Source: Dokdonella koreensis DS-123 (GTDB lineage Bacteria > Pseudomonadota > Gammaproteobacteria > Xanthomonadales > Rhodanobacteraceae). Taken from it: 64,000 bases of DNA. The notes below the pieces were generated by a model, which had not been told where the DNA came from, ran no database searches, and saw nothing but the letters and a program-made list of their open reading frames with translations. Numbering within the stretch: position 1 is the first letter of the stretch; every line of letters begins with the position of its first letter. This document shows, in pieces, positions 1 to 64,000 of the stretch. The stretch is from NCBI RefSeq assembly GCF_001632775.1, contig NZ_CP015249.1, forward strand, positions 1,716,686 through 1,780,685. Reading direction: 5' to 3'. The translations under genes and the position numbers were made by a program.

Positions 1-109
1 GGGCGCGCGCAGGAGCGGTGCGGCCCGGCCGGGGATCGATGGATACACGCCCTTGCATCGCGGACGCGCCTGCCGGCTGCGGTGCGATCCGGTGCGGCGC
101 CCGGCCCGC

Positions 110-1279
110 TCACGGCTCGAAGCCGTCGACGAAGAGGCGGTCATTGCAGTCCCGGTGCCACGGCGTGGTGCCGGTCGCGGCATCCCAGGCGGCACTCGGC
201 GTCGCTGCCAGCGGGTTGGGGCACAGCGCGGATCCGTCGGCGACCAGGATGCTGCCGGGCGGTGGCTCGGGCACGCTGCCGCTCAACCGGTTGTCCTCGA
301 TGCGCAGGCGGCGCAGGGCGGCGCCGACCGGCGGTACGCTGCCGGTCAGCCGGTTGCCGGCGGCGCGGAAGCTGTCGAGCTTCGCCGCGTCGGCCAGGGC
401 CGGTAGCGCACCGGTCAGCCGGTTGTCCGAGACGCTGTACTCGGTCAGGTCCGTCGCTCCGGCCAGCGGCGGGATCGTGCCGCTCAACTGGTTGCCGACC
501 GCCGAGAAGTGGCCGATCGGCAGCCCGTCCAGCACCGGCAGCGGCCCGCTGAGCTGGTTGTAGCTGAGCGTGAGCACGCGCAGGCGGGTCAGCTCGGACA
601 GGTCCGGGATCGGCCCGCTCAGCGCGTTGTCGTCGAGCAGCAGGTTGGCGAGCTGGGGCAGCGCGGTCAGCGGCGGAACGGTCCCGCTGAGCCGGTTGCG
701 CGAGAGTTCCAGCAGGTTCAGGCGCGGCAGGCCGGAAAGGACCGGCAGCGGCCCGTCGATCAGGTTGTCCGAGGCGCGCAGCGTGGTCAGCGCGTTCAGC
801 CCGGCCAGGCTCGGCAACGGTCCTTCGAGCCGGTTCTCGCGCACGTCGAGCCAGTTCAGGGACGAAAGGCCGGTCAGGCTCGGCAGCGGCCCGCTGAGCT
901 GGTTGCGGTTGGCGTAGAACGCGGCCAGCTGGGTCATCGATGCCAGCGGCGGCAGCGGGCCGCTCAGCTGGTTGCTGCCGAGCAGCACCGTCTGTACGCG
1001 CGTGAGATTACCGAGCGAGGCCGGCAGCGTGCCGACCAGGTGGTTGTTCGACAACGACAGCACCATCACGCGGTCATTGAGGCAGGTGATGCCGAACCAG
1101 GCGCATTCGCCACCGGGCGGACCGTTCCAGCCGGTCGAGTCGGTCCAGCCGCTGCCGCCGGTCGCGGCATAGAGGTCGAGCAGGGCGGCGCGTTCGTCGG
1201 CGGGGACCTGGGCGGCCAGCGGCGCGGCGGCGCAGGCGGCGAGCACGGCGATGAAACGGGCGAGGCGATGGATCGGCAT
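110..1279 (-). CDS. Secreted leucine-rich-repeat protein
   Basis: A 389-residue exported protein that probably binds protein or carbohydrate ligands outside the cytoplasm. Residues 1-24 form a signal peptide ending in PLAAQ. A capping segment with W and C residues (about 25-70) resembles the N-terminal cap of plant-type LRR proteins. About twelve repeats of the L..L..N.LSG.LP type follow, to about residue 330. The last residues are FVDGFEP, a tail shared in variant form with other exported proteins in this window. The start MPIHRL was chosen because it sits directly before the signal peptide; longer in-frame starts add an Arg-rich stretch. It follows the Ser/Thr kinase gene by about 100 bases and is probably the last gene of the ECF sigma-kinase operon. 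Function beyond binding is not predictable. Confidence 0.85.
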   Translation of the reverse strand: MPIHRLARFIAVLAACAAAPLAAQVPADERAALLDLYAATGGSGWTDSTGWNGPPGGECAWFGITCLNDRVMVLSLSNNHLVGTLPASLGNLTRVQTVLLGSNQLSGPLPPLASMTQLAAFYANRNQLSGPLPSLTGLSSLNWLDVRENRLEGPLPSLAGLNALTTLRASDNLIDGPLPVLSGLPRLNLLELSRNRLSGTVPPLTALPQLANLLLDDNALSGPIPDLSELTRLRVLTLSYNQLSGPLPVLDGLPIGHFSAVGNQLSGTIPPLAGATDLTEYSVSDNRLTGALPALADAAKLDSFRAAGNRLTGSVPPVGAALRRLRIEDNRLSGSVPEPPPGSILVADGSALCPNPLAATPSAAWDAATGTTPWHRDCNDRLFVDGFEP

Positions 1280-1382
1280 CGGAATCGACCTGGCGGGAAC
1301 TTGCCCTCCAAGGCGCAGCAGCGCGCGGCGGTGTCGCATGCCGCGGCGGGATTTCCGGCCGGGCGGGCCGTTCGCGCCGTGC

Positions 1383-3670
<2,288 letters not shown>

Positions 3671-3674
<4 letters not shown>

Positions 3675-4228
3675 GTGAGGGCCTGGAACAGGAACGCCCG
3701 CGCCACCTCCCAGTCGCGCTGCGCGGTGGCTCGCGAAATGCCGAGCAGGTCGGCGATGTCGGTCATCTCGATACCGGCGAAGTAGCGCAGCTCGACCACG
3801 CGCGCCTTGCGCGCGTCGGTGGCCTCCAGCGTGCGCAGGGCCTGGTCGAGCGCGAGGATGTCGATGCGGTCGCCGCTGCCGTCGGCCAGCCCCGACAGCG
3901 TGACGTCCTCGCGCTGGCCCCCGCCGCGCTTGGCCGCATCGCGCCGGCGCGCGTGGTCGACCAGCACCTGGCGCATGCGCCGCGCAGCGATCGCGAAGAA
4001 CTGGCGGCGATCCTCGGGCGCGAAGGAGGCCTCGCCCGACAGGCGCAGCCAGGCCTCGTGGACCAGGGCCGTCGGCGTCAGCGTGTGGCCGGCGCGCTCG
4101 CCGGACAGGTGGCGCGCGGCGATCCGGCGCAGCTCGTCGTAGACCAGGGGCAGCAGGTCCGACTCGGCGCCCGGCTCGCCGGCCGACAACCGCTGCAGCA
4201 GAACCGTGATCGCGCCCGTATCGTCCAT
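3671..4228 (-). CDS. ECF RNA polymerase sigma factor (ECF43-like)
   Basis: A 185-residue sigma-70 family factor of the extracytoplasmic-function class. Region 2 covers LLPLVYDELRRIAARHLSG and the following TPTALVHEAWLRL; region 4 covers RVVELRYFAGIEMTDIADLL with its helix-turn-helix. No anti-sigma gene adjoins it. Instead its stop overlaps the start of a Ser/Thr kinase gene, the arrangement seen in ECF43 systems, where control is by phosphorylation. The start MDDTGA was chosen because it matches the usual N terminus of the family; the open frame runs further upstream but that part is Arg/Pro-rich and antisense to an acetyltransferase gene. First gene of the operon sigma-kinase-LRR protein. 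Confidence 0.92.
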
Positions 4229-4293
4229 CGTCTCCCCCGGCCGCTGCCGATTGTAGCTGCGTGAAGCGACGCCGCGCCGGCCGCGGCCGGCCG

Positions 4294-4770
4294 CTACAGC
4301 GGCTTGGCCATGCGCAGCATCTCGGTCCCGAAGCCGCGCTGCTCGTAGAGCGCGCGGGCGGCCTGGTTGCCGGGGAAGACCGCCAGCGTCAGGTGCCGGC
4401 AATGGCGCTGGCGCGCCCAGGCCTCGGCTTCGGCGAGCAGGGCGCTGCCGATGCCGCGGCGGTCGTGGCCGGGCGCGACCGCCAGGTCGGATATGTGGCA
4501 GTTGGTGGCACCGGTGAAGTAGTCGGTGGTCAGCTGCAGGTGCAGGAAGCCGACGCGCTCGCCGTCGTCGTCCTCGGCGACGAACAGGTGCGAGCCGGCC
4601 GGCTGCTCGGCCAGGTGGCGGGCCAGGTCGCGGCGGATGCCGGCCAGGCACTCGCCGGCGCGGCGCCAGGCGGGCAGCTCGAACGCGACGAAGCGGCGCG
4701 CCAGGTCGAGCACGAACGCATCGTCGCCGGCACCGGCGAGCCGGATGTGGATCTGCGCGCGCTCGCCCAT
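4294..4770 (-). CDS. GNAT family N-acetyltransferase
   Basis: A 158-residue acetyl-CoA-dependent acetyltransferase. Motif A is visible as DLAVAPGHDRRGIGSALL (about 97-114), including the R-R-G-I-G pyrophosphate loop, followed by motif B with ALYEQRGF near the C terminus. The substrate cannot be named from sequence. The start MGERAQIHIRLA was chosen because it directly precedes the first beta strand. It lies 17 bases downstream of the acyl-CoA dehydrogenase stop on the same strand, so the two may share a transcript. Confidence 0.88.
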   Translation of the reverse strand: MGERAQIHIRLAGAGDDAFVLDLARRFVAFELPAWRRAGECLAGIRRDLARHLAEQPAGSHLFVAEDDDGERVGFLHLQLTTDYFTGATNCHISDLAVAPGHDRRGIGSALLAEAEAWARQRHCRHLTLAVFPGNQAARALYEQRGFGTEMLRMAKPL

Positions 4771-4787
4771 CGCCGCCGTTCCCGCCG

Positions 4788-6578
4788 CTATCCGAACAGG
4801 GCGTCCGGCAGTGCCATCAGCGTGTCGGCGCCGGACCGGATGGCCGCCCGGTGGGCGCTCGTGCGCGGCAGGAGGCGGGCGAAGTAGAAGCGCGCGGTGT
4901 GCAGCTTGGCGGTCTTGAAATCGGCCGGTTGCGCGGAGGCGTTGGCGGCGGCGACGCTGCGCGCCCAGAAATAGGCCAGCGCGACGTAGCCGGAATAGAA
5001 CAGGTAGTCCACCGCGGCTGCGCCGACTTCGTCGGGATTGCCCTGCGCCTTCTGGCCGATCTCGAGCGTGAGCTCGCTCCATTCCTTGGCGGCGATCGCC
5101 AGCGGGGCGATGAACTCGGCCAGGGCGGCGTCGCCGGCGTGCTGCTGGCAGAACCCGCCGATCTCCTCGAGGAAGTGCTTGAGGCCGGCGCCGCGCAGCT
5201 GCAGGATCTTGCGGCCGAGCAGGTCGTTGGCCTGGATCTGCGTGGTGCCCTCGTAGATCGTCGTGATGCGGGCATCGCGCGCGTACTGCTCGACGCCGGT
5301 CTCGGCGATGTAGCCGTGGCCGCCGAACACCTGGATCGCGTCGTAGGTCGCTTCCTGCGCCAGCTCGGTCAGCAGGCCCTTGACGATCGGCGTCAGGAAC
5401 GAGACCAGCTCCTCGTTGCGGCGCCGCTCGTCCTCGTCGGTGCCATGGGTCGAGATGTCGTGGCGCGTGTAGGCGTACAGCGCCAGCAGCCGGCCGCCTT
5501 CGGCGAAGGCCTTCTGCGTCAGCAGCATGCGCCGGATGTCCGGATGGACGATCAGCGGGTCGGCCGGCTTGTCCGGATAGCGCGGACCGGTGGCCGCGCG
5601 CATCTGCACGCGCTCGCGGGCGTAGCGCAGCGCGTTCTGGTAGCCGCGCTCGATCAGGCCCAGGCCCTGCACGCCGACCGCGAGGCGCGCGGTGTTCATC
5701 ATCGTGAACATCGCGTTGAGGCCCTTGTTCGGCGCGCCGATCAGCCAGCCGTCGGCGCCGTCGAAGTTCATCACACAGGTGACCGAGGCCTTGATGCCCA
5801 TCTTGTGCTCGATCGAGCCGACCGCCAGCGCGTTGCGCTCGCCCTGCGCGCCGTCGCGGCCGACGCGGAACTTCGGCACGATGAACAGCGAGATGCCCTT
5901 GACGCCGGGCGGCGCATCCGGGAGGCGCGCCAGCACCAGGTGCACGATGTTGTCGGCGAGGTCGTGCTCGCCGGCAGTGATGAAGATCTTGGTGCCGGTG
6001 ATGCGGTAGCTGCCGTCGGGCTGGGGCTCGGCACGCGTCTTGAGCAGGCCGAGGTCGGTGCCGCAGTGCGGCTCGGTCAGGCACATCGTGCCGGTCCAGC
6101 GGCCCTCGGTGATCGGCTTGAGGAACGCATCGCGCTGCCAGTCCTCGCCGTGCGCCTTGAGTGCCTCGACCGCGCCGTGCGAGAGCATCGGGAAGTTGCC
6201 CCAGGAGACGTTGGCCGAGTCGATCATCTCCTTGACGATCGCGCCGACCACTTCGGGCAGCTCCTGTCCGCCGTAGACGGCCGGCGTCGTCAGCCCGGTC
6301 CAGCCGCCTTCGACGTACTGGCGGAACGCTTCCTTGAAGCCCTTGGGCGTGGTGACGCTGGCGCTGGCCTTGTCGAGCGTGCAGCCTTCCTGGTCGCCGC
6401 TCTGGTTGATCGGCGCCAGCACCTGCTCGGCGAATCGGGCGGCTTCATCCAGCACGGCGTCGACGATGTCGCGACCGGCGGCCTCGAAGCCGGGCAGGCG
6501 CTGGTAGAGCGCATCGGCGCCGAGCACGTCGAACAGGGCGAAGCGGATGTCGGCAAGCGGAGCGGCGTAGACGGTCAT
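4788..6578 (-). CDS. Acyl-CoA dehydrogenase, long form with extra C-terminal domain
   Basis: A 596-residue FAD enzyme that oxidises acyl-CoA to 2-enoyl-CoA in beta-oxidation. The N-terminal helical domain is followed by the middle-domain signature MCLTEPHCGTDLG (around 160) and KIFITAGEHDLADN, and then by the C-terminal helical domain with YARDARITTIYEGTTQIQAND. A further segment of about 120 residues matches the layout of the 590-600-residue class that carries an extra acyl-CoA dehydrogenase C-terminal domain. The start MTVYAAPLADIRFALFDVL is typical for this class. The chain length of the substrate is not predictable. The preceding lipoprotein gene on the same strand ends 32 bases upstream of this start. 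Confidence 0.93.
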   Translation of the reverse strand: MTVYAAPLADIRFALFDVLGADALYQRLPGFEAAGRDIVDAVLDEAARFAEQVLAPINQSGDQEGCTLDKASASVTTPKGFKEAFRQYVEGGWTGLTTPAVYGGQELPEVVGAIVKEMIDSANVSWGNFPMLSHGAVEALKAHGEDWQRDAFLKPITEGRWTGTMCLTEPHCGTDLGLLKTRAEPQPDGSYRITGTKIFITAGEHDLADNIVHLVLARLPDAPPGVKGISLFIVPKFRVGRDGAQGERNALAVGSIEHKMGIKASVTCVMNFDGADGWLIGAPNKGLNAMFTMMNTARLAVGVQGLGLIERGYQNALRYARERVQMRAATGPRYPDKPADPLIVHPDIRRMLLTQKAFAEGGRLLALYAYTRHDISTHGTDEDERRRNEELVSFLTPIVKGLLTELAQEATYDAIQVFGGHGYIAETGVEQYARDARITTIYEGTTQIQANDLLGRKILQLRGAGLKHFLEEIGGFCQQHAGDAALAEFIAPLAIAAKEWSELTLEIGQKAQGNPDEVGAAAVDYLFYSGYVALAYFWARSVAAANASAQPADFKTAKLHTARFYFARLLPRTSAHRAAIRSGADTLMALPDALFG

Positions 6579-6610
6579 GGCGGTTCCTGCGGTAACGGGG
6601 CCGGCGCGCG

Positions 6611-7048
6611 TCAGCGCCAGGTGTTCTTGAGTCCGGGGACCGGCGAGAGCCGGCTGGCGCGATCGAACGGATAGGTCTTCTTCGGATCGGACACGTCGAT
6701 GTCGCCGGTGAGCTGGTAGGCGAAGCCGGCGGCCGGCAGCTTGGCCGAAACGCGCAGCGTCGTCTCGGCCACCTCGGCGCTGTTGCCGACGATGTCGATG
6801 CCGAGCGGCATCGCGAGCTTGCCCACTTCGGTGCCGTCGATCGAGACGGTCGCGTCGAGGCGGCCGAACACCATCGGCACCGTGCTGAAGTTCTGGATGC
6901 GCATGGTGACGCGCCAGGTGCCGTCGTCCTCGACGACCAGCTGCTGGATGCTGGCGGTCGGCGGATTGATGCGCTTGACCGGGCCGCTGCCGCAGCCGGC
7001 GAGCGCGAGCATCGCGGCGAACGCGACGATCGAGTTGCGAATGCTCAT
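6611..7048 (-). CDS. LEA type 2 / WHy-domain lipoprotein
   Basis: A 145-residue predicted lipoprotein. The N terminus MSIRNSIVAFAAMLALAGC carries a lipobox LAGC with Cys19 as the expected lipidated residue. The mature part is a single beta-sandwich with the pattern VRMRIQNFSTVPMVFGRLDA, typical of the water-stress/hypersensitive-response (LEA type 2) family found in Xanthomonadales. The start was placed at MSIRN because it gives a short clean signal peptide; a longer start 11 codons upstream is possible. Role unknown, probably envelope-associated. It lies upstream of the acyl-CoA dehydrogenase gene on the same strand. Confidence 0.82.
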   Translation of the reverse strand: MSIRNSIVAFAAMLALAGCGSGPVKRINPPTASIQQLVVEDDGTWRVTMRIQNFSTVPMVFGRLDATVSIDGTEVGKLAMPLGIDIVGNSAEVAETTLRVSAKLPAAGFAYQLTGDIDVSDPKKTYPFDRASRLSPVPGLKNTWR

Positions 7049-7154
7049 CGAAATCCTCGAACGATCGTTTGAATCGCGCAAGAGTAGCCGGTTCGGCCGG
7101 TCGCGAAAAGCTGCAGCGCAAAGCCCGCCGTCCGGGCCGCGTCGTGCCGGAACG

Positions 7155-7829
7155 TCAGCGCCGGACCTGTCGCCGCGCGAAGCCGTCCACCGGCAGGTGG
7201 TCGGCCACCGTGCCCGACTGCAGCAGCACGACGTCGTCGGCCAGCGCGATGACCTCGGCCGGCTGGTGCGAGACCAGGATCATCGCCATGCCCAGCTCGA
7301 TCTTGAGCCGGACCAGGTGGTCCAGCACCTGGTCGCGCGCTTCGCGGTGCAGTCCGGTCAGCGGTTCGTCGAGCAGCAGGATGCGCGGGCCGGACAGCAG
7401 GGCGCGGCCGATCGCGACGCGCTGGCGCTCGCCGCCGGACAGGTGGGCCGGTTCGCGCGCCAGCAGGGCGGCGAGGTCGAGCAGCTCGACGATGCGATCC
7501 AGCTCCGTGCCGGACCGGTGGCGCGCCCGCGCGCCGTAGAGCAGGTTGGCGCGCACGCTCATGTGCGGGAACAGCCGGCCGTCCTGGAACACATAGCCGA
7601 TCTGCCGGCGCGACACCGGCACGCTGAGGCCGGCGGCACGGTCGAACAGCACCTGGCCGTCGAGCACGATGCGGCCGGCCGCCGGTTCGAGCAGGCCGGC
7701 GATCGCGTTGAGGACGGTGGTCTTGCCGGCGCCGGAGTCGCCGAACAGGGCCAGCACGCGGGCCGGCGCGCGGAAGGCGACGTCGATCGCCAGGTCCGAG
7801 AAGGCGTGGCGCAGCGCGACCTCAATCAT
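7155..7829 (-). CDS. modC: Molybdate ABC transporter ATP-binding protein, short form
   Basis: ATPase subunit of a molybdate (or tungstate) importer. Walker A is GDSGAGKT (30-37), the signature is HLSGGERQR (129-137) and Walker B is RILLLDEPLTG (149-159). At 224 residues it is about 130 shorter than typical ModC, because the C-terminal TOBE/Mop oxyanion-binding domain is absent. The reading frame stops cleanly after the ABC domain, and there is no Mop remnant in the 106 bases before the next gene. It overlaps modB by eight bases. Assignment to molybdate rests on its neighbours modA, modB and the ModE-like regulator. Confidence 0.92.
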   Translation of the reverse strand: MIEVALRHAFSDLAIDVAFRAPARVLALFGDSGAGKTTVLNAIAGLLEPAAGRIVLDGQVLFDRAAGLSVPVSRRQIGYVFQDGRLFPHMSVRANLLYGARARHRSGTELDRIVELLDLAALLAREPAHLSGGERQRVAIGRALLSGPRILLLDEPLTGLHREARDQVLDHLVRLKIELGMAMILVSHQPAEVIALADDVVLLQSGTVADHLPVDGFARRQVRR

Positions 7830-8508
7830 CGCCGCGGCGCCTCCACAGCGCGCCGCCGAGCAGCGCCGCGACCACGGTAGCCGCCAGCGCGACGGCGAAC
7901 GCGACCACCGTCAACCGCTGCACGCCGGCCTCGCCGCCGGGGACGTTCATCAGTTCGTAGATCGCGATCGGCAGCGTGCGGGTCTCGCCGGGGATGTTCG
8001 AGACGAAGCTGATCGTGGCGCCGAACTCGCCGAAGGCACGGGCGAACGCCAGCACGCAGCCGGCCAGGATGCCGCCGGAGGAGAGCGGCAGCACGATCGT
8101 CACGAAGCGGCGCCAGCCGCCGGCGCCGAGCGTCTCGGCGGCACGCTCCAGGCGCCGGTCGACACCGTCGAAGGCGACGCGGATCGACAGCACCAGCAAC
8201 GGGAAGCCCATCACCGCGGCCGCCAGCACGGCGCCGGTCCAGCGAAATGCGAAGACGATGCCGGCCGCCGCCAGCCACTCGCCGATCGCGCCGTTGCGCC
8301 CGAACAGCACCAGCAGCGCATAGCCGGTCACCACCGGCGGCAGCGTCAGCGGCAGGAACAGCAGTCCCTCGACCAGCAGCCGGCCCGGGAAGCGCGTGCG
8401 CGACAGCAGCCAGGCCAGCGCGAGCGCGAACGGCAGCGAGACGATCACGCTGATCACGGCGACGCGCAGGCTCAGCAGCAGGGCGGCGGTTTCGTCGGGC
8501 GTCAGCAT
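7822..8508 (-). CDS. modB: Molybdate ABC transporter permease
   Basis: A 228-residue inner-membrane permease with about five transmembrane helices. The EAA loop typical of binding-protein-dependent permeases is seen around AAETLGAGGWRRFVTIVLPL (141-160), where it contacts the ATPase. PLTLPPVVTGYALL and FARAFGEFGATISF are hallmarks of ModB/CysT-type permeases. It sits between modA (40 bases upstream) and modC (8-base overlap), in the order modA-modB-modC on the minus strand. Confidence 0.94.
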   Translation of the reverse strand: MLTPDETAALLLSLRVAVISVIVSLPFALALAWLLSRTRFPGRLLVEGLLFLPLTLPPVVTGYALLVLFGRNGAIGEWLAAAGIVFAFRWTGAVLAAAVMGFPLLVLSIRVAFDGVDRRLERAAETLGAGGWRRFVTIVLPLSSGGILAGCVLAFARAFGEFGATISFVSNIPGETRTLPIAIYELMNVPGGEAGVQRLTVVAFAVALAATVVAALLGGALWRRRGDD

Positions 8509-8548
8509 CCGGTGGGTGGGCGGCGCGGCAAAGACGCGAGTGTGCCAG

Positions 8549-9370
8549 CTATCGGCCTGCCGGCGCCGCGGTCGCCGTCGCAGCCGCGGCCGGCAGCACG
8601 TCGAAGCCGAACCGCTCGAACACCGCGCGGGCGTGCGCGCCGCGCAGCAGCACCGCCAGCGCCCGCGCCTCGCGGCCGTCGCCGGCCTTCAGCACCGCCA
8701 GCGGATAGACCACCGGCGGGTGGCTCGCGGGTGGGAACGTATCGACGATGCGCACGGCCGGCTCGGACACCGCGTCGGAGCGGTAGACGATGCCGAGCGG
8801 CGCCTCGCCGCGCGCGACGAACGCGAGCGCGGCGCGCACGCTCTCGGCGGCGACCAGGCGCGTGGCGGCCGTGTCCCAGACGCCGAGTGCGGTCAGTGCC
8901 GCCTTGGCGTACTTGCCGGCCGGCACGCTGTTGGGCTCGCCGATCGCCAGCCGGCCGTCGGTACCGAGCGCGCCGGCCAGATCGAAGCCCGGCGCGATGC
9001 GCCGCTCGACCGCGCTCGCCGCCGGTGCGACCAGGACCAGGGCATTCCCGAGCAGGTCCGTGCGCGTGCCGTCCGCGATCGCGCCGCGCTGCTCGACGTA
9101 GTCCATCCAGTCGCGGTCGGCCGAAATGAACAGGCCCGCCGGCGCGCCGTGCTCGATCTGCCGGGCCAGTTGCGAGGAGGCGGCGTAGCTGGCCTTGATC
9201 GTTCCGATCGCCTGCGCGTCCGGCGTGGCGAGGATCGTGTCGAGCGCCGGCTTGAGGCTGGCGGCGGCGAACACCAGCAGCTCGGCGGCGCGCAGCGGCG
9301 CGGCCGGCAGCAGGATCGAGGCGGCCATCAGGCCGAGGCGGAGCCAGAGGGCGGGCAGGCGAACGGTCAT
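8549..9370 (-). CDS. modA: Molybdate-binding periplasmic protein
   Basis: A 273-residue solute-binding protein of the ModA family, which captures molybdate or tungstate in the periplasm. The signal peptide ends near PAAPLRAAE (about 29). The mature start ELLVFAAASLKPALD is the family signature, and the two Ser residues after AAA and in AASSQLARQ belong to the oxyanion pocket. EPNSVPAGKYAKAAL and GIVYRSDAV are further ModA motifs. The C terminus is a short Ala-rich tail (ATATAAPAGR). First gene of modABC, transcribed divergently from the ModE-like regulator with 67 bases between the starts. Confidence 0.94.
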   Translation of the reverse strand: MTVRLPALWLRLGLMAASILLPAAPLRAAELLVFAAASLKPALDTILATPDAQAIGTIKASYAASSQLARQIEHGAPAGLFISADRDWMDYVEQRGAIADGTRTDLLGNALVLVAPAASAVERRIAPGFDLAGALGTDGRLAIGEPNSVPAGKYAKAALTALGVWDTAATRLVAAESVRAALAFVARGEAPLGIVYRSDAVSEPAVRIVDTFPPASHPPVVYPLAVLKAGDGREARALAVLLRGAHARAVFERFGFDVLPAAAATATAAPAGR

Positions 9371-9437
9371 CGGAGGCTCCGGCAGGCGGTGGGGAAGGGA
9401 AGAGTCGCTATCATCGATGTCCGCCCGAGGAGCCGCC

Positions 9438-9809
9438 ATGACCCGACAGGATCTGCCCGCCGTTCGCATGCCCACGCTCAGCTTGCGCGTGATGCACGGC
9501 CGCAAGGGCATCCTCGGGCCGGGCAAGGCCGATCTGCTCGAAGGCATCCGTGATACCGGTTCGATCGCAGCGGCCGGGCGGCGCATGAAGATGAGCTACA
9601 AGCGCGCCTGGCAGCTGGCCGAAGAGCTCAACACCGGCTTCCGCGGCCCGCTGATCGAGGCGAGCAAGGGCGGCAGCGGCGGCGGCGGTGCCCAGCTCAC
9701 GGCGCTCGGCCACGAGGTGCTCGCCGGCTACCGGTCGATCCAGGCCGCGTGCGACCGCGCTGCCGGCAAGGCGCTGGCCGCGCTGCAGCGGCAGCTGGCG
9801 CCGGACTGA
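9438..9809 (+). CDS. ModE-like winged-helix regulator without molybdate-binding domain
   Basis: A 123-residue DNA-binding protein corresponding to the N-terminal LysR-type winged helix of ModE: ILGPGKADLLEGIRDTGSIA, then AAGRRMKMSYKRAWQLAEEL and the glycine-rich wing SKGGSGGGGAQLT. Full ModE carries two Mop domains after this; here the protein ends at the dimerisation helix, as in short ModE-like regulators of several proteobacteria. How it senses molybdate is therefore unclear. A good ribosome-binding site (GAGGAG) lies about six bases upstream of the ATG. It is divergent from modABC and likely controls it, and perhaps the TonB receptor downstream. Confidence 0.88.
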   Translation: MTRQDLPAVRMPTLSLRVMHGRKGILGPGKADLLEGIRDTGSIAAAGRRMKMSYKRAWQLAEELNTGFRGPLIEASKGGSGGGGAQLTALGHEVLAGYRSIQAACDRAAGKALAALQRQLAPD

Positions 9810-9877
9810 CCGGCTCGGCCGGCCGGCCCGGCGCCGGGCCGGCGGCAGCGGGAACGCATGGGCATCACCGCGGACGG

Positions 9878-9922
9878 TTGTGGAATCGGCATTCACGTCG
9901 ATATAGTCGTACGGAAATATCG
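9878..9922 (+). promoter_or_regulatory. Promoter and ModE-box-like palindrome upstream of the TonB receptor
   Basis: A likely -35 TTGTGG (9878-9883) is separated by 18 bases from a -10 TATAGT (9902-9907). Overlapping the -10 is a palindrome: CGATAT (9899-9904), 12 bases, ATATCG (9917-9922). Its flanks read CGATATA and AATATCG, close in layout to the ModE operator described in E. coli (CG-TATATA half-sites around a short spacer). The site is 41 bases before the receptor ATG in an unusually AT-rich patch. Binding there would block transcription when molybdate is plentiful. The match is by eye only. Confidence 0.5.
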
Positions 9923-9962
9923 GTGCTGGCAAGCGACGGCGCCCTTTCCGGAGACCCCAGCA

Positions 9963-11975
9963 ATGCGCAATCTGGCCGCGGCGATCGCCGCCTGTCTCGC
10001 GTCGTCGATCCCCCTGGCCGCGGCTGCCGAAGCCGGCGCCGCGGCCGAGTCGGACATCTTCAGCCTCGGCGTGGTCGAGGTGATCGGCATCCCGCCGCTG
10101 CGGCCCGCGCCGGGCAGCGAGCGCGTCGACGCCGAAGCCATCGAGCGTCACGACCGGCGCGACGTCGCCGAGGCGCTCGACCTGCTGCCCGGCGTCACGC
10201 TGCAGAACGTCGGCCAGCGCCGCGAGCGCATGGTCTGGATCCGCGGCTTCAACAGCCGCCAGATCCCGATCTACATCGACGGCGTGCCGGTCTACGTGCC
10301 GTACGACGGCAACATCGACCTGGCGCGGTTCGGCGTGGACAGCCTGTCCGAGATCGTCGTGACCAAGGGGCTGACCTCGGTGCTCTACGGGCCCAATGCG
10401 CTCGGCGGCAGCGTCAACCTGGTCAGCCGCCGGCCGACGCAGCCGTTCGAGGCCGCCGCCACGGCCGGTTTCGACCTGGACCGCACCGGCGACCTTTCCG
10501 GCTACCGCGCCGACGCGCGCATCGGCGGCCGCAGCGCGAACGGCTACGCCCAGGTCACGGCCGGCTACGCCGACAACGACTTCTTCCGGCTGCCGGCCGG
10601 CGTGCGGCCCACGGCGGCCGAGGACGGCGGGCGGCGCGAGAACTCGGCCGACCAGGACCGGCGCGTCACCGCCAAGGTCGCCTGGACGCCCAACGCCACC
10701 GACGAATACAGCATCAGCTACCACCGCCAGGACGGCGAGAAGCAGGACCCGCCGTATGCGGGGCGCGCCAACGTCACGCCGCGCTACTGGCGCTGGCCGG
10801 ACTGGGACAAGGAAAGCCTCTATCTGATCACGCGCACCGCGCTGGGCGGCGATGCCGACCTGCGCCTGCGCGCGTACTACGACAGCTTCTACAACCAGCT
10901 CGATTCCTGGGACGACGCCACCTATTCGACGCAGAACCGGCCCTACGCGTTCTCGAGCATCTACGATGACTTCACCACCGGCGCCAGCGGTGAGATCGAG
11001 CAGCGCTGGAGCGAGCGCCAGGTCACCCGGCTGGCGCTGCACTTCAAGCGCGACGTCCACCGCGAGACCTCGGCCGTCGGCGCACCGCAGCAGCACTTCG
11101 TCGACAAGACCTGGTCGGCCGGCCTCGAACACGAATGGCGGCCGCACGCGCGCTGGACCGTGACGCCGGGCGTGGCCTACAACCGCCTGCAGGGCGAGCA
11201 GGCCGACAACCTCGTGGCCGGCGCGATCGAGCCGTTCGCGGTCGAGACCAACGACGCCTTCAACGTCCAGGTCGCGCTGGCCTATGCGCTCGGCGAGGAC
11301 AGCCGCTTCTTCGGCGGCATCAGCCGCAAGACACGCTTCCCGACGCTCAAGGACCGCTACTCGTACCGGATGGGATCGGCCTTGCCCAACCCGGACCTGG
11401 AGGCCGAACGCAGCACCAACCTGGAGCTGGGCTACGAGGGCATCGCCGGCGGCGTGCGCTACCGTGCGGCCGTGTTCCACAGCCGGCTGGACGATGCGAT
11501 CGAGAGCGTCTCGCTCGATCCGTCGGCCTGCACCTCGCCGCCGTGCTCGCAGCTGCGCAACATCGGCGAGCAGCGCAACCAGGGCGTGGAACTGTCGGCC
11601 GATGCCGACCTGACCGACCGCCTGCGCGTCGCCGCCAGCTATACCTACCTCGACCGCGACAACCGCAGCCAGCCGCAGGTCCGGTCGACCGATACCCCGC
11701 GCGAGAAGCTGTTCGCCAGTCTCGACTACGCCCTCGGCGAGCGCTGGACGGCGCTGGCCAGCGCCACCTCGGAAAGCCGCCGCTACTCCAGCACCGACAG
11801 CCGGCGCATCGCGCCCGGCTTCACGAGCTACGACGCCCGGCTCAAGTGGCAGGCCGCCGACAACCTCGGCGTGTCGTTCGGTGTCCACAACATCAGCGAC
11901 AAGCGCTACATGTACGAGGAAGGCTATCCCGAGTCCGGCCGGACCTACGCGTTCGCCGTCAACTACCGCTATTGA
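9963..11975 (+). CDS. TonB-dependent outer-membrane receptor, putative molybdate-linked
   Basis: A 670-residue TonB-dependent receptor with a signal peptide of about 22 residues (ending PLAAAAEA). The plug domain includes EALDLLPGVTLQNVGQRRER and VWIRGFNSRQIPIYIDGVPV, then IVVTKGLTSVLYGPNALGG. The barrel follows and ends in the aromatic FAVNYRY typical of outer-membrane insertion. A TonB box is not obvious, though DIFSLGVVEVIG at the mature N terminus is a candidate. It lies between the molybdate genes and a sulfite-oxidase-fold protein, and its promoter carries a ModE-like palindrome. It may therefore import a molybdenum complex, but the ligand is inferred from context only. Confidence 0.9.
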   Translation: MRNLAAAIAACLASSIPLAAAAEAGAAAESDIFSLGVVEVIGIPPLRPAPGSERVDAEAIERHDRRDVAEALDLLPGVTLQNVGQRRERMVWIRGFNSRQIPIYIDGVPVYVPYDGNIDLARFGVDSLSEIVVTKGLTSVLYGPNALGGSVNLVSRRPTQPFEAAATAGFDLDRTGDLSGYRADARIGGRSANGYAQVTAGYADNDFFRLPAGVRPTAAEDGGRRENSADQDRRVTAKVAWTPNATDEYSISYHRQDGEKQDPPYAGRANVTPRYWRWPDWDKESLYLITRTALGGDADLRLRAYYDSFYNQLDSWDDATYSTQNRPYAFSSIYDDFTTGASGEIEQRWSERQVTRLALHFKRDVHRETSAVGAPQQHFVDKTWSAGLEHEWRPHARWTVTPGVAYNRLQGEQADNLVAGAIEPFAVETNDAFNVQVALAYALGEDSRFFGGISRKTRFPTLKDRYSYRMGSALPNPDLEAERSTNLELGYEGIAGGVRYRAAVFHSRLDDAIESVSLDPSACTSPPCSQLRNIGEQRNQGVELSADADLTDRLRVAASYTYLDRDNRSQPQVRSTDTPREKLFASLDYALGERWTALASATSESRRYSSTDSRRIAPGFTSYDARLKWQAADNLGVSFGVHNISDKRYMYEEGYPESGRTYAFAVNYRY

Positions 11976-11986
11976 GGAGTGGCGCC

Positions 11987-12598
11987 ATGCCCATGAACTT
12001 CCGCACCGTCGCCATCGGGCCGGACTGCCGCGGCCCGCGGCGGCGTGCCGCGAACCTGCCGGTCGGCCGGCTCGGCCTGGCCCTTGCCCTGGTACTGGCT
12101 GCGGCGGTGACACCGGTGCATGCCGACGATCCGCATGCGGCCCATCGCCCGGTCGCCGCCGCCGCCGTGCCGGCGGCGACTGCGATCGCGGTCGGCGGCG
12201 AAGTGGCCAAGCCGCTGCGCCTGGACGTCGCCGCACTGGCCGCGCTGCCGCGCGTGCAGGTCAAGGCATCGGCGCACGGCACCGAAGGCGTATGGGACGG
12301 CGTGCCGCTGGTCGAGGTGCTGCGTGCCGCCGGTGCGCCGCTGGGCGAGACGCTGCGCGGACCCAACCTGCGGCTCTACGTGCGCATCCGCGCCGCGGAC
12401 GGCTATCGCGTCGTGTTCGCGCTGGCCGAGCTCGATCCGAAGTTCCGCGACGACGGCGTGATCCTGGCCGATCGCCGCGACGGCAAGCCACTGGCGGCCG
12501 ACGAAGGCCCGTTCCGCATCATCGCGCCGCGCGAGGCGCGGCCCGGCCGCTGGGTGCGCCAGGTCGTCGCGATCGACGTGCTGCGCGCACCGGAGTGA
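11987..12598 (+). CDS. Small exported protein with molybdopterin-oxidoreductase (sulfite oxidase) fold, no cysteine
   Basis: A 203-residue exported protein. A signal/leader segment runs to about residue 47 (VTPVHADDP). The mature part resembles the sulfite-oxidase-type molybdopterin-binding domain: VGGEVAKPLRLDVAALAALP, then GVWDGVPLVEVLRAAGAP and RDGKPLAADEGPFRII. The mature region contains no cysteine, so the usual Mo-ligating thiolate is missing and enzyme activity is doubtful. It might be a binding protein. It starts 11 bases after the TonB receptor stop, and its ribosome-binding site GAGGAG overlaps that stop, so the two are co-translated partners. An ATG two codons further in is also possible. 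Confidence 0.82.
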   Translation: MPMNFRTVAIGPDCRGPRRRAANLPVGRLGLALALVLAAAVTPVHADDPHAAHRPVAAAAVPAATAIAVGGEVAKPLRLDVAALAALPRVQVKASAHGTEGVWDGVPLVEVLRAAGAPLGETLRGPNLRLYVRIRAADGYRVVFALAELDPKFRDDGVILADRRDGKPLAADEGPFRIIAPREARPGRWVRQVVAIDVLRAPE

Positions 12599-12617
12599 CC
12601 ATGGCGCGCGACCGGCA

Positions 12618-14141
12618 TCAGGGAATCCGGATCGCCGCGCCGCTGCGGTCGTAGGCATAGTCGAGCACGGTGGCCGGAAAGCCGGCCGGCGCGGTCGTCT
12701 GCAGGTGCAGGAAGCCGTAGTTGACCTGGCCGGTCTGCTCGTTCCAGAACTTGAAGCCGAGGTAGCCGGTGGCACCGGCCAGCCAGTGGTCGAGCGGCTT
12801 GGACAGCAGGCTGTAGAACGGGTTTTCGTGGACCAGCGCGCCGGGTTGCAGCAGCGAGAAGTCGACCGCCCCGGTCGTGTTGACGTCGACGACACCGGCG
12901 ACGAAGGCCTCGGGCACCACGTCGGCGTACCAGTAGACGCTGAGTGCGCCGCTGCCGTCGCCGGCGTAGAGGTTGACGTCGGCCGGCACGCCACCGGTCT
13001 TGGGGCCGTGCGTGCCGGTGACCAGGTCGATCGCCAGGCCGGCGAAATCGGCGGGCACCGGCCAGTTCAGCGGGCCGCTGCGGACGACCGTCCCGCCGTC
13101 GTCGCAGCGGCCGGTCTCGCCTAGCTCGAAACCGCTGCAGAACAGCGGCGATCCGGCGGCGGCCACCGTCACGTCGATCGCCACGCGCGCCTCCGGCCGC
13201 GCCGGATCGTTGCTGCGCACGCAGGCCGTGGCCCGGTAGCGTCCGGCGGCCAGGACGTCGCCGCGCGCGGCGAACCACAGATTCGTCGCGGCGCCCGCGC
13301 CGAGCGCGCCGCCGGCCGGCGTGGCGGTCAGCCACGGCAGCGGCGCAGCCGAACAGGCCGCCTCGGCATCGACCACGACGACGGTGTAGGCGAGCGGATC
13401 GGCGCCGAGGTTGGCGAGCATCACGGGAGCGGCCGCGGTCGAGGGCGCGACCACGGTGAAGCCGAGCGCGGCCGGCGCCAGGTCCACGGTCGGTTGGGTC
13501 GAACCGGCCGGGCCGAGGCGGACGGTATCGATCCACCAGCCGTTCGGTGCCGGTGCGGCCGTCGAGGAATCGGTGCCGAAGCGCCAGCGCAGCTGCACGG
13601 TCCGGCCGGCGGGGCCCGGTGGCAGCGCGACCCGGGTGGCGATGAAGCCGGCGCGTTCGCCACCGCTCCAGGCGGCGCGGCCGCCGATCGGATTGCCGCC
13701 GCAGCAGGGCGCCAGCGTCGCGTCGTAGCCACCGCTCACGAACCGGCCACCGGCGTCGAGGATGTCGACGAAGCCGCCGCCGTCGACCGCGATCTCGAGC
13801 ACGCCGCCGTCGTACGGAGCGACCTCGAGGTTCCAGCGGTGGCGGAAGCTCAGTTCCGTTTCGTCGGCGGCGAGCGCCAGCAGCGGACTGTAGAGGCTCG
13901 CCTCGCCGGGGACTTCGGCTTCCGCGATGTGCACCGCGTGCGGTGCGGAGTGGGCGGCATCGGCGACGACGTGCCAGGCGTTGCCGGCGCCGTCGGTGGT
14001 GGTCGACCAGCCGGCCGGCAGGGTGGTGGCCTCGTCGAAGGTCCAGTCGCGGGCTGCGAGGGCCGGAGCCGACAGGCTGCAGGCGGCGAGCACGGCCAGC
14101 CCGGACCAGCGGGCGGAGCGGGAAGGGCGATGAAGAGGCAT
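12618..14141 (-). CDS. Large secreted protein with MAM/immune-inhibitor-like beta-sandwich
   Basis: A 507-residue exported protein of unknown role. The signal peptide ends near SAPALAARD (29). Residues about 30-220 hold a jelly-roll-like domain with W-TFDE, GWSTTTDGAGNAWHV, LSFRHRWNLE, YDGGVLEIAVDGG and GWWIDTVRLG, a pattern common after immune-inhibitor-A-type peptidases and in other bacterial secreted proteins. An Ig-like segment follows, then LFCSGFELGE, an internal form of the G-F-E motif of this window, and a C-terminal domain of about 160 residues with many W, Y and G. No catalytic motif is seen. It converges with the sulfite-oxidase-fold gene, with only 19 bases between their stops. 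Confidence 0.75.
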   Translation of the reverse strand: MPLHRPSRSARWSGLAVLAACSLSAPALAARDWTFDEATTLPAGWSTTTDGAGNAWHVVADAAHSAPHAVHIAEAEVPGEASLYSPLLALAADETELSFRHRWNLEVAPYDGGVLEIAVDGGGFVDILDAGGRFVSGGYDATLAPCCGGNPIGGRAAWSGGERAGFIATRVALPPGPAGRTVQLRWRFGTDSSTAAPAPNGWWIDTVRLGPAGSTQPTVDLAPAALGFTVVAPSTAAAPVMLANLGADPLAYTVVVVDAEAACSAAPLPWLTATPAGGALGAGAATNLWFAARGDVLAAGRYRATACVRSNDPARPEARVAIDVTVAAAGSPLFCSGFELGETGRCDDGGTVVRSGPLNWPVPADFAGLAIDLVTGTHGPKTGGVPADVNLYAGDGSGALSVYWYADVVPEAFVAGVVDVNTTGAVDFSLLQPGALVHENPFYSLLSKPLDHWLAGATGYLGFKFWNEQTGQVNYGFLHLQTTAPAGFPATVLDYAYDRSGAAIRIP

Positions 14142-14441
14142 GCAGGGTGTCCGGGTCGGGGAGGGCGGTGCACGAACGGCGGCGTGCGGCCGCGCATTGC
14201 AGGCCAGCCGTCGTGGTGCCGCTTCGCCGCGGCGTGTCCGCTCGATGGCCGCTCGCGACAAGCGCTTGATCCGGTTCGCATCGACGACGGCGGCGTGCAG
14301 GCGGGTGCTGCCGCAGGCGCTCGCAACGGCGCCGGTGACCGGACGCTGCCGGCCCGGCGCATATCGCTGGCGGTCGCGGCAAGGTAAAGTCCCTCGCGGA
14401 TCGGCGGCCGTCCGGCATCGGCCGGCCACGGATCGCGCCAC
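14142..14441. other. Intergenic region upstream of tRNA-Leu
   Basis: About 300 bases between the divergent secreted-protein gene and the tRNA-Leu gene. No protein-coding pattern is convincing on either strand. A TAAAGT hexamer at 14385-14390 could be a -10 for the tRNA, but no clear -35 is seen at the right distance. Nothing else is recognised. Confidence 0.4.
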
Positions 14442-14760
14442 GCCCGAGTGGTGAAACTGGTAGACACAAGGGACTTGAAAATTTGAGCCCTGCGCGGGAA
14501 ACCGCCCAGGTGGAACCCGTCAAATTCGGCGAACGCCCTGGCCGCGACCTGCGACCGAGCCGACGCCGAGCCAAGCCCGCGGCCCGGCGCCGCGGGAAGG
14601 TGTAGAGAGCAGACGGCGGGCGCCTACGGCCGTTCCGGCTATGGTGAAGGCGTGCTCCAGACCACGAACGGCGCTTCCGGCGCCGGCGGCGAAAGCCGAA
14701 GTGGCACGAAAATCCCTCGACCTCGCGGTCATGCCGGTTCGATTCCGGCCTCGGGCACCA
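14442..14760 (+). tRNA. tRNA-Leu(UAA), interrupted by a group I intron
   Basis: Exon 1 is 14442-14476 and exon 2 is 14709-14760; joined they give an 87-nt tRNA with CCA encoded. The acceptor arm GCCCGAG (14442-14448) pairs fully with CTCGGGC (14750-14756). The D arm is GTG/CAC with GG in the loop. The anticodon stem AGGGA/TCCCT encloses the spliced loop CTTAAAA, giving anticodon UAA. The long variable arm (GACC/GGTC) is class II, as required for leucine. The T arm is GCCGG-TTCGATT-CCGGC. The break lies after U34 of the anticodon, the same place as in cyanobacterial and plastid tRNA-Leu(UAA) introns. Read unspliced, the loop looks like CTTGAAA and would mimic a UGA anticodon. Confidence 0.95.
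14477..14708 (+). ncRNA. Group I self-splicing intron (subgroup IC3-like) in tRNA-Leu(UAA)
   Basis: A 232-nt intron without an open reading frame. P1 pairs exon GGGACTT with intron GAGCCC (14485-14490), leaving the conserved U.G wobble at the 5' splice site. P2 is a hairpin with a GAAA tetraloop (14489-14510). The P element AAATTCGGCGAA (14522-14533) pairs with Q element GACGCCGAGCCAAG (14562-14575) to form P4. P7 is formed by GAGCA (14607-14611) within the R element and TGCTC (14653-14657) within the S element. A GAAA-capped P9 hairpin is at 14687-14698. The last base is G14708, the expected terminal guanosine. Overall layout and many core blocks match the Azoarcus tRNA-Ile intron as I remember it, with compensating changes in P7. 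Confidence 0.93.
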
Positions 14761-14809
14761 TCACGCGACCGGCCGCCGCGGCCGGCCGCGCAGCACGCGG
14801 CGGCGCGGC

Positions 14810-15682
14810 TCAATCGCCGAGCAGGCCGAGCAGCTCGCGCTCGCTCAGGTTGACCTCGGCGAGCGGATTGCCGCTGACCTGTCCGTACCAGTCCCCGGAA
14901 ACCTGCAAGGCCGGGCGCCGGAAGCGGATCCAGTCGACCTCCAGCATCATGTCGGTGGCCGCCTGGGTGTCGACGCTGCGATTGATGCGCTGCGGATCTT
15001 CCGGCGCCGGCGCGACCTCGTCGCTGGTGGTATAGGCGACCAGGCCGACCTGCATCTGCCGGCTGTTCTCCATCCGGTACCAGCGATCGCGCACGCGCCA
15101 GGCGCTCTCGCCGTCGGGGCGCGCCAGCGCGACCAGCGCCATGCCCACGCGCACCAGGCGCAGCTCTACCCAGCCGCTCGGGAACGGCCGCAGTTTCAGC
15201 GACGAGTAGCTGTTGAGCGTGGCCTTGGTCTCGGTCATCTGCTCGCCGGCCACGTGGCCGACGCCGGTGGTGATGAAATGCCAGTTCTCGCGCCGCGGTT
15301 GCCAGGTCTCGGCGGTCAGGCCGTTGGGCACGCGCGCGAACAGGCCGCCGAGCGACCAGGTGCCACCGGCGATCGCGCGCTCGGCGCCGCGCACGCGCAC
15401 CCGGGCGCGGACGTCGAAGTCGCCGGAGACCTCGCGGAACAGGAACGGGGCGTTGAGGTCGCGCACCCAGGCCGAATGGTGAGGCTGCAGGTTCAGCGCG
15501 CCGTCGGTGGTCGCTCCGATGTCCAGGTGCTTGATCTTGTCGGGCCAGCCGAAGCGCTGGTGGAACAGGTTCCAGTCGCCGAGCGTCGCGCGCGCGGCGA
15601 ATTCGTCGTTCAGATGCGCCAGGTCGTCGGCGGCCGCGGTCGCGGCCGGGAGAAACAAGGTGAACAGCAGCCATGCAGGCAT
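14810..15682 (-). CDS. Secreted DUF1349-like (concanavalin-fold) protein
   Basis: A 290-residue exported protein with a signal peptide ending near PAATAAADD (about 18). Features such as FLFREVSGDFDVRARVRV, GGLFARVPNG and WVELRLVRVGMALVALARPD resemble the beta-sandwich of DUF1349-type proteins, which often bind sugars. The C terminus SERELLGLLGD is polar. No catalytic residues are apparent. It stands alone, with the tRNA-Leu gene downstream in the opposite orientation and 132 bases to the histidine kinase stop upstream. Confidence 0.72.
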   Translation of the reverse strand: MPAWLLFTLFLPAATAAADDLAHLNDEFAARATLGDWNLFHQRFGWPDKIKHLDIGATTDGALNLQPHHSAWVRDLNAPFLFREVSGDFDVRARVRVRGAERAIAGGTWSLGGLFARVPNGLTAETWQPRRENWHFITTGVGHVAGEQMTETKATLNSYSSLKLRPFPSGWVELRLVRVGMALVALARPDGESAWRVRDRWYRMENSRQMQVGLVAYTTSDEVAPAPEDPQRINRSVDTQAATDMMLEVDWIRFRRPALQVSGDWYGQVSGNPLAEVNLSERELLGLLGD

Positions 15683-15814
15683 GAGGGCACCAGTCCGGTC
15701 GGGGGTGTCGCAGGCTAGGCGGCGGGCCGCGGCGTCCGATGTGCCGAAGGTCGTGGATCACGGCCGGCGCGGCCAAACGTGCACGGATGTGGACATCCGC
15801 CGCGTCGTGCCGCG

Positions 15815-17188
15815 TTACTCGACCAGGCCGGGGAAGATCACCTCGACCGCGAAACCGCGGCCGCCGATGCCGGTCCCGGTGCGGACCGTGGCGCCGTGGC
15901 TGCGTGCGATGCGTGCGACCAGCGACAGGCCGATGCCGCTGCCGCGCTCGCCGTTGCCGTTGCTGCCGCGGAAGAAGCGCTCGAACACGCGCTCGCGCTC
16001 CTCGGCGGGGACGCCCGGGCCGTCGTCGCGGACTTCCAGGACCACGGTTCCGCTGCCGGAGTCGCCGCGACAGGCCACCTCGATGCGGCCGCCGCTGCCG
16101 GCATAGCGCACGGCGTTGTCGACCAGGTTGCGGACCAGGATGCCGAGGTCGTCGATGTTGCCGGCGACGCCGAGCGCGGCGTCCGCGGTGACGCCGATCG
16201 TCTGGTGCCGGCGCGCGGCCGTCGCCTCGAACTCGCGCACGACCAGGGCGACGATCTCGGCCAGCTCCAGCGGGCCGTGCTCCTCGCGGCGCCGGTCGGC
16301 GTCGATGCGGGCCGAGTCGAGCAGCTGCTGCGCCAGGCGGCCGAGGCGCTCGATGCCGTCGCGCAGCCGCTCCAGCGCCGCCTGCGGATCGGGCGAATGC
16401 AGCGCGACCTGGGTCTGCGTCAGCAGGGCGGCCAGCGGCGTGCGCAGCTCGTGCGCCGCCTCGGCCAGGAAGGCGCGTTCGGCATGGACCGCCTTGTCGA
16501 GGCGGCCGAGCAACTGGTTGAACGAATCGACCAGCGGGCGGATCTCGTCGGGCAGCTCGGCGACGGGCAGCGGCGCCAGGTCCAGCGCGTGGCGCTCGGC
16601 GATCGCGCCGCGCAGTCGCGTGACCGGCCGCAGCGACCAGCCCACGACCAGCCACAGCGCCGCCGCGAGCGCGGCCAGCACCAGCAGGGCGGTCTTGAGG
16701 CTGGCGCCGATCCAGCGCCACAGCTCGGCGTGCAGGTGGGCGTGGGTGACGCCGGCCTGCACCTGCACCTGGCCGGTCGCGTCGGTGACGGCGTAGGTGC
16801 GCCAGGGACGGCCGTCGACCTGGGCGTCGGCGTGGCCGACGGCGAAGTCCGCGCGCAGCGGCGTCGCCGGCGCCCCGGTCGAGGCGACGACGCTTTCGCG
16901 CCGGTCGAGAACCCAGACCTGGAAGACGATCTTGTCGAACTTGGTCTCGGGCAGCAGCGTGGCGTCCGGCGGCAGCTGCAGGTGGCCCTGCGGGCGGATC
17001 GTGTCGATGTCGTCGGGCAGCGAGAGCAGGATGTGCTCGGCGACGCCGCGCACCATGCGGTCGTTCTGGTCGCTCTGCAGGTGGGTGGTCTGCACGTACT
17101 GGCAGGCGAGCCAGATCGCCCAGGCCAGCAGCACCGTCGCCATCAGCACGGCCAGCAGCCGCGCGCGCAGCGAGCGCATCAGGTGCAT
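15815..17188 (-). CDS. QseC-like sensor histidine kinase
   Basis: A 457-residue membrane histidine kinase. There are two transmembrane helices (about 8-28 and 165-185) around a periplasmic sensor of about 135 residues, then a HAMP-like linker with RPVTRLRGAI. The phosphoacceptor motif is EAAHELRTPLAALL, and the ATP-binding part has NLVDNAVRYA, EVRDDGPGVP and RGSGIGLSLVARI. Its start overlaps the stop of the response-regulator gene by one base (TGATG), so the pair is co-translated. The layout resembles QseC/PmrB sensors of polymyxin- and metal-responsive systems. The ligand is unknown. Confidence 0.9.
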   Translation of the reverse strand: MHLMRSLRARLLAVLMATVLLAWAIWLACQYVQTTHLQSDQNDRMVRGVAEHILLSLPDDIDTIRPQGHLQLPPDATLLPETKFDKIVFQVWVLDRRESVVASTGAPATPLRADFAVGHADAQVDGRPWRTYAVTDATGQVQVQAGVTHAHLHAELWRWIGASLKTALLVLAALAAALWLVVGWSLRPVTRLRGAIAERHALDLAPLPVAELPDEIRPLVDSFNQLLGRLDKAVHAERAFLAEAAHELRTPLAALLTQTQVALHSPDPQAALERLRDGIERLGRLAQQLLDSARIDADRRREEHGPLELAEIVALVVREFEATAARRHQTIGVTADAALGVAGNIDDLGILVRNLVDNAVRYAGSGGRIEVACRGDSGSGTVVLEVRDDGPGVPAEERERVFERFFRGSNGNGERGSGIGLSLVARIARSHGATVRTGTGIGGRGFAVEVIFPGLVE

Positions 17189-17853
17189 CAGGCGTCCCCC
17201 GCGAGGCGGTAGCCGTAGCCGTGCACCGTGACGATCAGCTGCTCGCCGAGCTTGCGCCGCAACTGGTGCACATAGACCGCGATCGTGTTGCTCTCGATCG
17301 TACCGCTGCCGCCGTAGACGCGGTCCTCCAGGTGGTCGCGCCCGACGACACGGCCGCGGCTTTCCATCAGCGCCAGCAGCGTGCGGTATTCGTGCACGGA
17401 AAGGCGCACCGGCGCGCCCGCGCGCGTGACGGCGCGCCGTGCCGGATCGAGCACGATCTCGCCGTGGCGCAGGATCGGAGCCACCCGGCCCTGGCTGCGC
17501 CGCAGCACCGCGCGCAGGCGCGCGCACAGCTCGTCGAACGGGAACGGCTTGACCAGGTAGTCGTCCGCGCCGGCGTCGAGGCCGCGGATGCGGTCACTGA
17601 GCTGGTCGCGCGCGGTGACGATCAGCACCGGCGTGGTGTCGTAGCGCGCGCGCAGGGCGGTCAGCACGTCCAGGCCCGAGCCCTGCGGCAGACCGAGGTC
17701 GAGCAGCACGGCGGTGTAGGCGTGATCGACCAGCGCGCCGCGCGCCGCGGCGGCGTCGTTCGCGCGATCGACCTGCCAGCCGTCCAGCGCGAGCGCCGCG
17801 GCGACGGCGTCGCCGAGCATGCGGTCGTCCTCGACGAGAAGAATCTGGGACAA
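17188..17853 (-). CDS. QseB/PmrA-like OmpR-family response regulator, TTG start
   Basis: A 221-residue response regulator. The receiver domain has acidic residues in VEDDRMLG, phospho-Asp in LLDLGLPQGSG (about 52) and the conserved Lys in DDYLVKPF (about 102). The winged-helix domain includes LSVHEYRTLLALMESRGRVV and IAVYVHQLRRKLG. The natural N terminus SQILLVEDD is preceded by TTG at 17851-17853 and there is no in-frame ATG upstream, so a TTG start is likely. A direct-repeat operator of the PmrA/QseB type lies about 50 bases upstream (17904-17920), which suggests autoregulation. Confidence 0.9.
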   Translation of the reverse strand: MSQILLVEDDRMLGDAVAAALALDGWQVDRANDAAAARGALVDHAYTAVLLDLGLPQGSGLDVLTALRARYDTTPVLIVTARDQLSDRIRGLDAGADDYLVKPFPFDELCARLRAVLRRSQGRVAPILRHGEIVLDPARRAVTRAGAPVRLSVHEYRTLLALMESRGRVVGRDHLEDRVYGGSGTIESNTIAVYVHQLRRKLGEQLIVTVHGYGYRLAGDA

Positions 17854-17903
17854 GAGAGCGTCACCGGGTGGAGCAGTAGGGAGGGCCAGCGTGTCGCTGT
17901 GCG

Positions 17904-17920
17904 ATTAAAAGGTTCTTAAA
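17904..17920. promoter_or_regulatory. Direct-repeat operator of PmrA/QseB type
   Basis: The sequence ATTAAA-AGGTT-CTTAAA has two TTAA half-sites 11 bases apart, one helical turn, matching the YTTAAK-N5-YTTAAK layout known for PmrA and QseB regulators. It is an AT-rich island in a GC-rich intergenic region between the two-component operon and the divergent outer-membrane barrel gene, and could serve both. Seen directly; binding is inferred. Confidence 0.6.
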
Positions 17921-17981
17921 GACCGCTGGCAACACTGCGTCCCGTTCCGCCGCACCGGCCGCTTTCCCATTCCCTGTCGAG

Positions 17982-18908
17982 ATGACCCGCATGCCCCAGC
18001 ACCGCCGCCGTGTCCCCGTGTCTCTTTCCGTGCTGGCCGCAGCGAGCCTCGCCGCGGCTGCTCCCGCCGTGGCGCAGCAGGATGGTCGGGAGGCGCCATG
18101 GACGCTGGCCGTTTCCCATGCGGCCGGTTCGGCGGCCGATCTCGACGGCGGCGGCGAGGTCGACGTCGATCGAAGTGCGCTGACCCTGGGCTGGCGCACG
18201 CGCACCGCCGGCGGCACCGGCCTGCGGCTGGACCTGCGCTACGAACAGGAGGACTGGCACTTTTCCGGCGCGTCGGCCCTGGGCGGCGCCGGTTGGGGCG
18301 ACGTCCGCCGCGCCCGCATCGGCTTCTCGATCCAGCGGCCGCTCGGCGCGAACTGGCACTGGGCGGTCTCGCCTATGCTGCAGTACGCCGGCGAACGCGG
18401 CGCCGAGACCAGCGACGCGCTGATCTACGGCGCGGCGCTGGCGTTCAACCGCAGCTTCGCGGCGGACAAGATGCTCGGCATCGGCCTGGTCGCCCTGCAC
18501 GACATCGACGAGACGCGCCTGCGACCGTACCTGGCCGTGTCCTGGGCACTCGGCGAGCGCTGGCGCATCGGCAATGCCGCCGCGACCGGGCCGGCCGGGC
18601 CGGCGGGACTGGAGCTGGCGTTCCGCGCCGATCAGCGCTGGGATTTCGGTCTGGGCGCCGGCATGCGCGAGCAGCGCTTCCGCCTCGACGAGGACGGCCC
18701 GAATGCCGGCGGCGTCGGCGAGTCGCGCTCGCTGCCGGTCTACGCGCGCGCCTCGCTGACCGCCGGGCCCCGGCTGCGGCTGGACGCGTTCGCCGGGACC
18801 GCATTGCGCAATCGCCTGCGGCTGGAGCCGGGGGCCGGCGGCGAGCGCCGCAGCGAGGATTACGACGACAGCCCGGTGTTCGGCCTCGGCCTGAGCGTCG
18901 GACTGTGA
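17982..18908 (+). CDS. Predicted outer-membrane beta-barrel protein (DUF6268-like)
   Basis: A 308-residue exported protein with a signal peptide ending near APAVAQQDG (about 33). The mature part is made of alternating beta strands with aromatic girdles (LRLDLRYEQEDWHF, NWHWAVSPMLQY, RLRPYLAVSWALGERW), and ends FGLGLSVGL, a plausible outer-membrane insertion tail. DUF6268 is suggested from general pattern only. It is divergent from the QseBC-like operon and shares with it the TTAA direct-repeat operator, so it is a candidate target. A second ATG three codons in is possible. Confidence 0.75.
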   Translation: MTRMPQHRRRVPVSLSVLAAASLAAAAPAVAQQDGREAPWTLAVSHAAGSAADLDGGGEVDVDRSALTLGWRTRTAGGTGLRLDLRYEQEDWHFSGASALGGAGWGDVRRARIGFSIQRPLGANWHWAVSPMLQYAGERGAETSDALIYGAALAFNRSFAADKMLGIGLVALHDIDETRLRPYLAVSWALGERWRIGNAAATGPAGPAGLELAFRADQRWDFGLGAGMREQRFRLDEDGPNAGGVGESRSLPVYARASLTAGPRLRLDAFAGTALRNRLRLEPGAGGERRSEDYDDSPVFGLGLSVGL

Positions 18909-18916
18909 GGCCGGGC

Positions 18917-19636
18917 ATGACGTTCCTGCGCGAGGTCTGTCGCTGTTCCCGCGGTTCCGCGGCTGCGTCGCCGCCGGCCTCCCTGTCGATCGCCGCCGAG
19001 CCGTCCGGTGGCGCGGCCGGGGACGTGCGGCGTATCGGCAGGGATACCGGCCCGCTGCGCGACCAGCGGCTGTTCCTGCACCGCTGGTGGCGCGATCCGC
19101 GCGGTGTCGGCGCGATCGCGCCGTCCGGGCGGGCGCTGGCGCGGCTGATGGCGGCACGGATCGATCCGGCGGGCGGGCCGGTGGTCGAACTCGGCGCGGG
19201 CACCGGCTGCTTCACGCAGGCCCTGCTCGATCGCGGCCTGCCGGCCCATCGGCTGGCCGTCGTCGAGATCGACCCGGTCTTCGCCGGCCGGCTGGCGTTG
19301 CGCTTTCCCGGCTGCCGCGTGCTGCGGCTCGACGCGGCGCGCCTGGATCTGCCGCTGTTCGAGGGCGGCGCGGCAGCCGTGGTCAGCGGCCTGCCGCTGC
19401 TGTCGCTGGGACTGCCGACCGTCGTGCGGATACTGCGCGGTGCGTTCGGACGCCAGCTGCGCGACGGCGGCGCCTTCCACCAGTTCACCTATGCGCCGCG
19501 CTGCCCGGTACCGCCGGCGGTACTGGAGCGGCTGGGACTGAGCGCCCGGCGCATCGGCTGGACCGCGGCCAACCTGCCGCCGGCCTTCGTCTACCGGATC
19601 GAGCGCAGCCGGCACGGCGCGGGCCGGAGAGTCTGA
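18917..19636 (+). CDS. Class I SAM-dependent methyltransferase, PmtA-like
   Basis: A 239-residue methyltransferase with SAM-binding motif I VVELGAGTGCFTQALL (about 90-105) and acidic loop VVEIDPVFAGRL. FHQFTYAPRCPVP near the C terminus resembles bacterial phospholipid N-methyltransferases related to rRNA dimethylases. The first 45 residues are low-complexity and variable, so the start could be later (for example before RDQRLFLHRWW). The gene begins eight bases after the barrel gene stop and is probably co-transcribed with it. The substrate, perhaps phosphatidylethanolamine, is an inference. Confidence 0.78.
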   Translation: MTFLREVCRCSRGSAAASPPASLSIAAEPSGGAAGDVRRIGRDTGPLRDQRLFLHRWWRDPRGVGAIAPSGRALARLMAARIDPAGGPVVELGAGTGCFTQALLDRGLPAHRLAVVEIDPVFAGRLALRFPGCRVLRLDAARLDLPLFEGGAAAVVSGLPLLSLGLPTVVRILRGAFGRQLRDGGAFHQFTYAPRCPVPPAVLERLGLSARRIGWTAANLPPAFVYRIERSRHGAGRRV

Positions 19637-19647
19637 TCACGCCGGCC

Positions 19648-19673
19648 GCCGCCGCCGCAGTTACGGCGGCGGC
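19648..19673. terminator. GC hairpin between convergent genes
   Basis: GCCGCCGCCG (19648-19657) and CGGCGGCGGC (19664-19673) form a perfect ten-base-pair stem with a six-base loop. It sits in the 48 bases between the convergent methyltransferase and serine hydrolase stops. There is no T run, so it would be an atypical, bidirectional terminator. Confidence 0.5.
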
Positions 19674-19684
19674 GCAAGGCCGGT

Positions 19685-21355
19685 TCAGGGCTGCTTGCGG
19701 TCGAGCACCAGTTCGGTCGGGCCCTGCTTCAACGTGACCCGCGAGGCCGGCCCGGGCTGCGTGTCGAACGTCAGCATCGCGTCGACCTCGGCGATGAACA
19801 GGCGTTCGGCACTCTCGGCCTTCAGCGCGAACGCCGGCTGGCCCGGTACCTGCACGCGCAGCACGCCGGCTTCGTCGAAGAACACCTTGAACGCGAGCTG
19901 CGGCGCGGCGTAGTCGCCGACCAGGCGTTCCTGCGCGGCACGCGGCAGGTCGACTTCGGTGCGCGCGGCGGGCGCGTCGCCGGTGCGCTCCCAGGGTTCG
20001 CCGGCCTCGCCCTCGGGGAAGAAGCGCAGGCCCGTCGTCCGGCCGCGCCGGTCGCGCAGCGGCTCCAGGTAGGACAGCGAGCCCTCGAACATGAAACGGC
20101 CGCCGGCGACCGGCACCAGCCGATACGGCGTGCCGCCGCTGCGCTGGGACGTCAGCACGCCGTCGACCACACGCAGCACGCGCGTGTCCTTCCCGGCCTT
20201 CTTGCGGTAGCTGCCTTCCAGCGCCTGGAGATCGGCGGGCGCAACGGTGATCGGGGCCGGGTCCGGGTACGGGTCGCCCAGGGCGAAGGCGGCGATGCGG
20301 CGTTCGGCCGGCGGCACCGGTGCGCCGTCGGCGTTGCGCAGGCTGACCACGGTGAGCTGCGCCTCCGGCAGCCAGGTCAGCTTGGACAGGAAGCCGTTGA
20401 TGCCGCCGTCGTGCGTCAGCATCGTCCGGCCGCGCAGCTGGCCGACGCCGATGCCGTAGCCGTAGTGCGTCTCGGTGGCGGCGCCGGCCGGCGTGATCAT
20501 GCGCCGGTAGGTGGCCTCCTTGAGCACGCGGCCGCGGTGCAGGGCGAGGTTCCAGCGCCACAGGTCATCCAGCGTGGAGACCAGCGCGCCGGCCGCATGC
20601 GGCTGCGTCATGCTGAGCGGACCGGCGCGGGCCACCTTGCCGCCGGCCAGGCTGTAGCCCTCGGCGAAGCCGGGGATGATCGCGGCGTCCTCGCCGTAGC
20701 GCGTGTGGGCCAGGCCCAGCGGCTCGAACAGCGCCTCGGCCAGGTAGGCATGCCAGGGCTTGCCGGTGATCTTCTCGATCACCGCCCCGACCAGCACGTA
20801 GCCGGAGTTGCTGTAGGCCCACTTCTCGCCGGGCGCGAAGTCCGGCTTCTCGTTCCGGAAGACCTCGATCAGCTCGGCCGTCGTCAGGTCGCGGCGGATG
20901 CCCTCGTCCATGTAGCCGGGCAGGTCGGTGTAGTTGCGGATGCCGGCGGTGTGGTCGAGCAGCTGGTGCAGCGTGATCGCCTGCGCATTGGGATAGTCGG
21001 GCAGGTAGGTGGCCAGCGGATCGTCCAGCGCGGCGTGGCCTTCATCGACCAGCTTCAGCAGCGCTGCCGCGGCGAACTGCTTCGTCACCGAGCCGATGCG
21101 CAGGACATGGTCCGGCTTCAGCGCCACGCCGAGCTCGATGCTCGCCCGGCCGCGCGCGCCGCGGTAGAGGATCTGGTCGCCGCGGGCGACGAGGACCGCC
21201 AGGCCCGGGCCGTCGGCATCGGGGACCGCCTCGCGCATCACGCGCTCGGCGTACTCGGCGACCTGTTCCGCGATGGGGGCGGGCTTGGAGGTGGCGGCGC
21301 CCGCGACCAGCGGGACCATCAGCAGCAGCGGAAGCAATCGGCGCATCGGGGACAT
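19685..21355 (-). CDS. Serine hydrolase of the beta-lactamase/DD-peptidase (class C) family
   Basis: A 556-residue exported enzyme; the signal peptide ends near VPLVAGAAT. The catalytic motifs are SVTK (SxxK, about 93-96), YSN (about 182) and HDG in LTHDGGINGF (about 320), all intact. The C-terminal 200 residues form an extra beta-rich domain often found in esterase-like members. The substrate (peptide, ester or lactam) is not predictable. It follows the small DUF6249 gene by 27 bases on the same strand and is likely co-transcribed. Confidence 0.87.
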   Translation of the reverse strand: MSPMRRLLPLLLMVPLVAGAATSKPAPIAEQVAEYAERVMREAVPDADGPGLAVLVARGDQILYRGARGRASIELGVALKPDHVLRIGSVTKQFAAAALLKLVDEGHAALDDPLATYLPDYPNAQAITLHQLLDHTAGIRNYTDLPGYMDEGIRRDLTTAELIEVFRNEKPDFAPGEKWAYSNSGYVLVGAVIEKITGKPWHAYLAEALFEPLGLAHTRYGEDAAIIPGFAEGYSLAGGKVARAGPLSMTQPHAAGALVSTLDDLWRWNLALHRGRVLKEATYRRMITPAGAATETHYGYGIGVGQLRGRTMLTHDGGINGFLSKLTWLPEAQLTVVSLRNADGAPVPPAERRIAAFALGDPYPDPAPITVAPADLQALEGSYRKKAGKDTRVLRVVDGVLTSQRSGGTPYRLVPVAGGRFMFEGSLSYLEPLRDRRGRTTGLRFFPEGEAGEPWERTGDAPAARTEVDLPRAAQERLVGDYAAPQLAFKVFFDEAGVLRVQVPGQPAFALKAESAERLFIAEVDAMLTFDTQPGPASRVTLKQGPTELVLDRKQP

Positions 21356-21382
21356 CCTGCAAGGGAACGGGACGGGAGCCGC

Positions 21383-21712
21383 TCAGCGGCCGGACCAGCG
21401 GGCGATCGCGTAGTAGACGAGGTTGCCGATGCCGGTCGCACCGAGCAGGATCGCGAAGATGCCGGGGGTCGGCTCGGTCCAGTCCATGCGCTCGATCACC
21501 GCGAAGCCGACCGCCAGCGCCAGCATCACCACGCCCCAGCGCAGCGCGGCGTGGCGGCGTTGCAGCTCGTCGCCTTCGAGCATGGAGCGGATCAGGTCCT
21601 GCGACGCGCTGGCGTCGACGATGCGGCGGCGGGTGCGGGCGTCGACGACGACCTTGATCGAGTAGGCGATGCAGGCGAACAGGCTGATCGGGATGAAGAC
21701 GTCCAGGTTCAT
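21383..21712 (-). CDS. Small membrane protein (DUF6249-like)
   Basis: A 109-residue inner-membrane protein with three hydrophobic segments: about 1-22 (VFIPISLFACIAYSIKVVVD), 60-78 and 84-102. The stretch ARTRRRIVDASASQDLIRSM between the first two is cytosolic and charged, matching the layout of DUF6249 proteins that often sit beside ECF sigma genes. It is divergent from the ECF sigma gene at 21823, with 110 bases between starts, and upstream of the serine hydrolase. Confidence 0.7.
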   Translation of the reverse strand: MNLDVFIPISLFACIAYSIKVVVDARTRRRIVDASASQDLIRSMLEGDELQRRHAALRWGVVMLALAVGFAVIERMDWTEPTPGIFAILLGATGIGNLVYYAIARWSGR

Positions 21713-21822
21713 GGGGGTACCTCGGGGTTTTGGGGGGCGCAGCAGGAGATACGGCCGCAGCCGGGGCGGTTGCAGCGCCCGGCTTGCAACCATACCCGCC
21801 CTGGGCGTATCCCTGGCTGGCG

Positions 21823-22434
21823 ATGACCGATTCCGCCCGCCCCATCGTCCCCCGCACGACCGCCGACGCCGAGGCGGACCTGGCGCTCGTGCAGGCCGTC
21901 CTGGCCGGTGCGCCGGGCGCGTTCGAGCGACTGTTGCGCCAGTACCAGGGCCTGTGCTGGCACATCGTCGATCGCATGGTGCGGCACCCGGAGGACACCC
22001 GCGAGCTGTGCCAGGAAGCCTTCCTGCGCGTGCATCGCTACCTGCACCAGTACCGCAGCGAGAGCCCGCTGAAGGCCTGGATCGGCCAGGTCGCCTACTC
22101 GGTCGCCAAGCGCCACCTGGAGCGCCGGCGGATCCCGCTGGCCGAGGCGCCGGATGGCGGCGACGGCATGGCGCTGGCCGAGTCGGTCGGCCAGGACTTC
22201 GACCTGGAAGCGGCCTGGGCCGAGGACGAGGCGCTGGGCCACCTGCACGCGGCGATCGAGACGCTGCCGCCGTTGCAGCGTACGTTGTTGACGTTGTATC
22301 ACCTGGACGAGGTGCCGATCGGCGAGATCGCCGCCATGACCGGCCTCGCCGAAGGTACGATCAAGAGCCACCTGTTCCGCAGCCGCAGGCAATTGCGCGC
22401 GGTGCTCGAACCGCGCATCGGAGTCGTCGCATGA
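21823..22434 (+). CDS. ECF RNA polymerase sigma factor
   Basis: A 203-residue sigma factor. Region 2 is seen as FERLLRQYQGLCWHIVDRMV, CQEAFLRVHRYLHQY and SPLKAWIGQVAYSVAKRHLE; region 4 is LPPLQRTLLTLYHLDEVPIG with the helix-turn-helix AAMTGLAEGTIKSHLFRSR. Its stop overlaps the start of a membrane protein gene (ATGA), typical of a sigma/anti-sigma pair. The divergent DUF6249-serine hydrolase unit may be under its control. Confidence 0.92.
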   Translation: MTDSARPIVPRTTADAEADLALVQAVLAGAPGAFERLLRQYQGLCWHIVDRMVRHPEDTRELCQEAFLRVHRYLHQYRSESPLKAWIGQVAYSVAKRHLERRRIPLAEAPDGGDGMALAESVGQDFDLEAAWAEDEALGHLHAAIETLPPLQRTLLTLYHLDEVPIGEIAAMTGLAEGTIKSHLFRSRRQLRAVLEPRIGVVA

Positions 22435-22886
22435 AATCCCAACCTCCCGCTTTTGACGAGCACGCGTTCGACGAGCGCGAATGGCAGGCGCAGGAGCGCG
22501 CGCGGCGCGCACCGCCGGCCGCCGCGCCGGGTGACGGCTACGCGCTGGTCGCGCGTGCCCTGCGCGAGCCGCCGCTGTCGCCGCTGCCGGCCGATTTTGC
22601 CGCCGAGGTCGCGCGGCGTGCCGTCGCCGAGCGGCCGGGCGCGCCGGCCGAGCCCTGGCTGGAGCGCCTGCTCGGCACCGCGCTCGGCCTGGCCCTGGCC
22701 GTCGCCGGCCTGATCACCGCGCTGGTCTATGGCGGCACCTGGCTGCAGGCGGTCGCGGACGCACTGCCGCGGCCGCCGACCACGGCGCTGCCGCTCGGCA
22801 TGATGCTGGCGGTCTGTGTCGGCCTGTCCTGGCTGGTCGGGCAGGTGGGCCGACCGGCCGGCCGTTCGTCCGGCCGGCGCGGCTGA
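22431..22886 (+). CDS. Membrane protein, putative anti-sigma factor
   Basis: A 151-residue protein translationally coupled to the ECF sigma gene by a four-base overlap. The N-terminal 85 residues are soluble and charged (ERARRAPPAAAPGD, PADFAAEVARRAVAER). Two transmembrane helices follow (about 88-110 and 120-141), separated by a short loop. No zinc-type HxxxCxxC anti-sigma motif is present. The anti-sigma role is inferred from position and topology only. Confidence 0.7.
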   Translation: MKSQPPAFDEHAFDEREWQAQERARRAPPAAAPGDGYALVARALREPPLSPLPADFAAEVARRAVAERPGAPAEPWLERLLGTALGLALAVAGLITALVYGGTWLQAVADALPRPPTTALPLGMMLAVCVGLSWLVGQVGRPAGRSSGRRG

Positions 22887-22945
22887 GCAACTGGGCGCGT
22901 CCCGGGCGCGCCGCCACTGCCGGCCGCCGGTATCGGGCGCTACCG

Positions 22946-25351
22946 CTACGGCCGGCGGACTGCCATCGCCGCCGGCACCGGGCGTTCGCCGGCCAGACCC
23001 TGCGCGCGCGCCAGAGCCGCGGCCTGGGCCTCGGCCTGGCCGACCGCCTGGTACAGGCGCGCCTGCAACAGCGCGCAGTCGAAGTCGTGGGCGGCCCAGC
23101 GTGCGACCTGGCCGACCACGGCGCTGGCACGGACATGGTCTCCGGCCGCGATCAGCGCATCGCCATAGGACACCACCACCTCGGCGACATCGGCCGGTGA
23201 GCCGGCGCGGTTGGCCTCGCGCAGCGCCGCCTCGTAGACCGGTGCCGCGGTTTCCTGACGGCCCGCGGCGGCGTCCTGTTCGGCGACCGCCAGCAGCGAA
23301 TGGATGCGCATGTCCGGCTCGCCGCTGCGCTCGGCCAGGGTGGTGAAGCGACGGACCTCGGCCTGCGCCTCGGTCGCCCGCCCGGCCGCCCGCAGCGTCC
23401 GCACGCGCATCAGCCAGCCGCTGGCGCGCAGGCGCGCGTACAGCGGCGTCGCCAGCGCAGGCTCGATCAACGCCGCGTCGTCGTCGAGCAGGCGCGCGGC
23501 GCGCACGGCATTGCCGTGCGCCAGCTCCAGCCGCGCCAGCTCGGTGCGCACCGCCAGCGGCAGTCCCAGCACCGGGTCATGTGCTGGTGCGTCGAGGATC
23601 GGCTCGAGCAGCGCGCGCGCCTGGCGGTCGCGGCCGTTGCGGATCAGCACGCGCGCGTAGGTGTAGTCGAAGATCACGCGCGTCAGCGCGCCGTCCTCGA
23701 TGCGCGCCAGCCAGGGCAGGGCGCGTTCGGCCGTCGCCAGCGCCTCGGCCGATTCGAGCAGCGCGAGGCGCTCGACGCTGGCGTTGCCGAGCGCATCGAC
23801 CAGGTTCTTCGCGTCGCCGAAGCGCTCGAAGCGGGTGGCGACGCGATCCCACACCGCCAGCGCTTCGGCGTGCCGGTTGCGCAGCGCCAGCAGGTTGGCC
23901 TGCTGCCCCTCCAGCCGTGCCAGGCGCAGCGTGTCGCCGCCGAGTTCCAGCGCGACGCGCCCTTGCGAGAAGTCCGAGTCGGCGTGGTCATAGTCCCCCT
24001 GCACCATGCGCAGCGTGGCGCGCCCGGCCAGCGCCTCGCCGAGCAGGTCCGGCTGGTTGAGGTCCTGCAGGATCGCGATCGCGTCGGTCAGCTGGCGCTG
24101 CGCGCCGGCCAGGTCACCCTGCTGTGCCAGCGGGCCGGAAATGCCCATCAAGGCGCGGGCGCGCATCACCGGATCGCTTTCCCGGTCCGGGAAGCGGCGC
24201 AGCAGCTCGCCGTAGGCGGCCAGCGCCGCGTCGTTGCGCTCGGTGGTGATGTCCAGGTCCGCCTGCCGCAGCAGCAGCTCGGAGGAATCCCGCAGTTCGG
24301 CCGGTGCGTTCTCCACCAGGTGGCGGGCCGCTGCGAAGTCGCGGTCGAGCACGGCGGCGTCGATGCGCTGCAGCCACAGCGCCGGCGGGCCGTCGGCGGC
24401 AGGCAGTGGTGCCGGTGCCTGGCGCTGCAGCCAGCCGAGCAGCCGGTCGCCCGCTTGGCGGGCCGCACCGGCGGCGTCGCCGTCGCGGCCTTCGGCCTCG
24501 CGCAGGACCGTGTCGCCGCGCCGCCATTGCAGGCGCACCACCCAGCCGGTGGCCGACCGTTCGGCGGCTCCGGCGATCAGGCTGCCGGCGCCGGTGGCCT
24601 CGCGTACGCGCTGCGCTTCGAGCACCGCCGCGCCATCGTTGCGGGCCAGCGCGACCACGTTGGCGCTCGGCACGACGACCAGGCCGGCGCGGCGAAGATG
24701 GTTGGCGACCAGGTCCATCAGGCCCAGCCGCAACCACGCCCATTCGTTGTCGATGCCGGCGCCGACCTCGAGCGGGAGGATCGCCACCGCTTCGTCCGGT
24801 CCGGGACGCTGCGCGGCAGACCCGGCCACCGCCGGCGGCGCCGGTCGGCCGAGCCACCAGCCGCCGGCGAGCAGCAGCACCAGCAGCGCCAGCGCGGCCG
24901 CGGCCAGCCCGGCACGGCGTGCGGGTGTCGCGGGCCGGAATTCGGGGATCGGTTCCGGCGGCTCGGGCGGGACCGCCGCCTGGACCGGCCCGGCGGCCGG
25001 CGGCTCCGGCAGCGCCGGCTTGGCGCGGCTGTCGCTCACCGTGGTGGCGGCGATCCAGCGGTAGCCGAAGCGCGGCACGGTGCGGATGATCGTCTGGCTG
25101 TCGCCGTCGTCGCCGATGACGCGGCGCAGCTTGCGCATCAGCTGGCCCAGCTGCGCATCGGCGACGTCGGCGCGGCCCCAGACGGCGGCGATCAGCTCGT
25201 CGCGACCCACCGCGCGGTCCCGATGCTCGATCAACCAGACCAGGCAGTCGAAGATCTTCGGCGAGACCACGACCAGTTCGCCGTCGCGCCGCAGTTCACG
25301 CGCGGCGCTGTCGAGCTCGAAGGTGGCGAAGCGGTAGCACGGGCGCGTCAT
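22946..25351 (-). CDS. CadC/ToxR-like membrane transcriptional regulator with TPR domain
   Basis: An 801-residue protein with an OmpR-type winged helix at the N terminus (FELDSAARELRRDGELVVVS, CLVWLIEHRDRAVGRDEL, LMRKLRRVIGDD, PRFGYRW, residues 8-96). A Pro-rich linker leads to one transmembrane helix at about 167-187, followed by a long periplasmic part. The latter begins with an adenylate-cyclase-associated-like fold and continues as TPR repeats (about 370-780). There is no receiver domain, so signals are expected to come from the periplasmic part. Common in Xanthomonadales; target genes are unknown. It converges with the ECF anti-sigma gene. Confidence 0.88.
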   Translation of the reverse strand: MTRPCYRFATFELDSAARELRRDGELVVVSPKIFDCLVWLIEHRDRAVGRDELIAAVWGRADVADAQLGQLMRKLRRVIGDDGDSQTIIRTVPRFGYRWIAATTVSDSRAKPALPEPPAAGPVQAAVPPEPPEPIPEFRPATPARRAGLAAAALALLVLLLAGGWWLGRPAPPAVAGSAAQRPGPDEAVAILPLEVGAGIDNEWAWLRLGLMDLVANHLRRAGLVVVPSANVVALARNDGAAVLEAQRVREATGAGSLIAGAAERSATGWVVRLQWRRGDTVLREAEGRDGDAAGAARQAGDRLLGWLQRQAPAPLPAADGPPALWLQRIDAAVLDRDFAAARHLVENAPAELRDSSELLLRQADLDITTERNDAALAAYGELLRRFPDRESDPVMRARALMGISGPLAQQGDLAGAQRQLTDAIAILQDLNQPDLLGEALAGRATLRMVQGDYDHADSDFSQGRVALELGGDTLRLARLEGQQANLLALRNRHAEALAVWDRVATRFERFGDAKNLVDALGNASVERLALLESAEALATAERALPWLARIEDGALTRVIFDYTYARVLIRNGRDRQARALLEPILDAPAHDPVLGLPLAVRTELARLELAHGNAVRAARLLDDDAALIEPALATPLYARLRASGWLMRVRTLRAAGRATEAQAEVRRFTTLAERSGEPDMRIHSLLAVAEQDAAAGRQETAAPVYEAALREANRAGSPADVAEVVVSYGDALIAAGDHVRASAVVGQVARWAAHDFDCALLQARLYQAVGQAEAQAAALARAQGLAGERPVPAAMAVRRP

Positions 25352-25417
25352 CGGCCCGAAGATAGCGCGCCCGCTTCCGTCGTGTCATGTCGGCGCGGGC
25401 GCGCCGGCAGGCCGCGC

Positions 25418-26320
25418 TCAGTGGCCGGCGACGTACTTCTTCTCGCCGGCGGTCACGCGCAGCGCCAGCCGGTTCTCCGGCGGCGCAGTGGGGCAGACCA
25501 CGTGTGGCGAAAGGGCGCAGGGCGGGTTGTAGGCCTTGTTGAAGTCGAGCACGACCTTGCCGTCCTTCGGCGCGTCGGCATACAGGAAGCGCGCCGCGCC
25601 GTAGCTCTCCTTGCCGCTGGTCCGGTCGGCGATGATGAAGAACAACTGCTTGCCGTCGTCCTCGGACAGCGGCTGCAGCTCGAAGCGCTGCCCGTCGCGC
25701 TCGAACACCGCCTTGCCCGGCACCGTGCCTTCCTCGGGCGTGCCGAGCGAGGTGACCAGCTCGATCGTCTTGGGCGAATCGAACGGCTGCCAGTCGGCCA
25801 CGATGCGCCAGGACGGATCGATCGGCCAGGTGTCGATGCCGGTGAAGCCGGTACGCGCCGGTGATTGCGGATCGCGGAAGCGCCAGCCGACGACGTCGCC
25901 GGTCTTGACGACGTAGAACCAGGTCTCGCCGAGCGTCACGCGGGTGGGCGTGGCGCCGTCGGCGTTGGTCGCCAGGGCGACCCGCTCGAACGGCTTGCCG
26001 TCCACGCGCGCGTCGCTGCCGGCGGGCACGGCGAGGCTGAGGCTGCCGTCCGGCGCCAAGGTCAGCGTGCCCAGGTGCTCGGGGCCCTTCGGCAGCACGA
26101 TCGCGTTGTCCTCGGCGCGGCCGACCGTGTTGTCGCCGGGCTGCACGCGTCCGGAACCGGCGAAGCTCAGCCAGCCGTCGGGCTTCTGCAGATTGGCGAT
26201 GCGCGTGGCGTGCCAGCGCTCGATGGAGCCGACGTAGTCGTCCGGCGCCGCCAGCGCCGGCGCCAGGGCCGCCAGCAGCAGGCCGGAAACGAGGAGACGC
26301 CGGATCGCGGGTAGGGACAT
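25418..26320 (-). CDS. Exported DUF1684 protein
   Basis: A 300-residue protein with a signal peptide ending near APALAAPDD (25). The DUF1684 signature is clear: IERWHATRIANLQKPDGWLS near the N terminus and VVLDFNKAYNPPCALSPHVV followed by CPTAPPENRL near the C terminus. The latter has the two Cys residues usual for the family. YVVKTGDVVGWRFRDPQSPA lies in the middle. The biochemical function of DUF1684 is not established. It is a single gene, with the CadC-like regulator downstream. Confidence 0.88.
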   Translation of the reverse strand: MSLPAIRRLLVSGLLLAALAPALAAPDDYVGSIERWHATRIANLQKPDGWLSFAGSGRVQPGDNTVGRAEDNAIVLPKGPEHLGTLTLAPDGSLSLAVPAGSDARVDGKPFERVALATNADGATPTRVTLGETWFYVVKTGDVVGWRFRDPQSPARTGFTGIDTWPIDPSWRIVADWQPFDSPKTIELVTSLGTPEEGTVPGKAVFERDGQRFELQPLSEDDGKQLFFIIADRTSGKESYGAARFLYADAPKDGKVVLDFNKAYNPPCALSPHVVCPTAPPENRLALRVTAGEKKYVAGH

Positions 26321-26420
26321 GGCGGTGGCTTCGGGCTGGAGACGATGGCCGAGTATAGGCCGGGCCGCCGCGGCCGCGGCGCAGGGCCGGCCCGGCGGCT
26401 CATGAAAAGACCGATGCGGC

Positions 26421-27530
26421 TTATGCCGGATCGAAGCCGTTGAGGAAGATCTCGATGCTCGGCAGCGCGACGCTGCGCACGCAGTTCCAGGTCTCGCCGA
26501 TGCGCGGGCCGGTGTCGATGATCTGGAAGTCGGTCACCTTGACCGGCGCGGCGCCGCCGGTGCCGTTCCAGAAGATCTGCGAGGTGATGCCCAGCGTGGA
26601 CCACTTGGCCGTGGTGTGGCGGTCGCTCTCGAACGTCAGCGCGATGTTGCCGCCGTCGGCCAGCACCAGGCCGTAGCGCTGCATCGTGCGCAGGATCACG
26701 CGTGCGGCCGGGTTGTAGCCGGCCATGTCGAAGTCCGGCCGCAGCCGCATGCGCACGCCGTAGGGCACGCTGCCGCGGGGACCGGACGGACCGCCGGCAT
26801 GCGAGGCCGGCCGCACGTAGAGCCGCCCGCCGACGCCGCCGAGCGCGGGGTCGGTCGCCATGCGCGCGTTCGGCAGGATGAAGCGGATCGCATGACCGAG
26901 GTCGCCGTTGGCGTCGCCCGCGCGCGCGGCGACCTCGTCGGCGTTCACCAGCAGCGGTGCCACCGGGAAGCCGGCGGCGTCGGCGCTGGTGCAATGCTCG
27001 CCGCGCCCTTCGGGCGGATAGACCACCGACAGGTCCCACACGGTCAGGCAGCGCGCATCGAGCACGCCACCGGACAGGTTGCCCGAGTAGAGCTCGTAGA
27101 GCTTGCTGCCCTGGCGTACCAGCAGGTGGCAGTCGGAGTTGGCGCTGTTGCAGGTCAGGCCGCTCTGGCCTTCGAACGCGGCATCGGCCGGCACCGGCAT
27201 CGTCGTCGGCAGCGCTTCGCAATCGGGCCGCCAGTACTCGCCCGAGCCGCGATGCGGGATCACCTCGTAGCGCGGTGCGTCGGCCGGGGCGGTGTGGTGT
27301 ACGTGCAGCGAGAAGTCGATCTGCATCCGGTTGCTGTTGCCCCAGCCACCGAGACCGGCGAGCGTCTCGAGCATCGCGCGCGACTGCGGGTGCAGCGGCG
27401 CGTCGGCGATGTTCTGGTGCCAGACCGCGCCGGCGGGAAAGCGCGGCGGCACGACGGCGGTGGCGAGCAGCGGCGTCAGGGCCAGCGCGAGCAGGGCCGG
27501 ACCGAGGAGGCGGGAAGCGGGTTTGGGCAT
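26421..27530 (-). CDS. Secreted protein of unknown function ending in G-F-D motif
   Basis: A 369-residue exported protein with a signal peptide ending near LLATAVVPP (about 25). It is rich in W, N and G (GAVWHQNIADAPLHPQS, GWGNSNRMQIDFSLHVHH) and has four paired Cys in the region CEALP, CNSANSDCHLL and ARCLTVWD. The C terminus reads SIEIFLNGFDPA, a variant of the G-F-E/D tail found in four other exported proteins here. Similar proteins are common in Xanthomonadales, but I know of no assigned function. A GTG start four codons upstream is an alternative. Confidence 0.72.
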   Translation of the reverse strand: MPKPASRLLGPALLALALTPLLATAVVPPRFPAGAVWHQNIADAPLHPQSRAMLETLAGLGGWGNSNRMQIDFSLHVHHTAPADAPRYEVIPHRGSGEYWRPDCEALPTTMPVPADAAFEGQSGLTCNSANSDCHLLVRQGSKLYELYSGNLSGGVLDARCLTVWDLSVVYPPEGRGEHCTSADAAGFPVAPLLVNADEVAARAGDANGDLGHAIRFILPNARMATDPALGGVGGRLYVRPASHAGGPSGPRGSVPYGVRMRLRPDFDMAGYNPAARVILRTMQRYGLVLADGGNIALTFESDRHTTAKWSTLGITSQIFWNGTGGAAPVKVTDFQIIDTGPRIGETWNCVRSVALPSIEIFLNGFDPA

Positions 27531-27597
27531 CAGGGGGCGCACGCGGTCAGGGAAGGCGAGCGGCGCAGGGTAGCAGAGCGGCGGGGCGCCGACTGTC

Positions 27598-27660
27598 GAT
27601 TCAATGTTGTCTCTTCGTTTCTACAACTCGCTGTTAAGTAAACGAATATTGAAGGTTACC
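27598..27660. promoter_or_regulatory. AT-rich region with nested inverted repeats upstream of recQ
   Basis: A 60-base AT-rich patch in a GC-rich background. Outer repeat TTCAAT (27600-27605)/ATTGAA (27648-27653) encloses TTCGTTT (27614-27620)/AAACGAA (27640-27646). A TAGAAT hexamer at 27709-27714 nearer recQ looks like a -10 but lacks a good -35. The role (operator, terminator for the minus-strand gene start region, or remnant) is unknown. Confidence 0.35.
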
Positions 27661-27784
27661 GGCCTTCCGGGCGCGGGGCCGCGGGCGCGCGGTGCCGCCC
27701 GGAGGGCCTAGAATGCGCAGCGCCCCGGCGCGCGGCCGGTGCCGCGCCCGCGCGCCCGCCTCCCCGAAAGGTCTATCCGTCTCG

Positions 27785-29596
27785 ATGCCCGCTTCCGCGT
27801 TGCAGGTCCTCAATACCGTTTTCGGCTATCCCGCGTTTCGGGGCGAACAGCAGGCCATCATCGAACACCTCGCCGGTGGCGGCGACGCCCTGGTGCTGAT
27901 GCCGACCGGCGGCGGCAAGTCGCTGTGCTACCAGATCCCGGCCCTGCTGCGCGCGGGCACCGCGATCGTCGTCTCGCCGCTGATCGCCTTGATGCAGGAC
28001 CAGGTCGAGGCGCTGCGCCAGTTCGGCGTCGAGGCCGCCTATCTCAATTCCAGCCTCGACGCGCAGGCGCAGCGCGAGGTCGAGCAACGGTTCGCCCGCG
28101 GCGAGCTGAAGCTGCTCTACGTGGCGCCGGAGCGGCTGCTCAGCGAGCGCTGCCTGGACCTGATCGGCTCGCGCACGATCTCCCTGTTCGCGATCGACGA
28201 GGCGCACTGCGTCTCGCAGTGGGGACACGATTTCCGGCCCGAGTACCGGCAGCTGACCGTGCTGCACGAGCGCTTCCCGGACGTGCCGCGCATCGCGCTG
28301 ACGGCCACCGCCGATGCGCCGACCCGCACCGAGATCGTCGAGCGGCTGGGCCTGGCCGAGGCGTCGCGCTTCGTCGCCAGCTTCGACCGCCCGAACATCC
28401 GCTACCGCGTGGTCGAGAAGGACAACGCGCGCCGCCAGCTCAAGGACTTCCTCGAAGGCCACCGCGGCGAGTCCGGCATCGTCTACTGCCTGTCGCGCCG
28501 CAAGGTCGAGGAGACCGCGGCCTGGCTGGCGGGCGAGGGCGTCCGCGCCCTGGCCTACCACGCCGGCATGGAGGCCGCCGGGCGGGCGGCGAACCAGCAG
28601 CGCTTCCTGCGCGAGGACGGCATCGTCATGGTCGCGACGATCGCCTTCGGCATGGGCATCGACAAGCCGGACGTGCGCTTCGTCGCGCACATGGACCTGC
28701 CCAAGAGCATGGAAGGCTACTACCAGGAGACCGGCCGCGCCGGTCGTGACGGCCTCCCGGCCGAGGCCTGGATGACCTACGGCCTGGCCGACGTGGTGAC
28801 GCTGGCGCAGTTCATCGCCCAGTCCGAATCGGGCGAGGAGCGCAAACGCGTGGAGCGCGCCAAGCTCGACGCGCTGCTCGGCTTCGCCGAGACCACCACC
28901 TGCCGGCGCCAGCGCCTGCTCGCCTACTTCGGCGAGACGCCGCAGGGCGCCTGCGGCAACTGCGACAACTGCCTGGACCCGCCGCAGAACTGGGACGCCA
29001 CGGTCACCGTGCAGAAGGCGCTGTCGTGCGTCTACCGCACCGGCCAGCGCTACGGCGTGGGCCATCTGACCGCGGTGCTGCGCGGCGAGGCCGACGAGCG
29101 CGCGCAGGCGCTCGGCCACGACCGGCTGAGCGTGTTCGGCATCGGCACCGACCTCGATGCGCGCCAATGGCGTTCGGTGTTCCGGCAACTGGTGGCCGCC
29201 GGACTGCTGTCCACCGACGAGGAAGGCTACGGCACGCTGCGCCTGACCGCGACCAGCCGCGAGGCCCTGCGCGGCGAGTGCACGGTCTGGCTGCGGCGCC
29301 CGCCCGGCCGCGCCGAACGGCGTTCGGCCGGCCGCGACGGCGCCGCCCGCTCGCGCCAGAGCCTGGACATCGCGGCGCACGAGGCGGCGCTCTGGGATGC
29401 GCTGCGCGACGCCCGCGCACGCCTGGCGCGCGAGCAGAGCGTGCCGGCCTATGTGATCTTCCACGACGCCACGCTGCTGGCGATGCTGCGCGAGCGGCCG
29501 CAGTCCCTGCGCGAGCTGGGCGCGATCAGCGGCGTCGGCGAGCGCAAGCTGGCGCGCTACGGCGAAGCGTTCCTGGCGGTGCTGACCGCCGCCTAG
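27785..29596 (+). CDS. recQ: ATP-dependent DNA helicase RecQ
   Basis: A 603-residue 3'-5' helicase for recombination repair. Walker A is [14 protein letters not shown] (about 38-51), the DEAH box is [15 protein letters not shown], and motif VI is [14 protein letters not shown]. The zinc-binding RQC part has [12 protein letters not shown] and CGNCDNC, and the C-terminal HRDC domain ends with [20 protein letters not shown]. Length is normal (E. coli about 609). The first ATG after a long GC-rich leader, [15 protein letters not shown], was chosen. Intact in all motifs. Confidence 0.96.
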
Positions 29597-29641
29597 CGTG
29601 CCGCGGGCCCGGTTGCGCGGCGGCGCGAAACGGGCGGCGTG

Positions 29642-30760
29642 CTACCGCGGCGCGACGTAGCCGCCGGGGACACCCTCCGGGCTCATGACGATCTGCCAGA
29701 GCTGGATCTGGCGCGTGCGGAAGCTGGCCATCGAACCGGCCAGGTAGAACCGCCACATGCGCCGGAAGCGTTCGTCGTAGCGGTCGGCCAGGTCCGGCCA
29801 GGCGGCGTCGAAGTTGGCGCGCCAGGCCTGCAGCGTCCGGTCGTAGTCGGTGCCGAAGTTGTGCCAGTCCTCGATCACGAAGCGCCCCTCGGAGGCCTCG
29901 GTGACCTGGCTGGCCGAGGGCAGCATCGAGTTCGGGAAGATGTACTTCTCGATCCACGGATCGGTATGGTTGCTCGACGCGTTGGCGCCGATCGTGTGCA
30001 GCAGCGTCAGGCCGTCCGTGGCGAGGTTGCGGCGGACCACGTCGAAGTAGGTGCGGTAGTTGCGTACGCCGACGTGCTCGAACATGCCGATCGAGTAGAT
30101 GCGGTCGAAGCGCTCGTCGATCTCGCGATAGTCCTGCACGCGGATCTCGATCGGCAGGCCGCGGCACAGCTCGCGCGCGAAGTCGGCCTGCTCGTTGGAG
30201 ACCGTGATTCCGACGCCCGAGATGCCGTAGCGCTCGGCGGCGAACTTCAGCGCCTCGCCCCAGCCGCAGCCGATGTCGAGCACGCGCTGTCCCGGTGCCA
30301 GCCCCAGCTTGCGGCAGACCAGGTCCAGCTTGGCCTCCTGCGCGGCGTCCAGGTCGGTGGCTTCGCGCCAGTAGCCGCAGCTGTAGACCAGGCGCCGGCC
30401 GAGCATGCGCTCGAACAGGTCGTTGCCGATGTCGTAGTGGCGCTCGCCGACGACGTAGGCGCGGCGGCCGCGCTGCAGGTTCACCACGGCGGCCTTCAGC
30501 CACAGAAGGATGTCGTCCAGTCCGCGCACGCGTTCGTCCACGTGCACCGCCAGCAGGCGCGTCAGCAGGCCGTCGAGGTCGTCGCTGTCCCACCAGCCGT
30601 CCATGTAGGCCTCGCCCAGGCCGAGCGAACCGTGGGCGACGACGCGCGCGTACAGGCGCGGGTCGTGAGCGCGCAGGTCCCAGGGCGCGTCGCCGTCCAG
30701 CGTCACGCCGGCCAGCTGCAGCAGGGCTTGGATGCGGTTGCGAAGTTCCGGCTGGGACAT
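29642..30760 (-). CDS. cfa: Cyclopropane-fatty-acyl-phospholipid synthase family
   Basis: A 372-residue SAM-dependent enzyme that adds a methylene bridge to unsaturated membrane lipids. The N-terminal lipid-binding segment has LGLGEAYMDGWWDSDDLD, the SAM motif is VLDIGCGWGEAL (about 170) and the family signatures YDIGNDLFERML, GMFEHVG and FPNSMLPS are present. It converges with recQ (45 bases between stops). The start is a clear ATG; a 60-base gap separates it from crcB upstream on the same strand. Confidence 0.93.
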   Translation of the reverse strand: MSQPELRNRIQALLQLAGVTLDGDAPWDLRAHDPRLYARVVAHGSLGLGEAYMDGWWDSDDLDGLLTRLLAVHVDERVRGLDDILLWLKAAVVNLQRGRRAYVVGERHYDIGNDLFERMLGRRLVYSCGYWREATDLDAAQEAKLDLVCRKLGLAPGQRVLDIGCGWGEALKFAAERYGISGVGITVSNEQADFARELCRGLPIEIRVQDYREIDERFDRIYSIGMFEHVGVRNYRTYFDVVRRNLATDGLTLLHTIGANASSNHTDPWIEKYIFPNSMLPSASQVTEASEGRFVIEDWHNFGTDYDRTLQAWRANFDAAWPDLADRYDERFRRMWRFYLAGSMASFRTRQIQLWQIVMSPEGVPGGYVAPR

Positions 30761-30820
30761 CGATCCGTAATGGCGGCCGACCCACTGCCAGTATGCCGCC
30801 GCCGCGGCGATTTTTTAAGC

Positions 30821-31210
30821 CTAGCCGGTGCGCAGCAGGGCGCGGGTCGCCGCGAGCCCGGCCGCCGTCATCAGCAGCGAGCCGGCCAGGTGCGCCGTCA
30901 CCAGCACCAGCGCCCAGTTCCACTGCTGGCGTTCCAGCAGGTGCACGGTTTCGCCGGAGAACGCCGAGAACGTGGTCAGCCCGCCGAGGAAGCCGGTCGT
31001 CGCCGCCAGGCGCCAGGCCAGCGGGATCGTCTCGAAGTGGGCGAACAGCGCCATCGCCACGCCCATCAGCAGGCCGCCGACGAGATTGGCCGCCAGCGTG
31101 CCGAGCGGCAGCGACGGCAGCAGCGGGTTGAGGCCCAGGCCGAGCAGCCAGCGCAGCAGGGCGCCGATCGCGGCGCCGCCGGCGACGGCGAGGGCGGAAA
31201 CGGCATTCAC
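30821..31210 (-). CDS. crcB: Fluoride channel CrcB, GTG start
   Basis: A 129-residue Fluc-type fluoride exporter with four transmembrane helices. Family signatures are GALLRWLLG, GTLAANLVGG and the pore motif GGLTTFSAFSGE (about 75-86). The GTG at 31208-31210 was chosen because it gives the normal length of about 125-130 residues; the open frame continues upstream only as low-complexity sequence. Fluc channels work as dimers. No fluoride riboswitch was recognised upstream. Probably co-oriented with cfa. Confidence 0.92.
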   Translation of the reverse strand: MNAVSALAVAGGAAIGALLRWLLGLGLNPLLPSLPLGTLAANLVGGLLMGVAMALFAHFETIPLAWRLAATTGFLGGLTTFSAFSGETVHLLERQQWNWALVLVTAHLAGSLLMTAAGLAATRALLRTG

Positions 31211-31310
31211 CGGTGGTGCGCCCGGAGCGGACGTGCGGGGAACGAGGGCATGCGGTTCGAGCCGGGTGGCGGGTCCCGAGGATGCCGCCGATCGGCGGCC
31301 GCCGGCCATC

Positions 31311-32660
31311 TTAGCCCAATGTCGCGCCGCCGGTGCCGCATTCGAAATCGCTGCGGAACAGCGCGGCACCGGCGATCGGTCCGCGGATCTCGTAGGTCAC
31401 GCCCGGGCCGCCGCCGTTCTCGCCGCGCTGCGAATTGAAGTAGAGGCGGCTGCCGTCCGGGCTCAATGCCAGCCCGGTCACTTCCGACCCGTCGTGGCCG
31501 GCGATCTGCAGCAGCGGATAGAGCGCGCCGTCGGCACCGAGCGCCACCACCTGCATGTCGCCGCCGTCCTCGGCCACCAGCAGGTCGCCCGCGGCGGTGG
31601 CGATGATGTTGTCGACGCCGGTCAGCAGCGGATCGGCGAACCAGGCTTCGTCGTAGAGAACCCACAGGCGGTCGCCGCGGGGATCGAGCGCCCAGACACG
31701 GTTGTCGCCCTTGGTGGTGAAATGGACCACGCCGCGGTGATGCCAGATGCCTTCGCCGCCGCGGAAGCGGCTGGCCGCCGGCACCTGTTCGCGCGTGGGC
31801 GTTCCGAACAGGGCCGATGGATTGGGTTCGGGCAGGTCGTGCCAGACCACGGCACGCGGCGGCGCCTCCGGGTCCGCGCCCGGGTCGGGGCCGACGACCT
31901 CGGCCACCTGCAGGACGCCGCTCGCCAGGTCCGGCCAGGCGTCGGCCTTGAAGCGGTACAGGCAGCCGTCGCCGACATCCTCGGTGAGGAAGATCATGCC
32001 CAGCGCATCGACCGCTGCGGCGGCTTCGTGCTTGAAGCTGCCGAGCAGCGGCCGCCGGCGGCTGGACGGGAACAGGATGTTGCGATCGGTCGGCAGTACC
32101 TCGAACACGGCGCCGAAATCGATCTCCTCGCAGGTCAGCCAGGATCCCCAGGGCGTGACGCCGCCCGCGCAGTTGATGCTGGTGCCGCTGAGCACGCGCC
32201 AGGCATCGACGATGCGACCTTCGCAGTCGAAGCGGATCGCACTGACACCACCGCCGAGCAGGGCGATCGTTTCGGAATTGGAGACGTAGATCCAGCCGCC
32301 GTCGGGCTGCGGGAAGCAGGCGCCGCCGTCGGGCCAGGTATGCCACGGATAGCCGGTCCCGGGCACCACCTCCAGGCCGCGCGCGATCACGCGGCTGGAA
32401 AAGCCCGGCGGCAGGCGGATGCCGTTGGCGTCCGGGTCGAGCAGTTGTCCCGGATGCGCCGGCTGGCCCCGCGCGCCCAGCGGGCCGCGGTCGGGCGCCG
32501 GGGCGGCCGCCTGCCAGTGATGGCCGGAGCGCGCCAGCAGGGCCGGACCGCAGGCGGCCAGGCCCGCGCCGACGCACAGGCGTGCCAGGAAGCCGCGGCG
32601 CGACAGTCCGGGCGGACGCGGCCGGCCGGCGGTGGGAAACGAACGGGGCGTCGGCGACAC
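31311..32660 (-). CDS. Tat-exported DUF839 (PhoX-like) protein, copy A
   Basis: A 449-residue exported protein with a twin-arginine signal SRRGFLARLCVGAG (about 22-35). The mature part is beta-propeller-like: DANGIRLPPGFSSRVIARGL, GGWIYVSNSET, NCAGGVTPWGSWLTCEE, HEAAAAVDALGMIFLTED. These match the DUF839 family, related to alkaline phosphatase PhoX. The key NCxGG.TPW.TW and CEE motifs for Ca/Fe binding in PhoX are retained. The GTG start has a good ribosome-binding site (GGGAGAG). The C terminus has ALFRSDFECG, a variant of the G-F-E tail. Divergent from a paralog at 32883. Confidence 0.85.
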   Translation of the reverse strand: MSPTPRSFPTAGRPRPPGLSRRGFLARLCVGAGLAACGPALLARSGHHWQAAAPAPDRGPLGARGQPAHPGQLLDPDANGIRLPPGFSSRVIARGLEVVPGTGYPWHTWPDGGACFPQPDGGWIYVSNSETIALLGGGVSAIRFDCEGRIVDAWRVLSGTSINCAGGVTPWGSWLTCEEIDFGAVFEVLPTDRNILFPSSRRRPLLGSFKHEAAAAVDALGMIFLTEDVGDGCLYRFKADAWPDLASGVLQVAEVVGPDPGADPEAPPRAVVWHDLPEPNPSALFGTPTREQVPAASRFRGGEGIWHHRGVVHFTTKGDNRVWALDPRGDRLWVLYDEAWFADPLLTGVDNIIATAAGDLLVAEDGGDMQVVALGADGALYPLLQIAGHDGSEVTGLALSPDGSRLYFNSQRGENGGGPGVTYEIRGPIAGAALFRSDFECGTGGATLG

Positions 32661-32737
32661 GTGTGCTCTCCCGGACAGGGTGCGCCAGGGTGTCCGTCGT
32701 CGATGAAACCGCGTTGTCACGCGTGTTGCATGCGGGT

Positions 32738-32767
32738 CGATCGTGCTGGAAAGCGTGCGCACGATCG
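32738..32767. promoter_or_regulatory. Inverted repeat in the divergent DUF839 promoter region
   Basis: CGATCGTGC (32738-32746) and GCACGATCG (32759-32767) form a perfect nine-base inverted repeat with a 12-base spacer, centred between the two divergent DUF839 genes. It could be an operator for a dimeric regulator acting on both. No known box is recognised. Confidence 0.4.
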
Positions 32768-32882
32768 CAGTTCGCGGCGCGTCAAGCGCACCGCAACAGA
32801 ACCGTTGCCGGGATGAAAGCGGGCCGGAACATGCGGTCTCTACGGTAGTGACCTCCCCATCTGCCCGCCCTGGAGGCCAGCC

Positions 32883-34196
32883 ATGTCGACCATCGATCCG
32901 CGCGCTCTACCCGCCGCCGCTGTTTCCCGCCGCCGCTTCCTGGGCCAGGCCGCCCTGGGTGCCGGCCTGCTGACGATCGGCGGGCAGGTGGCCGCCGGCG
33001 TCAACGAGGCCACGCGCGGACTGGTCCGCAGTGCCGGAAGCGAGGCGCGGCAGCGCTTCGTCGAGGCGCTGGGTGCCGGCCTGCAGCCGCCGGACGCCAA
33101 TGGCGTGCGGCTGCCGCCGGGCTTCACCTCACGCATCGTCGCGCGCAGCGGCCAGGCCGCCGTGCGCGGTGCCGCCTATGCCTGGCATCCGGCGCCCGAC
33201 GGCGGCGCCTGCTACGCCACCGCGGACGGCGGCTGGATCTATGTCAGCAACAGCGAGGTGTACCCGGAGACCGGCGGCGTCGGTGCGCTGAAGTTCGATG
33301 CGCAGGGAACGGTCGTGGACACCTATGCGGTCCTTTCCGGCACCAACGTCAACTGTGCCGGCGGCCGCACGCCCTGGAACACCTGGCTGTCGTGCGAGGA
33401 GTACGACCTCGGCCTGGTCTGGGAATGCGATCCGTTCAAGCCGGGGCAGGGCATCGCGCGGCCGGCGCTCGGCACCTTCGCGCACGAGGCCTGCGCGGTC
33501 GATCCGATCGGCAAGCATGTCTATCTCACCGAGGACAAGGGCAGCGACAGCGGCTTCTATCGCTTCACGCCGACGAACTACCCCGACCTCGGCGAGGGCG
33601 TGCTGGAGATCATGGAGGTGCTCGGCGACCCGGTCACCGGCCGCAAGCGCGTGATCTGGCACCGCGTGCCCAATCCCAACCCGACGGCCGAGCAGACGCC
33701 CTGCCGCCAGCAGATCGAGACGGCGTATCACTTCAAACGCGGCGAAGGCATGTACTACCACGACGGCGTCGTCTACTTCGCGACCACCTCGGACGATCGC
33801 ATCTGGGCCTATCGCTGCCGCGATGCGGCGATCGAGATCTTCTACGACGCCCAGGCGCGCCAGGACGCCGGCCTCGACGCGCCGCTGTGGGAACCGGACA
33901 ACGTCGTCGTCGACAGCTCCGGCTACGTCTACGTGTCCGAAGACAGCGACGACCTGCAGGTGGTCATGATCGGTCCCGAAGGCACCCCGCTGCCGCTGCT
34001 GCAGCTGGTCGGCCACGACGCCTCGGAAGTCACCGGTCCGGCGTTCAGCCCCGACGGTCTGCGCTTCTACTGTTCGTCGCAGCGTGGCACCGCCGGCAGC
34101 AGCGAGGCGGGCATCACGTTCGAGATCAGCGGTCCGTTTCCCGGCACCGAGGTCATCCTCGCCAGCGGCTTCGATGCGCGCGTGACCGACCTGTAG
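32883..34196 (+). CDS. Tat-exported DUF839 (PhoX-like) protein, copy B
   Basis: A 437-residue protein with twin-arginine signal SRRRFLGQAALGAGLL (about 16-31). The mature part parallels copy A along its whole length: DANGVRLPPGFTSRIVAR, GGWIYVSNSEVYPETGG, NCAGGRTPWNTWLSCEEYD, HEACAVDPIGKHVYLTEDKG, FKRGEGMYYHDGVVYF. PhoX metal-site motifs are kept, so a phosphatase or related hydrolase role is possible. The C terminus ILASGFDARVTDL carries the G-F-D motif. The start ATG follows GGAGG at a good distance. Divergent from copy A, 222 bases apart. Confidence 0.87.
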   Translation: MSTIDPRALPAAAVSRRRFLGQAALGAGLLTIGGQVAAGVNEATRGLVRSAGSEARQRFVEALGAGLQPPDANGVRLPPGFTSRIVARSGQAAVRGAAYAWHPAPDGGACYATADGGWIYVSNSEVYPETGGVGALKFDAQGTVVDTYAVLSGTNVNCAGGRTPWNTWLSCEEYDLGLVWECDPFKPGQGIARPALGTFAHEACAVDPIGKHVYLTEDKGSDSGFYRFTPTNYPDLGEGVLEIMEVLGDPVTGRKRVIWHRVPNPNPTAEQTPCRQQIETAYHFKRGEGMYYHDGVVYFATTSDDRIWAYRCRDAAIEIFYDAQARQDAGLDAPLWEPDNVVVDSSGYVYVSEDSDDLQVVMIGPEGTPLPLLQLVGHDASEVTGPAFSPDGLRFYCSSQRGTAGSSEAGITFEISGPFPGTEVILASGFDARVTDL

Positions 34197-34298
34197 CGTC
34201 GCCGTCCGGTTTCGCCGGGCGCGCGGGCTGCGCCCGGCGCCGGTACACTCATCGCCGGATGCCCGGGAGTTGGTGCGGCGCCCGGCCGGCGCAGGCCG

Positions 34299-34327
34299 TT
34301 TACCGCGCCGCCGCAAGCGGCTAGAAT
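34299..34327 (+). promoter_or_regulatory. Sigma-70 promoter of tRNA-Met
   Basis: -35 TTTACC (34299-34304), a 17-base spacer and -10 TAGAAT (34322-34327), followed by a GC-rich discriminator before the tRNA at 34342. This is typical of stringently controlled stable RNA promoters. Seen directly; activity inferred. Confidence 0.7.
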
Positions 34328-34341
34328 GCGCGCCCTCGCGT

Positions 34342-34418
34342 GGCTATGTAGCTCAGCCGGTTAGAGCACAGCACTCATAATGCTGGGGTCGGTGGTTCGA
34401 GTCCACCCATAGCCACCA
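34342..34418 (+). tRNA. tRNA-Met(CAU), elongator type
   Basis: A 77-nt tRNA with CCA encoded. The acceptor GGCTATG pairs with CATAGCC. The anticodon loop CTCATAA sits on the stem CAGCA/TGCTG, giving anticodon CAU, and the T arm is GGTGG-TTCGAGT-CCACC. Sequence resembles E. coli elongator tRNA-Met rather than initiator (first pair G-C, no three-GC anticodon stem). Confidence 0.95.
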
Positions 34419-34464
34419 TCTCGAAGCAGTCTCGCTGCCGGATTCCCGGCACAACCGGCTGCTG

Positions 34465-34674
34465 CTACGCGGTGGCTTCCGTCGCCGTCCTTTCCGTCGC
34501 TAACTCCTCGATCCGGCTGACCGATGCCGAGAGTGCCGCTTCGCGCACCTGCTCGATGCCGCGCAAGCAGTCGTCCTCGCCGCGGTACAGCTCGCTGGAC
34601 ACGGCGACCAGGCGCTCGTTCCAGAACAGGCACCATTGCCATTCCTCGCCCAGCCTGAACACCTCGAATCGCAT
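34465..34674 (-). CDS. Small DUF1508/YegP-like protein
   Basis: A 69-residue protein, MRFEVFRLGEEWQWCLFWNE at the start, then LVAVSSELYRGEDDCLRGIE. This matches the single-repeat DUF1508 pattern (F-x-W-x-L then SS-x-x-Y and C-x-x-GI-x-x-V). Function unknown. It lies between tRNA-Met (opposite strand) and the iron-permease-like gene. Its C terminus ERTATEATA is low-complexity. Confidence 0.68.
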   Translation of the reverse strand: MRFEVFRLGEEWQWCLFWNERLVAVSSELYRGEDDCLRGIEQVREAALSASVSRIEELATERTATEATA

Positions 34675-34750
34675 GGCGCACTCCGTTTGCGAGTCGCCCC
34701 ACCGTAGGCCCGCTGGTGGCAATGGCATGTGAACAAAATCCACTCTGCGC

Positions 34751-35272
34751 TCAGTCGCCGCGTGGCTTCGGGCGCTTCGAGCGCGACGGCTGGCGGACAC
34801 GAGGGCGCGGCGCGCCGGTCTTGCGGGCATGCGCCGCGGCCGCCTCGTCCAGCGAATGGCTGCGCTTGATGCCGCCTTCCTTCTCGGCCAGCTCGGCCAG
34901 CCGGCAGTAGAACGCCCGCAGTGTCGCCAGGTCCTCCTCGTCGAGATCCTCGATCGCGATCAGCCGGTTGCTGGCGGCCAGCTGGGCCGCCAGCAGCTCG
35001 TTGAGCTTGATGTGCAGCGCCAGGCTGTCCTTGTTCTGCGAGCGCTGGATCAGGAACACCATCAGGAACGTGATGATCGTCGTGCCGGTGTTGACGACGA
35101 TCTGCCAGGTTTCGGAGAACCCGAACACCGGGCCGGTCGCGGCCCAGGCCAGCACGCCCAGCAACGCCAGCGAGAAGGCCCAGGGCGAGCCGGCGGCCCG
35201 CGTGATCGCGCCGGCGAAGCGGTCGAAGATCGAATGGCGTCCCTTCAGATGAAGCGGAATCTTCGCGGTCAT
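34751..35272 (-). CDS. Low-affinity Fe/Cu permease family protein
   Basis: A 173-residue membrane protein. Two transmembrane helices (about 30-50 and 58-80) carry the family pattern WQIVVNTGTTIITFLMVFLI followed by QRSQNKDSLALHIKLNELL. The C-terminal third is charged and ends with KRPKPRGD. Proteins of this family are annotated as low-affinity iron permeases from fungal homologs, but a transport role in bacteria is not established. The start MTAKIPLHLKGRHS is favoured; an ATG 13 codons upstream is also possible. Confidence 0.8.
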   Translation of the reverse strand: MTAKIPLHLKGRHSIFDRFAGAITRAAGSPWAFSLALLGVLAWAATGPVFGFSETWQIVVNTGTTIITFLMVFLIQRSQNKDSLALHIKLNELLAAQLAASNRLIAIEDLDEEDLATLRAFYCRLAELAEKEGGIKRSHSLDEAAAAHARKTGAPRPRVRQPSRSKRPKPRGD

Positions 35273-35668
35273 CGGTGCGGCCTCGTCCGGGGTTTCCTGG
35301 ATAAACCGCACCGCGTGCCTGCTGGCTGAACGCCGCGGGGTGGCCGCGCGCGATAGTGCCGTCGCGCCGCCCCGGGTTCAGCACCGGTACGAGCGCGGCC
35401 GGGACACTGGCGCGGTGCCCGGACCGCTCCGGGTACGGCGGCTCCGGCGGCTCCGGAGCGGAGCGGGGCAATCGCCCGTGCTGCCGCGAGGCGGTCCGGC
35501 CGATCGCCTGGAGGACACGATGGATCCCTGCCAGCGGCTGGACGGTTGTGCGCCTGCCCGCGCCGGGCTGCGACGTCATCGGGTACCGGCGGGCCGGTGC
35601 CGCGTTGGGGCAGGGGTTGCGCGGCGCGATGGCGGTGCCGGAGCGGGTTCGCCTGCGAGGCCCACCGC
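35273..35668. other. Intergenic region upstream of the DUF3182 gene
   Basis: About 400 bases with no convincing coding pattern on either strand. It contains a possible stem-loop, CCGCTCCGG (35424-35432) and CCGGAGCGG (35453-35461), with a 20-base loop, plus short GGCTCCGG repeats between. No promoter stands out. The DUF3182 start could lie a little upstream of 35669 within this region. Confidence 0.35.
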
Positions 35669-36775
35669 ATGATCGGCGTCGCCGGCGTGCCCGGCTGCGT
35701 CGCGCTGCTCTCGCGCCGTGCCGGGCGGCGTCCCGACGGTCATGAGGCGCGGACCCATGCCGCGCTGGCACAGCGCATCGCGGCGCTGACGGGCCGCACT
35801 TATGTGGGCGAGCACGAGACCGGGCGCCGCTACGCCGAGCCGGTCTACTTCGTGCCCGATCGCACCCTGCTGCAGCGGGAGGCCGCCGAACTGGGCATCG
35901 GCGGCGAGGCCGATCTGTTCGGTGGCGTGGTGCCGTTCGCCTTCGTCGCCACCAAGACGATCAGCCATCCGGCGCTGGACGCGCAGGCCCGGGTTCCCGA
36001 GGGTTGGGTGCACGCGCTCGGGGAGCGCCTGGCCGATGCCGTGCTGCCGGGCTATTCGGTGTTCACGCGCGCCGACCTGCGGCGCGCCGGCGAGGACCTG
36101 CTGGCCGGCGGCGCCGTGCGCATCAAGGCCGCCCATGAGTCGGGCGGCAACGGCCAGCAGGTAGCCGCAACCGCCGCCGCGCTGGCCGACCACGTCGCGG
36201 TGGTGGACGAGGCGGTGCTCGAGCGCCACGGCGCCGTCGTCGAGCGCGATCTGGCGCAGGCGGTCACCTACAGCGTCGGCGAAGTGCTGCTGGCGGGGAT
36301 GCGCGTGGCCTATGTCGGCAGCCAGCGCCAGACCGTCAACCATCGCGGCGCCGAGGTCTATGGCGGGTCGGACCTGACGGTCGTGCGCGGACGATTCCAG
36401 GACCTGCTCGCGCTGGACCTGCCGGACGCGCTGCGCCAGGCCGTCGCGCAGGTCTGCCGCTACGATGCCGAAGCGATGAGGGCGTATCCGGGGACCTACG
36501 CGTCCCGCCGCAACTACGACGTCATCGCCGGCCGTGACGGTGACGGACGCCCGGCATCGGGCGTGCTCGAGCAGTCCTGGCGCATCGGCGGGGCCAGCGG
36601 CGCGGAGCTCCTCGCGATCGAGGCGCTGGCGCGCGATCCGGCGCTGCAGCGCGTGCGCGCAGCCACCTGCGAGGTCTACGGCGAGCGCGTGCCGGCGGAT
36701 GCCGAGGTTCACTATCGGGGCAGGGACGAGCGCGTAGGGTATCTGGTCAAGTACAGCCTTCTGCATCGGGAATGA
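35669..36775 (+). CDS. DUF3182 protein (possible ATP-grasp-like enzyme)
   Basis: A 368-residue cytosolic protein. Recognisable DUF3182 blocks are [73 protein letters not shown] and [17 protein letters not shown]. The glycine-rich central part resembles an ATP-grasp fold, but catalytic residues cannot be assigned, so the activity is unknown. Its stop overlaps the ATG of an alpha/beta hydrolase by four bases (ATGA), so the two act together or share regulation. Start chosen at MIGVAGVPG; not certain. Confidence 0.78.
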
Positions 36776-37602
36776 ACGTTCGACTGGAAACCGTCGACAT
36801 CCGCGTCGAGGACGAGCTGGTCGGTGCGACGCTGCTGTCGCCGGCGGACTCGCTGCCCGGCGTGCTGTTCGTGCACGGCTGGGGCGGCAGCCAGGAGCAC
36901 GATCTGGTGCGCGCGAAGGAGGCGGTGGGCATCGGCTGCGAATGCCTGACCTTCGACCTGCGCGGCCACGAGCGCACCGCCTCGCAATGGGAGACGGTAT
37001 CGCGCGAGCAGAACCTGGCTGACCTGGTCGCCGCCTACGACTGGCTGGTGGGCCGGCCGCAGGTCGACCCGGCCTCGATCGCGGTGGTCGGCATCAGCTA
37101 CGGCGGCTACCTCGCCGCGCTTCTCACGACCTTGCGCCCGGTGCGCTGGCTGGCCCTGCGTTCGCCGGCGCTCTACAAGGACGAGGGCTGGACGTGGCCC
37201 AAGCGCCGGCTCAATGCCGACCCGGGTCTGTCCGACTACCGGCGCAGCCGCATCCTGTGGCAGGACAACCGGGCGCTGCGGGCCTGCGCGGCGTATCGCG
37301 GCGACGCGCTGGTCGTCGAGGCCGAGCACGACGAGATCGTGCCGCCGATGGTGGTGGCCAACTACGTGCGGGCGTTCGGCAAGGCGCGATCGCTGACCAA
37401 GCGCGCGATCGCCGGTGCCGACCACGGCTTCTCGTCCAAGCAGGCGCAGAAGGAATACACCGCCGTGCTGATCACCTGGCTGCACGAGATGGTCGTCGGC
37501 GCGCGCGCGCAGGTGGCGCAGGCGAAGATGAGCGAACGCAAGGAGGAACTGCGCAGCGCCGACCGTGCGGCGCCGGGCGAACGCCAGCGCCCGCACCTGT
37601 AG
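36772..37602 (+). CDS. Alpha/beta hydrolase
   Basis: A 276-residue serine hydrolase. The oxyanion-hole segment is [11 protein letters not shown] (31-41), the nucleophile elbow is [11 protein letters not shown] (about 103-113, Ser in G-I-S-Y-G), the acid is in [11 protein letters not shown] (about 186) and the His in GADHGFSSK (about 222). The C-terminal tail of about 40 residues is charged and may be disordered. Translationally coupled to the DUF3182 gene. The substrate is unknown; the family includes dienelactone hydrolases and small peptidases. Confidence 0.87.
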
Positions 37603-37708
37603 CGGTGTCCGGCGCTGCGGTCCGGTGGTGGGCCGTGACCGGCCGCACTTGAACCGCCCGCCGCGCTCCGGCACCCTCGCAGCCCCTCCACAGGTCCGGG
37701 AGCCCGGC

Positions 37709-38317
37709 ATGATATCCGCCGAAGAGGCATTGGCGCGGCTCAAGGCCGGCAACGCGCGTTTCGTTTCGGAGATCCGCGGCAGCGACGCGCTGACCAACCA
37801 GACGCGGCGCCGCGAGCTGGCCGCCGGGCAGGCCCCGTTCGCGATCATCCTCGGCTGTTCCGATTCGCGCGTGCCGGCGGAGATCGTGTTCGACCAGGGG
37901 CTGGGCGACCTGTTCGTGATCCGTGTGGCCGGCAACATCGTCGCGCCGTCGCAGATCGGCAGCATCGAGTTCGCGGCCGCCCGCTACGGCACGCGCCTGG
38001 TCGTCGTGCTCGGCCATTCGCAATGCGGCGCCGTGCTGGCCACGGTCGAGGAACTGGGAAGGCGCTCGGAGGAGCAGTCGCCCAACCTGCGTTCGATCGT
38101 CGATCGCATCCGCCCGTCGGTGGAGACCCTGCTCGGCACCGAGCTGGCGCGCGATCCGCAGGCCCTGGTCCAGCATGCGGTCCGTGCCAACATCCGCATG
38201 TCGGTCAACCAGTTGCGGCACGGTTCCGCGCTGCTCGAGCAGCTCACGCAGGACGACCGCCTGCTCGTCGTCGGCGCCGAGTACTCGCTGGAGACCGGCG
38301 TCGTCACGTTCTTCTAG
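37709..38317 (+). CDS. Beta-class carbonic anhydrase
   Basis: A 202-residue zinc enzyme interconverting CO2 and bicarbonate. Zinc ligands and catalytic dyad are visible: Cys and Asp-Arg in ILGCSDSRVP (about 46-55) and His and Cys in VLGHSQCGAV (about 102-111). GNIVAPSQIGSIEFAA is the usual linker. The C-terminal strand GAEYSLETGVVTFF is typical. Stands alone after the DUF3182-hydrolase pair. Confidence 0.94.
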   Translation: MISAEEALARLKAGNARFVSEIRGSDALTNQTRRRELAAGQAPFAIILGCSDSRVPAEIVFDQGLGDLFVIRVAGNIVAPSQIGSIEFAAARYGTRLVVVLGHSQCGAVLATVEELGRRSEEQSPNLRSIVDRIRPSVETLLGTELARDPQALVQHAVRANIRMSVNQLRHGSALLEQLTQDDRLLVVGAEYSLETGVVTFF

Positions 38318-38464
38318 CCGGCGGTCGGGAAGCCGCCTGCCGGCGCGATCCGGGAGCGGGGCGCTCGCGGTTCGACGCACGGGTGCGCTTTGCGGGCCAG
38401 GCGACACGACCTTGCCGTGACCGGGTGCGTCGAGAAAGGGCAGGACGGGCCGTTCCCGGCAACG

Positions 38465-39070
38465 CTAGTCAGCCCGGGCCCCGCCGGTCGCCTGCAGCGT
38501 GCGGCGCGTGATCCGCGCGCCGGCGCGGGTGTCGATGCCGAAGGATTCGGCCAGGATCTGCAACGCGCGCCGGTTGCGGGCCGGCGAGATCGAGGCGACG
38601 CAATCGCGCGGCACGATCACGCGGTAGCCGCGCAGGTGGGCGTCGATCGCCGTGCACAGCACGCAACCGTCGCCGGCCAGGCCGGCCAGTACCACGGTGC
38701 GTACCCCCAGGTGGTGCAGCAGCTCGGCCAGCGGCGTGGCGTAGAAGCCGGACTGCTTGGGCTTGAGCACGACGTAGTCGCTGCGACCAGGCAACAGGCC
38801 GGCGATCGCCGGCGCTCCGGCGGCCACGCTGCGGCTGGCCAGCTCGCGGACGTCCGAGCGCCAGCGGCCGCGGTTGTCGTTGGCGTAGATGACCGGGACC
38901 TCGGCGGCCTGCAGGCGCCGGCGCAGCGCGACGATGCGCGCCAGGGCCGGCGGTGCGGCACGGCGCAGGCGCGCGCCGCCCGGAAAGGCATAGTCGGTGA
39001 TGACGTCGATGAGGATCAGCGCCGCCAGCGCCGGCGGCGCGCCCGCGGCCTTGAGCGGCACCTTGCTCAT
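38465..39070 (-). CDS. Isochorismatase-family cysteine hydrolase
   Basis: A 201-residue cytosolic hydrolase. The catalytic triad is Asp in LILIDVITDYAFPGG (about 19), Lys in VVLKPKQSGFYATPL (about 103) and Cys in AGLAGDGCVLCTAID (about 139). The family hydrolyses amides such as nicotinamide or carbamates; the substrate cannot be fixed. Convergent with the carbonic anhydrase gene. ATG at 39070 chosen; a longer N terminus of 13 residues is possible. Confidence 0.86.
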   Translation of the reverse strand: MSKVPLKAAGAPPALAALILIDVITDYAFPGGARLRRAAPPALARIVALRRRLQAAEVPVIYANDNRGRWRSDVRELASRSVAAGAPAIAGLLPGRSDYVVLKPKQSGFYATPLAELLHHLGVRTVVLAGLAGDGCVLCTAIDAHLRGYRVIVPRDCVASISPARNRRALQILAESFGIDTRAGARITRRTLQATGGARAD

Positions 39071-39259
39071 CGCGCGTTCCGGTCGCGAAGGAAACGACGC
39101 GCGCGCCATCCGCGCGAACCCCGGGGACGCGCGCTGCGCCGGAACGAAGTGGATCGGGCGGACGGCAAGCGGACCATGGCCCGGCCATTGAGCCCCGGCC
39201 CTGCTCAGCGGCGGCTGAACGGCGGGCCGCAGGCCGGGCGACGACCGCCGGCGCTGCGT

Positions 39260-40522
39260 TCAGTCGGCGCAGGCGCGTGCGCGTTCCAGCAGCAAGGTCC
39301 GTTCGCGCTGGTTGCGCGTCAGCTCGGCAGCCTGCTCGAAGGCGGCCCGGGCCTCGGCGTTGCGCCCGAGCTTGGCGAGCAGGTCGCCGCGGACCGCCGG
39401 CAGGAGGTGGTAGCCGGCGAGCCGTGCACTGCGTTCCAGTGCATCGGCGATGGCCAGCCCTGCCTCCGGGCCGGATGCCATCGCGACGGCCACGGCGCGG
39501 TTGAGCTCGACCACCGGCGAGGGCAGCACCTCGGCGAGGCGCGCGTAGAGCGCGGCGATGCGCGGCCAGTCGGTCTCCTGCGCGGCCGATGCGCGGGCAT
39601 GGCAGGCGGCGATTGCCGCCTGCAGCGCATAGGGGCCGTGCGCGCCGCCCAGTTTCTCGGCGCGCGCCAGGCCGGCCAGGCCGCGCCGGATCAGCAGGCG
39701 GTCCCAGCGCGTGCGGTTCTGGTCGAGCAGCAGCACCGGCGCGCCGTCGGCGTCGGTACGGGCCGGCGTGCGCGAGGCCTGGATCTCCATCAGCGCCAGC
39801 AGGGCGTGGACCTCCGGCTCGTCCGGCATCAGGCCGGCCAGCACGCGTCCGAGTCGCATCGCGTCCTCGCACAGGGCCGGTCGCATCCAGTCCTCGCCGG
39901 CGGTCGCCGAATAGCCTTCGTTGAAGATCAGGTAGATGACCTCCAGCACCGATGCCAGCCGCAGTCCCAGCGCGTTTCCCGCCGGAACCTCGAACGGCAC
40001 GCCCTTGTCGGCCAGCGTGCGCTTGGCGCGCACGATCCGCTGCGCCACCGTGGGCTCGGGTACCAGGAACGCGCGCGCGATCTCGTCCGTGGTCAGGCCG
40101 CCGAGCAGGCGCAGGGTCAGCGCGACCCGGGCCTCGGTGGAGAGCACCGGATGGCAGGCCGTGAACACCAGCCGCAGCAGGTCGTCGCCGAACGGGTCGT
40201 CCAGGGCGGCCTCGCCGGCCGCCGCAGCCTGCTGCAACGCGTCCTCCAGCTCGTGCACGATCGCGTCGTGCTTGCGCAGCTGCATCTGCTCGCGTCGCAG
40301 GCGGTCGATCGCACGGCGCTTGGCGGCTGCCATCAGCCAGGCTCCGGGATTGTCCGGCACGCCGTCATCGGGCCAGGTCTCCAGCGCGGCGACCAGCGCG
40401 TCCTGGGCGAACTCCTCGGCCAGGCCGACGTCGCGCACGATGCGTGCGAGCCCGGCGATCAGCCGGGGCGATTCGATGCGCCAGACGGCATCGATGGCGC
40501 GCTGGGTGTCGGTCGCCGTCAT
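39260..40522 (-). CDS. ECF42-type RNA polymerase sigma factor with C-terminal TPR-like domain
   Basis: A 420-residue sigma factor, more than twice the usual ECF size. The N terminus IDAVWRIESPRLIAGLARIV and QDALVAALETWPDDGVPDNP and the region-4 part LLGGLTTDEIARAFLVPEPT match the ECF42 group. Its long C-terminal extension (DUF6596 then TPR-like helices) is needed for activity. ECF42 genes normally sit beside DGPF/YCII-domain genes, as here. There is no anti-sigma factor. It is the last gene of the unit VOC-VOC-DGPF-sigma. A GC hairpin (40567-40588) lies between it and the DGPF gene. Confidence 0.92.
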   Translation of the reverse strand: MTATDTQRAIDAVWRIESPRLIAGLARIVRDVGLAEEFAQDALVAALETWPDDGVPDNPGAWLMAAAKRRAIDRLRREQMQLRKHDAIVHELEDALQQAAAAGEAALDDPFGDDLLRLVFTACHPVLSTEARVALTLRLLGGLTTDEIARAFLVPEPTVAQRIVRAKRTLADKGVPFEVPAGNALGLRLASVLEVIYLIFNEGYSATAGEDWMRPALCEDAMRLGRVLAGLMPDEPEVHALLALMEIQASRTPARTDADGAPVLLLDQNRTRWDRLLIRRGLAGLARAEKLGGAHGPYALQAAIAACHARASAAQETDWPRIAALYARLAEVLPSPVVELNRAVAVAMASGPEAGLAIADALERSARLAGYHLLPAVRGDLLAKLGRNAEARAAFEQAAELTRNQRERTLLLERARACAD

Positions 40523-40566
40523 GGCGGCCGATCAGATCATTGCGCGCGATGCCACGCAAGCCCGGC

Positions 40567-40588
40567 GGCCGGCGCCGGGGCGCCGGCC
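40567..40588. terminator. Perfect GC hairpin between the DGPF and ECF42 sigma genes
   Basis: GGCCGGCGCC (40567-40576) and GGCGCCGGCC (40579-40588) are perfect inverted repeats two bases apart. With no T run it may attenuate rather than end transcription from the upstream VOC-DGPF genes into the sigma gene, lowering sigma expression. Function inferred. Confidence 0.4.
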
Positions 40589-40636
40589 CCGGCCGGCCGT
40601 GCGCCGTGGGGCGATGGCCGGCCGGGGACGCCGCGT

Positions 40637-41062
40637 TCATGACCGGCCGGAACGCGCCTGCTGCTGCATGTCCTCGAAGCCGGCCGCGGCCTTTTGCACG
40701 TCCTCGGGGAAGTCGGCCATTTCCTGCACCTGGCGCACCTCGATGATCTCGTTGTCCGACGCCGGGCAGCGCGAGGCCCAGGCGATCGCTTCCTCGCGGG
40801 ACTTCACGTCGATCATCCAGTAGCCGCCGAGGACTTCCTTGGCCTCGGCGAACGGCCCGTCGGTGACCACGGGCTTGCCGCCGGCGAACCGGACGCGCGC
40901 GCCCATCGACGGCGGATGCAGGCCGTCCAGCGCCAGCAGCACGCCGGCCTTCTGCAGGGCCTCGTTGTACTTCATCATCGCCGCCACGGCCTCGGCTTCG
41001 GGCATCGTTCCCGGCTCGGCGTTCTCGTAGCCGCCGGGGATCATCAGCATCATGAAGCGCAT
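40637..41062 (-). CDS. DGPF/YCII-domain protein
   Basis: A 141-residue protein of the YCII-related group that carries the DGPF signature: VVTDGPFAEAKEVLGGYWMI (about 65-84). The N terminus MRFMMLMIPGG and EVRQVQE strand complete the ferredoxin-like fold. Its biochemical role is unknown, though the family is the regular partner of ECF42 sigma factors. The gene starts three bases after the stop of the upstream VOC gene, so they are co-translated. Confidence 0.9.
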   Translation of the reverse strand: MRFMMLMIPGGYENAEPGTMPEAEAVAAMMKYNEALQKAGVLLALDGLHPPSMGARVRFAGGKPVVTDGPFAEAKEVLGGYWMIDVKSREEAIAWASRCPASDNEIIEVRQVQEMADFPEDVQKAAAGFEDMQQQARSGRS

Positions 41063-41065
41063 GGC

Positions 41066-41494
41066 TCAGCCCTCCGCCGCGGTGCTGCCGGCGCTTTCGA
41101 ACGCCGCCATGTCCATGTGGACGACTTCCCACAGGTGGCCGTCCAGGTCCTCGAAGCCGTGCTGGTACATGAAGCCGTGGTCCTTGGCCGGGATCGGCGT
41201 GGCGCCGCCGGCGGCGATGGCCTTGGCGACGATCGCCTCGACCTCGGCGCGGCTGTCCAGGGCCAGGCACACCAGCACCTCGGTCGCCTGCCGCGCGTCG
41301 CACAGCGGCTTGGGCGTGAAGGTCCTGAAGAACGGCTCGACCAGCAGCATGACGAAGATGTTCTCGCCGACGATCATGCAGGTGGCGTTCTCGTCGGTGA
41401 ACTGCGGGTTGAAGCTGAAGCCGAGCGCGGTGAAGAAGGTCACGGAACGCTTGAGGTCCCCGACCGGGAGATTGACGTAGATCTGCTTTGCCAT
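41066..41494 (-). CDS. VOC family protein (glyoxalase/bleomycin-resistance fold)
   Basis: A 142-residue VOC-fold protein: KQIYVNLPVGDLKRSVTFF at the N terminus, LLVEPFFRTFTPKPL in the middle and GFEDLDGHLWEVVHMD at the C terminus. The H and E positions common for metal binding in VOC enzymes are partly kept (HLWEVV). The substrate is unknown. Part of the VOC-VOC-DGPF-ECF42 unit. Confidence 0.87.
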   Translation of the reverse strand: MAKQIYVNLPVGDLKRSVTFFTALGFSFNPQFTDENATCMIVGENIFVMLLVEPFFRTFTPKPLCDARQATEVLVCLALDSRAEVEAIVAKAIAAGGATPIPAKDHGFMYQHGFEDLDGHLWEVVHMDMAAFESAGSTAAEG

Positions 41495-41543
41495 GAGTGG
41501 ATACCCGAAGTGCGGAGGGAAGGAGAGGGCGCGGCCAGGCGCG

Positions 41544-41969
41544 TCAGCCGGCGTCGTCGGTGCAGGGCTTGAGGCAGTTGACCATCCACGGCGTGCCGTA
41601 GCGGTCGACCAGCATGCCGAAGCGGCGCGCCCAGAAGGTTTCGGCGAGCGGCATCTGGACCGTCGCCCCCTCGGACAGCGCGCCGAAGATGCGCTCGGCT
41701 TCGGCCTCGTCGTCGACGCCGATGTTGACCTGCAGGCCCTGGGCCGGGCGGAACTCCCCGGACGGGCAGTCCGATCCCATCAGCACGGACTCGCCGACCG
41801 CCAGGCGGGCGTGCAGCACGCGGTCGCCCCAGCCGGGCGGCATCTGGTCGGCGAGCGGCGAACCGGCCGGCGCCCGGGTCAGGTCGAGCGTTCCGTTCAG
41901 GACCTTGGCGTAGAAGCCGAAGGCATCGGCGCACTGGCCGTCGAAGCTGAGGTAGGCATTGAGTTGCAT
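41544..41969 (-). CDS. VOC family protein, PhnB-like
   Basis: A 141-residue VOC-fold protein of the PhnB/3-demethylubiquinone-methyltransferase-like class: MQLNAYLSFDGQCADAFGFY at the N terminus, VLMGSDCPSGEF in the middle, and FWARRFGMLVDRYGTPWMVN at the C terminus. It is the first gene of the ECF42 unit. A TGTCGA-N17-CGTC element (42065 down to 42039) lies about 70 bases upstream of the start and fits the ECF42 promoter consensus. Confidence 0.88.
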   Translation of the reverse strand: MQLNAYLSFDGQCADAFGFYAKVLNGTLDLTRAPAGSPLADQMPPGWGDRVLHARLAVGESVLMGSDCPSGEFRPAQGLQVNIGVDDEAEAERIFGALSEGATVQMPLAETFWARRFGMLVDRYGTPWMVNCLKPCTDDAG

Positions 41970-42013
41970 GGCGGTCGGACTCCCGAAGCGGGTGGACGAG
42001 GCGGGCGACGGGG

Positions 42014-42041
42014 TGTCGTCCCGGGTTTCTGATCAGGCGAC
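42014..42041 (+). promoter_or_regulatory. Candidate ECF42 promoter for the divergent DGPF gene
   Basis: TGTCGT (42014-42019) and CGAC (42038-42041), 18 bases apart, read toward the DGPF gene at 42144. It matches five of six -35 bases of the ECF42 consensus TGTCGA and the -10 CGA/TC. It overlaps the minus-strand element described next, so one of the two may be fortuitous. Confidence 0.35.
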
Positions 42042-42065
42042 GAGCCAGCAGGGCCGGAATCGACA
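42039..42065 (-). promoter_or_regulatory. Candidate ECF42 promoter for the VOC-DGPF-sigma unit
   Basis: On the minus strand TGTCGA (42065 to 42060) is followed after 17 bases by CGTC (42042 to 42039). This equals the reported ECF42 consensus (TGTCGA in -35, CGA/TC in -10). The predicted start of transcription gives a leader of about 60 bases before the first VOC gene, consistent with autoregulation. Confidence 0.55.
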
Positions 42066-42143
42066 GCGGCGCCGAACTTTTTTTCTTGACGGCGCGATCG
42101 GGCACCGGTAGTGGTGGACGTCCCCTGTCATGCGGAGCCCGCG

Positions 42144-42533
42144 ATGCAGTTCCTGCTGCTGATCTACAACGAGGACGCGCTGCTCGACGCCCTGCCGGAG
42201 GGCGAAGCCGACGCGATGATGCGCACCTGCCTGGCGAATGCCGATGGTCTGCGCGAGGAAGGGCATCTTCTTGCGTCGCAACAACTGGAGTCGCCGGCGA
42301 CCGCAAAGGCGGTGCGCATCCGCAATGGCACCCTCAGCGTGCTCGACGGGCCGTTCGCCGAGACCAAGGAGTTCCTCGGCGGCTTCAACCTGATCGAGGC
42401 GGCCGACTACGAAGAGGCCGTGCGCATCGCCGCGACCTTCCCGTGGGCCCGCACCGGCTGCGTGGAGGTACGCGCCGTGCGCGACATGGACGCCGTACGC
42501 CGGCGCGTGGGCGCGGGGCAGGCCCAGGCCTAG
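42144..42533 (+). CDS. DGPF/YCII-domain protein, second copy
   Basis: A 129-residue paralog of the DGPF protein at 40637, with NGTLSVLDGPFAETKEFLGG (about 59-78), the exact DGPFAETKE core of the family. The N terminus MQFLLLIYNEDALLDALPEG is typical. It is divergent from the VOC-DGPF-sigma unit and has its own candidate ECF42 promoter. Likely a direct ECF42 target. The start was placed at MQFLLLI after the GGAG-like GCGGAGCCC. Confidence 0.88.
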   Translation: MQFLLLIYNEDALLDALPEGEADAMMRTCLANADGLREEGHLLASQQLESPATAKAVRIRNGTLSVLDGPFAETKEFLGGFNLIEAADYEEAVRIAATFPWARTGCVEVRAVRDMDAVRRRVGAGQAQA

Positions 42534-42619
42534 CACACCGGGCCGTCGCTCCGCGGCGGATCTGAACCGCAGGCCCGTCCCCGACCAACGGGCCATGTCG
42601 CGCCTGGCCGCCCGATGGC

Positions 42620-43855
42620 ATGATGCGCGGCTCTTTCCGGCCCCGGTACTCCGTGTCGTCCCTCCGCTCCCATCGCCGGCTGGCGCCGCTGCTCGCGGCG
42701 CTGTCGATGTTCGGCCCGTTCTCGATCGATACGCTGTTCCCGGCGTTTCCGGCGGTCGCGGCGGACCTGCAGGCCAGCCCGCTGGCGATGCAGCAGACCA
42801 TCAGCGTCTACCTGATCGCCTTCGCGCTGATGTCGTTGCTGCACGGCCCGCTTTCCGACGCGCTCGGGCGCCGCTCGGTGATCCTGGCGGGCGTCGCGGT
42901 GTTCACGCTGGCCTCGATCGGCTGCGCGCTGGCCGGGTCGATCGAGAGCCTGCTGGCGTTTCGCGCGTTGCAGGGCGTCTCGGCCGGCGCCGGCATGATC
43001 GTCGGCCGCGCGATCGTCCGCGACTGCTTCGACGGCGCCGATGCGCAGCGGCTGATGGCGTCGATCTCGATGATCTTCGGCATCGCGCCGGCGATCGCGC
43101 CGATCGTCGGCGGCTGGGTCATCGCGTTCGCGCACTGGCCGATGATCTTCTGGCTGCTGGCCGGCTTCTCGCTCCTGCTGCTGGGCGCCTGCGCGGCCTG
43201 GCTGCCGGAGACCCATCCCCGCGAGCAGCGCACGCCGCTGTCGCTGGCCGAACTGGTGCGCTCGTACCGCATGATCCTGGCCGACCGCATGTTCCTGCCG
43301 CTGGCGCTGTCGGGAACGCTCGGTTTCGGCGCCTTGTTCGTCTACATCGCCTCGGCGCCCGCATTCGTGCTGGGCCTGCTCGGCCTGGACGAGCAGAGCT
43401 TCGCCTGGCTGTTCGTGCCGGCGATCGGCGGCATGATGACCGGCTCGTTGCTGTCGGGCCGGCTGGCGGGCCGGCTGCCGCCGCTGTCCACGATCCGGCT
43501 CGGCTTCTCGATCATGCTGGTGGCCTCGGCGATCAACATCGCCCTCGCGCTGGCCCTGCCGCGGCCGATGCTGCCCTGGTCGGTGCTGCCGGTCGCGCTG
43601 CACGGCATCGGGGTCGCGCTGAACTTCCCGACCCTGGCCCTGCTGCTGCTCGACCGCTATCCGCGCCACCGCGGTGCCGCCTCGTCGATGCAGGCCTTCG
43701 TCAACCTGCTGGTCAGCGCGGTGATCGCCGGCGGCCTGTCGGCGCTGCTGTCGGACAGCGTGCTGAAGCTGGCGCTGGCCGCGGGCCTGCTCTCGGCCGG
43801 CGGCGCCCTGGCATGGTGGCTGCGGCCGCGGCAGCTGCCCGAGCGCAGCCTCTGA
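42620..43855 (+). CDS. Bcr/CflA-family MFS drug exporter
   Basis: A 411-residue inner-membrane protein with 12 predicted helices. Family motifs are FGPFSIDTLFPAFPAVAADL (helix 1), HGPLSDALGRRSVILAG (motif A, about 75-91) and RALQGVSAGAGMIVGRAIVR (motif C, about 117-136). A proton-coupled drug antiporter by family; substrate unknown. It follows the DGPF gene on the same strand, 86 bases downstream, and could belong to the same regulon. An ATG one codon in is an alternative start. Confidence 0.9.
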   Translation: MMRGSFRPRYSVSSLRSHRRLAPLLAALSMFGPFSIDTLFPAFPAVAADLQASPLAMQQTISVYLIAFALMSLLHGPLSDALGRRSVILAGVAVFTLASIGCALAGSIESLLAFRALQGVSAGAGMIVGRAIVRDCFDGADAQRLMASISMIFGIAPAIAPIVGGWVIAFAHWPMIFWLLAGFSLLLLGACAAWLPETHPREQRTPLSLAELVRSYRMILADRMFLPLALSGTLGFGALFVYIASAPAFVLGLLGLDEQSFAWLFVPAIGGMMTGSLLSGRLAGRLPPLSTIRLGFSIMLVASAINIALALALPRPMLPWSVLPVALHGIGVALNFPTLALLLLDRYPRHRGAASSMQAFVNLLVSAVIAGGLSALLSDSVLKLALAAGLLSAGGALAWWLRPRQLPERSL

Positions 43856-43920
43856 GCGGCGGGCCGGACGGCAGGCGAGGGCGTTCCGTGCAACCATGAG
43901 GGGTCCGACGGAGGAGTGGC

Positions 43921-44907
43921 ATGGCGAGTCTCGATCAGATCCGAACGTTCGTGACCGTGGTCAAGCAGAACAGCTTCGCACGGGCCGGGCGCGTGCTCGG
44001 CGTGACGCCGTCGGTGGTCAGCAAGCGCATCGCCGAGCTGGAGCACGACCTCGGCGTGCAGCTGCTGCTGCGCACCACGCGCAAGCTGACCCTGAGCGAC
44101 CACGGCGCGCGCTACTTCCACCGCGCCGTGGAGCTGCTGCAGCGCTTCGACGAGCTGGAGCGCGACGTCTCGCGCCATCGCGACGAGACCGCCGGCCTGG
44201 TGCGGATCGGGGCGCCGACGTCGATCGGCGTCAACTACATCGGCCCGGCATTGCTGGAGTTCCGCGCGCGCCATCCGGACGTGCGCTTCGACCTGGTGCT
44301 GCACGACCGCACCGTCGATCCGGTGGAGGAGGGGCTGGACCTGCTGATCGCCGAGCAGACCTACGTGATCCCGAACGGCGACCTCACCGAGGAGCCGCTG
44401 TGCCCGATCGCACGGGTGATCTGCGCCTCGCCGGCCTACCTCGCGCGCCGCGGCGCGCCGCAGCACCCGCGCGACCTGGTGCGGCACGACTGCCTGCACT
44501 ATTCGTTCCTGCCCAGCGCGCAGGTGTGGATCTTCACCGGCGCGACCGGCGAGATCAGCGTGCCGATCAACCCGGTGTTCAGCACCAGCAACGGCCAGAT
44601 CATGCGCCAGATCGCGCTCAAGGACGGCGGCCTGGCGATGCTGCCGACCCACGTCGTCGGCGAGGACATCCGCGCCGGCCGGCTGGCCGTCGTGCTGGCC
44701 GACTACGAGCTGCCGCAGTTCTGGCTGGTCGCGATCCTGCCGCCGCTGAGCCGGATCTCACGCCGCGTGCAACTGCTGGTCGAGCACCTGCGCACGGTGT
44801 TCTCGCCGCCGCCGTGGCTGCGCCAGACCGAGCCGGCGCCGCGCGTGGCCGGCAGCCGCACCCGGCCCGCCGCGGCGGCGCCGCCGAAGCGGCAGCGCGG
44901 CGGCTGA
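43921..44907 (+). CDS. LysR-family transcriptional regulator
   Basis: A 328-residue regulator. The N-terminal winged helix is SFARAGRVLGVTPSVVSKRI (about 20-39), with wing RTTRKLTLSDHGARYF. The effector domain includes LVRIGAPTSIGVNYIGPALL and the closing AILPPLSRISRRVQLLVEHL. The C-terminal tail of about 40 residues is Arg/Pro/Ala-rich and unusual for the family. The target is not apparent; the exporter upstream and the divergent M2 peptidase are candidates, though the stops converge at 44907/44932. Confidence 0.9.
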   Translation: MASLDQIRTFVTVVKQNSFARAGRVLGVTPSVVSKRIAELEHDLGVQLLLRTTRKLTLSDHGARYFHRAVELLQRFDELERDVSRHRDETAGLVRIGAPTSIGVNYIGPALLEFRARHPDVRFDLVLHDRTVDPVEEGLDLLIAEQTYVIPNGDLTEEPLCPIARVICASPAYLARRGAPQHPRDLVRHDCLHYSFLPSAQVWIFTGATGEISVPINPVFSTSNGQIMRQIALKDGGLAMLPTHVVGEDIRAGRLAVVLADYELPQFWLVAILPPLSRISRRVQLLVEHLRTVFSPPPWLRQTEPAPRVAGSRTRPAAAAPPKRQRGG

Positions 44908-44931
44908 CCGGACGCGGCGCGCCGCTTCAGT

Positions 44932-46854
44932 TCACCAGCCGCACTGGCGGCCCTGGTTCTGCTGCTTGAGCCAGGCCTGCAGCGGTGCGAAGTAGTCGAG
45001 GATCGCGGTGGCATCGAGTTCGCCGCTGCCGGTCAGCTCCTTGAGCGTTTCCGGCCAGGGCTGGCTCTGGCCCTTCTTGAGCATCGACCAGAACTTCTGG
45101 CCGGCTTCCTTGTTGCCGTAGAAGCTGCACGCGTGCAGCGGGCCTTCGTAGCCGGCGGCGTCGCAGAGCGCGCGGTAGAACTGGAACTGCAGGATGTGCG
45201 CGAGGAAGTAGCGCGTATAGGGCGTGTTGCCGGGCACGTGGTACTTGGCGCCCGGGTCGAAGAACGCCTCGTCGCGCGCCGTGGCCGGCGCCACGCCCTG
45301 GTACCGGGCCTTGAGGTCCCACCAGGCGCTGTTGTACTGGTCCGGCGCGATCGAACCGTCGAACACGCCCCAGCGCCAGCGGTCGATCATCAGGCCGAAC
45401 GGCAGGAACGCGACCTTCGCCAGCGCCATGCGCATCTGCGCGTTGATGACCGCCTGTTCGCTCTGGCGCTGCTTGCCGACCAGGCCGACCGACTGCAGGT
45501 AGTCGGGCGTGAGCGCCAGCACCACGGTATCGCCGATCGCCTCGTGGAAGCCGTCGTTGGCGCCGGACTGGAACAGCGGCGGCAGGTCGTTGTAGGCGAG
45601 GTAGTAGTAGACGTGGCCGAGCTCGTGGTAGATCGTCGTCAGGTCTTCCTCGTTGGGCTTGATGCACATCTTGATGCGCACGTCGCCGGTCATGTTCATG
45701 TCCCAGGCACTGGCGTGGCAGACCACGTCGCGGTCGCGCGGCTTGACCAGCTGCGCCTTGGTCCAGAAGCTCTCGGGAAGTTTCGGCATGCCGAGCGAGG
45801 TGTAGAAGTCCTCGGCACGCTCGGTCATGCTGCGCGCGATGGCGAGGTCCGCCTCGCGTTCCAGACGCACGCTGTCCTCGGCGCTCGCGCGTCCCTTGAA
45901 GCCGGCACGCAGCCGGCGCAGCTCGGCGGCGCGCTGCTTCTCCAGCGCGCCGGTGATGTCCAGGCTGCCCGCGCCCTTGTACGGTTCCAGGATCGGCCAG
46001 AGGTTGCCCCAGTCCTGCTGCCACATGTTGCCGGTCAGGTGGGCCGGCAGCAGGCCGTCCACGTGGCCGCGCGCGCCGTATTTCTTCTCGAGCTTGCCGC
46101 GTACGTAGCACTGCAGGTCGCTGTAGAGCGGCTTGACCTGCTCCCAGAGACGGTCGGTCTCGGCGCGGAACGCATCCGGGTCCATGTCGTAGCCGGACCG
46201 CCACATCGCGCCGGCGTCGGCGAAGCCCATCTCGCGCGCGCCTTCGTTGACCAGTTCGGCGAAGCGCCGGTAGTCGGCGCGCATCGGCTGGGCGATGGTG
46301 TGCCAGCCGGTCCAGGCGTCGAGCTGGTCCTCGTAGCTGGCCTTCGGGTCGCGCAGCACGTCCTCCAGCTCGCCGAGCTGGCGGCACTGCCGCTTGCCGT
46401 CGTGGTCGCGGCAGTACGTGCCGGCCCCGTAGGCGCCTTCGAGCTTGGACGCGATCCGCGCCAGCTCGGCGAGCTTGGCCGGATCCTTCGGCGCGGGCAT
46501 CGCCGTCGCGAGCTTGAGCAGGGCGATCGAGCGGGCGGTGTCGGCGGACAGCGCCTGGCCGTCGTAGCGGCGCGCTTCCTCGACGAAGGCGTTGAGCTGG
46601 GTGAGGCTGCGCTCGTTGCTCTTGGCCGCCAGCAGCTGCGAATCCTCGTTGATGTAGGTCACCGCCAGCCATTGCGCGGCGTTCATCTCGGGCGAGGTGG
46701 CGCGGAACGCGTCGTTGACGCGGCCGACGAAGGCGTCGGCGCTTTCGCTGCCGGCACCCGGCGCAGCCTGGGTGGTCTTGTCGCGTGGCGCCGTCGCCGC
46801 GCAGGCTCCGGCAAGGGCGGCCAGCAGGGCCGCCGCGAGCAGCTTGACGTTCAT
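44932..46854 (-). CDS. M2-family metallopeptidase (ACE-like dipeptidyl carboxypeptidase), lipoprotein
   Basis: A 640-residue zinc peptidase of the angiotensin-converting-enzyme family. The zinc motif is IYHELGHVYYY (HExxH, about 396-400) with the third ligand in GFHEAIGDTV. MADYRRFAEL, WQQDWGNLWPIL and FHEAIGDT are family blocks. The N terminus MNVKLLAAALLAALAGAC has a lipobox LAGAC, so it is probably an envelope lipoprotein. ACE-like enzymes of this sort are known in Xanthomonas. A catalytic HELGH is intact; the physiological peptide is unknown. Confidence 0.93.
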   Translation of the reverse strand: MNVKLLAAALLAALAGACAATAPRDKTTQAAPGAGSESADAFVGRVNDAFRATSPEMNAAQWLAVTYINEDSQLLAAKSNERSLTQLNAFVEEARRYDGQALSADTARSIALLKLATAMPAPKDPAKLAELARIASKLEGAYGAGTYCRDHDGKRQCRQLGELEDVLRDPKASYEDQLDAWTGWHTIAQPMRADYRRFAELVNEGAREMGFADAGAMWRSGYDMDPDAFRAETDRLWEQVKPLYSDLQCYVRGKLEKKYGARGHVDGLLPAHLTGNMWQQDWGNLWPILEPYKGAGSLDITGALEKQRAAELRRLRAGFKGRASAEDSVRLEREADLAIARSMTERAEDFYTSLGMPKLPESFWTKAQLVKPRDRDVVCHASAWDMNMTGDVRIKMCIKPNEEDLTTIYHELGHVYYYLAYNDLPPLFQSGANDGFHEAIGDTVVLALTPDYLQSVGLVGKQRQSEQAVINAQMRMALAKVAFLPFGLMIDRWRWGVFDGSIAPDQYNSAWWDLKARYQGVAPATARDEAFFDPGAKYHVPGNTPYTRYFLAHILQFQFYRALCDAAGYEGPLHACSFYGNKEAGQKFWSMLKKGQSQPWPETLKELTGSGELDATAILDYFAPLQAWLKQQNQGRQCGW

Positions 46855-46955
46855 CGATGCCTCTCCCCAGATGATGGTCGGTCGCGGAGGCTAGACCGCT
46901 CCCGCGACCGGGCGCAAGAGCCGGAACGCCGCCCCGTCCGGTCGCGCCGGCGGGC

Positions 46956-47939
46956 TCAGCCGGTGCGCGCGTCCATCGCGATCTCGAACGAGCGCCTGCG
47001 TGCGGCGTGGTCGTAGATGTTCGCCGTCAGCATCAGCTCGTCCGGGCGGTGGCGCTCGATGAACGCCCGCAGCCCGTCGCGCACCGTGTCGGGATCGCCG
47101 ACGACGCTGCACGCCAGCGCCTGCTCGACGCCGAGCCGCTCGGTCGGGGTCCAGAACGCCTCGATGTCGTCGATCGGCGGCGGGATCAGGCCCGGCCGGC
47201 CGCGGCGCAGGTTGACGAAGCTCTGCTGCAGCGTGGTGAACAGCCGGCGCGCCTCGGCCGTGGTATCCGCGCCGATCACGTTGACGCCGAGCATGGCGTA
47301 CGGCTGCTGCAGGCGCGCCGAGGGCCGGAACTCGCGCCGGTACAGCGCCAGCGCCAGGTCCATCGCGTCCGGCGCGAAATGCGAGGCGAAGGCGTACGGC
47401 AGGCCGAGCTGCGCGGCCAGGCGGGCGCCGAACAGGCTGGAGCCGAGCAGCCAGACCGGCACCGCGATGCCGGCGCCGGGTACCGCGCGGACCGGCTGGC
47501 CCGGCTGGGCCGGCTCGAAGTAGTACAGCAGCTCCTGCACGTCCTGCGGGAACGCGTCGGCGCCGTCGTGGTAGCGGCGCAGCGCCCGCGCGGTGGCCTG
47601 GTCGGTGCCCGGGGCGCGCCCGAGCCCGAGGTCGATCCGGTCCGGGTAGAGCGCGGCCAGCGTGCCGAACTGCTCGGCCACCTGCAGCGGCGCGTGGTTG
47701 GGCAGCATGACGCCGCCGGAGCCGACCCGGATCGAGCGCGTGCCGCCGGCGACGTGGCCGATCAGGACCGCGGTGGCCGCGCTGGCGATGCCCGGCATGT
47801 TGTGGTGTTCGGCCAGCCAGTAGCGCCGGTAGCCGAGCGCTTCGGCATGGCGGGCCAGGTCCAGCGTGTTGGCGAAGGCCTGCGTCGGGTCGCTGCCTTC
47901 GCAGACCGGCGCAAGGTCCAGGATCGAAAACGGAATCAT
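46956..47939 (-). CDS. LLM-class flavin-dependent oxidoreductase (MsnO8-like)
   Basis: A 327-residue luciferase-like monooxygenase. [17 protein letters not shown] at the N terminus, [20 protein letters not shown] and [20 protein letters not shown] are the typical blocks of the MsnO8 class, which uses FMN supplied by a reductase. Substrate unknown. Single gene, with 73 bases to the HExxH protein gene upstream and 101 bases to the M2 peptidase start downstream. Confidence 0.88.
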
Positions 47940-48012
47940 GGGTGTTCCTGCAGGGGGACGGCAGGGACATGGGGTGGCCGGCCGGCGATTGCCAGCGCGG
48001 CGTGGGCGCCGG

Positions 48013-48468
48013 TCAGGCCGGCGGCGGCAGCCTGCGCGCGGCCAGCCAGGCGCGGGCGTCCTCGGCGTCGTGCTCGAACCAGGCGCGGGTCGATCCGAGC
48101 CGGAACGAGTAGCCCCAGGCGTCCATGTCGGCCATCAGCCGGTCGCGGCCGACCTCGGGCAACCGGTCGGCCAGCAGGATCTGCAGGCAGCAGGTGGCGT
48201 CTTCCTCGGCGACCGAATCGGTCGCATCGGTATGCACGGCGGCGCGGCGCTCCGGCGGCAGCACGATCAGGTGGCAGGCCTCGTGCAGCAGCGAATGCAC
48301 CGGCGTGTCGCGCCGTGCGTGCACGGTACTGCCGATCACGCCGGCTTCCGGGTCGCCCCAGTAGCTGCCGGGGATCGGCAGGTCGTCGGCGACCAGGGCG
48401 AGATGAAGGCCGTAGCCGGCCAGCAAGGCGGCGGCGCGGTCGATGTCGATGTCGGCCAGGTACAGCAC
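48013..48468 (-). CDS. Conserved HExxH protein in the min operon, GTG start
   Basis: A 151-residue cytosolic protein without a signal peptide. The motif [13 protein letters not shown] (about 60-72) is an HExxH zinc-binding core of the gluzincin/metzincin kind, and [12 protein letters not shown] about 27 residues later could supply a third ligand. The rest ([20 protein letters not shown]) is tryptophan-rich. I do not recognise a named family. It lies 25 bases after minE on the same strand, as the last gene of GNAT-minC-minD-minE. The start is GTG ([12 protein letters not shown]). Confidence 0.7.
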
Positions 48469-48493
48469 GCGGCAGCTCGCGGGTTCGCGCGGA

Positions 48494-48772
48494 TCAGACC
48501 TGGCCGGTGGCGAAGTCCGGTGCCTTGTCGGGCAGGGTGACCGACAGCTCGAGCACTTCCTGGTCGCCTTCGCGCTCGACGTTGATCAGCACGGCATCCG
48601 GGTCGACGTTGACGTACTTCTTGATGACCTCCAGCAGCTCGCGGCGCAGCAGCGGCAGGTAGTCCGGGCTGCCGCGCTGGGCGCGCTCCTGGGCGACGAT
48701 GATGCGCAGGCGTTCCTTGGCAACGCTGGCGGTGTTCTTTGGCCTTGTCTTGAAGAAATCCAGGATACCCAT
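48494..48772 (-). CDS. minE: Cell division topological specificity factor MinE
   Basis: A 92-residue MinD-ATPase activator that drives Min oscillation. The N terminus [20 protein letters not shown] is the membrane- and MinD-binding part, and [19 protein letters not shown] and LELSVTLPD belong to the dimerisation fold. Begins three bases after the minD stop. Normal length. Confidence 0.95.
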
Positions 48773-48775
48773 GGT

Positions 48776-49588
48776 TCAGCTCCCGAAGATGCGCGCGAAC
48801 AGTCCCTTCTTCTGCGCGTCCAGAAAGCGCATCGAGCGCTGCTCGCCGAGCAGGCGTGCGACGGCGTCGTCGTAGGCCTGGCCCGCGTAGGATTGGTCGT
48901 CGAGGATCACCGGCACGCCGGCGTTGGAAGCGGCCAGGACGCCTTCGGATTCGGGGATCACGCCGAGCACCTCGATGCCGAGGATCTCCTGGACGTCCTT
49001 GATGCTCATCATGTCGCCGGCCTCGACCCGGGCCGGGTTGTAGCGCGTCAGCAGCAGGTGCTGCTCGACGCCGCCGTTGCCCAGCTCCGCGCGGCGCGTC
49101 TTGCTCGACAGCAGGCCGAGGATGCGGTCCGAGTCGCGCACGCTGGAGACTTCCGGATTGACCACGACCACGGCGCGGTCGGCGAAGTACATCGCCAGCG
49201 CCGCGCCTTTCTCGATGCCGGCGGGCGAGTCGCAGATGACGTAGTCGAAGCCCTCGTCGGCCAGTTCCTTGAGCACACGCTCGACGCCGTCCTTGGTGAG
49301 GGCTTCCTTGTCGCGCGTCTGCGAGGCGGCCAGCACGTAGAGGCTGTCGAAGCGCTTGTCCTTGATCAGCGCCTGCTTGAGCGTGCATTCGCCGTGGATG
49401 ACGTTGACGAAGTCATAGACCACGCGGCGCTCGCAGCCCATGATCAGGTCCAGGTTGCGCAGGCCGACGTCGAAGTCGATGACCGCGACCTTCTTGCCGC
49501 GGCGTGCGAGGCCGACCGCCAGCGACGCGCTGGAAGTGGTCTTGCCGACGCCGCCTTTGCCGGAAGTGACGACGATGAATTCAGTCAA
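48776..49588 (-). CDS. minD: Septum-site ATPase MinD, TTG start
   Basis: A 270-residue deviant Walker ATPase. The motif VTSGKGGVGKTTSSASLAVG (7-26) is complete, VIDFDVGLRNLDLIMGCERR is the switch region, and FLDAQKKGLFARIFGS is the amphipathic membrane-targeting tail. The expected N terminus TEFIVVTSGKGG is preceded by TTG (49586-49588), with GGAGAA at a normal distance, and no better start is present. Second of three Min genes. Confidence 0.95.
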   Translation of the reverse strand: MTEFIVVTSGKGGVGKTTSSASLAVGLARRGKKVAVIDFDVGLRNLDLIMGCERRVVYDFVNVIHGECTLKQALIKDKRFDSLYVLAASQTRDKEALTKDGVERVLKELADEGFDYVICDSPAGIEKGAALAMYFADRAVVVVNPEVSSVRDSDRILGLLSSKTRRAELGNGGVEQHLLLTRYNPARVEAGDMMSIKDVQEILGIEVLGVIPESEGVLAASNAGVPVILDDQSYAGQAYDDAVARLLGEQRSMRFLDAQKKGLFARIFGS

Positions 49589-49699
49589 GGCGGGGTTCTC
49601 CGTAGGATGCCCAAGTGTTGCACGCCCCGGGGCCCGGGGGCGAATCAGTGCCCGTGCCGGCCGGCAGCGGGCTTCCGTCGAGGTTCAGGCAGACTCGGG

Positions 49700-50479
49700 T
49701 CAGAGCCGTGCGATCACCAGCTTGTCGCCGTCCAGGCCGACCTGGACCGGGTGGCCGCGCAGGTCGTCGGGGATCGCCTCGAACACCCGGTAGTGGCCGG
49801 CGATCGAGACCAGCTCGGCATGGAACTCGCGACAGTAGATGCGTGCCTTCTCGTCGCCCATCGCCCCGGCCAGCGCGCGGCCGCGCAGCGGTCCGTAGAC
49901 GTGGATCGAGCCGTCGGCGATGACTTCGGCGCCGTTGGCGACGAGCTTGTTGAGCACTAGGTCGCCGCCGCGGGCGTAGACCTGCTGGCCGGACCGGACC
50001 GGCTGGTCCAGGTGCAGCGTGGCGGCTGACGGCGCGGGCGCCGCGGCCGGCGGGGCCGCCGCGGCTGGCGGGACCGGTGCCGGCTCGCGCGAGGGCGGCG
50101 GTGGCGTCGCCACCATCGGCTCGCCGCCGGCGCGCTCGTAGGCGGCACGGAACTTCGCGAACAGCGGCAGGCCGAGCGAGCGGGCCAGCTGCTCGTTCTC
50201 GCTGGTGCCGTACGCCAGTCCCACCGGGATCAGGCCGGCCTGGCGGATGTGCTCGAGCAGCGACTGGACCGTGCCGGCGTCGGGCAGGGCGCCGAGGTGG
50301 CTGAGGTCCAGGACCACCGGCGCGCGGTCGAACAGCTGCGGCGCGTGGCGGACCTTGTCGGCCAGTTCACGCTGCAGGCCCGGTCCGTCGAGCCGCTTGA
50401 GGCGCAGGTTGGCGATGCCGACCTGGCCGAACTTCAGCTCGCCCACCGGTTCGAGGACGCGGGCCGGGGAGGTCGCCAT
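49700..50479 (-). CDS. minC: Septum-site inhibitor MinC
   Basis: A 259-residue FtsZ antagonist. The N-terminal domain has LKFGQVGIANLRLKRLDG and PVVLDLSHLG; a Pro/Ala-rich linker runs from about 125 to 155; the C-terminal beta-helix has GQQVYARGGDLVLNKLVANG and GPLRGRALAGAMGDEKARIY. Three bases separate it from the upstream acetyltransferase gene, and 111 bases from minD. Confidence 0.94.
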   Translation of the reverse strand: MATSPARVLEPVGELKFGQVGIANLRLKRLDGPGLQRELADKVRHAPQLFDRAPVVLDLSHLGALPDAGTVQSLLEHIRQAGLIPVGLAYGTSENEQLARSLGLPLFAKFRAAYERAGGEPMVATPPPPSREPAPVPPAAAAPPAAAPAPSAATLHLDQPVRSGQQVYARGGDLVLNKLVANGAEVIADGSIHVYGPLRGRALAGAMGDEKARIYCREFHAELVSIAGHYRVFEAIPDDLRGHPVQVGLDGDKLVIARL

Positions 50480-50482
50480 CCT

Positions 50483-51094
50483 TCAGCCGCCCCCTGCCGC
50501 GCGGGTCGCCGCCGGCACGAAATGCAGGCGATCGGCCAGCCAGGGCACGTCCGGGAGGCGGCCGGTGCCGGCGTTCAGGTAGGTGTCGCGCACGAACGGG
50601 AAGCTGGGCAGGTTCTTGCCCTGCAGCGAGACGCGGCGGTTGATCACCGGCATGACCTGCTGGCCGACCTCCTGGAAGCCGTTGGTCGCGTGGAACAGCA
50701 GCGAGACGTCGTCGTGCGGCTCCAGGAACACCTCGCAGGCCAGCAGCGGCACGCGCACCTCGGCGAAGCTGGTGACGTCGGCGTAGAAGATCCGGCCCAG
50801 GCCCAGGCCCCGGTACGGCCGCGCGATGACGATGCGGTCGATGTAGAGGAAATCCTCGTAGCGCTCGCGGAACCACAGGTAGTTGGCGCTGGCGTAGTCG
50901 GTATTGCGGTCCAGGCCCAGCAGGAAGCCGGCCAGGTGGCCGTCGACCTCGGCGACGCGGAAATAGCAGGCGTGATCGTAGAACCAGCGTACCCGTGCCG
51001 CGTCCAGCGGGAGGATCGTCGGCCCGGCGGCATTGTTGATGGCGACGATCGAATCCAGCTCGTGCTCAAGCACGTCGCGGACGACTACGGACAT
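50483..51094 (-). CDS. GNAT-family acetyltransferase upstream of minC
   Basis: A 203-residue acetyltransferase: VVVRDVLEHELDSIVAINNA at the N terminus, DRIVIARPYRGLGLGRIFYA as motif A (R-G-L-G-L-G loop), and FQEVGQQVMPVINRRVSLQG. The substrate is unknown; it could be a small molecule or a protein. It is the first gene of the GNAT-min operon, and its stop is three bases from the minC start. Confidence 0.86.
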   Translation of the reverse strand: MSVVVRDVLEHELDSIVAINNAAGPTILPLDAARVRWFYDHACYFRVAEVDGHLAGFLLGLDRNTDYASANYLWFRERYEDFLYIDRIVIARPYRGLGLGRIFYADVTSFAEVRVPLLACEVFLEPHDDVSLLFHATNGFQEVGQQVMPVINRRVSLQGKNLPSFPFVRDTYLNAGTGRLPDVPWLADRLHFVPAATRAAGGG

Positions 51095-51248
51095 TGCGGG
51101 CTCCTGCGGAATCGCCGCGGCGCGAACATGGCACGGCTCGGCGATTATCGCACGCATGGGCGAAGCGGTCATCGCGCACGTACGGCCCGGTGGCCGCCGC
51201 GGCGGGGATCGGCCGGGGCGCCGTGGCGTGCCAGTGACTTAGGACAGG

Positions 51249-51276
51249 TTGCGATCGCCCGGTCCCGGCCTATGAT
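51249..51276 (+). promoter_or_regulatory. Sigma-70 promoter giving a leaderless transcript
   Basis: TTGCGA (51249-51254), 16 bases, TATGAT (51271-51276). Transcription would begin about 51283, the A of the ATG of the histidine kinase gene. No Shine-Dalgarno is seen between. Leaderless translation is inferred. Confidence 0.45.
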
Positions 51277-51282
51277 GCCGCC

Positions 51283-52473
51283 ATGCCGATGAAGCAGTTC
51301 AACCACATCCAGCTGCTGCGCTATGCCGGATTCTTCACGTACCTGTGCGTCGGCACGCCGCTGCTGCGCTATCCCGGCCTGATGGCGGCGATGCGCGAGC
51401 AGGGGCGTTCGCCCCTGCTGGTCGACCTGTGGCTGGTGTGCTACCTGCTGTTCGGCCTGGTGTTCTGGTTCCTGACCCACCGCCTCGGCGCGCGCCAGGT
51501 CTCCGCCGCCGAGCGCCTGCTGCAGATCGCGCTGCTGCTTGTGCTCAACGGCACGGCCGTCGTGATCGGCCTGATCAGCCAGAGCGGCCTGTGCGCGCTG
51601 CTGCTGGTGGTGGTCGCGGTGGTGCTGCCGTGGCTGCTGCCGGTGCGGCCCGGCCTGTTCTGGGCGGTCGCGCAGAACTACACGCTGGTGCCGGTCTGGA
51701 TGAGCTTCCACGACACCACCTTCACGCTGGCCGAGGCGGTGCTGCAGTCGAGCCTGTACCTGGGCTTCTCGGTGCTGGCCTTCGTGACCTCGGTGATCGC
51801 CAAGCAGCAGGGCGAGGAGCGCGAGCTGCAGCGCCGTCTCAACGCCGAGTTGCGGGCCGCCCGCGCGCTGCTGGCCGAGTCGAGCCGGCTCGGCGAGCGC
51901 ATGCGCATCTCGCGCGACCTGCACGACCTGATGGGCCACCACCTGACCGCGCTCAGCCTGAACCTGGAGGTCGCCAGCCACCTGGCGCAGGAGCCGCAGG
52001 CGCAGGAGCACGTGCGCAAGGCCCAGACCGTGGCCAAGCTGCTGCTCAACGACGTCCGCGAGGTGGTCAGCCAGCTGCGCGACAGCGACGGCATCGACCT
52101 GACCACCGCGCTCAAGAGCCTGGTGGAAGGCGTGCCGCGGCTGGCGATCCACCTGGACCTGCCCGAGCGCTTCAGCGTCGAGGACCCGCGCCGCGCGCAG
52201 GTGCTGCTGCGCTGCGCGCAGGAAATCATCACCAATACCGTACGCCATTCCGGCGCCCGCAACCTGTGGCTGAGCTTCCAGCGCACGGCCGACCGGCAAC
52301 TGGTGATCCATGCGCGCGACGACGGCCGGGGGGCGGCGGACCTGGCCGCCGGCAACGGCCTGCGGGGAATGCGCGAACGCCTCGCCGAGTTCGGCGGCAG
52401 GCTCGACGTCACTACCGGCCGGGGACGCGGCTTCACGCTCGACGCCTGGCTGCCATTGGAGGTCGCAACATGA
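51283..52473 (+). CDS. NarL-type sensor histidine kinase
   Basis: A 396-residue membrane kinase with five to six N-terminal helices (about 10-175), a coiled-coil from about 180 to 205, then the HisKA_3 box RISRDLHDLMGHHLTALSLN (phospho-His about 214). The ATP site includes ARDDGRGAADLAAGNGLRGM. The extracellular sensing part is tiny, so the signal may be membrane-related, as in DesK. The stop overlaps the start of the response regulator (ATGA). A second ATG two codons in is possible. Confidence 0.9.
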   Translation: MPMKQFNHIQLLRYAGFFTYLCVGTPLLRYPGLMAAMREQGRSPLLVDLWLVCYLLFGLVFWFLTHRLGARQVSAAERLLQIALLLVLNGTAVVIGLISQSGLCALLLVVVAVVLPWLLPVRPGLFWAVAQNYTLVPVWMSFHDTTFTLAEAVLQSSLYLGFSVLAFVTSVIAKQQGEERELQRRLNAELRAARALLAESSRLGERMRISRDLHDLMGHHLTALSLNLEVASHLAQEPQAQEHVRKAQTVAKLLLNDVREVVSQLRDSDGIDLTTALKSLVEGVPRLAIHLDLPERFSVEDPRRAQVLLRCAQEIITNTVRHSGARNLWLSFQRTADRQLVIHARDDGRGAADLAAGNGLRGMRERLAEFGGRLDVTTGRGRGFTLDAWLPLEVAT

Positions 52474-53111
52474 TCAGCGTGTGTCTGGTCGATGACCAGA
52501 ACCTGGTGCGCCAGGGCATCCGTTCACTGCTGGAGCTGTCCGATTCGATCCGGGTGGTCGCCGAGGCCAGTGACGGCGCCCAGGCGGTCGAGACGATCCC
52601 GCAGGTCAAGCCGGACGTCGTGCTCCTGGACATGCGCATGCCCGGCATGTCGGGGCTGGACGTGCTCAATGCGCTGGCGCCGCGCGGCCAGTTGCCGCCG
52701 ACGATCATCCTGACCACGTTCGACGACGACCAACTGGTGCTGGCCGGGCTCAAGGCCGGCGCCCGCGGCTACCTGCTCAAGGACGTCTCGCTCGAGCAAC
52801 TGGTCGATGCGGTCAAGGTCGTCGCCGCGGGCGGATCGCTGGTCGCGCCGGTGGTCACGCAGCGGCTGCTGACCGGCCTGGAGCGCATGAACAACGATTT
52901 CACCAGCCTGGACCGGCCCGATCCGCTGACCGAGCGGGAGACCGAGATCCTGCGCCTGATGGCGGGTGGCTACAGCAACAAGGAGATCGCCGGCTCGCTG
53001 AACGTCGCCGAGGGGACGGTCAAGAACCACGTCTCGAACATCCTGTCCAAGCTGGGCGTACGCGACCGGACGCGGGCGGTGCTGAAGGCGTTCGAGCTCG
53101 GGATCGTCTGA
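52470..53111 (+). CDS. NarL/FixJ-family response regulator
   Basis: A 213-residue regulator. The receiver has LVDDQNLVRQGI, phospho-Asp in VVLLDMRMPGMSG (about 54) and Lys in GYLLKDVSLEQL (about 104). The LuxR-type helix-turn-helix is LTERETEILRLMAGGYSNKE followed by VAEGTVKNHVSNILSKLGV. Translationally coupled with the histidine kinase gene; targets unknown. Confidence 0.93.
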   Translation: MISVCLVDDQNLVRQGIRSLLELSDSIRVVAEASDGAQAVETIPQVKPDVVLLDMRMPGMSGLDVLNALAPRGQLPPTIILTTFDDDQLVLAGLKAGARGYLLKDVSLEQLVDAVKVVAAGGSLVAPVVTQRLLTGLERMNNDFTSLDRPDPLTERETEILRLMAGGYSNKEIAGSLNVAEGTVKNHVSNILSKLGVRDRTRAVLKAFELGIV

Positions 53112-53330
53112 GCGCTCCCTGGACGGAAATGGGGCATTCGACGAGCGCCAGGGGGGCCGCGGACCCGCGGCCTGACTGAACCGTAGCCATACCACCGGCG
53201 GCACGGTACCATGCGCGCCCGGGTCGGCGCCCTGCGCGCACGTCCCGACCACCAGCGGGTAAGTGCCGCGGACGTCCAGCGTGGCTGAGGGGCTCGCATG
53301 GCGTCGTCTACGTTCTGGAGAGTCCCTGGA

Positions 53331-54539
53331 ATGATTCGTGTTCTCGAAGTTCTCGTCTCGATCCTGATCGTGTTCCTCCTGGCCGTGATCATCGGCGTGT
53401 TCCTGCCGGATAGCGGCCATGTGGAGCGTTCGGTCGAGGTCTCCAACCCGGTCCGCCAGGTCTACGACTCGGTCAACACGTTCCGGCGCTTTCCGGAGTG
53501 GTCGGCGCTGCGCGCCAACGATCCCCAGGTGAAGTTCGACCTGTCCGGCCCGGAAAGCGGCGTCGGCGCCCGCGTCGGCTGGACCAGCGCCGATCCGAAG
53601 CTCGGCAACGGCACGCTGACGATCGCGTCCAGCGAGCCGGACAGCGAAGTGAAGATGGCGGTCGAGAACGAGTGGAGCGGCACCGACAAGACCTACACCG
53701 TCACGCTCACGCCGTCGGCCAATGGCCGCACGGTCACGATCAAGTGGGCCTACGACGTAAAGTACGGCTGGAACCTGCTGTGGCGCTATGCCGGCCTGTA
53801 CATCCACGGCCTGCCCGATCGCCTGGTGCAGGACAGCCTGGGCAACCTCTCCAATACGCTGGCGACCTTCCCGAACGCCGACTACCGCGACCAGGCGATC
53901 AGCGTCGTCGACGTGACCGCCCGCCCGGTGCTGCTGATCCGCGCCAAGGTGCCGCGTTCGCTCGACGAGATCGCGATCGCGACCGACGAGGCCGTCGCCA
54001 AGATCGATGCGGTGATCCAGAAGGCCGGGTTGCAGAAGGCCGGCCCGCTGACGACGATCACGACCAGTTGGGGCAACGAGAACTACGTCTTCGACGTGGC
54101 GGTGCCGGTTAGCGGCGACACGTTCACGCTCGACGGCAAGGAGTTCAAGATTGCCGCGGCGCCCGAGCCGAATGCGGAAGCCGAGGTCGAGGACGCCGAC
54201 GCCGCGGATGCCGCCCCGGTGCCGGAGGACGGCGCCGTCCCCGAGGGCCCCAAGGTCTACCTGCCGGGCGATATCGACGAGCGCGGCTACCTGGTGATCA
54301 CCGACACGATCCGCGGGACGCTGTCCTACGGCGGCAAGGCGCTGGTGACCGACTACACCGGCAATCCGGCGGCACTGCCGCTGCTGCGCCTGATGGAGCG
54401 CGCCTACGCCGAGACGCACGGCTACGCCTACAGCGAGATGGGGACCGGCCGTCCCTACGACGAGCTGATCTCCGACCCGGCGGTCACCCCGCAGGACGAG
54501 CAGGTGCTCAAGGTCTACCTGCCGGTCACGATCGACTGA
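53331..54539 (+). CDS. Membrane-anchored SRPBCC protein with GyrI-like C-terminal domain
   Basis: A 402-residue protein. One N-terminal transmembrane helix (VLEVLVSILIVFLLAVIIGV, about 3-25) is followed by an SRPBCC/polyketide-cyclase-like domain (HVERSVEVSNPVRQVYDSVN, about 32-175) and a GyrI-like effector-binding domain (about 185-402). The latter is interrupted by an acidic Ala/Glu/Asp linker (about 270-310). Such proteins probably bind small hydrophobic ligands. The start MIRVLEVLVS was chosen because it places the membrane helix at the very N terminus; a start 11 codons upstream is possible. Followed by a strong terminator. Confidence 0.8.
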   Translation: MIRVLEVLVSILIVFLLAVIIGVFLPDSGHVERSVEVSNPVRQVYDSVNTFRRFPEWSALRANDPQVKFDLSGPESGVGARVGWTSADPKLGNGTLTIASSEPDSEVKMAVENEWSGTDKTYTVTLTPSANGRTVTIKWAYDVKYGWNLLWRYAGLYIHGLPDRLVQDSLGNLSNTLATFPNADYRDQAISVVDVTARPVLLIRAKVPRSLDEIAIATDEAVAKIDAVIQKAGLQKAGPLTTITTSWGNENYVFDVAVPVSGDTFTLDGKEFKIAAAPEPNAEAEVEDADAADAAPVPEDGAVPEGPKVYLPGDIDERGYLVITDTIRGTLSYGGKALVTDYTGNPAALPLLRLMERAYAETHGYAYSEMGTGRPYDELISDPAVTPQDEQVLKVYLPVTID

Positions 54540-54562
54540 CCCGGCTCGCGCATCGACACGAG

Positions 54563-54588
54563 AAAGGCGGCCCATGGGCCGCCTTTTT
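54563..54588 (+). terminator. Rho-independent terminator
   Basis: AAAGGCGGCCC and GGGCCGCCTTT form a near-perfect 11-base-pair stem with a two-base centre, followed by TTTTT. It begins 23 bases after the SRPBCC stop. This is the clearest intrinsic terminator in the window. Confidence 0.9.
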
Positions 54589-54616
54589 CTTTGGGTTTCG
54601 CCTATCGGTGGACCAC

Positions 54617-54852
54617 TGCGCTCCCGCTTGGCTTTGGCTCCTGCTTTGGCTCTTGCTTTGGACTTGGCTCTTGGCTTTTTCGCCTTGAAGCAAGCCGAGC
54701 ATCGCAGGTCGGCGAGGCCGCAGAGGCGCCCCGTGTCTGAGCGAAGCGAGTTGGGGCGCCGTGCCTCGTCGTCCGAGAAGCGCAGGGGACCGGTCCGGCG
54801 CAGCCGGATCGGCTTGCGCCGGGCGAGAGGGCTTTTGGTTCCTTTTGGCCCG
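54617..54852 (+). repeat. Xanthomonadales-type long hairpin repeat, copy 1 (interrupted)
   Basis: A repeat that begins with a low-complexity tract of GCTTTGGCTC-like units (54617-54680), then a core beginning at about 54685 (AAGCAAGCCGAGCATCGCAG) and including 54729-54757, whose 29 bases recur exactly as the reverse complement of 56432-56460. It ends at about 54830-54852 with a CTTTTGG arm. The IS481-family element cuts the terminal hairpin; the remainder follows at 56117-56150. The second, inverted copy is at 56327-56608. Non-coding. Confidence 0.75.
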
Positions 54853-56116
54853 TGTATGGACTGGATACATGGGTAACAGATGTATCAGGACATAGGTTAC
54901 ACATTGGCCCTACCCGCCAGGGCCTTCGGTCAGGTCGATCAGTGCCACTCGGTGGTGGCAGAAGTAGAGGTTGAATCGGCCATCGATCTTCGGGTCGGGA
55001 CGAATGGCGATGGGTAGATCGCGCAACGCCTTGGATACGCGCCAGATCTGTCCGCGAAAGCGCACCACACCATGGGCCTTGACCGTGACGACGGTGTCGC
55101 CGTCGCCATACTCGATGGGCGGCAGCGTGTCGGGGAAGGGACGTGGACTAGGCCGGTAGCGGCTGGCCGGGACCGCCATGCCCAGGGCTTGGTGCGGACG
55201 TTCGTGGTTATAGACGGTCCGCCAGTGGTCGAACGCGCGCTGTGCGTGGTCGAGGTCGGCGAAGACACGTCCTGCGAGCACTTCGGCTTTGAGCGTGCGG
55301 TGGAAGCGTTCGTCCTTCCCGTTGGTCTGCGGATGAGCCGGACGGCTGAAGCTCACCCGCACGCCTAGGCGCACGAGCCAGACCGTGAGGGCCGAAACGC
55401 CATGCCAGGCGCTGGGACTGCCCCAGGGTTGGCCGTTGTCCACATTGATGCGCTCAGGCAGTCCGTAGTGGCGGAACGCCGCCTCTAGTACCGGCTGCAC
55501 CTGCGCGCGGCTCTGTCCTTGGCATGCGTGCAGCGCCATCGAATACCGGGCGTGATCGTCCAACACGGTGAGCGGATGGCAGCGCCGCTCGCGCAACGGA
55601 AAGTCGCCCTTGAAATCCATCTGCCACAGCGCGTTGGGCACCGGATGTTCGAAGCGGTGATAGCGCGCGCCTTCACCCGGGAGGGGCGCCTCGAGCTGCC
55701 CATGCCGGCGCAGGATGTGCGTGATGGTGCTCGGATGCGGGACAGCGAGGTAGCCCAGATGCCGCAGGCGTGCGGCGATCTTGCGTCCACCCCATACCGG
55801 GTGCGCCTGGCGTAGCGACAGCACCTGTGCTTCGAGGGCTGGGTCGGTCCGCCGAGGCGAGGTGTGCGGCCGGCGTGATCGATCGACCACCTCATCGCGC
55901 GCCAGCCATTTGTAGCCGGTCTTGCGGCTGATGCCGAACCGGCGGCACAGCTCGCTCAGTGGCACGCTCTGGCCCGCAGCCAGCGCTAGAAACTCGCGAC
56001 GTTGTGACATGCAGGTGCTCTCCGTCCAAGGCATGGTGTTCCCCCGCGATCGACCTCGATCCGAGGGTGTTACCCATGTCCTGATACGTTTGTCACCTAT
56101 GTGTGCCGTCCATACA
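54853..56116 (-). mobile_element. IS481-family insertion sequence, complete
   Basis: A 1264-base element with ends that begin TGTATGGAC on both sides. Imperfect inverted repeats of about 43 bases (54853-54895 and 56074-56116) share a second block, GTATCAGGACAT. It is flanked by a direct repeat GCCCG (54848-54852 and 56117-56121), the target duplication. It carries one intact transposase gene. It sits in the terminal hairpin of a chromosomal repeat, so its insertion there is recent relative to the repeat. Confidence 0.9.
54910..56010 (-). CDS. IS481-family transposase
   Basis: A 366-residue integrase-fold transposase. The N-terminal helix-turn-helix includes LCRRFGISRKTGYKWLARDE and a second HTH HLGYLAVPHPSTITHILRRH. 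The rve catalytic triad is Asp in WQMDFKGDFPL (about 137), Asp in NVDNGQPWGSP (about 198) and Glu in GKDERFHRTLKAEVL (about 236). All are intact, so the element is probably active. Start MSQRREFLALAAG; an earlier in-frame start adds eight residues. Confidence 0.93.
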   Translation of the reverse strand: MSQRREFLALAAGQSVPLSELCRRFGISRKTGYKWLARDEVVDRSRRPHTSPRRTDPALEAQVLSLRQAHPVWGGRKIAARLRHLGYLAVPHPSTITHILRRHGQLEAPLPGEGARYHRFEHPVPNALWQMDFKGDFPLRERRCHPLTVLDDHARYSMALHACQGQSRAQVQPVLEAAFRHYGLPERINVDNGQPWGSPSAWHGVSALTVWLVRLGVRVSFSRPAHPQTNGKDERFHRTLKAEVLAGRVFADLDHAQRAFDHWRTVYNHERPHQALGMAVPASRYRPSPRPFPDTLPPIEYGDGDTVVTVKAHGVVRFRGQIWRVSKALRDLPIAIRPDPKIDGRFNLYFCHHRVALIDLTEGPGG

Positions 56117-56120
56117 GCCC

Positions 56121-56150
56121 GTCAAAAAATGTCCGGGAGACATTTTTGAC
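56121..56150. repeat. Hairpin remainder of repeat copy 1
   Basis: GTCAAAAAATGTC (56121-56133), a five-base loop and GACATTTTTGAC (56139-56150) form a 12-base-pair stem with one bulged A. It directly follows the IS target duplication and continues the repeat cut by the IS. It is followed by about 175 bases (56151-56326) with no convincing gene; short GC hairpins around 56160-56190 belong to the same repeat type. Confidence 0.6.
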
Positions 56151-56326
56151 ATCGCGTCAGCGATGGCCCGAAGGGCGGCGGCCAGGGATGGCTGCCGCAA
56201 AAGGGACTCGGCCGCGGAGCGGACGAAAGCTCTTGATGTTGCTGTTGCTCTTTTCTGCGCAGCCATCCTCACCAGATAACCACGGCAGAAGATCAGAGCA
56301 ACAGCTTCCGCACGCTGCGCGCGCGG

Positions 56327-56608
<282 letters not shown>

Positions 56609-56669
56609 GGCAGGCGATCGAATCTCGAAAGCGGGCGAAGAACCTATTCTGCCTCGGGGCGCTGACCGG

Positions 56670-58108
<1,439 letters not shown>

Positions 58109-58112
<4 letters not shown>

Positions 58113-59539
58113 CGCTGTTCCTCGCCACGGTCGGGATTCACCGCCGCCGGACGGACCTGCTCGACGCGCAGTTCCAGCAGGCCGTCCGCCAGGCGCGCCC
58201 GCACACGGTCGTCCGGCCGCACCTGGGCGACCGAGCGCACGATGCCGCCGGTCGCCGGCTGGTCGAGGATCGCATAGCCGCGCTCGAGCGTCGCCAGCGG
58301 GCTGACCGCGTGCAGGGTGCGCGCCAGCTCGGCCAGCAGCCGGCGCCGGCGTTCCAGCGCCTGCCCGGTAGCGGCGCGCAGCCGCTCGCGCAGGCCGGCG
58401 CTGCGTTCGGCGGCCCGCAGCAGCCGTTGCTGCGGATGGCCGGCGCGCAGGCCGACGGCGGCCCGCGCGAGGCGGCCGGCACGGCGTTCCCCGTCGCGCT
58501 GCGCGGCACGGACGATCCGCGCCCGCAGCAGCGCCAGCCGTTCGCGCGCGCGTGCCAGCCGTGCGCGCGGATGCTGCGCCTGCAGGCGCGCCCACAACTG
58601 GTCCAGGCGCTGTGCCCGGCGCTCCTGCGCCAGCCGCACGCACCGCTGCAACTGCAGGCGGTGGCGCGCCAGCGCGCGCTCCAGGTCGGCCCGGTCGGGA
58701 ACCAGCAGCTCGGCGGCGGCGGACGGTGTCGGCGCGCGCAGGTCGGCGGCGAACTCGGCGATCGTGAAGTCGGTCTCGTGGCCGATCGCGGCGACGACCG
58801 GCATCGGGCTGGCACGCAAGGTGCGGGCCAGTGTCTCGTCGTTGAAGGCCCACAGGTCCTCGATCGAGCCGCCGCCGCGCGTCAGCAGCAGCACGTCGTG
58901 GCGTCCGGCCCGCGCCGCGGCCTGCAGCATCGCGACGATCGCCGGCGCCGCCTCGGGTCCTTGCACCGGCACCGGCAGGATGTCCACCGGCACCAGCGGG
59001 AACCGGCGCCCGAGCACGCTGAGCACGTCACGCACCGCGGCGCCGCTGGGCGAGGTCAGCACGCCGATACGGCGTGGCCAGCGCGGCACGGCGCGCTTGC
59101 CGGCGGCGTCGAACAGGCCTTCGGCGGACAGGCGCGCCTTGAGCGCCTCGAACGCGCGGCGCAGTGCGCCTTCGCCGGCTTCCTCCATGTGCTCGGCGAC
59201 CAGCTGGAACTCGCCGCGCGGCTCGTAGAGGCTGACGCGACCGCGCAGCAGGACGTGCATGCCGTCGGCCGGGCGGAACGGCAGCCAGGTGCTGCGCGGC
59301 TTGAACATCGCGCAGCGGACCTGCGCGCCACCGTCCTTCAGCGTGAAGTACAGGTGTCCCGACGAGGGCCGCGCGACGTTGGAGAGCTCGCCCTCGACCC
59401 AGATCGAGGCGAAGCGGGCCTCGATCAGCTCGCGCGCGAGGCGATTGAGGCGTGTCGGCGAGAGGATCTCGCCGGCGCCGATGTCCTGGTTCCCGGTCAC
59501 GTCGTCGTTCTGCTCGGTATCGAAGGCAACGGTGGTCAC
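58109..59539 (-). CDS. xseA: Exodeoxyribonuclease VII large subunit, GTG start
   Basis: A 476-residue nuclease subunit acting on single-stranded DNA. The OB-fold part has FASIWVEGELSNVARPSSGH and YFTLKDGGAQVRCAMFK; the catalytic core includes RRIGVLTSPSGAAVRDVL, LLTRGGGSIEDLWAFND and AAIGHETDFTIAEFAADLRA; a long coiled-coil follows and LERGYAILDQ closes the protein. The GTG (59537-59539, VTTVAFDTEQ) is the likely start; the open frame extends upstream only as antisense of the next gene. It converts to ALDH by a four-base overlap. Divergent from the dual-receiver EAL gene. Confidence 0.94.
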
Positions 59540-59596
59540 GCTACCACGTGACGCGCCGGCAACCTCCGCGCAATGCCGTCGCGATCGCCGGCGTGC

Positions 59597-59625
59597 TTGC
59601 GGGGGTCCGAACATTTTGCGATAAA
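59597..59625 (+). promoter_or_regulatory. Candidate promoter of the dual-receiver EAL gene
   Basis: TTGCGG (59597-59602), 17 bases, GATAAA (59620-59625), about 38 bases before the ATG at 59663. Spacing is ideal but hexamer matches are moderate (3/6 and 4/6). Confidence 0.4.
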
Positions 59626-59662
59626 GTGGAAACGCGCGGGGCGTTTCGCCAGATGGCGACCG

Positions 59663-61869
59663 ATGAACGACAAGGCTGGACGTACATCGTTGGGGGGCAG
59701 CCGTTTCGACGTCGCCGGGGCCAGCGGCAGGCCCCTGGAGATCCTGCTGGTCGAGGACAATCCAGGGGACGTGCGGCTGGTCGCCGAGGCGCTGCGGCAG
59801 GCACGCCTGCTGACTCATTTGCGGGTCGCCGACAGTGGCGACAGCGCGCTCGTGCAACTGCGCGGCGATGCCGGCGTGCAGCGGCCGGCGCCCGACCTGA
59901 TCCTGCTCGATCTCAACCTGCCCGGGCTTTCGGGCCACGAGCTGCTGGGGCTGCTCAAGAGCGACGCGCGGCTGGCCCGCATCCCGGTGGTCGTCCTGAC
60001 CAGCTCGGACGACGACGAGGACATCCGCCGCGCCTACGATGCGCACGCCAACTGCTACGTGCGCAAGCCGGTGGAGTTCGACCAGCTGCTGCAAGTGCTG
60101 CAGACCGTGGGGAACTTCTGGCTGTCGGTGGTCAGCCTGCCCGAAGGCGTCTCGCCGGGGCGCCTGCAGGCGCCTTCGCTGCTGCTGGTCGAGGACAACC
60201 CGGGCGATGCGCGCTTCGTGCGCGAGCTGCTGCGCGACGCGATAGGCCCGGAGCTCAGGATCGACGTCGTCGACCGCCTCCGGGGTGCGATCGAGGCGGT
60301 TCGCGATCGCCGCTACACGGCCATCCTGCTCGATCCGGGCCTGCCCGATTCGCAGGGACTGGACACCGTCTCGGCACTGCACCGGGTCACGCCGCTGACG
60401 CCGCTGGTCGTGCTGAGCGGCCACGGCGACGAGGACGTCGCGCTGCGCGCGATCCAGCTCGGCGCGCAGGACTACGTCGTCAAGGGCGAGCTGCAGGGAC
60501 CGGCGCTGCTGCGCACGCTGCGCTATGCGATCGAGCGCAAGCTGGTGCAGGAACGGCTGGACTACCTGGCCAGCCACGACGGCGTCACCGGCTTGCCGAA
60601 CCGGCAGGTGTTCCTGGCCAACCTGAGCCAGATCGTCGCCGGCTGCCACCGCTCCGGCGGCGACGCCGCCGTGGTCAGCATCGGCCTGTCCGGCGTCGGC
60701 CTGGTCAACCAGATCCACGGCCACGAGATCGGCGACCAGGTGGTCGCCGCGGCCGTGCTGCGCATCCGCGAGGTGCTGCCCGACGGCATGCTGCTGGCCT
60801 GCACCGGCAGTGCGGAGTATTCGGCCATCCTCACCGACCGCGGCGCGATCATGGACACCCCGCGCATCGCCGAGGACCTGCTGGCGCGCATCCGCGAGCC
60901 GTGCCAGGTCGCCGACCAGAAGTTCTACCTGGGCGCGAACGTCGGCATGAGCATGTATTCGATCGACGCCGACGAGGCGGCGCCGCTGCTCAAGTGCGCC
61001 GAGACCGCGCTCTACCAGGCCAAGACCACCAGCGGCGGCACCTTCCAGTTCTATTCCGCGCAGATGAACGCGACCGCGCGGCGGCGGCTGATGCTCGAGC
61101 GCGACCTGCGCCACGCGCTGGATCGCGGCGAGTTCGAGCTGTACTACCAGCCGGTGGTCGACACCGCGTCCCAGCAGCTGGTCGGCGCGGAGGCGCTGCT
61201 GCGCTGGCGCCACCCCGAGCGCGGGCTGCTGGCGCCGGATCATTTCCTCGACATCGTCGAGCAGTCGGGCCTGATCGTGCCGATCGGCGCCTGGGTGATG
61301 GAGGCCGCCTGCCGGGCGGTCGGCTACTGGAACAGTTTCGCCGGCCGCCCGCTCAAGGTCAGCGTCAACGTCTCCGCGCACCAGCTCGGCGGCAGCGCGC
61401 TGATCGACGTGATCGACCGCGCGTTGCGCGAGAACCAGGTGCCGGCGTCGGCGCTGACGATCGAGCTGACCGAGAACATCATGCACAGCGAGCAGTCGCG
61501 GCACCTGCTGCTGGGGCTGCGCGAGCGCGGCATCAGCGTGGCGCTGGACGACTTCGGCATCGGCTTCAGCTCGCTGGCCTATCTGCGCCGGTTCCCGGTC
61601 GACGTGCTCAAGATCGACCGCAGCTTCATGACCCAGGTGCCCGGTGACGCGCGCGATGCGGCGATCGTCCGCGCGATCATCGTGATGGCACGCACGCTCG
61701 GATTGCTGGTGGTCGCCGAAGGCGTCGAGACCGAGCCGCAGCGCGAGTTCCTGCGCGAAGAAGCCTGCGACCAGATGCAGGGCTACCTGCTGGCACGACC
61801 GATGGACGCGGCGGCGTTCGCCGCCAGCGTCGCCGCATCGGTCGAGCCGGACCCTGCCGTCCACTACCC

Positions 61870-61873
<4 letters not shown>
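59663..61873 (+). CDS. Dual-receiver regulator with degenerate GGDEF and EAL domains
   Basis: A 736-residue cytosolic signalling protein. Two receivers come first: receiver 1 with [11 protein letters not shown], phospho-Asp in [11 protein letters not shown] (about 79) and Lys in YVRKPVEF; receiver 2 with [11 protein letters not shown], Asp in [11 protein letters not shown] and Lys in VVKGEL. The GGDEF domain is degenerate: the signature site reads GSAEYSAIL. The EAL domain is complete ([31 protein letters not shown]), so it is probably a cyclic-di-GMP phosphodiesterase. Its stop overlaps the next gene by four bases. Confidence 0.92.

Positions 61874-64000
<2,127 letters not shown>

Follow-up and report, generated by a model that had tools for sequence, protein, structure and literature searches.

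A tRNA-Leu(UAA) gene of Dokdonella koreensis is split by a group I intron and probably entered the genome as a replacement tRNA on an integrative element

Introduction

Group I introns of subgroup IC3 are known in bacterial and plastid tRNA genes, namely those for Leu(UAA), Ile(CAU), Arg(CCU) and fMet. In the account of tRNAscan-SE 2.0, group I introns in tRNA-Ile2 and tRNA-fMet are given as the explanation for missing tRNAs, with 36 genomes lacking fMet or Ile2 and with the Ile2 genes of Acidovorax and Burkholderia being named; the available text of that paper names no Leu tRNAs and describes no mobile context (PMC8450103). Putative group I introns in tRNA-Leu(TAA) and tRNA-Arg(TCT) have been noted in Beggiatoa and Thiomargarita, which share both the host tRNA and the class Gammaproteobacteria with the case described here; there, in the text available, the introns are putative and their type and structure were left undetermined (PMC4853749).

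A second system bears on the setting of such genes. In the tRNA-dependent lysogeny described by Guerrero-Bustamante and Hatfull in 2024, a tyrosine integrase acts at a short core (8-17 bp in the available entries) inside a tRNA gene, the resident tRNA is not rebuilt, and the element carries a tRNA of the same isotype; in the available main text of that paper the word "intron" occurs once, in the title of a reference (PMC10865867). According to the available text of a review, the phage introns known by 2014 were in protein genes only (PMC3984707).

Here we describe a tRNA-Leu(UAA) gene in a stretch of 64,000 nucleotides from Dokdonella koreensis DS-123 (contig NZ_CP015249.1, positions 1,716,686 to 1,780,685), hereafter called the window. 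The gene resembles those with group IC3 introns in its anticodon-loop insertion site, P1 U.G pair, P2-P9 core, length class (about 200-250 nt) and lack of an endonuclease gene. It differs in that three tRNAs of the host were found only in intron-bearing form, in that tRNA-Leu(CAA) introns have a C-G splice site, and in that genes related to that of the window ride on integrative elements. The integrase, the short core inside the tRNA, the resident gene left split and the carried tRNA of the same isotype are all as in tRNA-dependent lysogeny, whereas here the element is conjugative, belongs to Proteobacteria and brings a tRNA interrupted by a group I intron. Our main reading, to which we give a probability of about three in four, is that the window gene is the sole tRNA-Leu(UAA) gene of its host, depends on a ribozyme, and arrived whole on an integrative element as a replacement tRNA, both that element and the resident gene having since been lost. 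The intron is of a known kind and has been reported before from other Gammaproteobacteria. What did not appear in the open-access PMC literature searched is its setting, in which integrative elements carry an intron-bearing replacement tRNA and that tRNA is, in this genome, the sole copy found: among titles and abstract openings, a scope outside which most subscription papers and preprints fall, none concerned group I introns in the replacement tRNAs of integrative elements.

The intron and its splice sites

When introns were allowed, ARAGORN called a tRNA-Leu(taa) gene at 14442-14760 of the window with a 232-nt intron after base 35, which places the split between tRNA positions 34 and 35. Run without introns, ARAGORN called no tRNA at 14442-14760. 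Removal of the intron leaves an 87-nt tRNA of normal class II form with an encoded CCA (Table 1). The original prediction, made from the sequence, had already given the exact borders, the class II product, the GAAA loops of P2 and P9 and the terminal G, all of which we recovered. It had also warned that tRNA callers might miss the gene, as ARAGORN without introns did, or read a UGA anticodon, which did not occur. (Note that at 232 nt the intron is too short to hold an endonuclease gene.)

Table 1. Features of the intron-bearing tRNA-Leu(UAA) gene, in window coordinates
Feature	Position	Strand	Evidence
5' exon of tRNA-Leu(UAA), through U34	14442..14476	+	ARAGORN with introns, sequence
Group I intron, 232 nt, IC3-like, last base G	14477..14708	+	ARAGORN, model, covariation
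3' exon of tRNA-Leu(UAA), including encoded CCA	14709..14760	+	ARAGORN
Segment across the 5' splice site	14470..14490	+	Fold, splice-site counts
P2, GAAA loop	14489..14510	+	Sequence/alignment
P3 5' strand, partner 14615-14620	14516..14521	+	Helix 99.7% paired
P4 5' strand, partner 14564-14569	14526..14531	+	Helix 99.3% paired
P7 5' strand GAGCA, partner 14653-14657 UGCUC, guanosine-binding helix	14607..14611	+	99.2% paired, 114 double-sided changes
P7 3' strand UGCUC	14653..14657	+	Covariation
P9 terminal hairpin, GAAA loop	14687..14698	+	Sequence, covariation

The window intron scored 219 bits against a model built from 16 introns, itself among them, and RNAalifold on 16 introns recovered P2, P3, P4, P5, P6, P8 and P9 with double-sided changes at 30 of 52 pairs. 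In an alignment of 101 matches (100 distinct) from 100 chosen sources, which was fitted to the modelled helices, 57 pairs were 95.9% paired over the 100 distinct rows, compared to at most 45.4% when the partners were slid. P7 is absent from the model; its double-sided changes (Table 1) include GC/CG and UA/CG swaps, and its pairing fell to at most 43.2% on sliding. The window intron thus has both group I domains, P3-P7-P8 and P4-P6, with the P3/P7 pseudoknot, and the P3-P8 core that had been predicted covaries among the 100 related introns. Because the minimum-energy fold of the window intron by itself is no better than that of shuffled sequences (z -1.03; 29 of 200 shuffles equal it), the evidence for the intron is comparative, coming from covariation. 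We regard the intron as IC3-like and as a putative member of subgroup IC3, with which its architecture agrees in an alignment made up of related introns only.

The original prediction had also named a match to the Rfam group I intron model (RF00028, Intron_gpI) as a test of the intron. The test failed: RF00028 had no match in 14000-15200 at E<=1, or across the whole genome at E<=0.001. When applied to five related loci, RF00028 was over its cut-off at one, below it at three and without a match at one; the close relative L039, for example, reached 39.2 bits (cut-off 50), and L449 was missed. Since RF00028 also performs poorly on four of these five loci, we take the miss as a weakness of the model, which is insensitive to this class of intron.

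Group I introns usually have a U.G pair at the 5' splice site. At the window splice site, exon CUU faces GAG and the final intron base is G, in keeping with the predicted P1 U.G pair, and the same form is found in 129 of 147 distinct tRNA-Leu(UAA) gene calls (ARAGORN placed the border elsewhere in most of the 18 exceptions). In tRNA-Leu(CAA) genes, the last exon base is instead a C that faces the G of GAG, forming a C-G pair in 35 of 38 distinct gene calls, the remaining 3 having the ARAGORN border one base earlier. The failure of RF00028 to match might be taken to indicate a dead intron or a pseudogene, a reading that we consider very improbable given that the core helices are all intact, that the splice sites keep their conserved form, that the exons form a proper tRNA and that no second copy was found. 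As follows from its architecture, the intron most likely self-splices from the pre-tRNA; exogenous G would attack after U34, and ligation of the exons would follow.

Sole copies in the host genome

The host genome is one contig of 4,446,619 bases, in which RF00005 has 46 matches. All 46 places were read with ARAGORN (L082 gave odd calls only, on both strands), and the only needed anticodons absent from them were those of Leu(UAA), Leu(CAA) and Ile(CAU). Exactly these three tRNAs were found in intron-bearing form, and the intron model matches just these three places, the other two being a tRNA-Leu(CAA) gene at C1:2468518-2468841 and a tRNA-Ile(CAU) gene at about C1:648889-649207. Intronless copies of the three were not found in the host genome by RF00005 or ARAGORN or, for the Leu tRNAs, by a sequence pattern. 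A second tRNA-Leu(UAA) gene elsewhere in the genome, which the original prediction had named as a possible counter-argument, was thus sought by all three means and none was found. (In the host, the tRNA-Ile(CAU) intron lies between U33 and C34; in the 7 relatives that were read it lies after the anticodon.)

The genome G001, from the same genus, has the same three intron-bearing tRNAs. The intronless-Leu(UAA/CAA) pattern, which spans 24 bases and so points to whole genes that are confirmed only at the loci inspected, has no match in the host genome (G000) or in G001, but each of the remaining 38 genomes in a set of 40 near ones does match it. For 8 other members of the genus it matches Leu(CAA) in 8 of 8 and Leu(UAA) in 7 of 8, with the match in G007 being a cut gene only. 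Since three tRNAs are found only in intron-bearing form, splicing should be essential, and the cell should depend on a ribozyme to read UUA and UUG. A likely essential decoding function may, in other words, come to rest on self-splicing RNA. Demand for tRNA-Leu(UAA) may nonetheless be low, as UUA and UUG are rare in the five window ORFs taken as genes (UUA 0, UUG 7 and AUA 2 in 2094 codons).

Related introns in other genomes

The original prediction described proteobacterial tRNA introns as best known in tRNA-Ile (Azoarcus) and tRNA-Arg (Agrobacterium). That such introns are rare among proteobacteria is not supported: the intron model has matches at E<=0.001 in 82 of 398 genomes sampled from the order, 72 of 369 from the class and 42 of 398 from the phylum (the samples overlap, each count includes the window's own genome, and some weaker matches are other tRNA introns, the weakest being only partly inspected). 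Since introns of this kind are common among Pseudomonadota, what is surprising about the present one is its context rather than its host. A full-length match to the window gene was found in 9 of 59 relatives, and a tenth, G039, matches it in two pieces.

A 24-base intron core occurs in at least 118 stretches of named genomes or MAGs and, among the matches listed, its hosts are Lysobacterales, Burkholderiales, Pseudomonas, Stutzerimonas, Ectothiorhodospira and others. The host tRNAs, as read from the sequence, are Leu(UAA), Leu(CAA), Ile(CAU) at two sites, Ser(UGA), Arg(CCU), Arg(UCU), Lys(UUU) and Thr(UGU). At many model matches ARAGORN gave the labels Arg ccg, Gln ctg, Ser cga or tRNA-Stop, which we rejected as mis-splicings; 7 sequences under such labels read as tRNA-Ile(CAU) with the intron after position 36. 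Intron-bearing tRNAs explain some missing tRNAs in annotations.

The window query also matches 1276 of 72,556 plasmids, and the contexts of three were inspected. In plasmid pCTX-M3 (L031), positions 7995-8293 hold an unannotated intron-bearing tRNA-Leu gene about 0.65 kb from aac(3)-IId. Among 5426 complete E. coli genomes, 635 match this stretch of pCTX-M3, and at that site there is no annotated feature in 10 E. coli genomes among the matches listed.

Integrative elements that carry related genes

In G007 and G025, the resident tRNA-Leu(UAA) gene breaks off after ...GACTTAAAATC and gives way to foreign DNA; some 160 bp beyond this resident 5' half, in the same direction, stands a complete intron-bearing gene. 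(We entertained the idea that the pattern matches in these two genomes were intact intronless genes in tandem, and rejected it because only 5' halves are present.) The genes that neighbour the intron-bearing tRNA in G007 are those for TrbL and CagX. In G025, a single contig, a complete 44-kb conjugative element with a tyrosine integrase lies at about 71.5 to 115.3 kb, bounded at either end by one half of the resident tRNA gene, with CTTAAAATC common to both ends. The resident 5' half ends near 115287 and the replacement tRNA is at 114798-115114, whereas the resident 3' half, the first bases of which are the core, lies near 71.5 kb. The integrase ORF (71601-72920, PF00589) is beside one end and the intron-bearing tRNA beside the other. 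The element encodes conjugation proteins of the CagE/TrbE, CagX/TrbG and TrbI families, a DUF3363 protein (with a relaxase match below the cut-off) and a ParA-like ATPase, and at its end the Gabija genes for GajA and GajB directly adjoin the replacement tRNA (L502 1062-4673). The intron-bearing gene thus appears to be a replacement tRNA, as in the tRNA-dependent lysogeny of phages.

Of the at least 118 core loci, 112 gave intron-bearing Leu calls, for a total of 113 calls, of which 108 have at least 340 bp of upstream sequence (6 loci without a Leu intron call and 5 calls with less than 340 bp upstream were dropped). Among the matches listed, a resident tRNA-Leu 5' half that is cut at the anticodon loop lies no more than 340 bp upstream in 35 of the 108 calls (UAA, 26 of 78; CAA, 9 of 30), and for the same 108 calls there is no 5' half between 340 bp and 4 kb upstream. 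The distance is about 180-335 bp in 34 of the 35 and 30 bp in L297, a case that may be something else. The 35 split loci, again among the matches listed, have 35 different 60-base host flanks and 30 different spacers, which argues that the host sites are separate and that some elements are near copies. The remnant varies between hosts; the intron-bearing gene stays alike. For the gene family, the replacement-tRNA route is well supported. (Note that in G002 some 4 kb of sequence hold two intact tRNA-Leu(UAA) genes together with an additional 3' fragment (L504), an arrangement that resembles the outcome of more than one integration at this tRNA.)

An attL signature occurs in 5 of 398 genomes of the order sample, and all 5 have an intron-bearing tRNA adjoining it, an association that is partly circular because such loci supplied the signature itself and, of the 5 genomes, only G371 was new, the other 4 having been seen before. 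The signature occurs in 0 of 293 genomes of the class sample, so that in its exact form it is uncommon.

Origin of the window copy

We propose that a tyrosine integrase would insert the element at the shared core CTTAAAATC, in the anticodon loop of the tRNA-Leu gene already resident, that this resident gene would be split and not rebuilt, and that the tRNA carried by the element about 160 bp from its end would take over. In the window genome, the element and the resident gene would then have been lost and the replacement fixed. Such a route offers group I introns an endonuclease-free passage through bacterial tRNA genes, by way of replacement tRNAs on conjugative elements and phages.

The mature tRNA of the window gene is identical at 86 of 87 positions to intron-bearing genes of other genera, whereas the nearest sampled intronless Leu gene is 86.2% identical and the nearest listed resident gene of the genus 83.9%. 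Because the window exons are closer to distant intron-bearing genes than to intronless ones, exons and intron mostly move as one gene. The original prediction had envisaged a separate acquisition of the intron, possibly by horizontal transfer into the same site; horizontal acquisition stands, and separate entry into the same site gives way to exons and intron mostly travelling together.

These comparisons bear on an alternative, namely that the resident tRNA-Leu(UAA) gained or kept its intron in place, through reverse splicing or homing, and that elements merely also carry such genes. The exon identities just given argue against it, as does the location of the gene in the host, 40 kb from Gly-Cys. 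Other observations are more readily accommodated by gain in place: the region that holds the window gene is collinear with G001, and in G017 and G031 the intron-bearing gene is in a Gly-Cys-Leu cluster resembling that of intronless relatives. (A Dokdonella sp. MAG, L292, is collinear with window 19685-26889 at 79.5-82.0%.) Moreover, the mature sequence of the host's tRNA-Leu(CAA) is identical to that of the intronless tRNA-Leu(CAA) of G014 and G018, which indicates that the presence of an intron can change with the exons untouched, and the Leu(CAA) intron would represent a precise loss or gain. The Leu(CAA) label requires 3 changes, at least 2 of them forced, on an intron tree of 184 rows (38 of them Leu(CAA)) in which the bootstrap was not settled. 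(Note that the tree omits the window row, since L001-L030 had been set aside as short duplicates and the window gene lay in none of the longer loci. Also excluded were L120/L126 and L501/L502, together with introns that were identical or whose length fell outside 190-330 nt.) On balance, we regard gain in place as an improbable origin for the window gene.

Acquisition as a replacement tRNA leaves the question of what surrounds the gene now. The 260 bp upstream of the window gene show a weak, borderline resemblance to element ends, with a score of 49 compared to a maximum of 48 in 200 shuffles, and at a different distance from the tRNA. Among six relatives, the sequence upstream of the intron-bearing gene retains element-end-like DNA, but no tRNA half, in three (G014, G017 and G022), as would be expected of decaying elements, and in G001, G031 and G037 no such DNA was found there. 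Upstream of tRNA-Leu(CAA), whether intronless (G014, G018) or intron-bearing (G000, G001), no element-end relic rose above shuffles. In the window genome, no remnant of the resident tRNA was found by the 5'-half pattern or by a match to the 3' exon elsewhere, and the window has no PF00589 integrase, the 5 PF00589 matches of the genome all being more than 800 kb away. The arrangement that defines tRNA-dependent integration is therefore seen in G025, and its attL half at the 35 split loci, and not at the window copy, which looks like a settled replacement. Since no element was found beside the window copy, we infer its route from its relatives, just as we infer splicing in this cell and cutting by the integrase at the shared core.

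Intron-bearing tRNAs in phages

Viral contigs contain at least 120 stretches with the core pattern and, among the matches listed, the core is inside an ARAGORN intron-tRNA call in 88 of 120 (isotype labels as called). Ten chosen proteins from 5 viral loci, when compared to PHROGs, matched rIIA/rIIB, baseplate, tail, endolysin, tail-fibre, DNA ligase and helicase families, one of the ten matches being weak. (The viral contigs L384 and L421 carry rII or baseplate/tail genes together with tRNA genes that have group I introns of about 200 nt.)

When 50,697 phage records were searched with the window gene by BLAST, 5 matched, two of which are versions of the record of Gordonia phage Daredevil. Positions 3960-4271 of Daredevil (L520) hold a tRNA-Lys(UUU) gene with a 238-nt group I intron, which is absent both from the annotation of the record and from the intron-free output of ARAGORN. 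The integrase gene of Daredevil is beside an attP-like anticodon stem-loop sequence, with the tRNA-Lys(UUU) gene 165 bp away. In the available text of the study cited above, Daredevil integrates in tRNA-Lys-TTT without a tRNA of its own and forms clear plaques (PMC10865867). The tRNA-Lys(UUU) gene is a candidate for the cognate tRNA; the clear plaques suggest that it may be non-functional in that host.

Position of the intron

The intron sits between CTT and AAAATC of the core and thereby splits the presumed crossover core. One possible explanation, which we offer tentatively and think less likely than not, is that the intron serves as camouflage at the DNA level: it would break the recognition sequence of the integrase in the replacement tRNA gene, protecting that gene from attack as a second attachment site, and splicing would restore the tRNA. 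This would suggest a function for such an intron, would mean that elements can use an essential tRNA gene as a landing site, and would leave bacteria with ribozyme-dependent translation once the element decays. It draws on the position of the intron and on the association of the attL signature with intron-bearing replacements in all 5 genomes, which is small and partly circular.

We lean slightly towards another account, in which the intron is no more than a passenger, selfish or neutral, and its position in the loop is unrelated to the integrase; this account is compatible with origin as a replacement tRNA. Group I introns of bacterial tRNAs are generally in the anticodon loop, and here too they interrupt other tRNAs. 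The passenger account has to contend with the 5 attL-signature genomes and with the recurrence of the same layout in an actinophage. The camouflage proposal is weakened in turn by this general preference for the loop and by the replacement tRNAs of phages with tRNA-dependent lysogeny, which are described with no mention of introns in the available text (PMC10865867). It is weakened further by L213, the one locus with an upstream remnant among 17 intron-bearing loci mostly of other tRNAs: the remnant of its resident tRNA-Arg(UCU) extends through the anticodon arm to the T arm, which places that crossover outside the loop.
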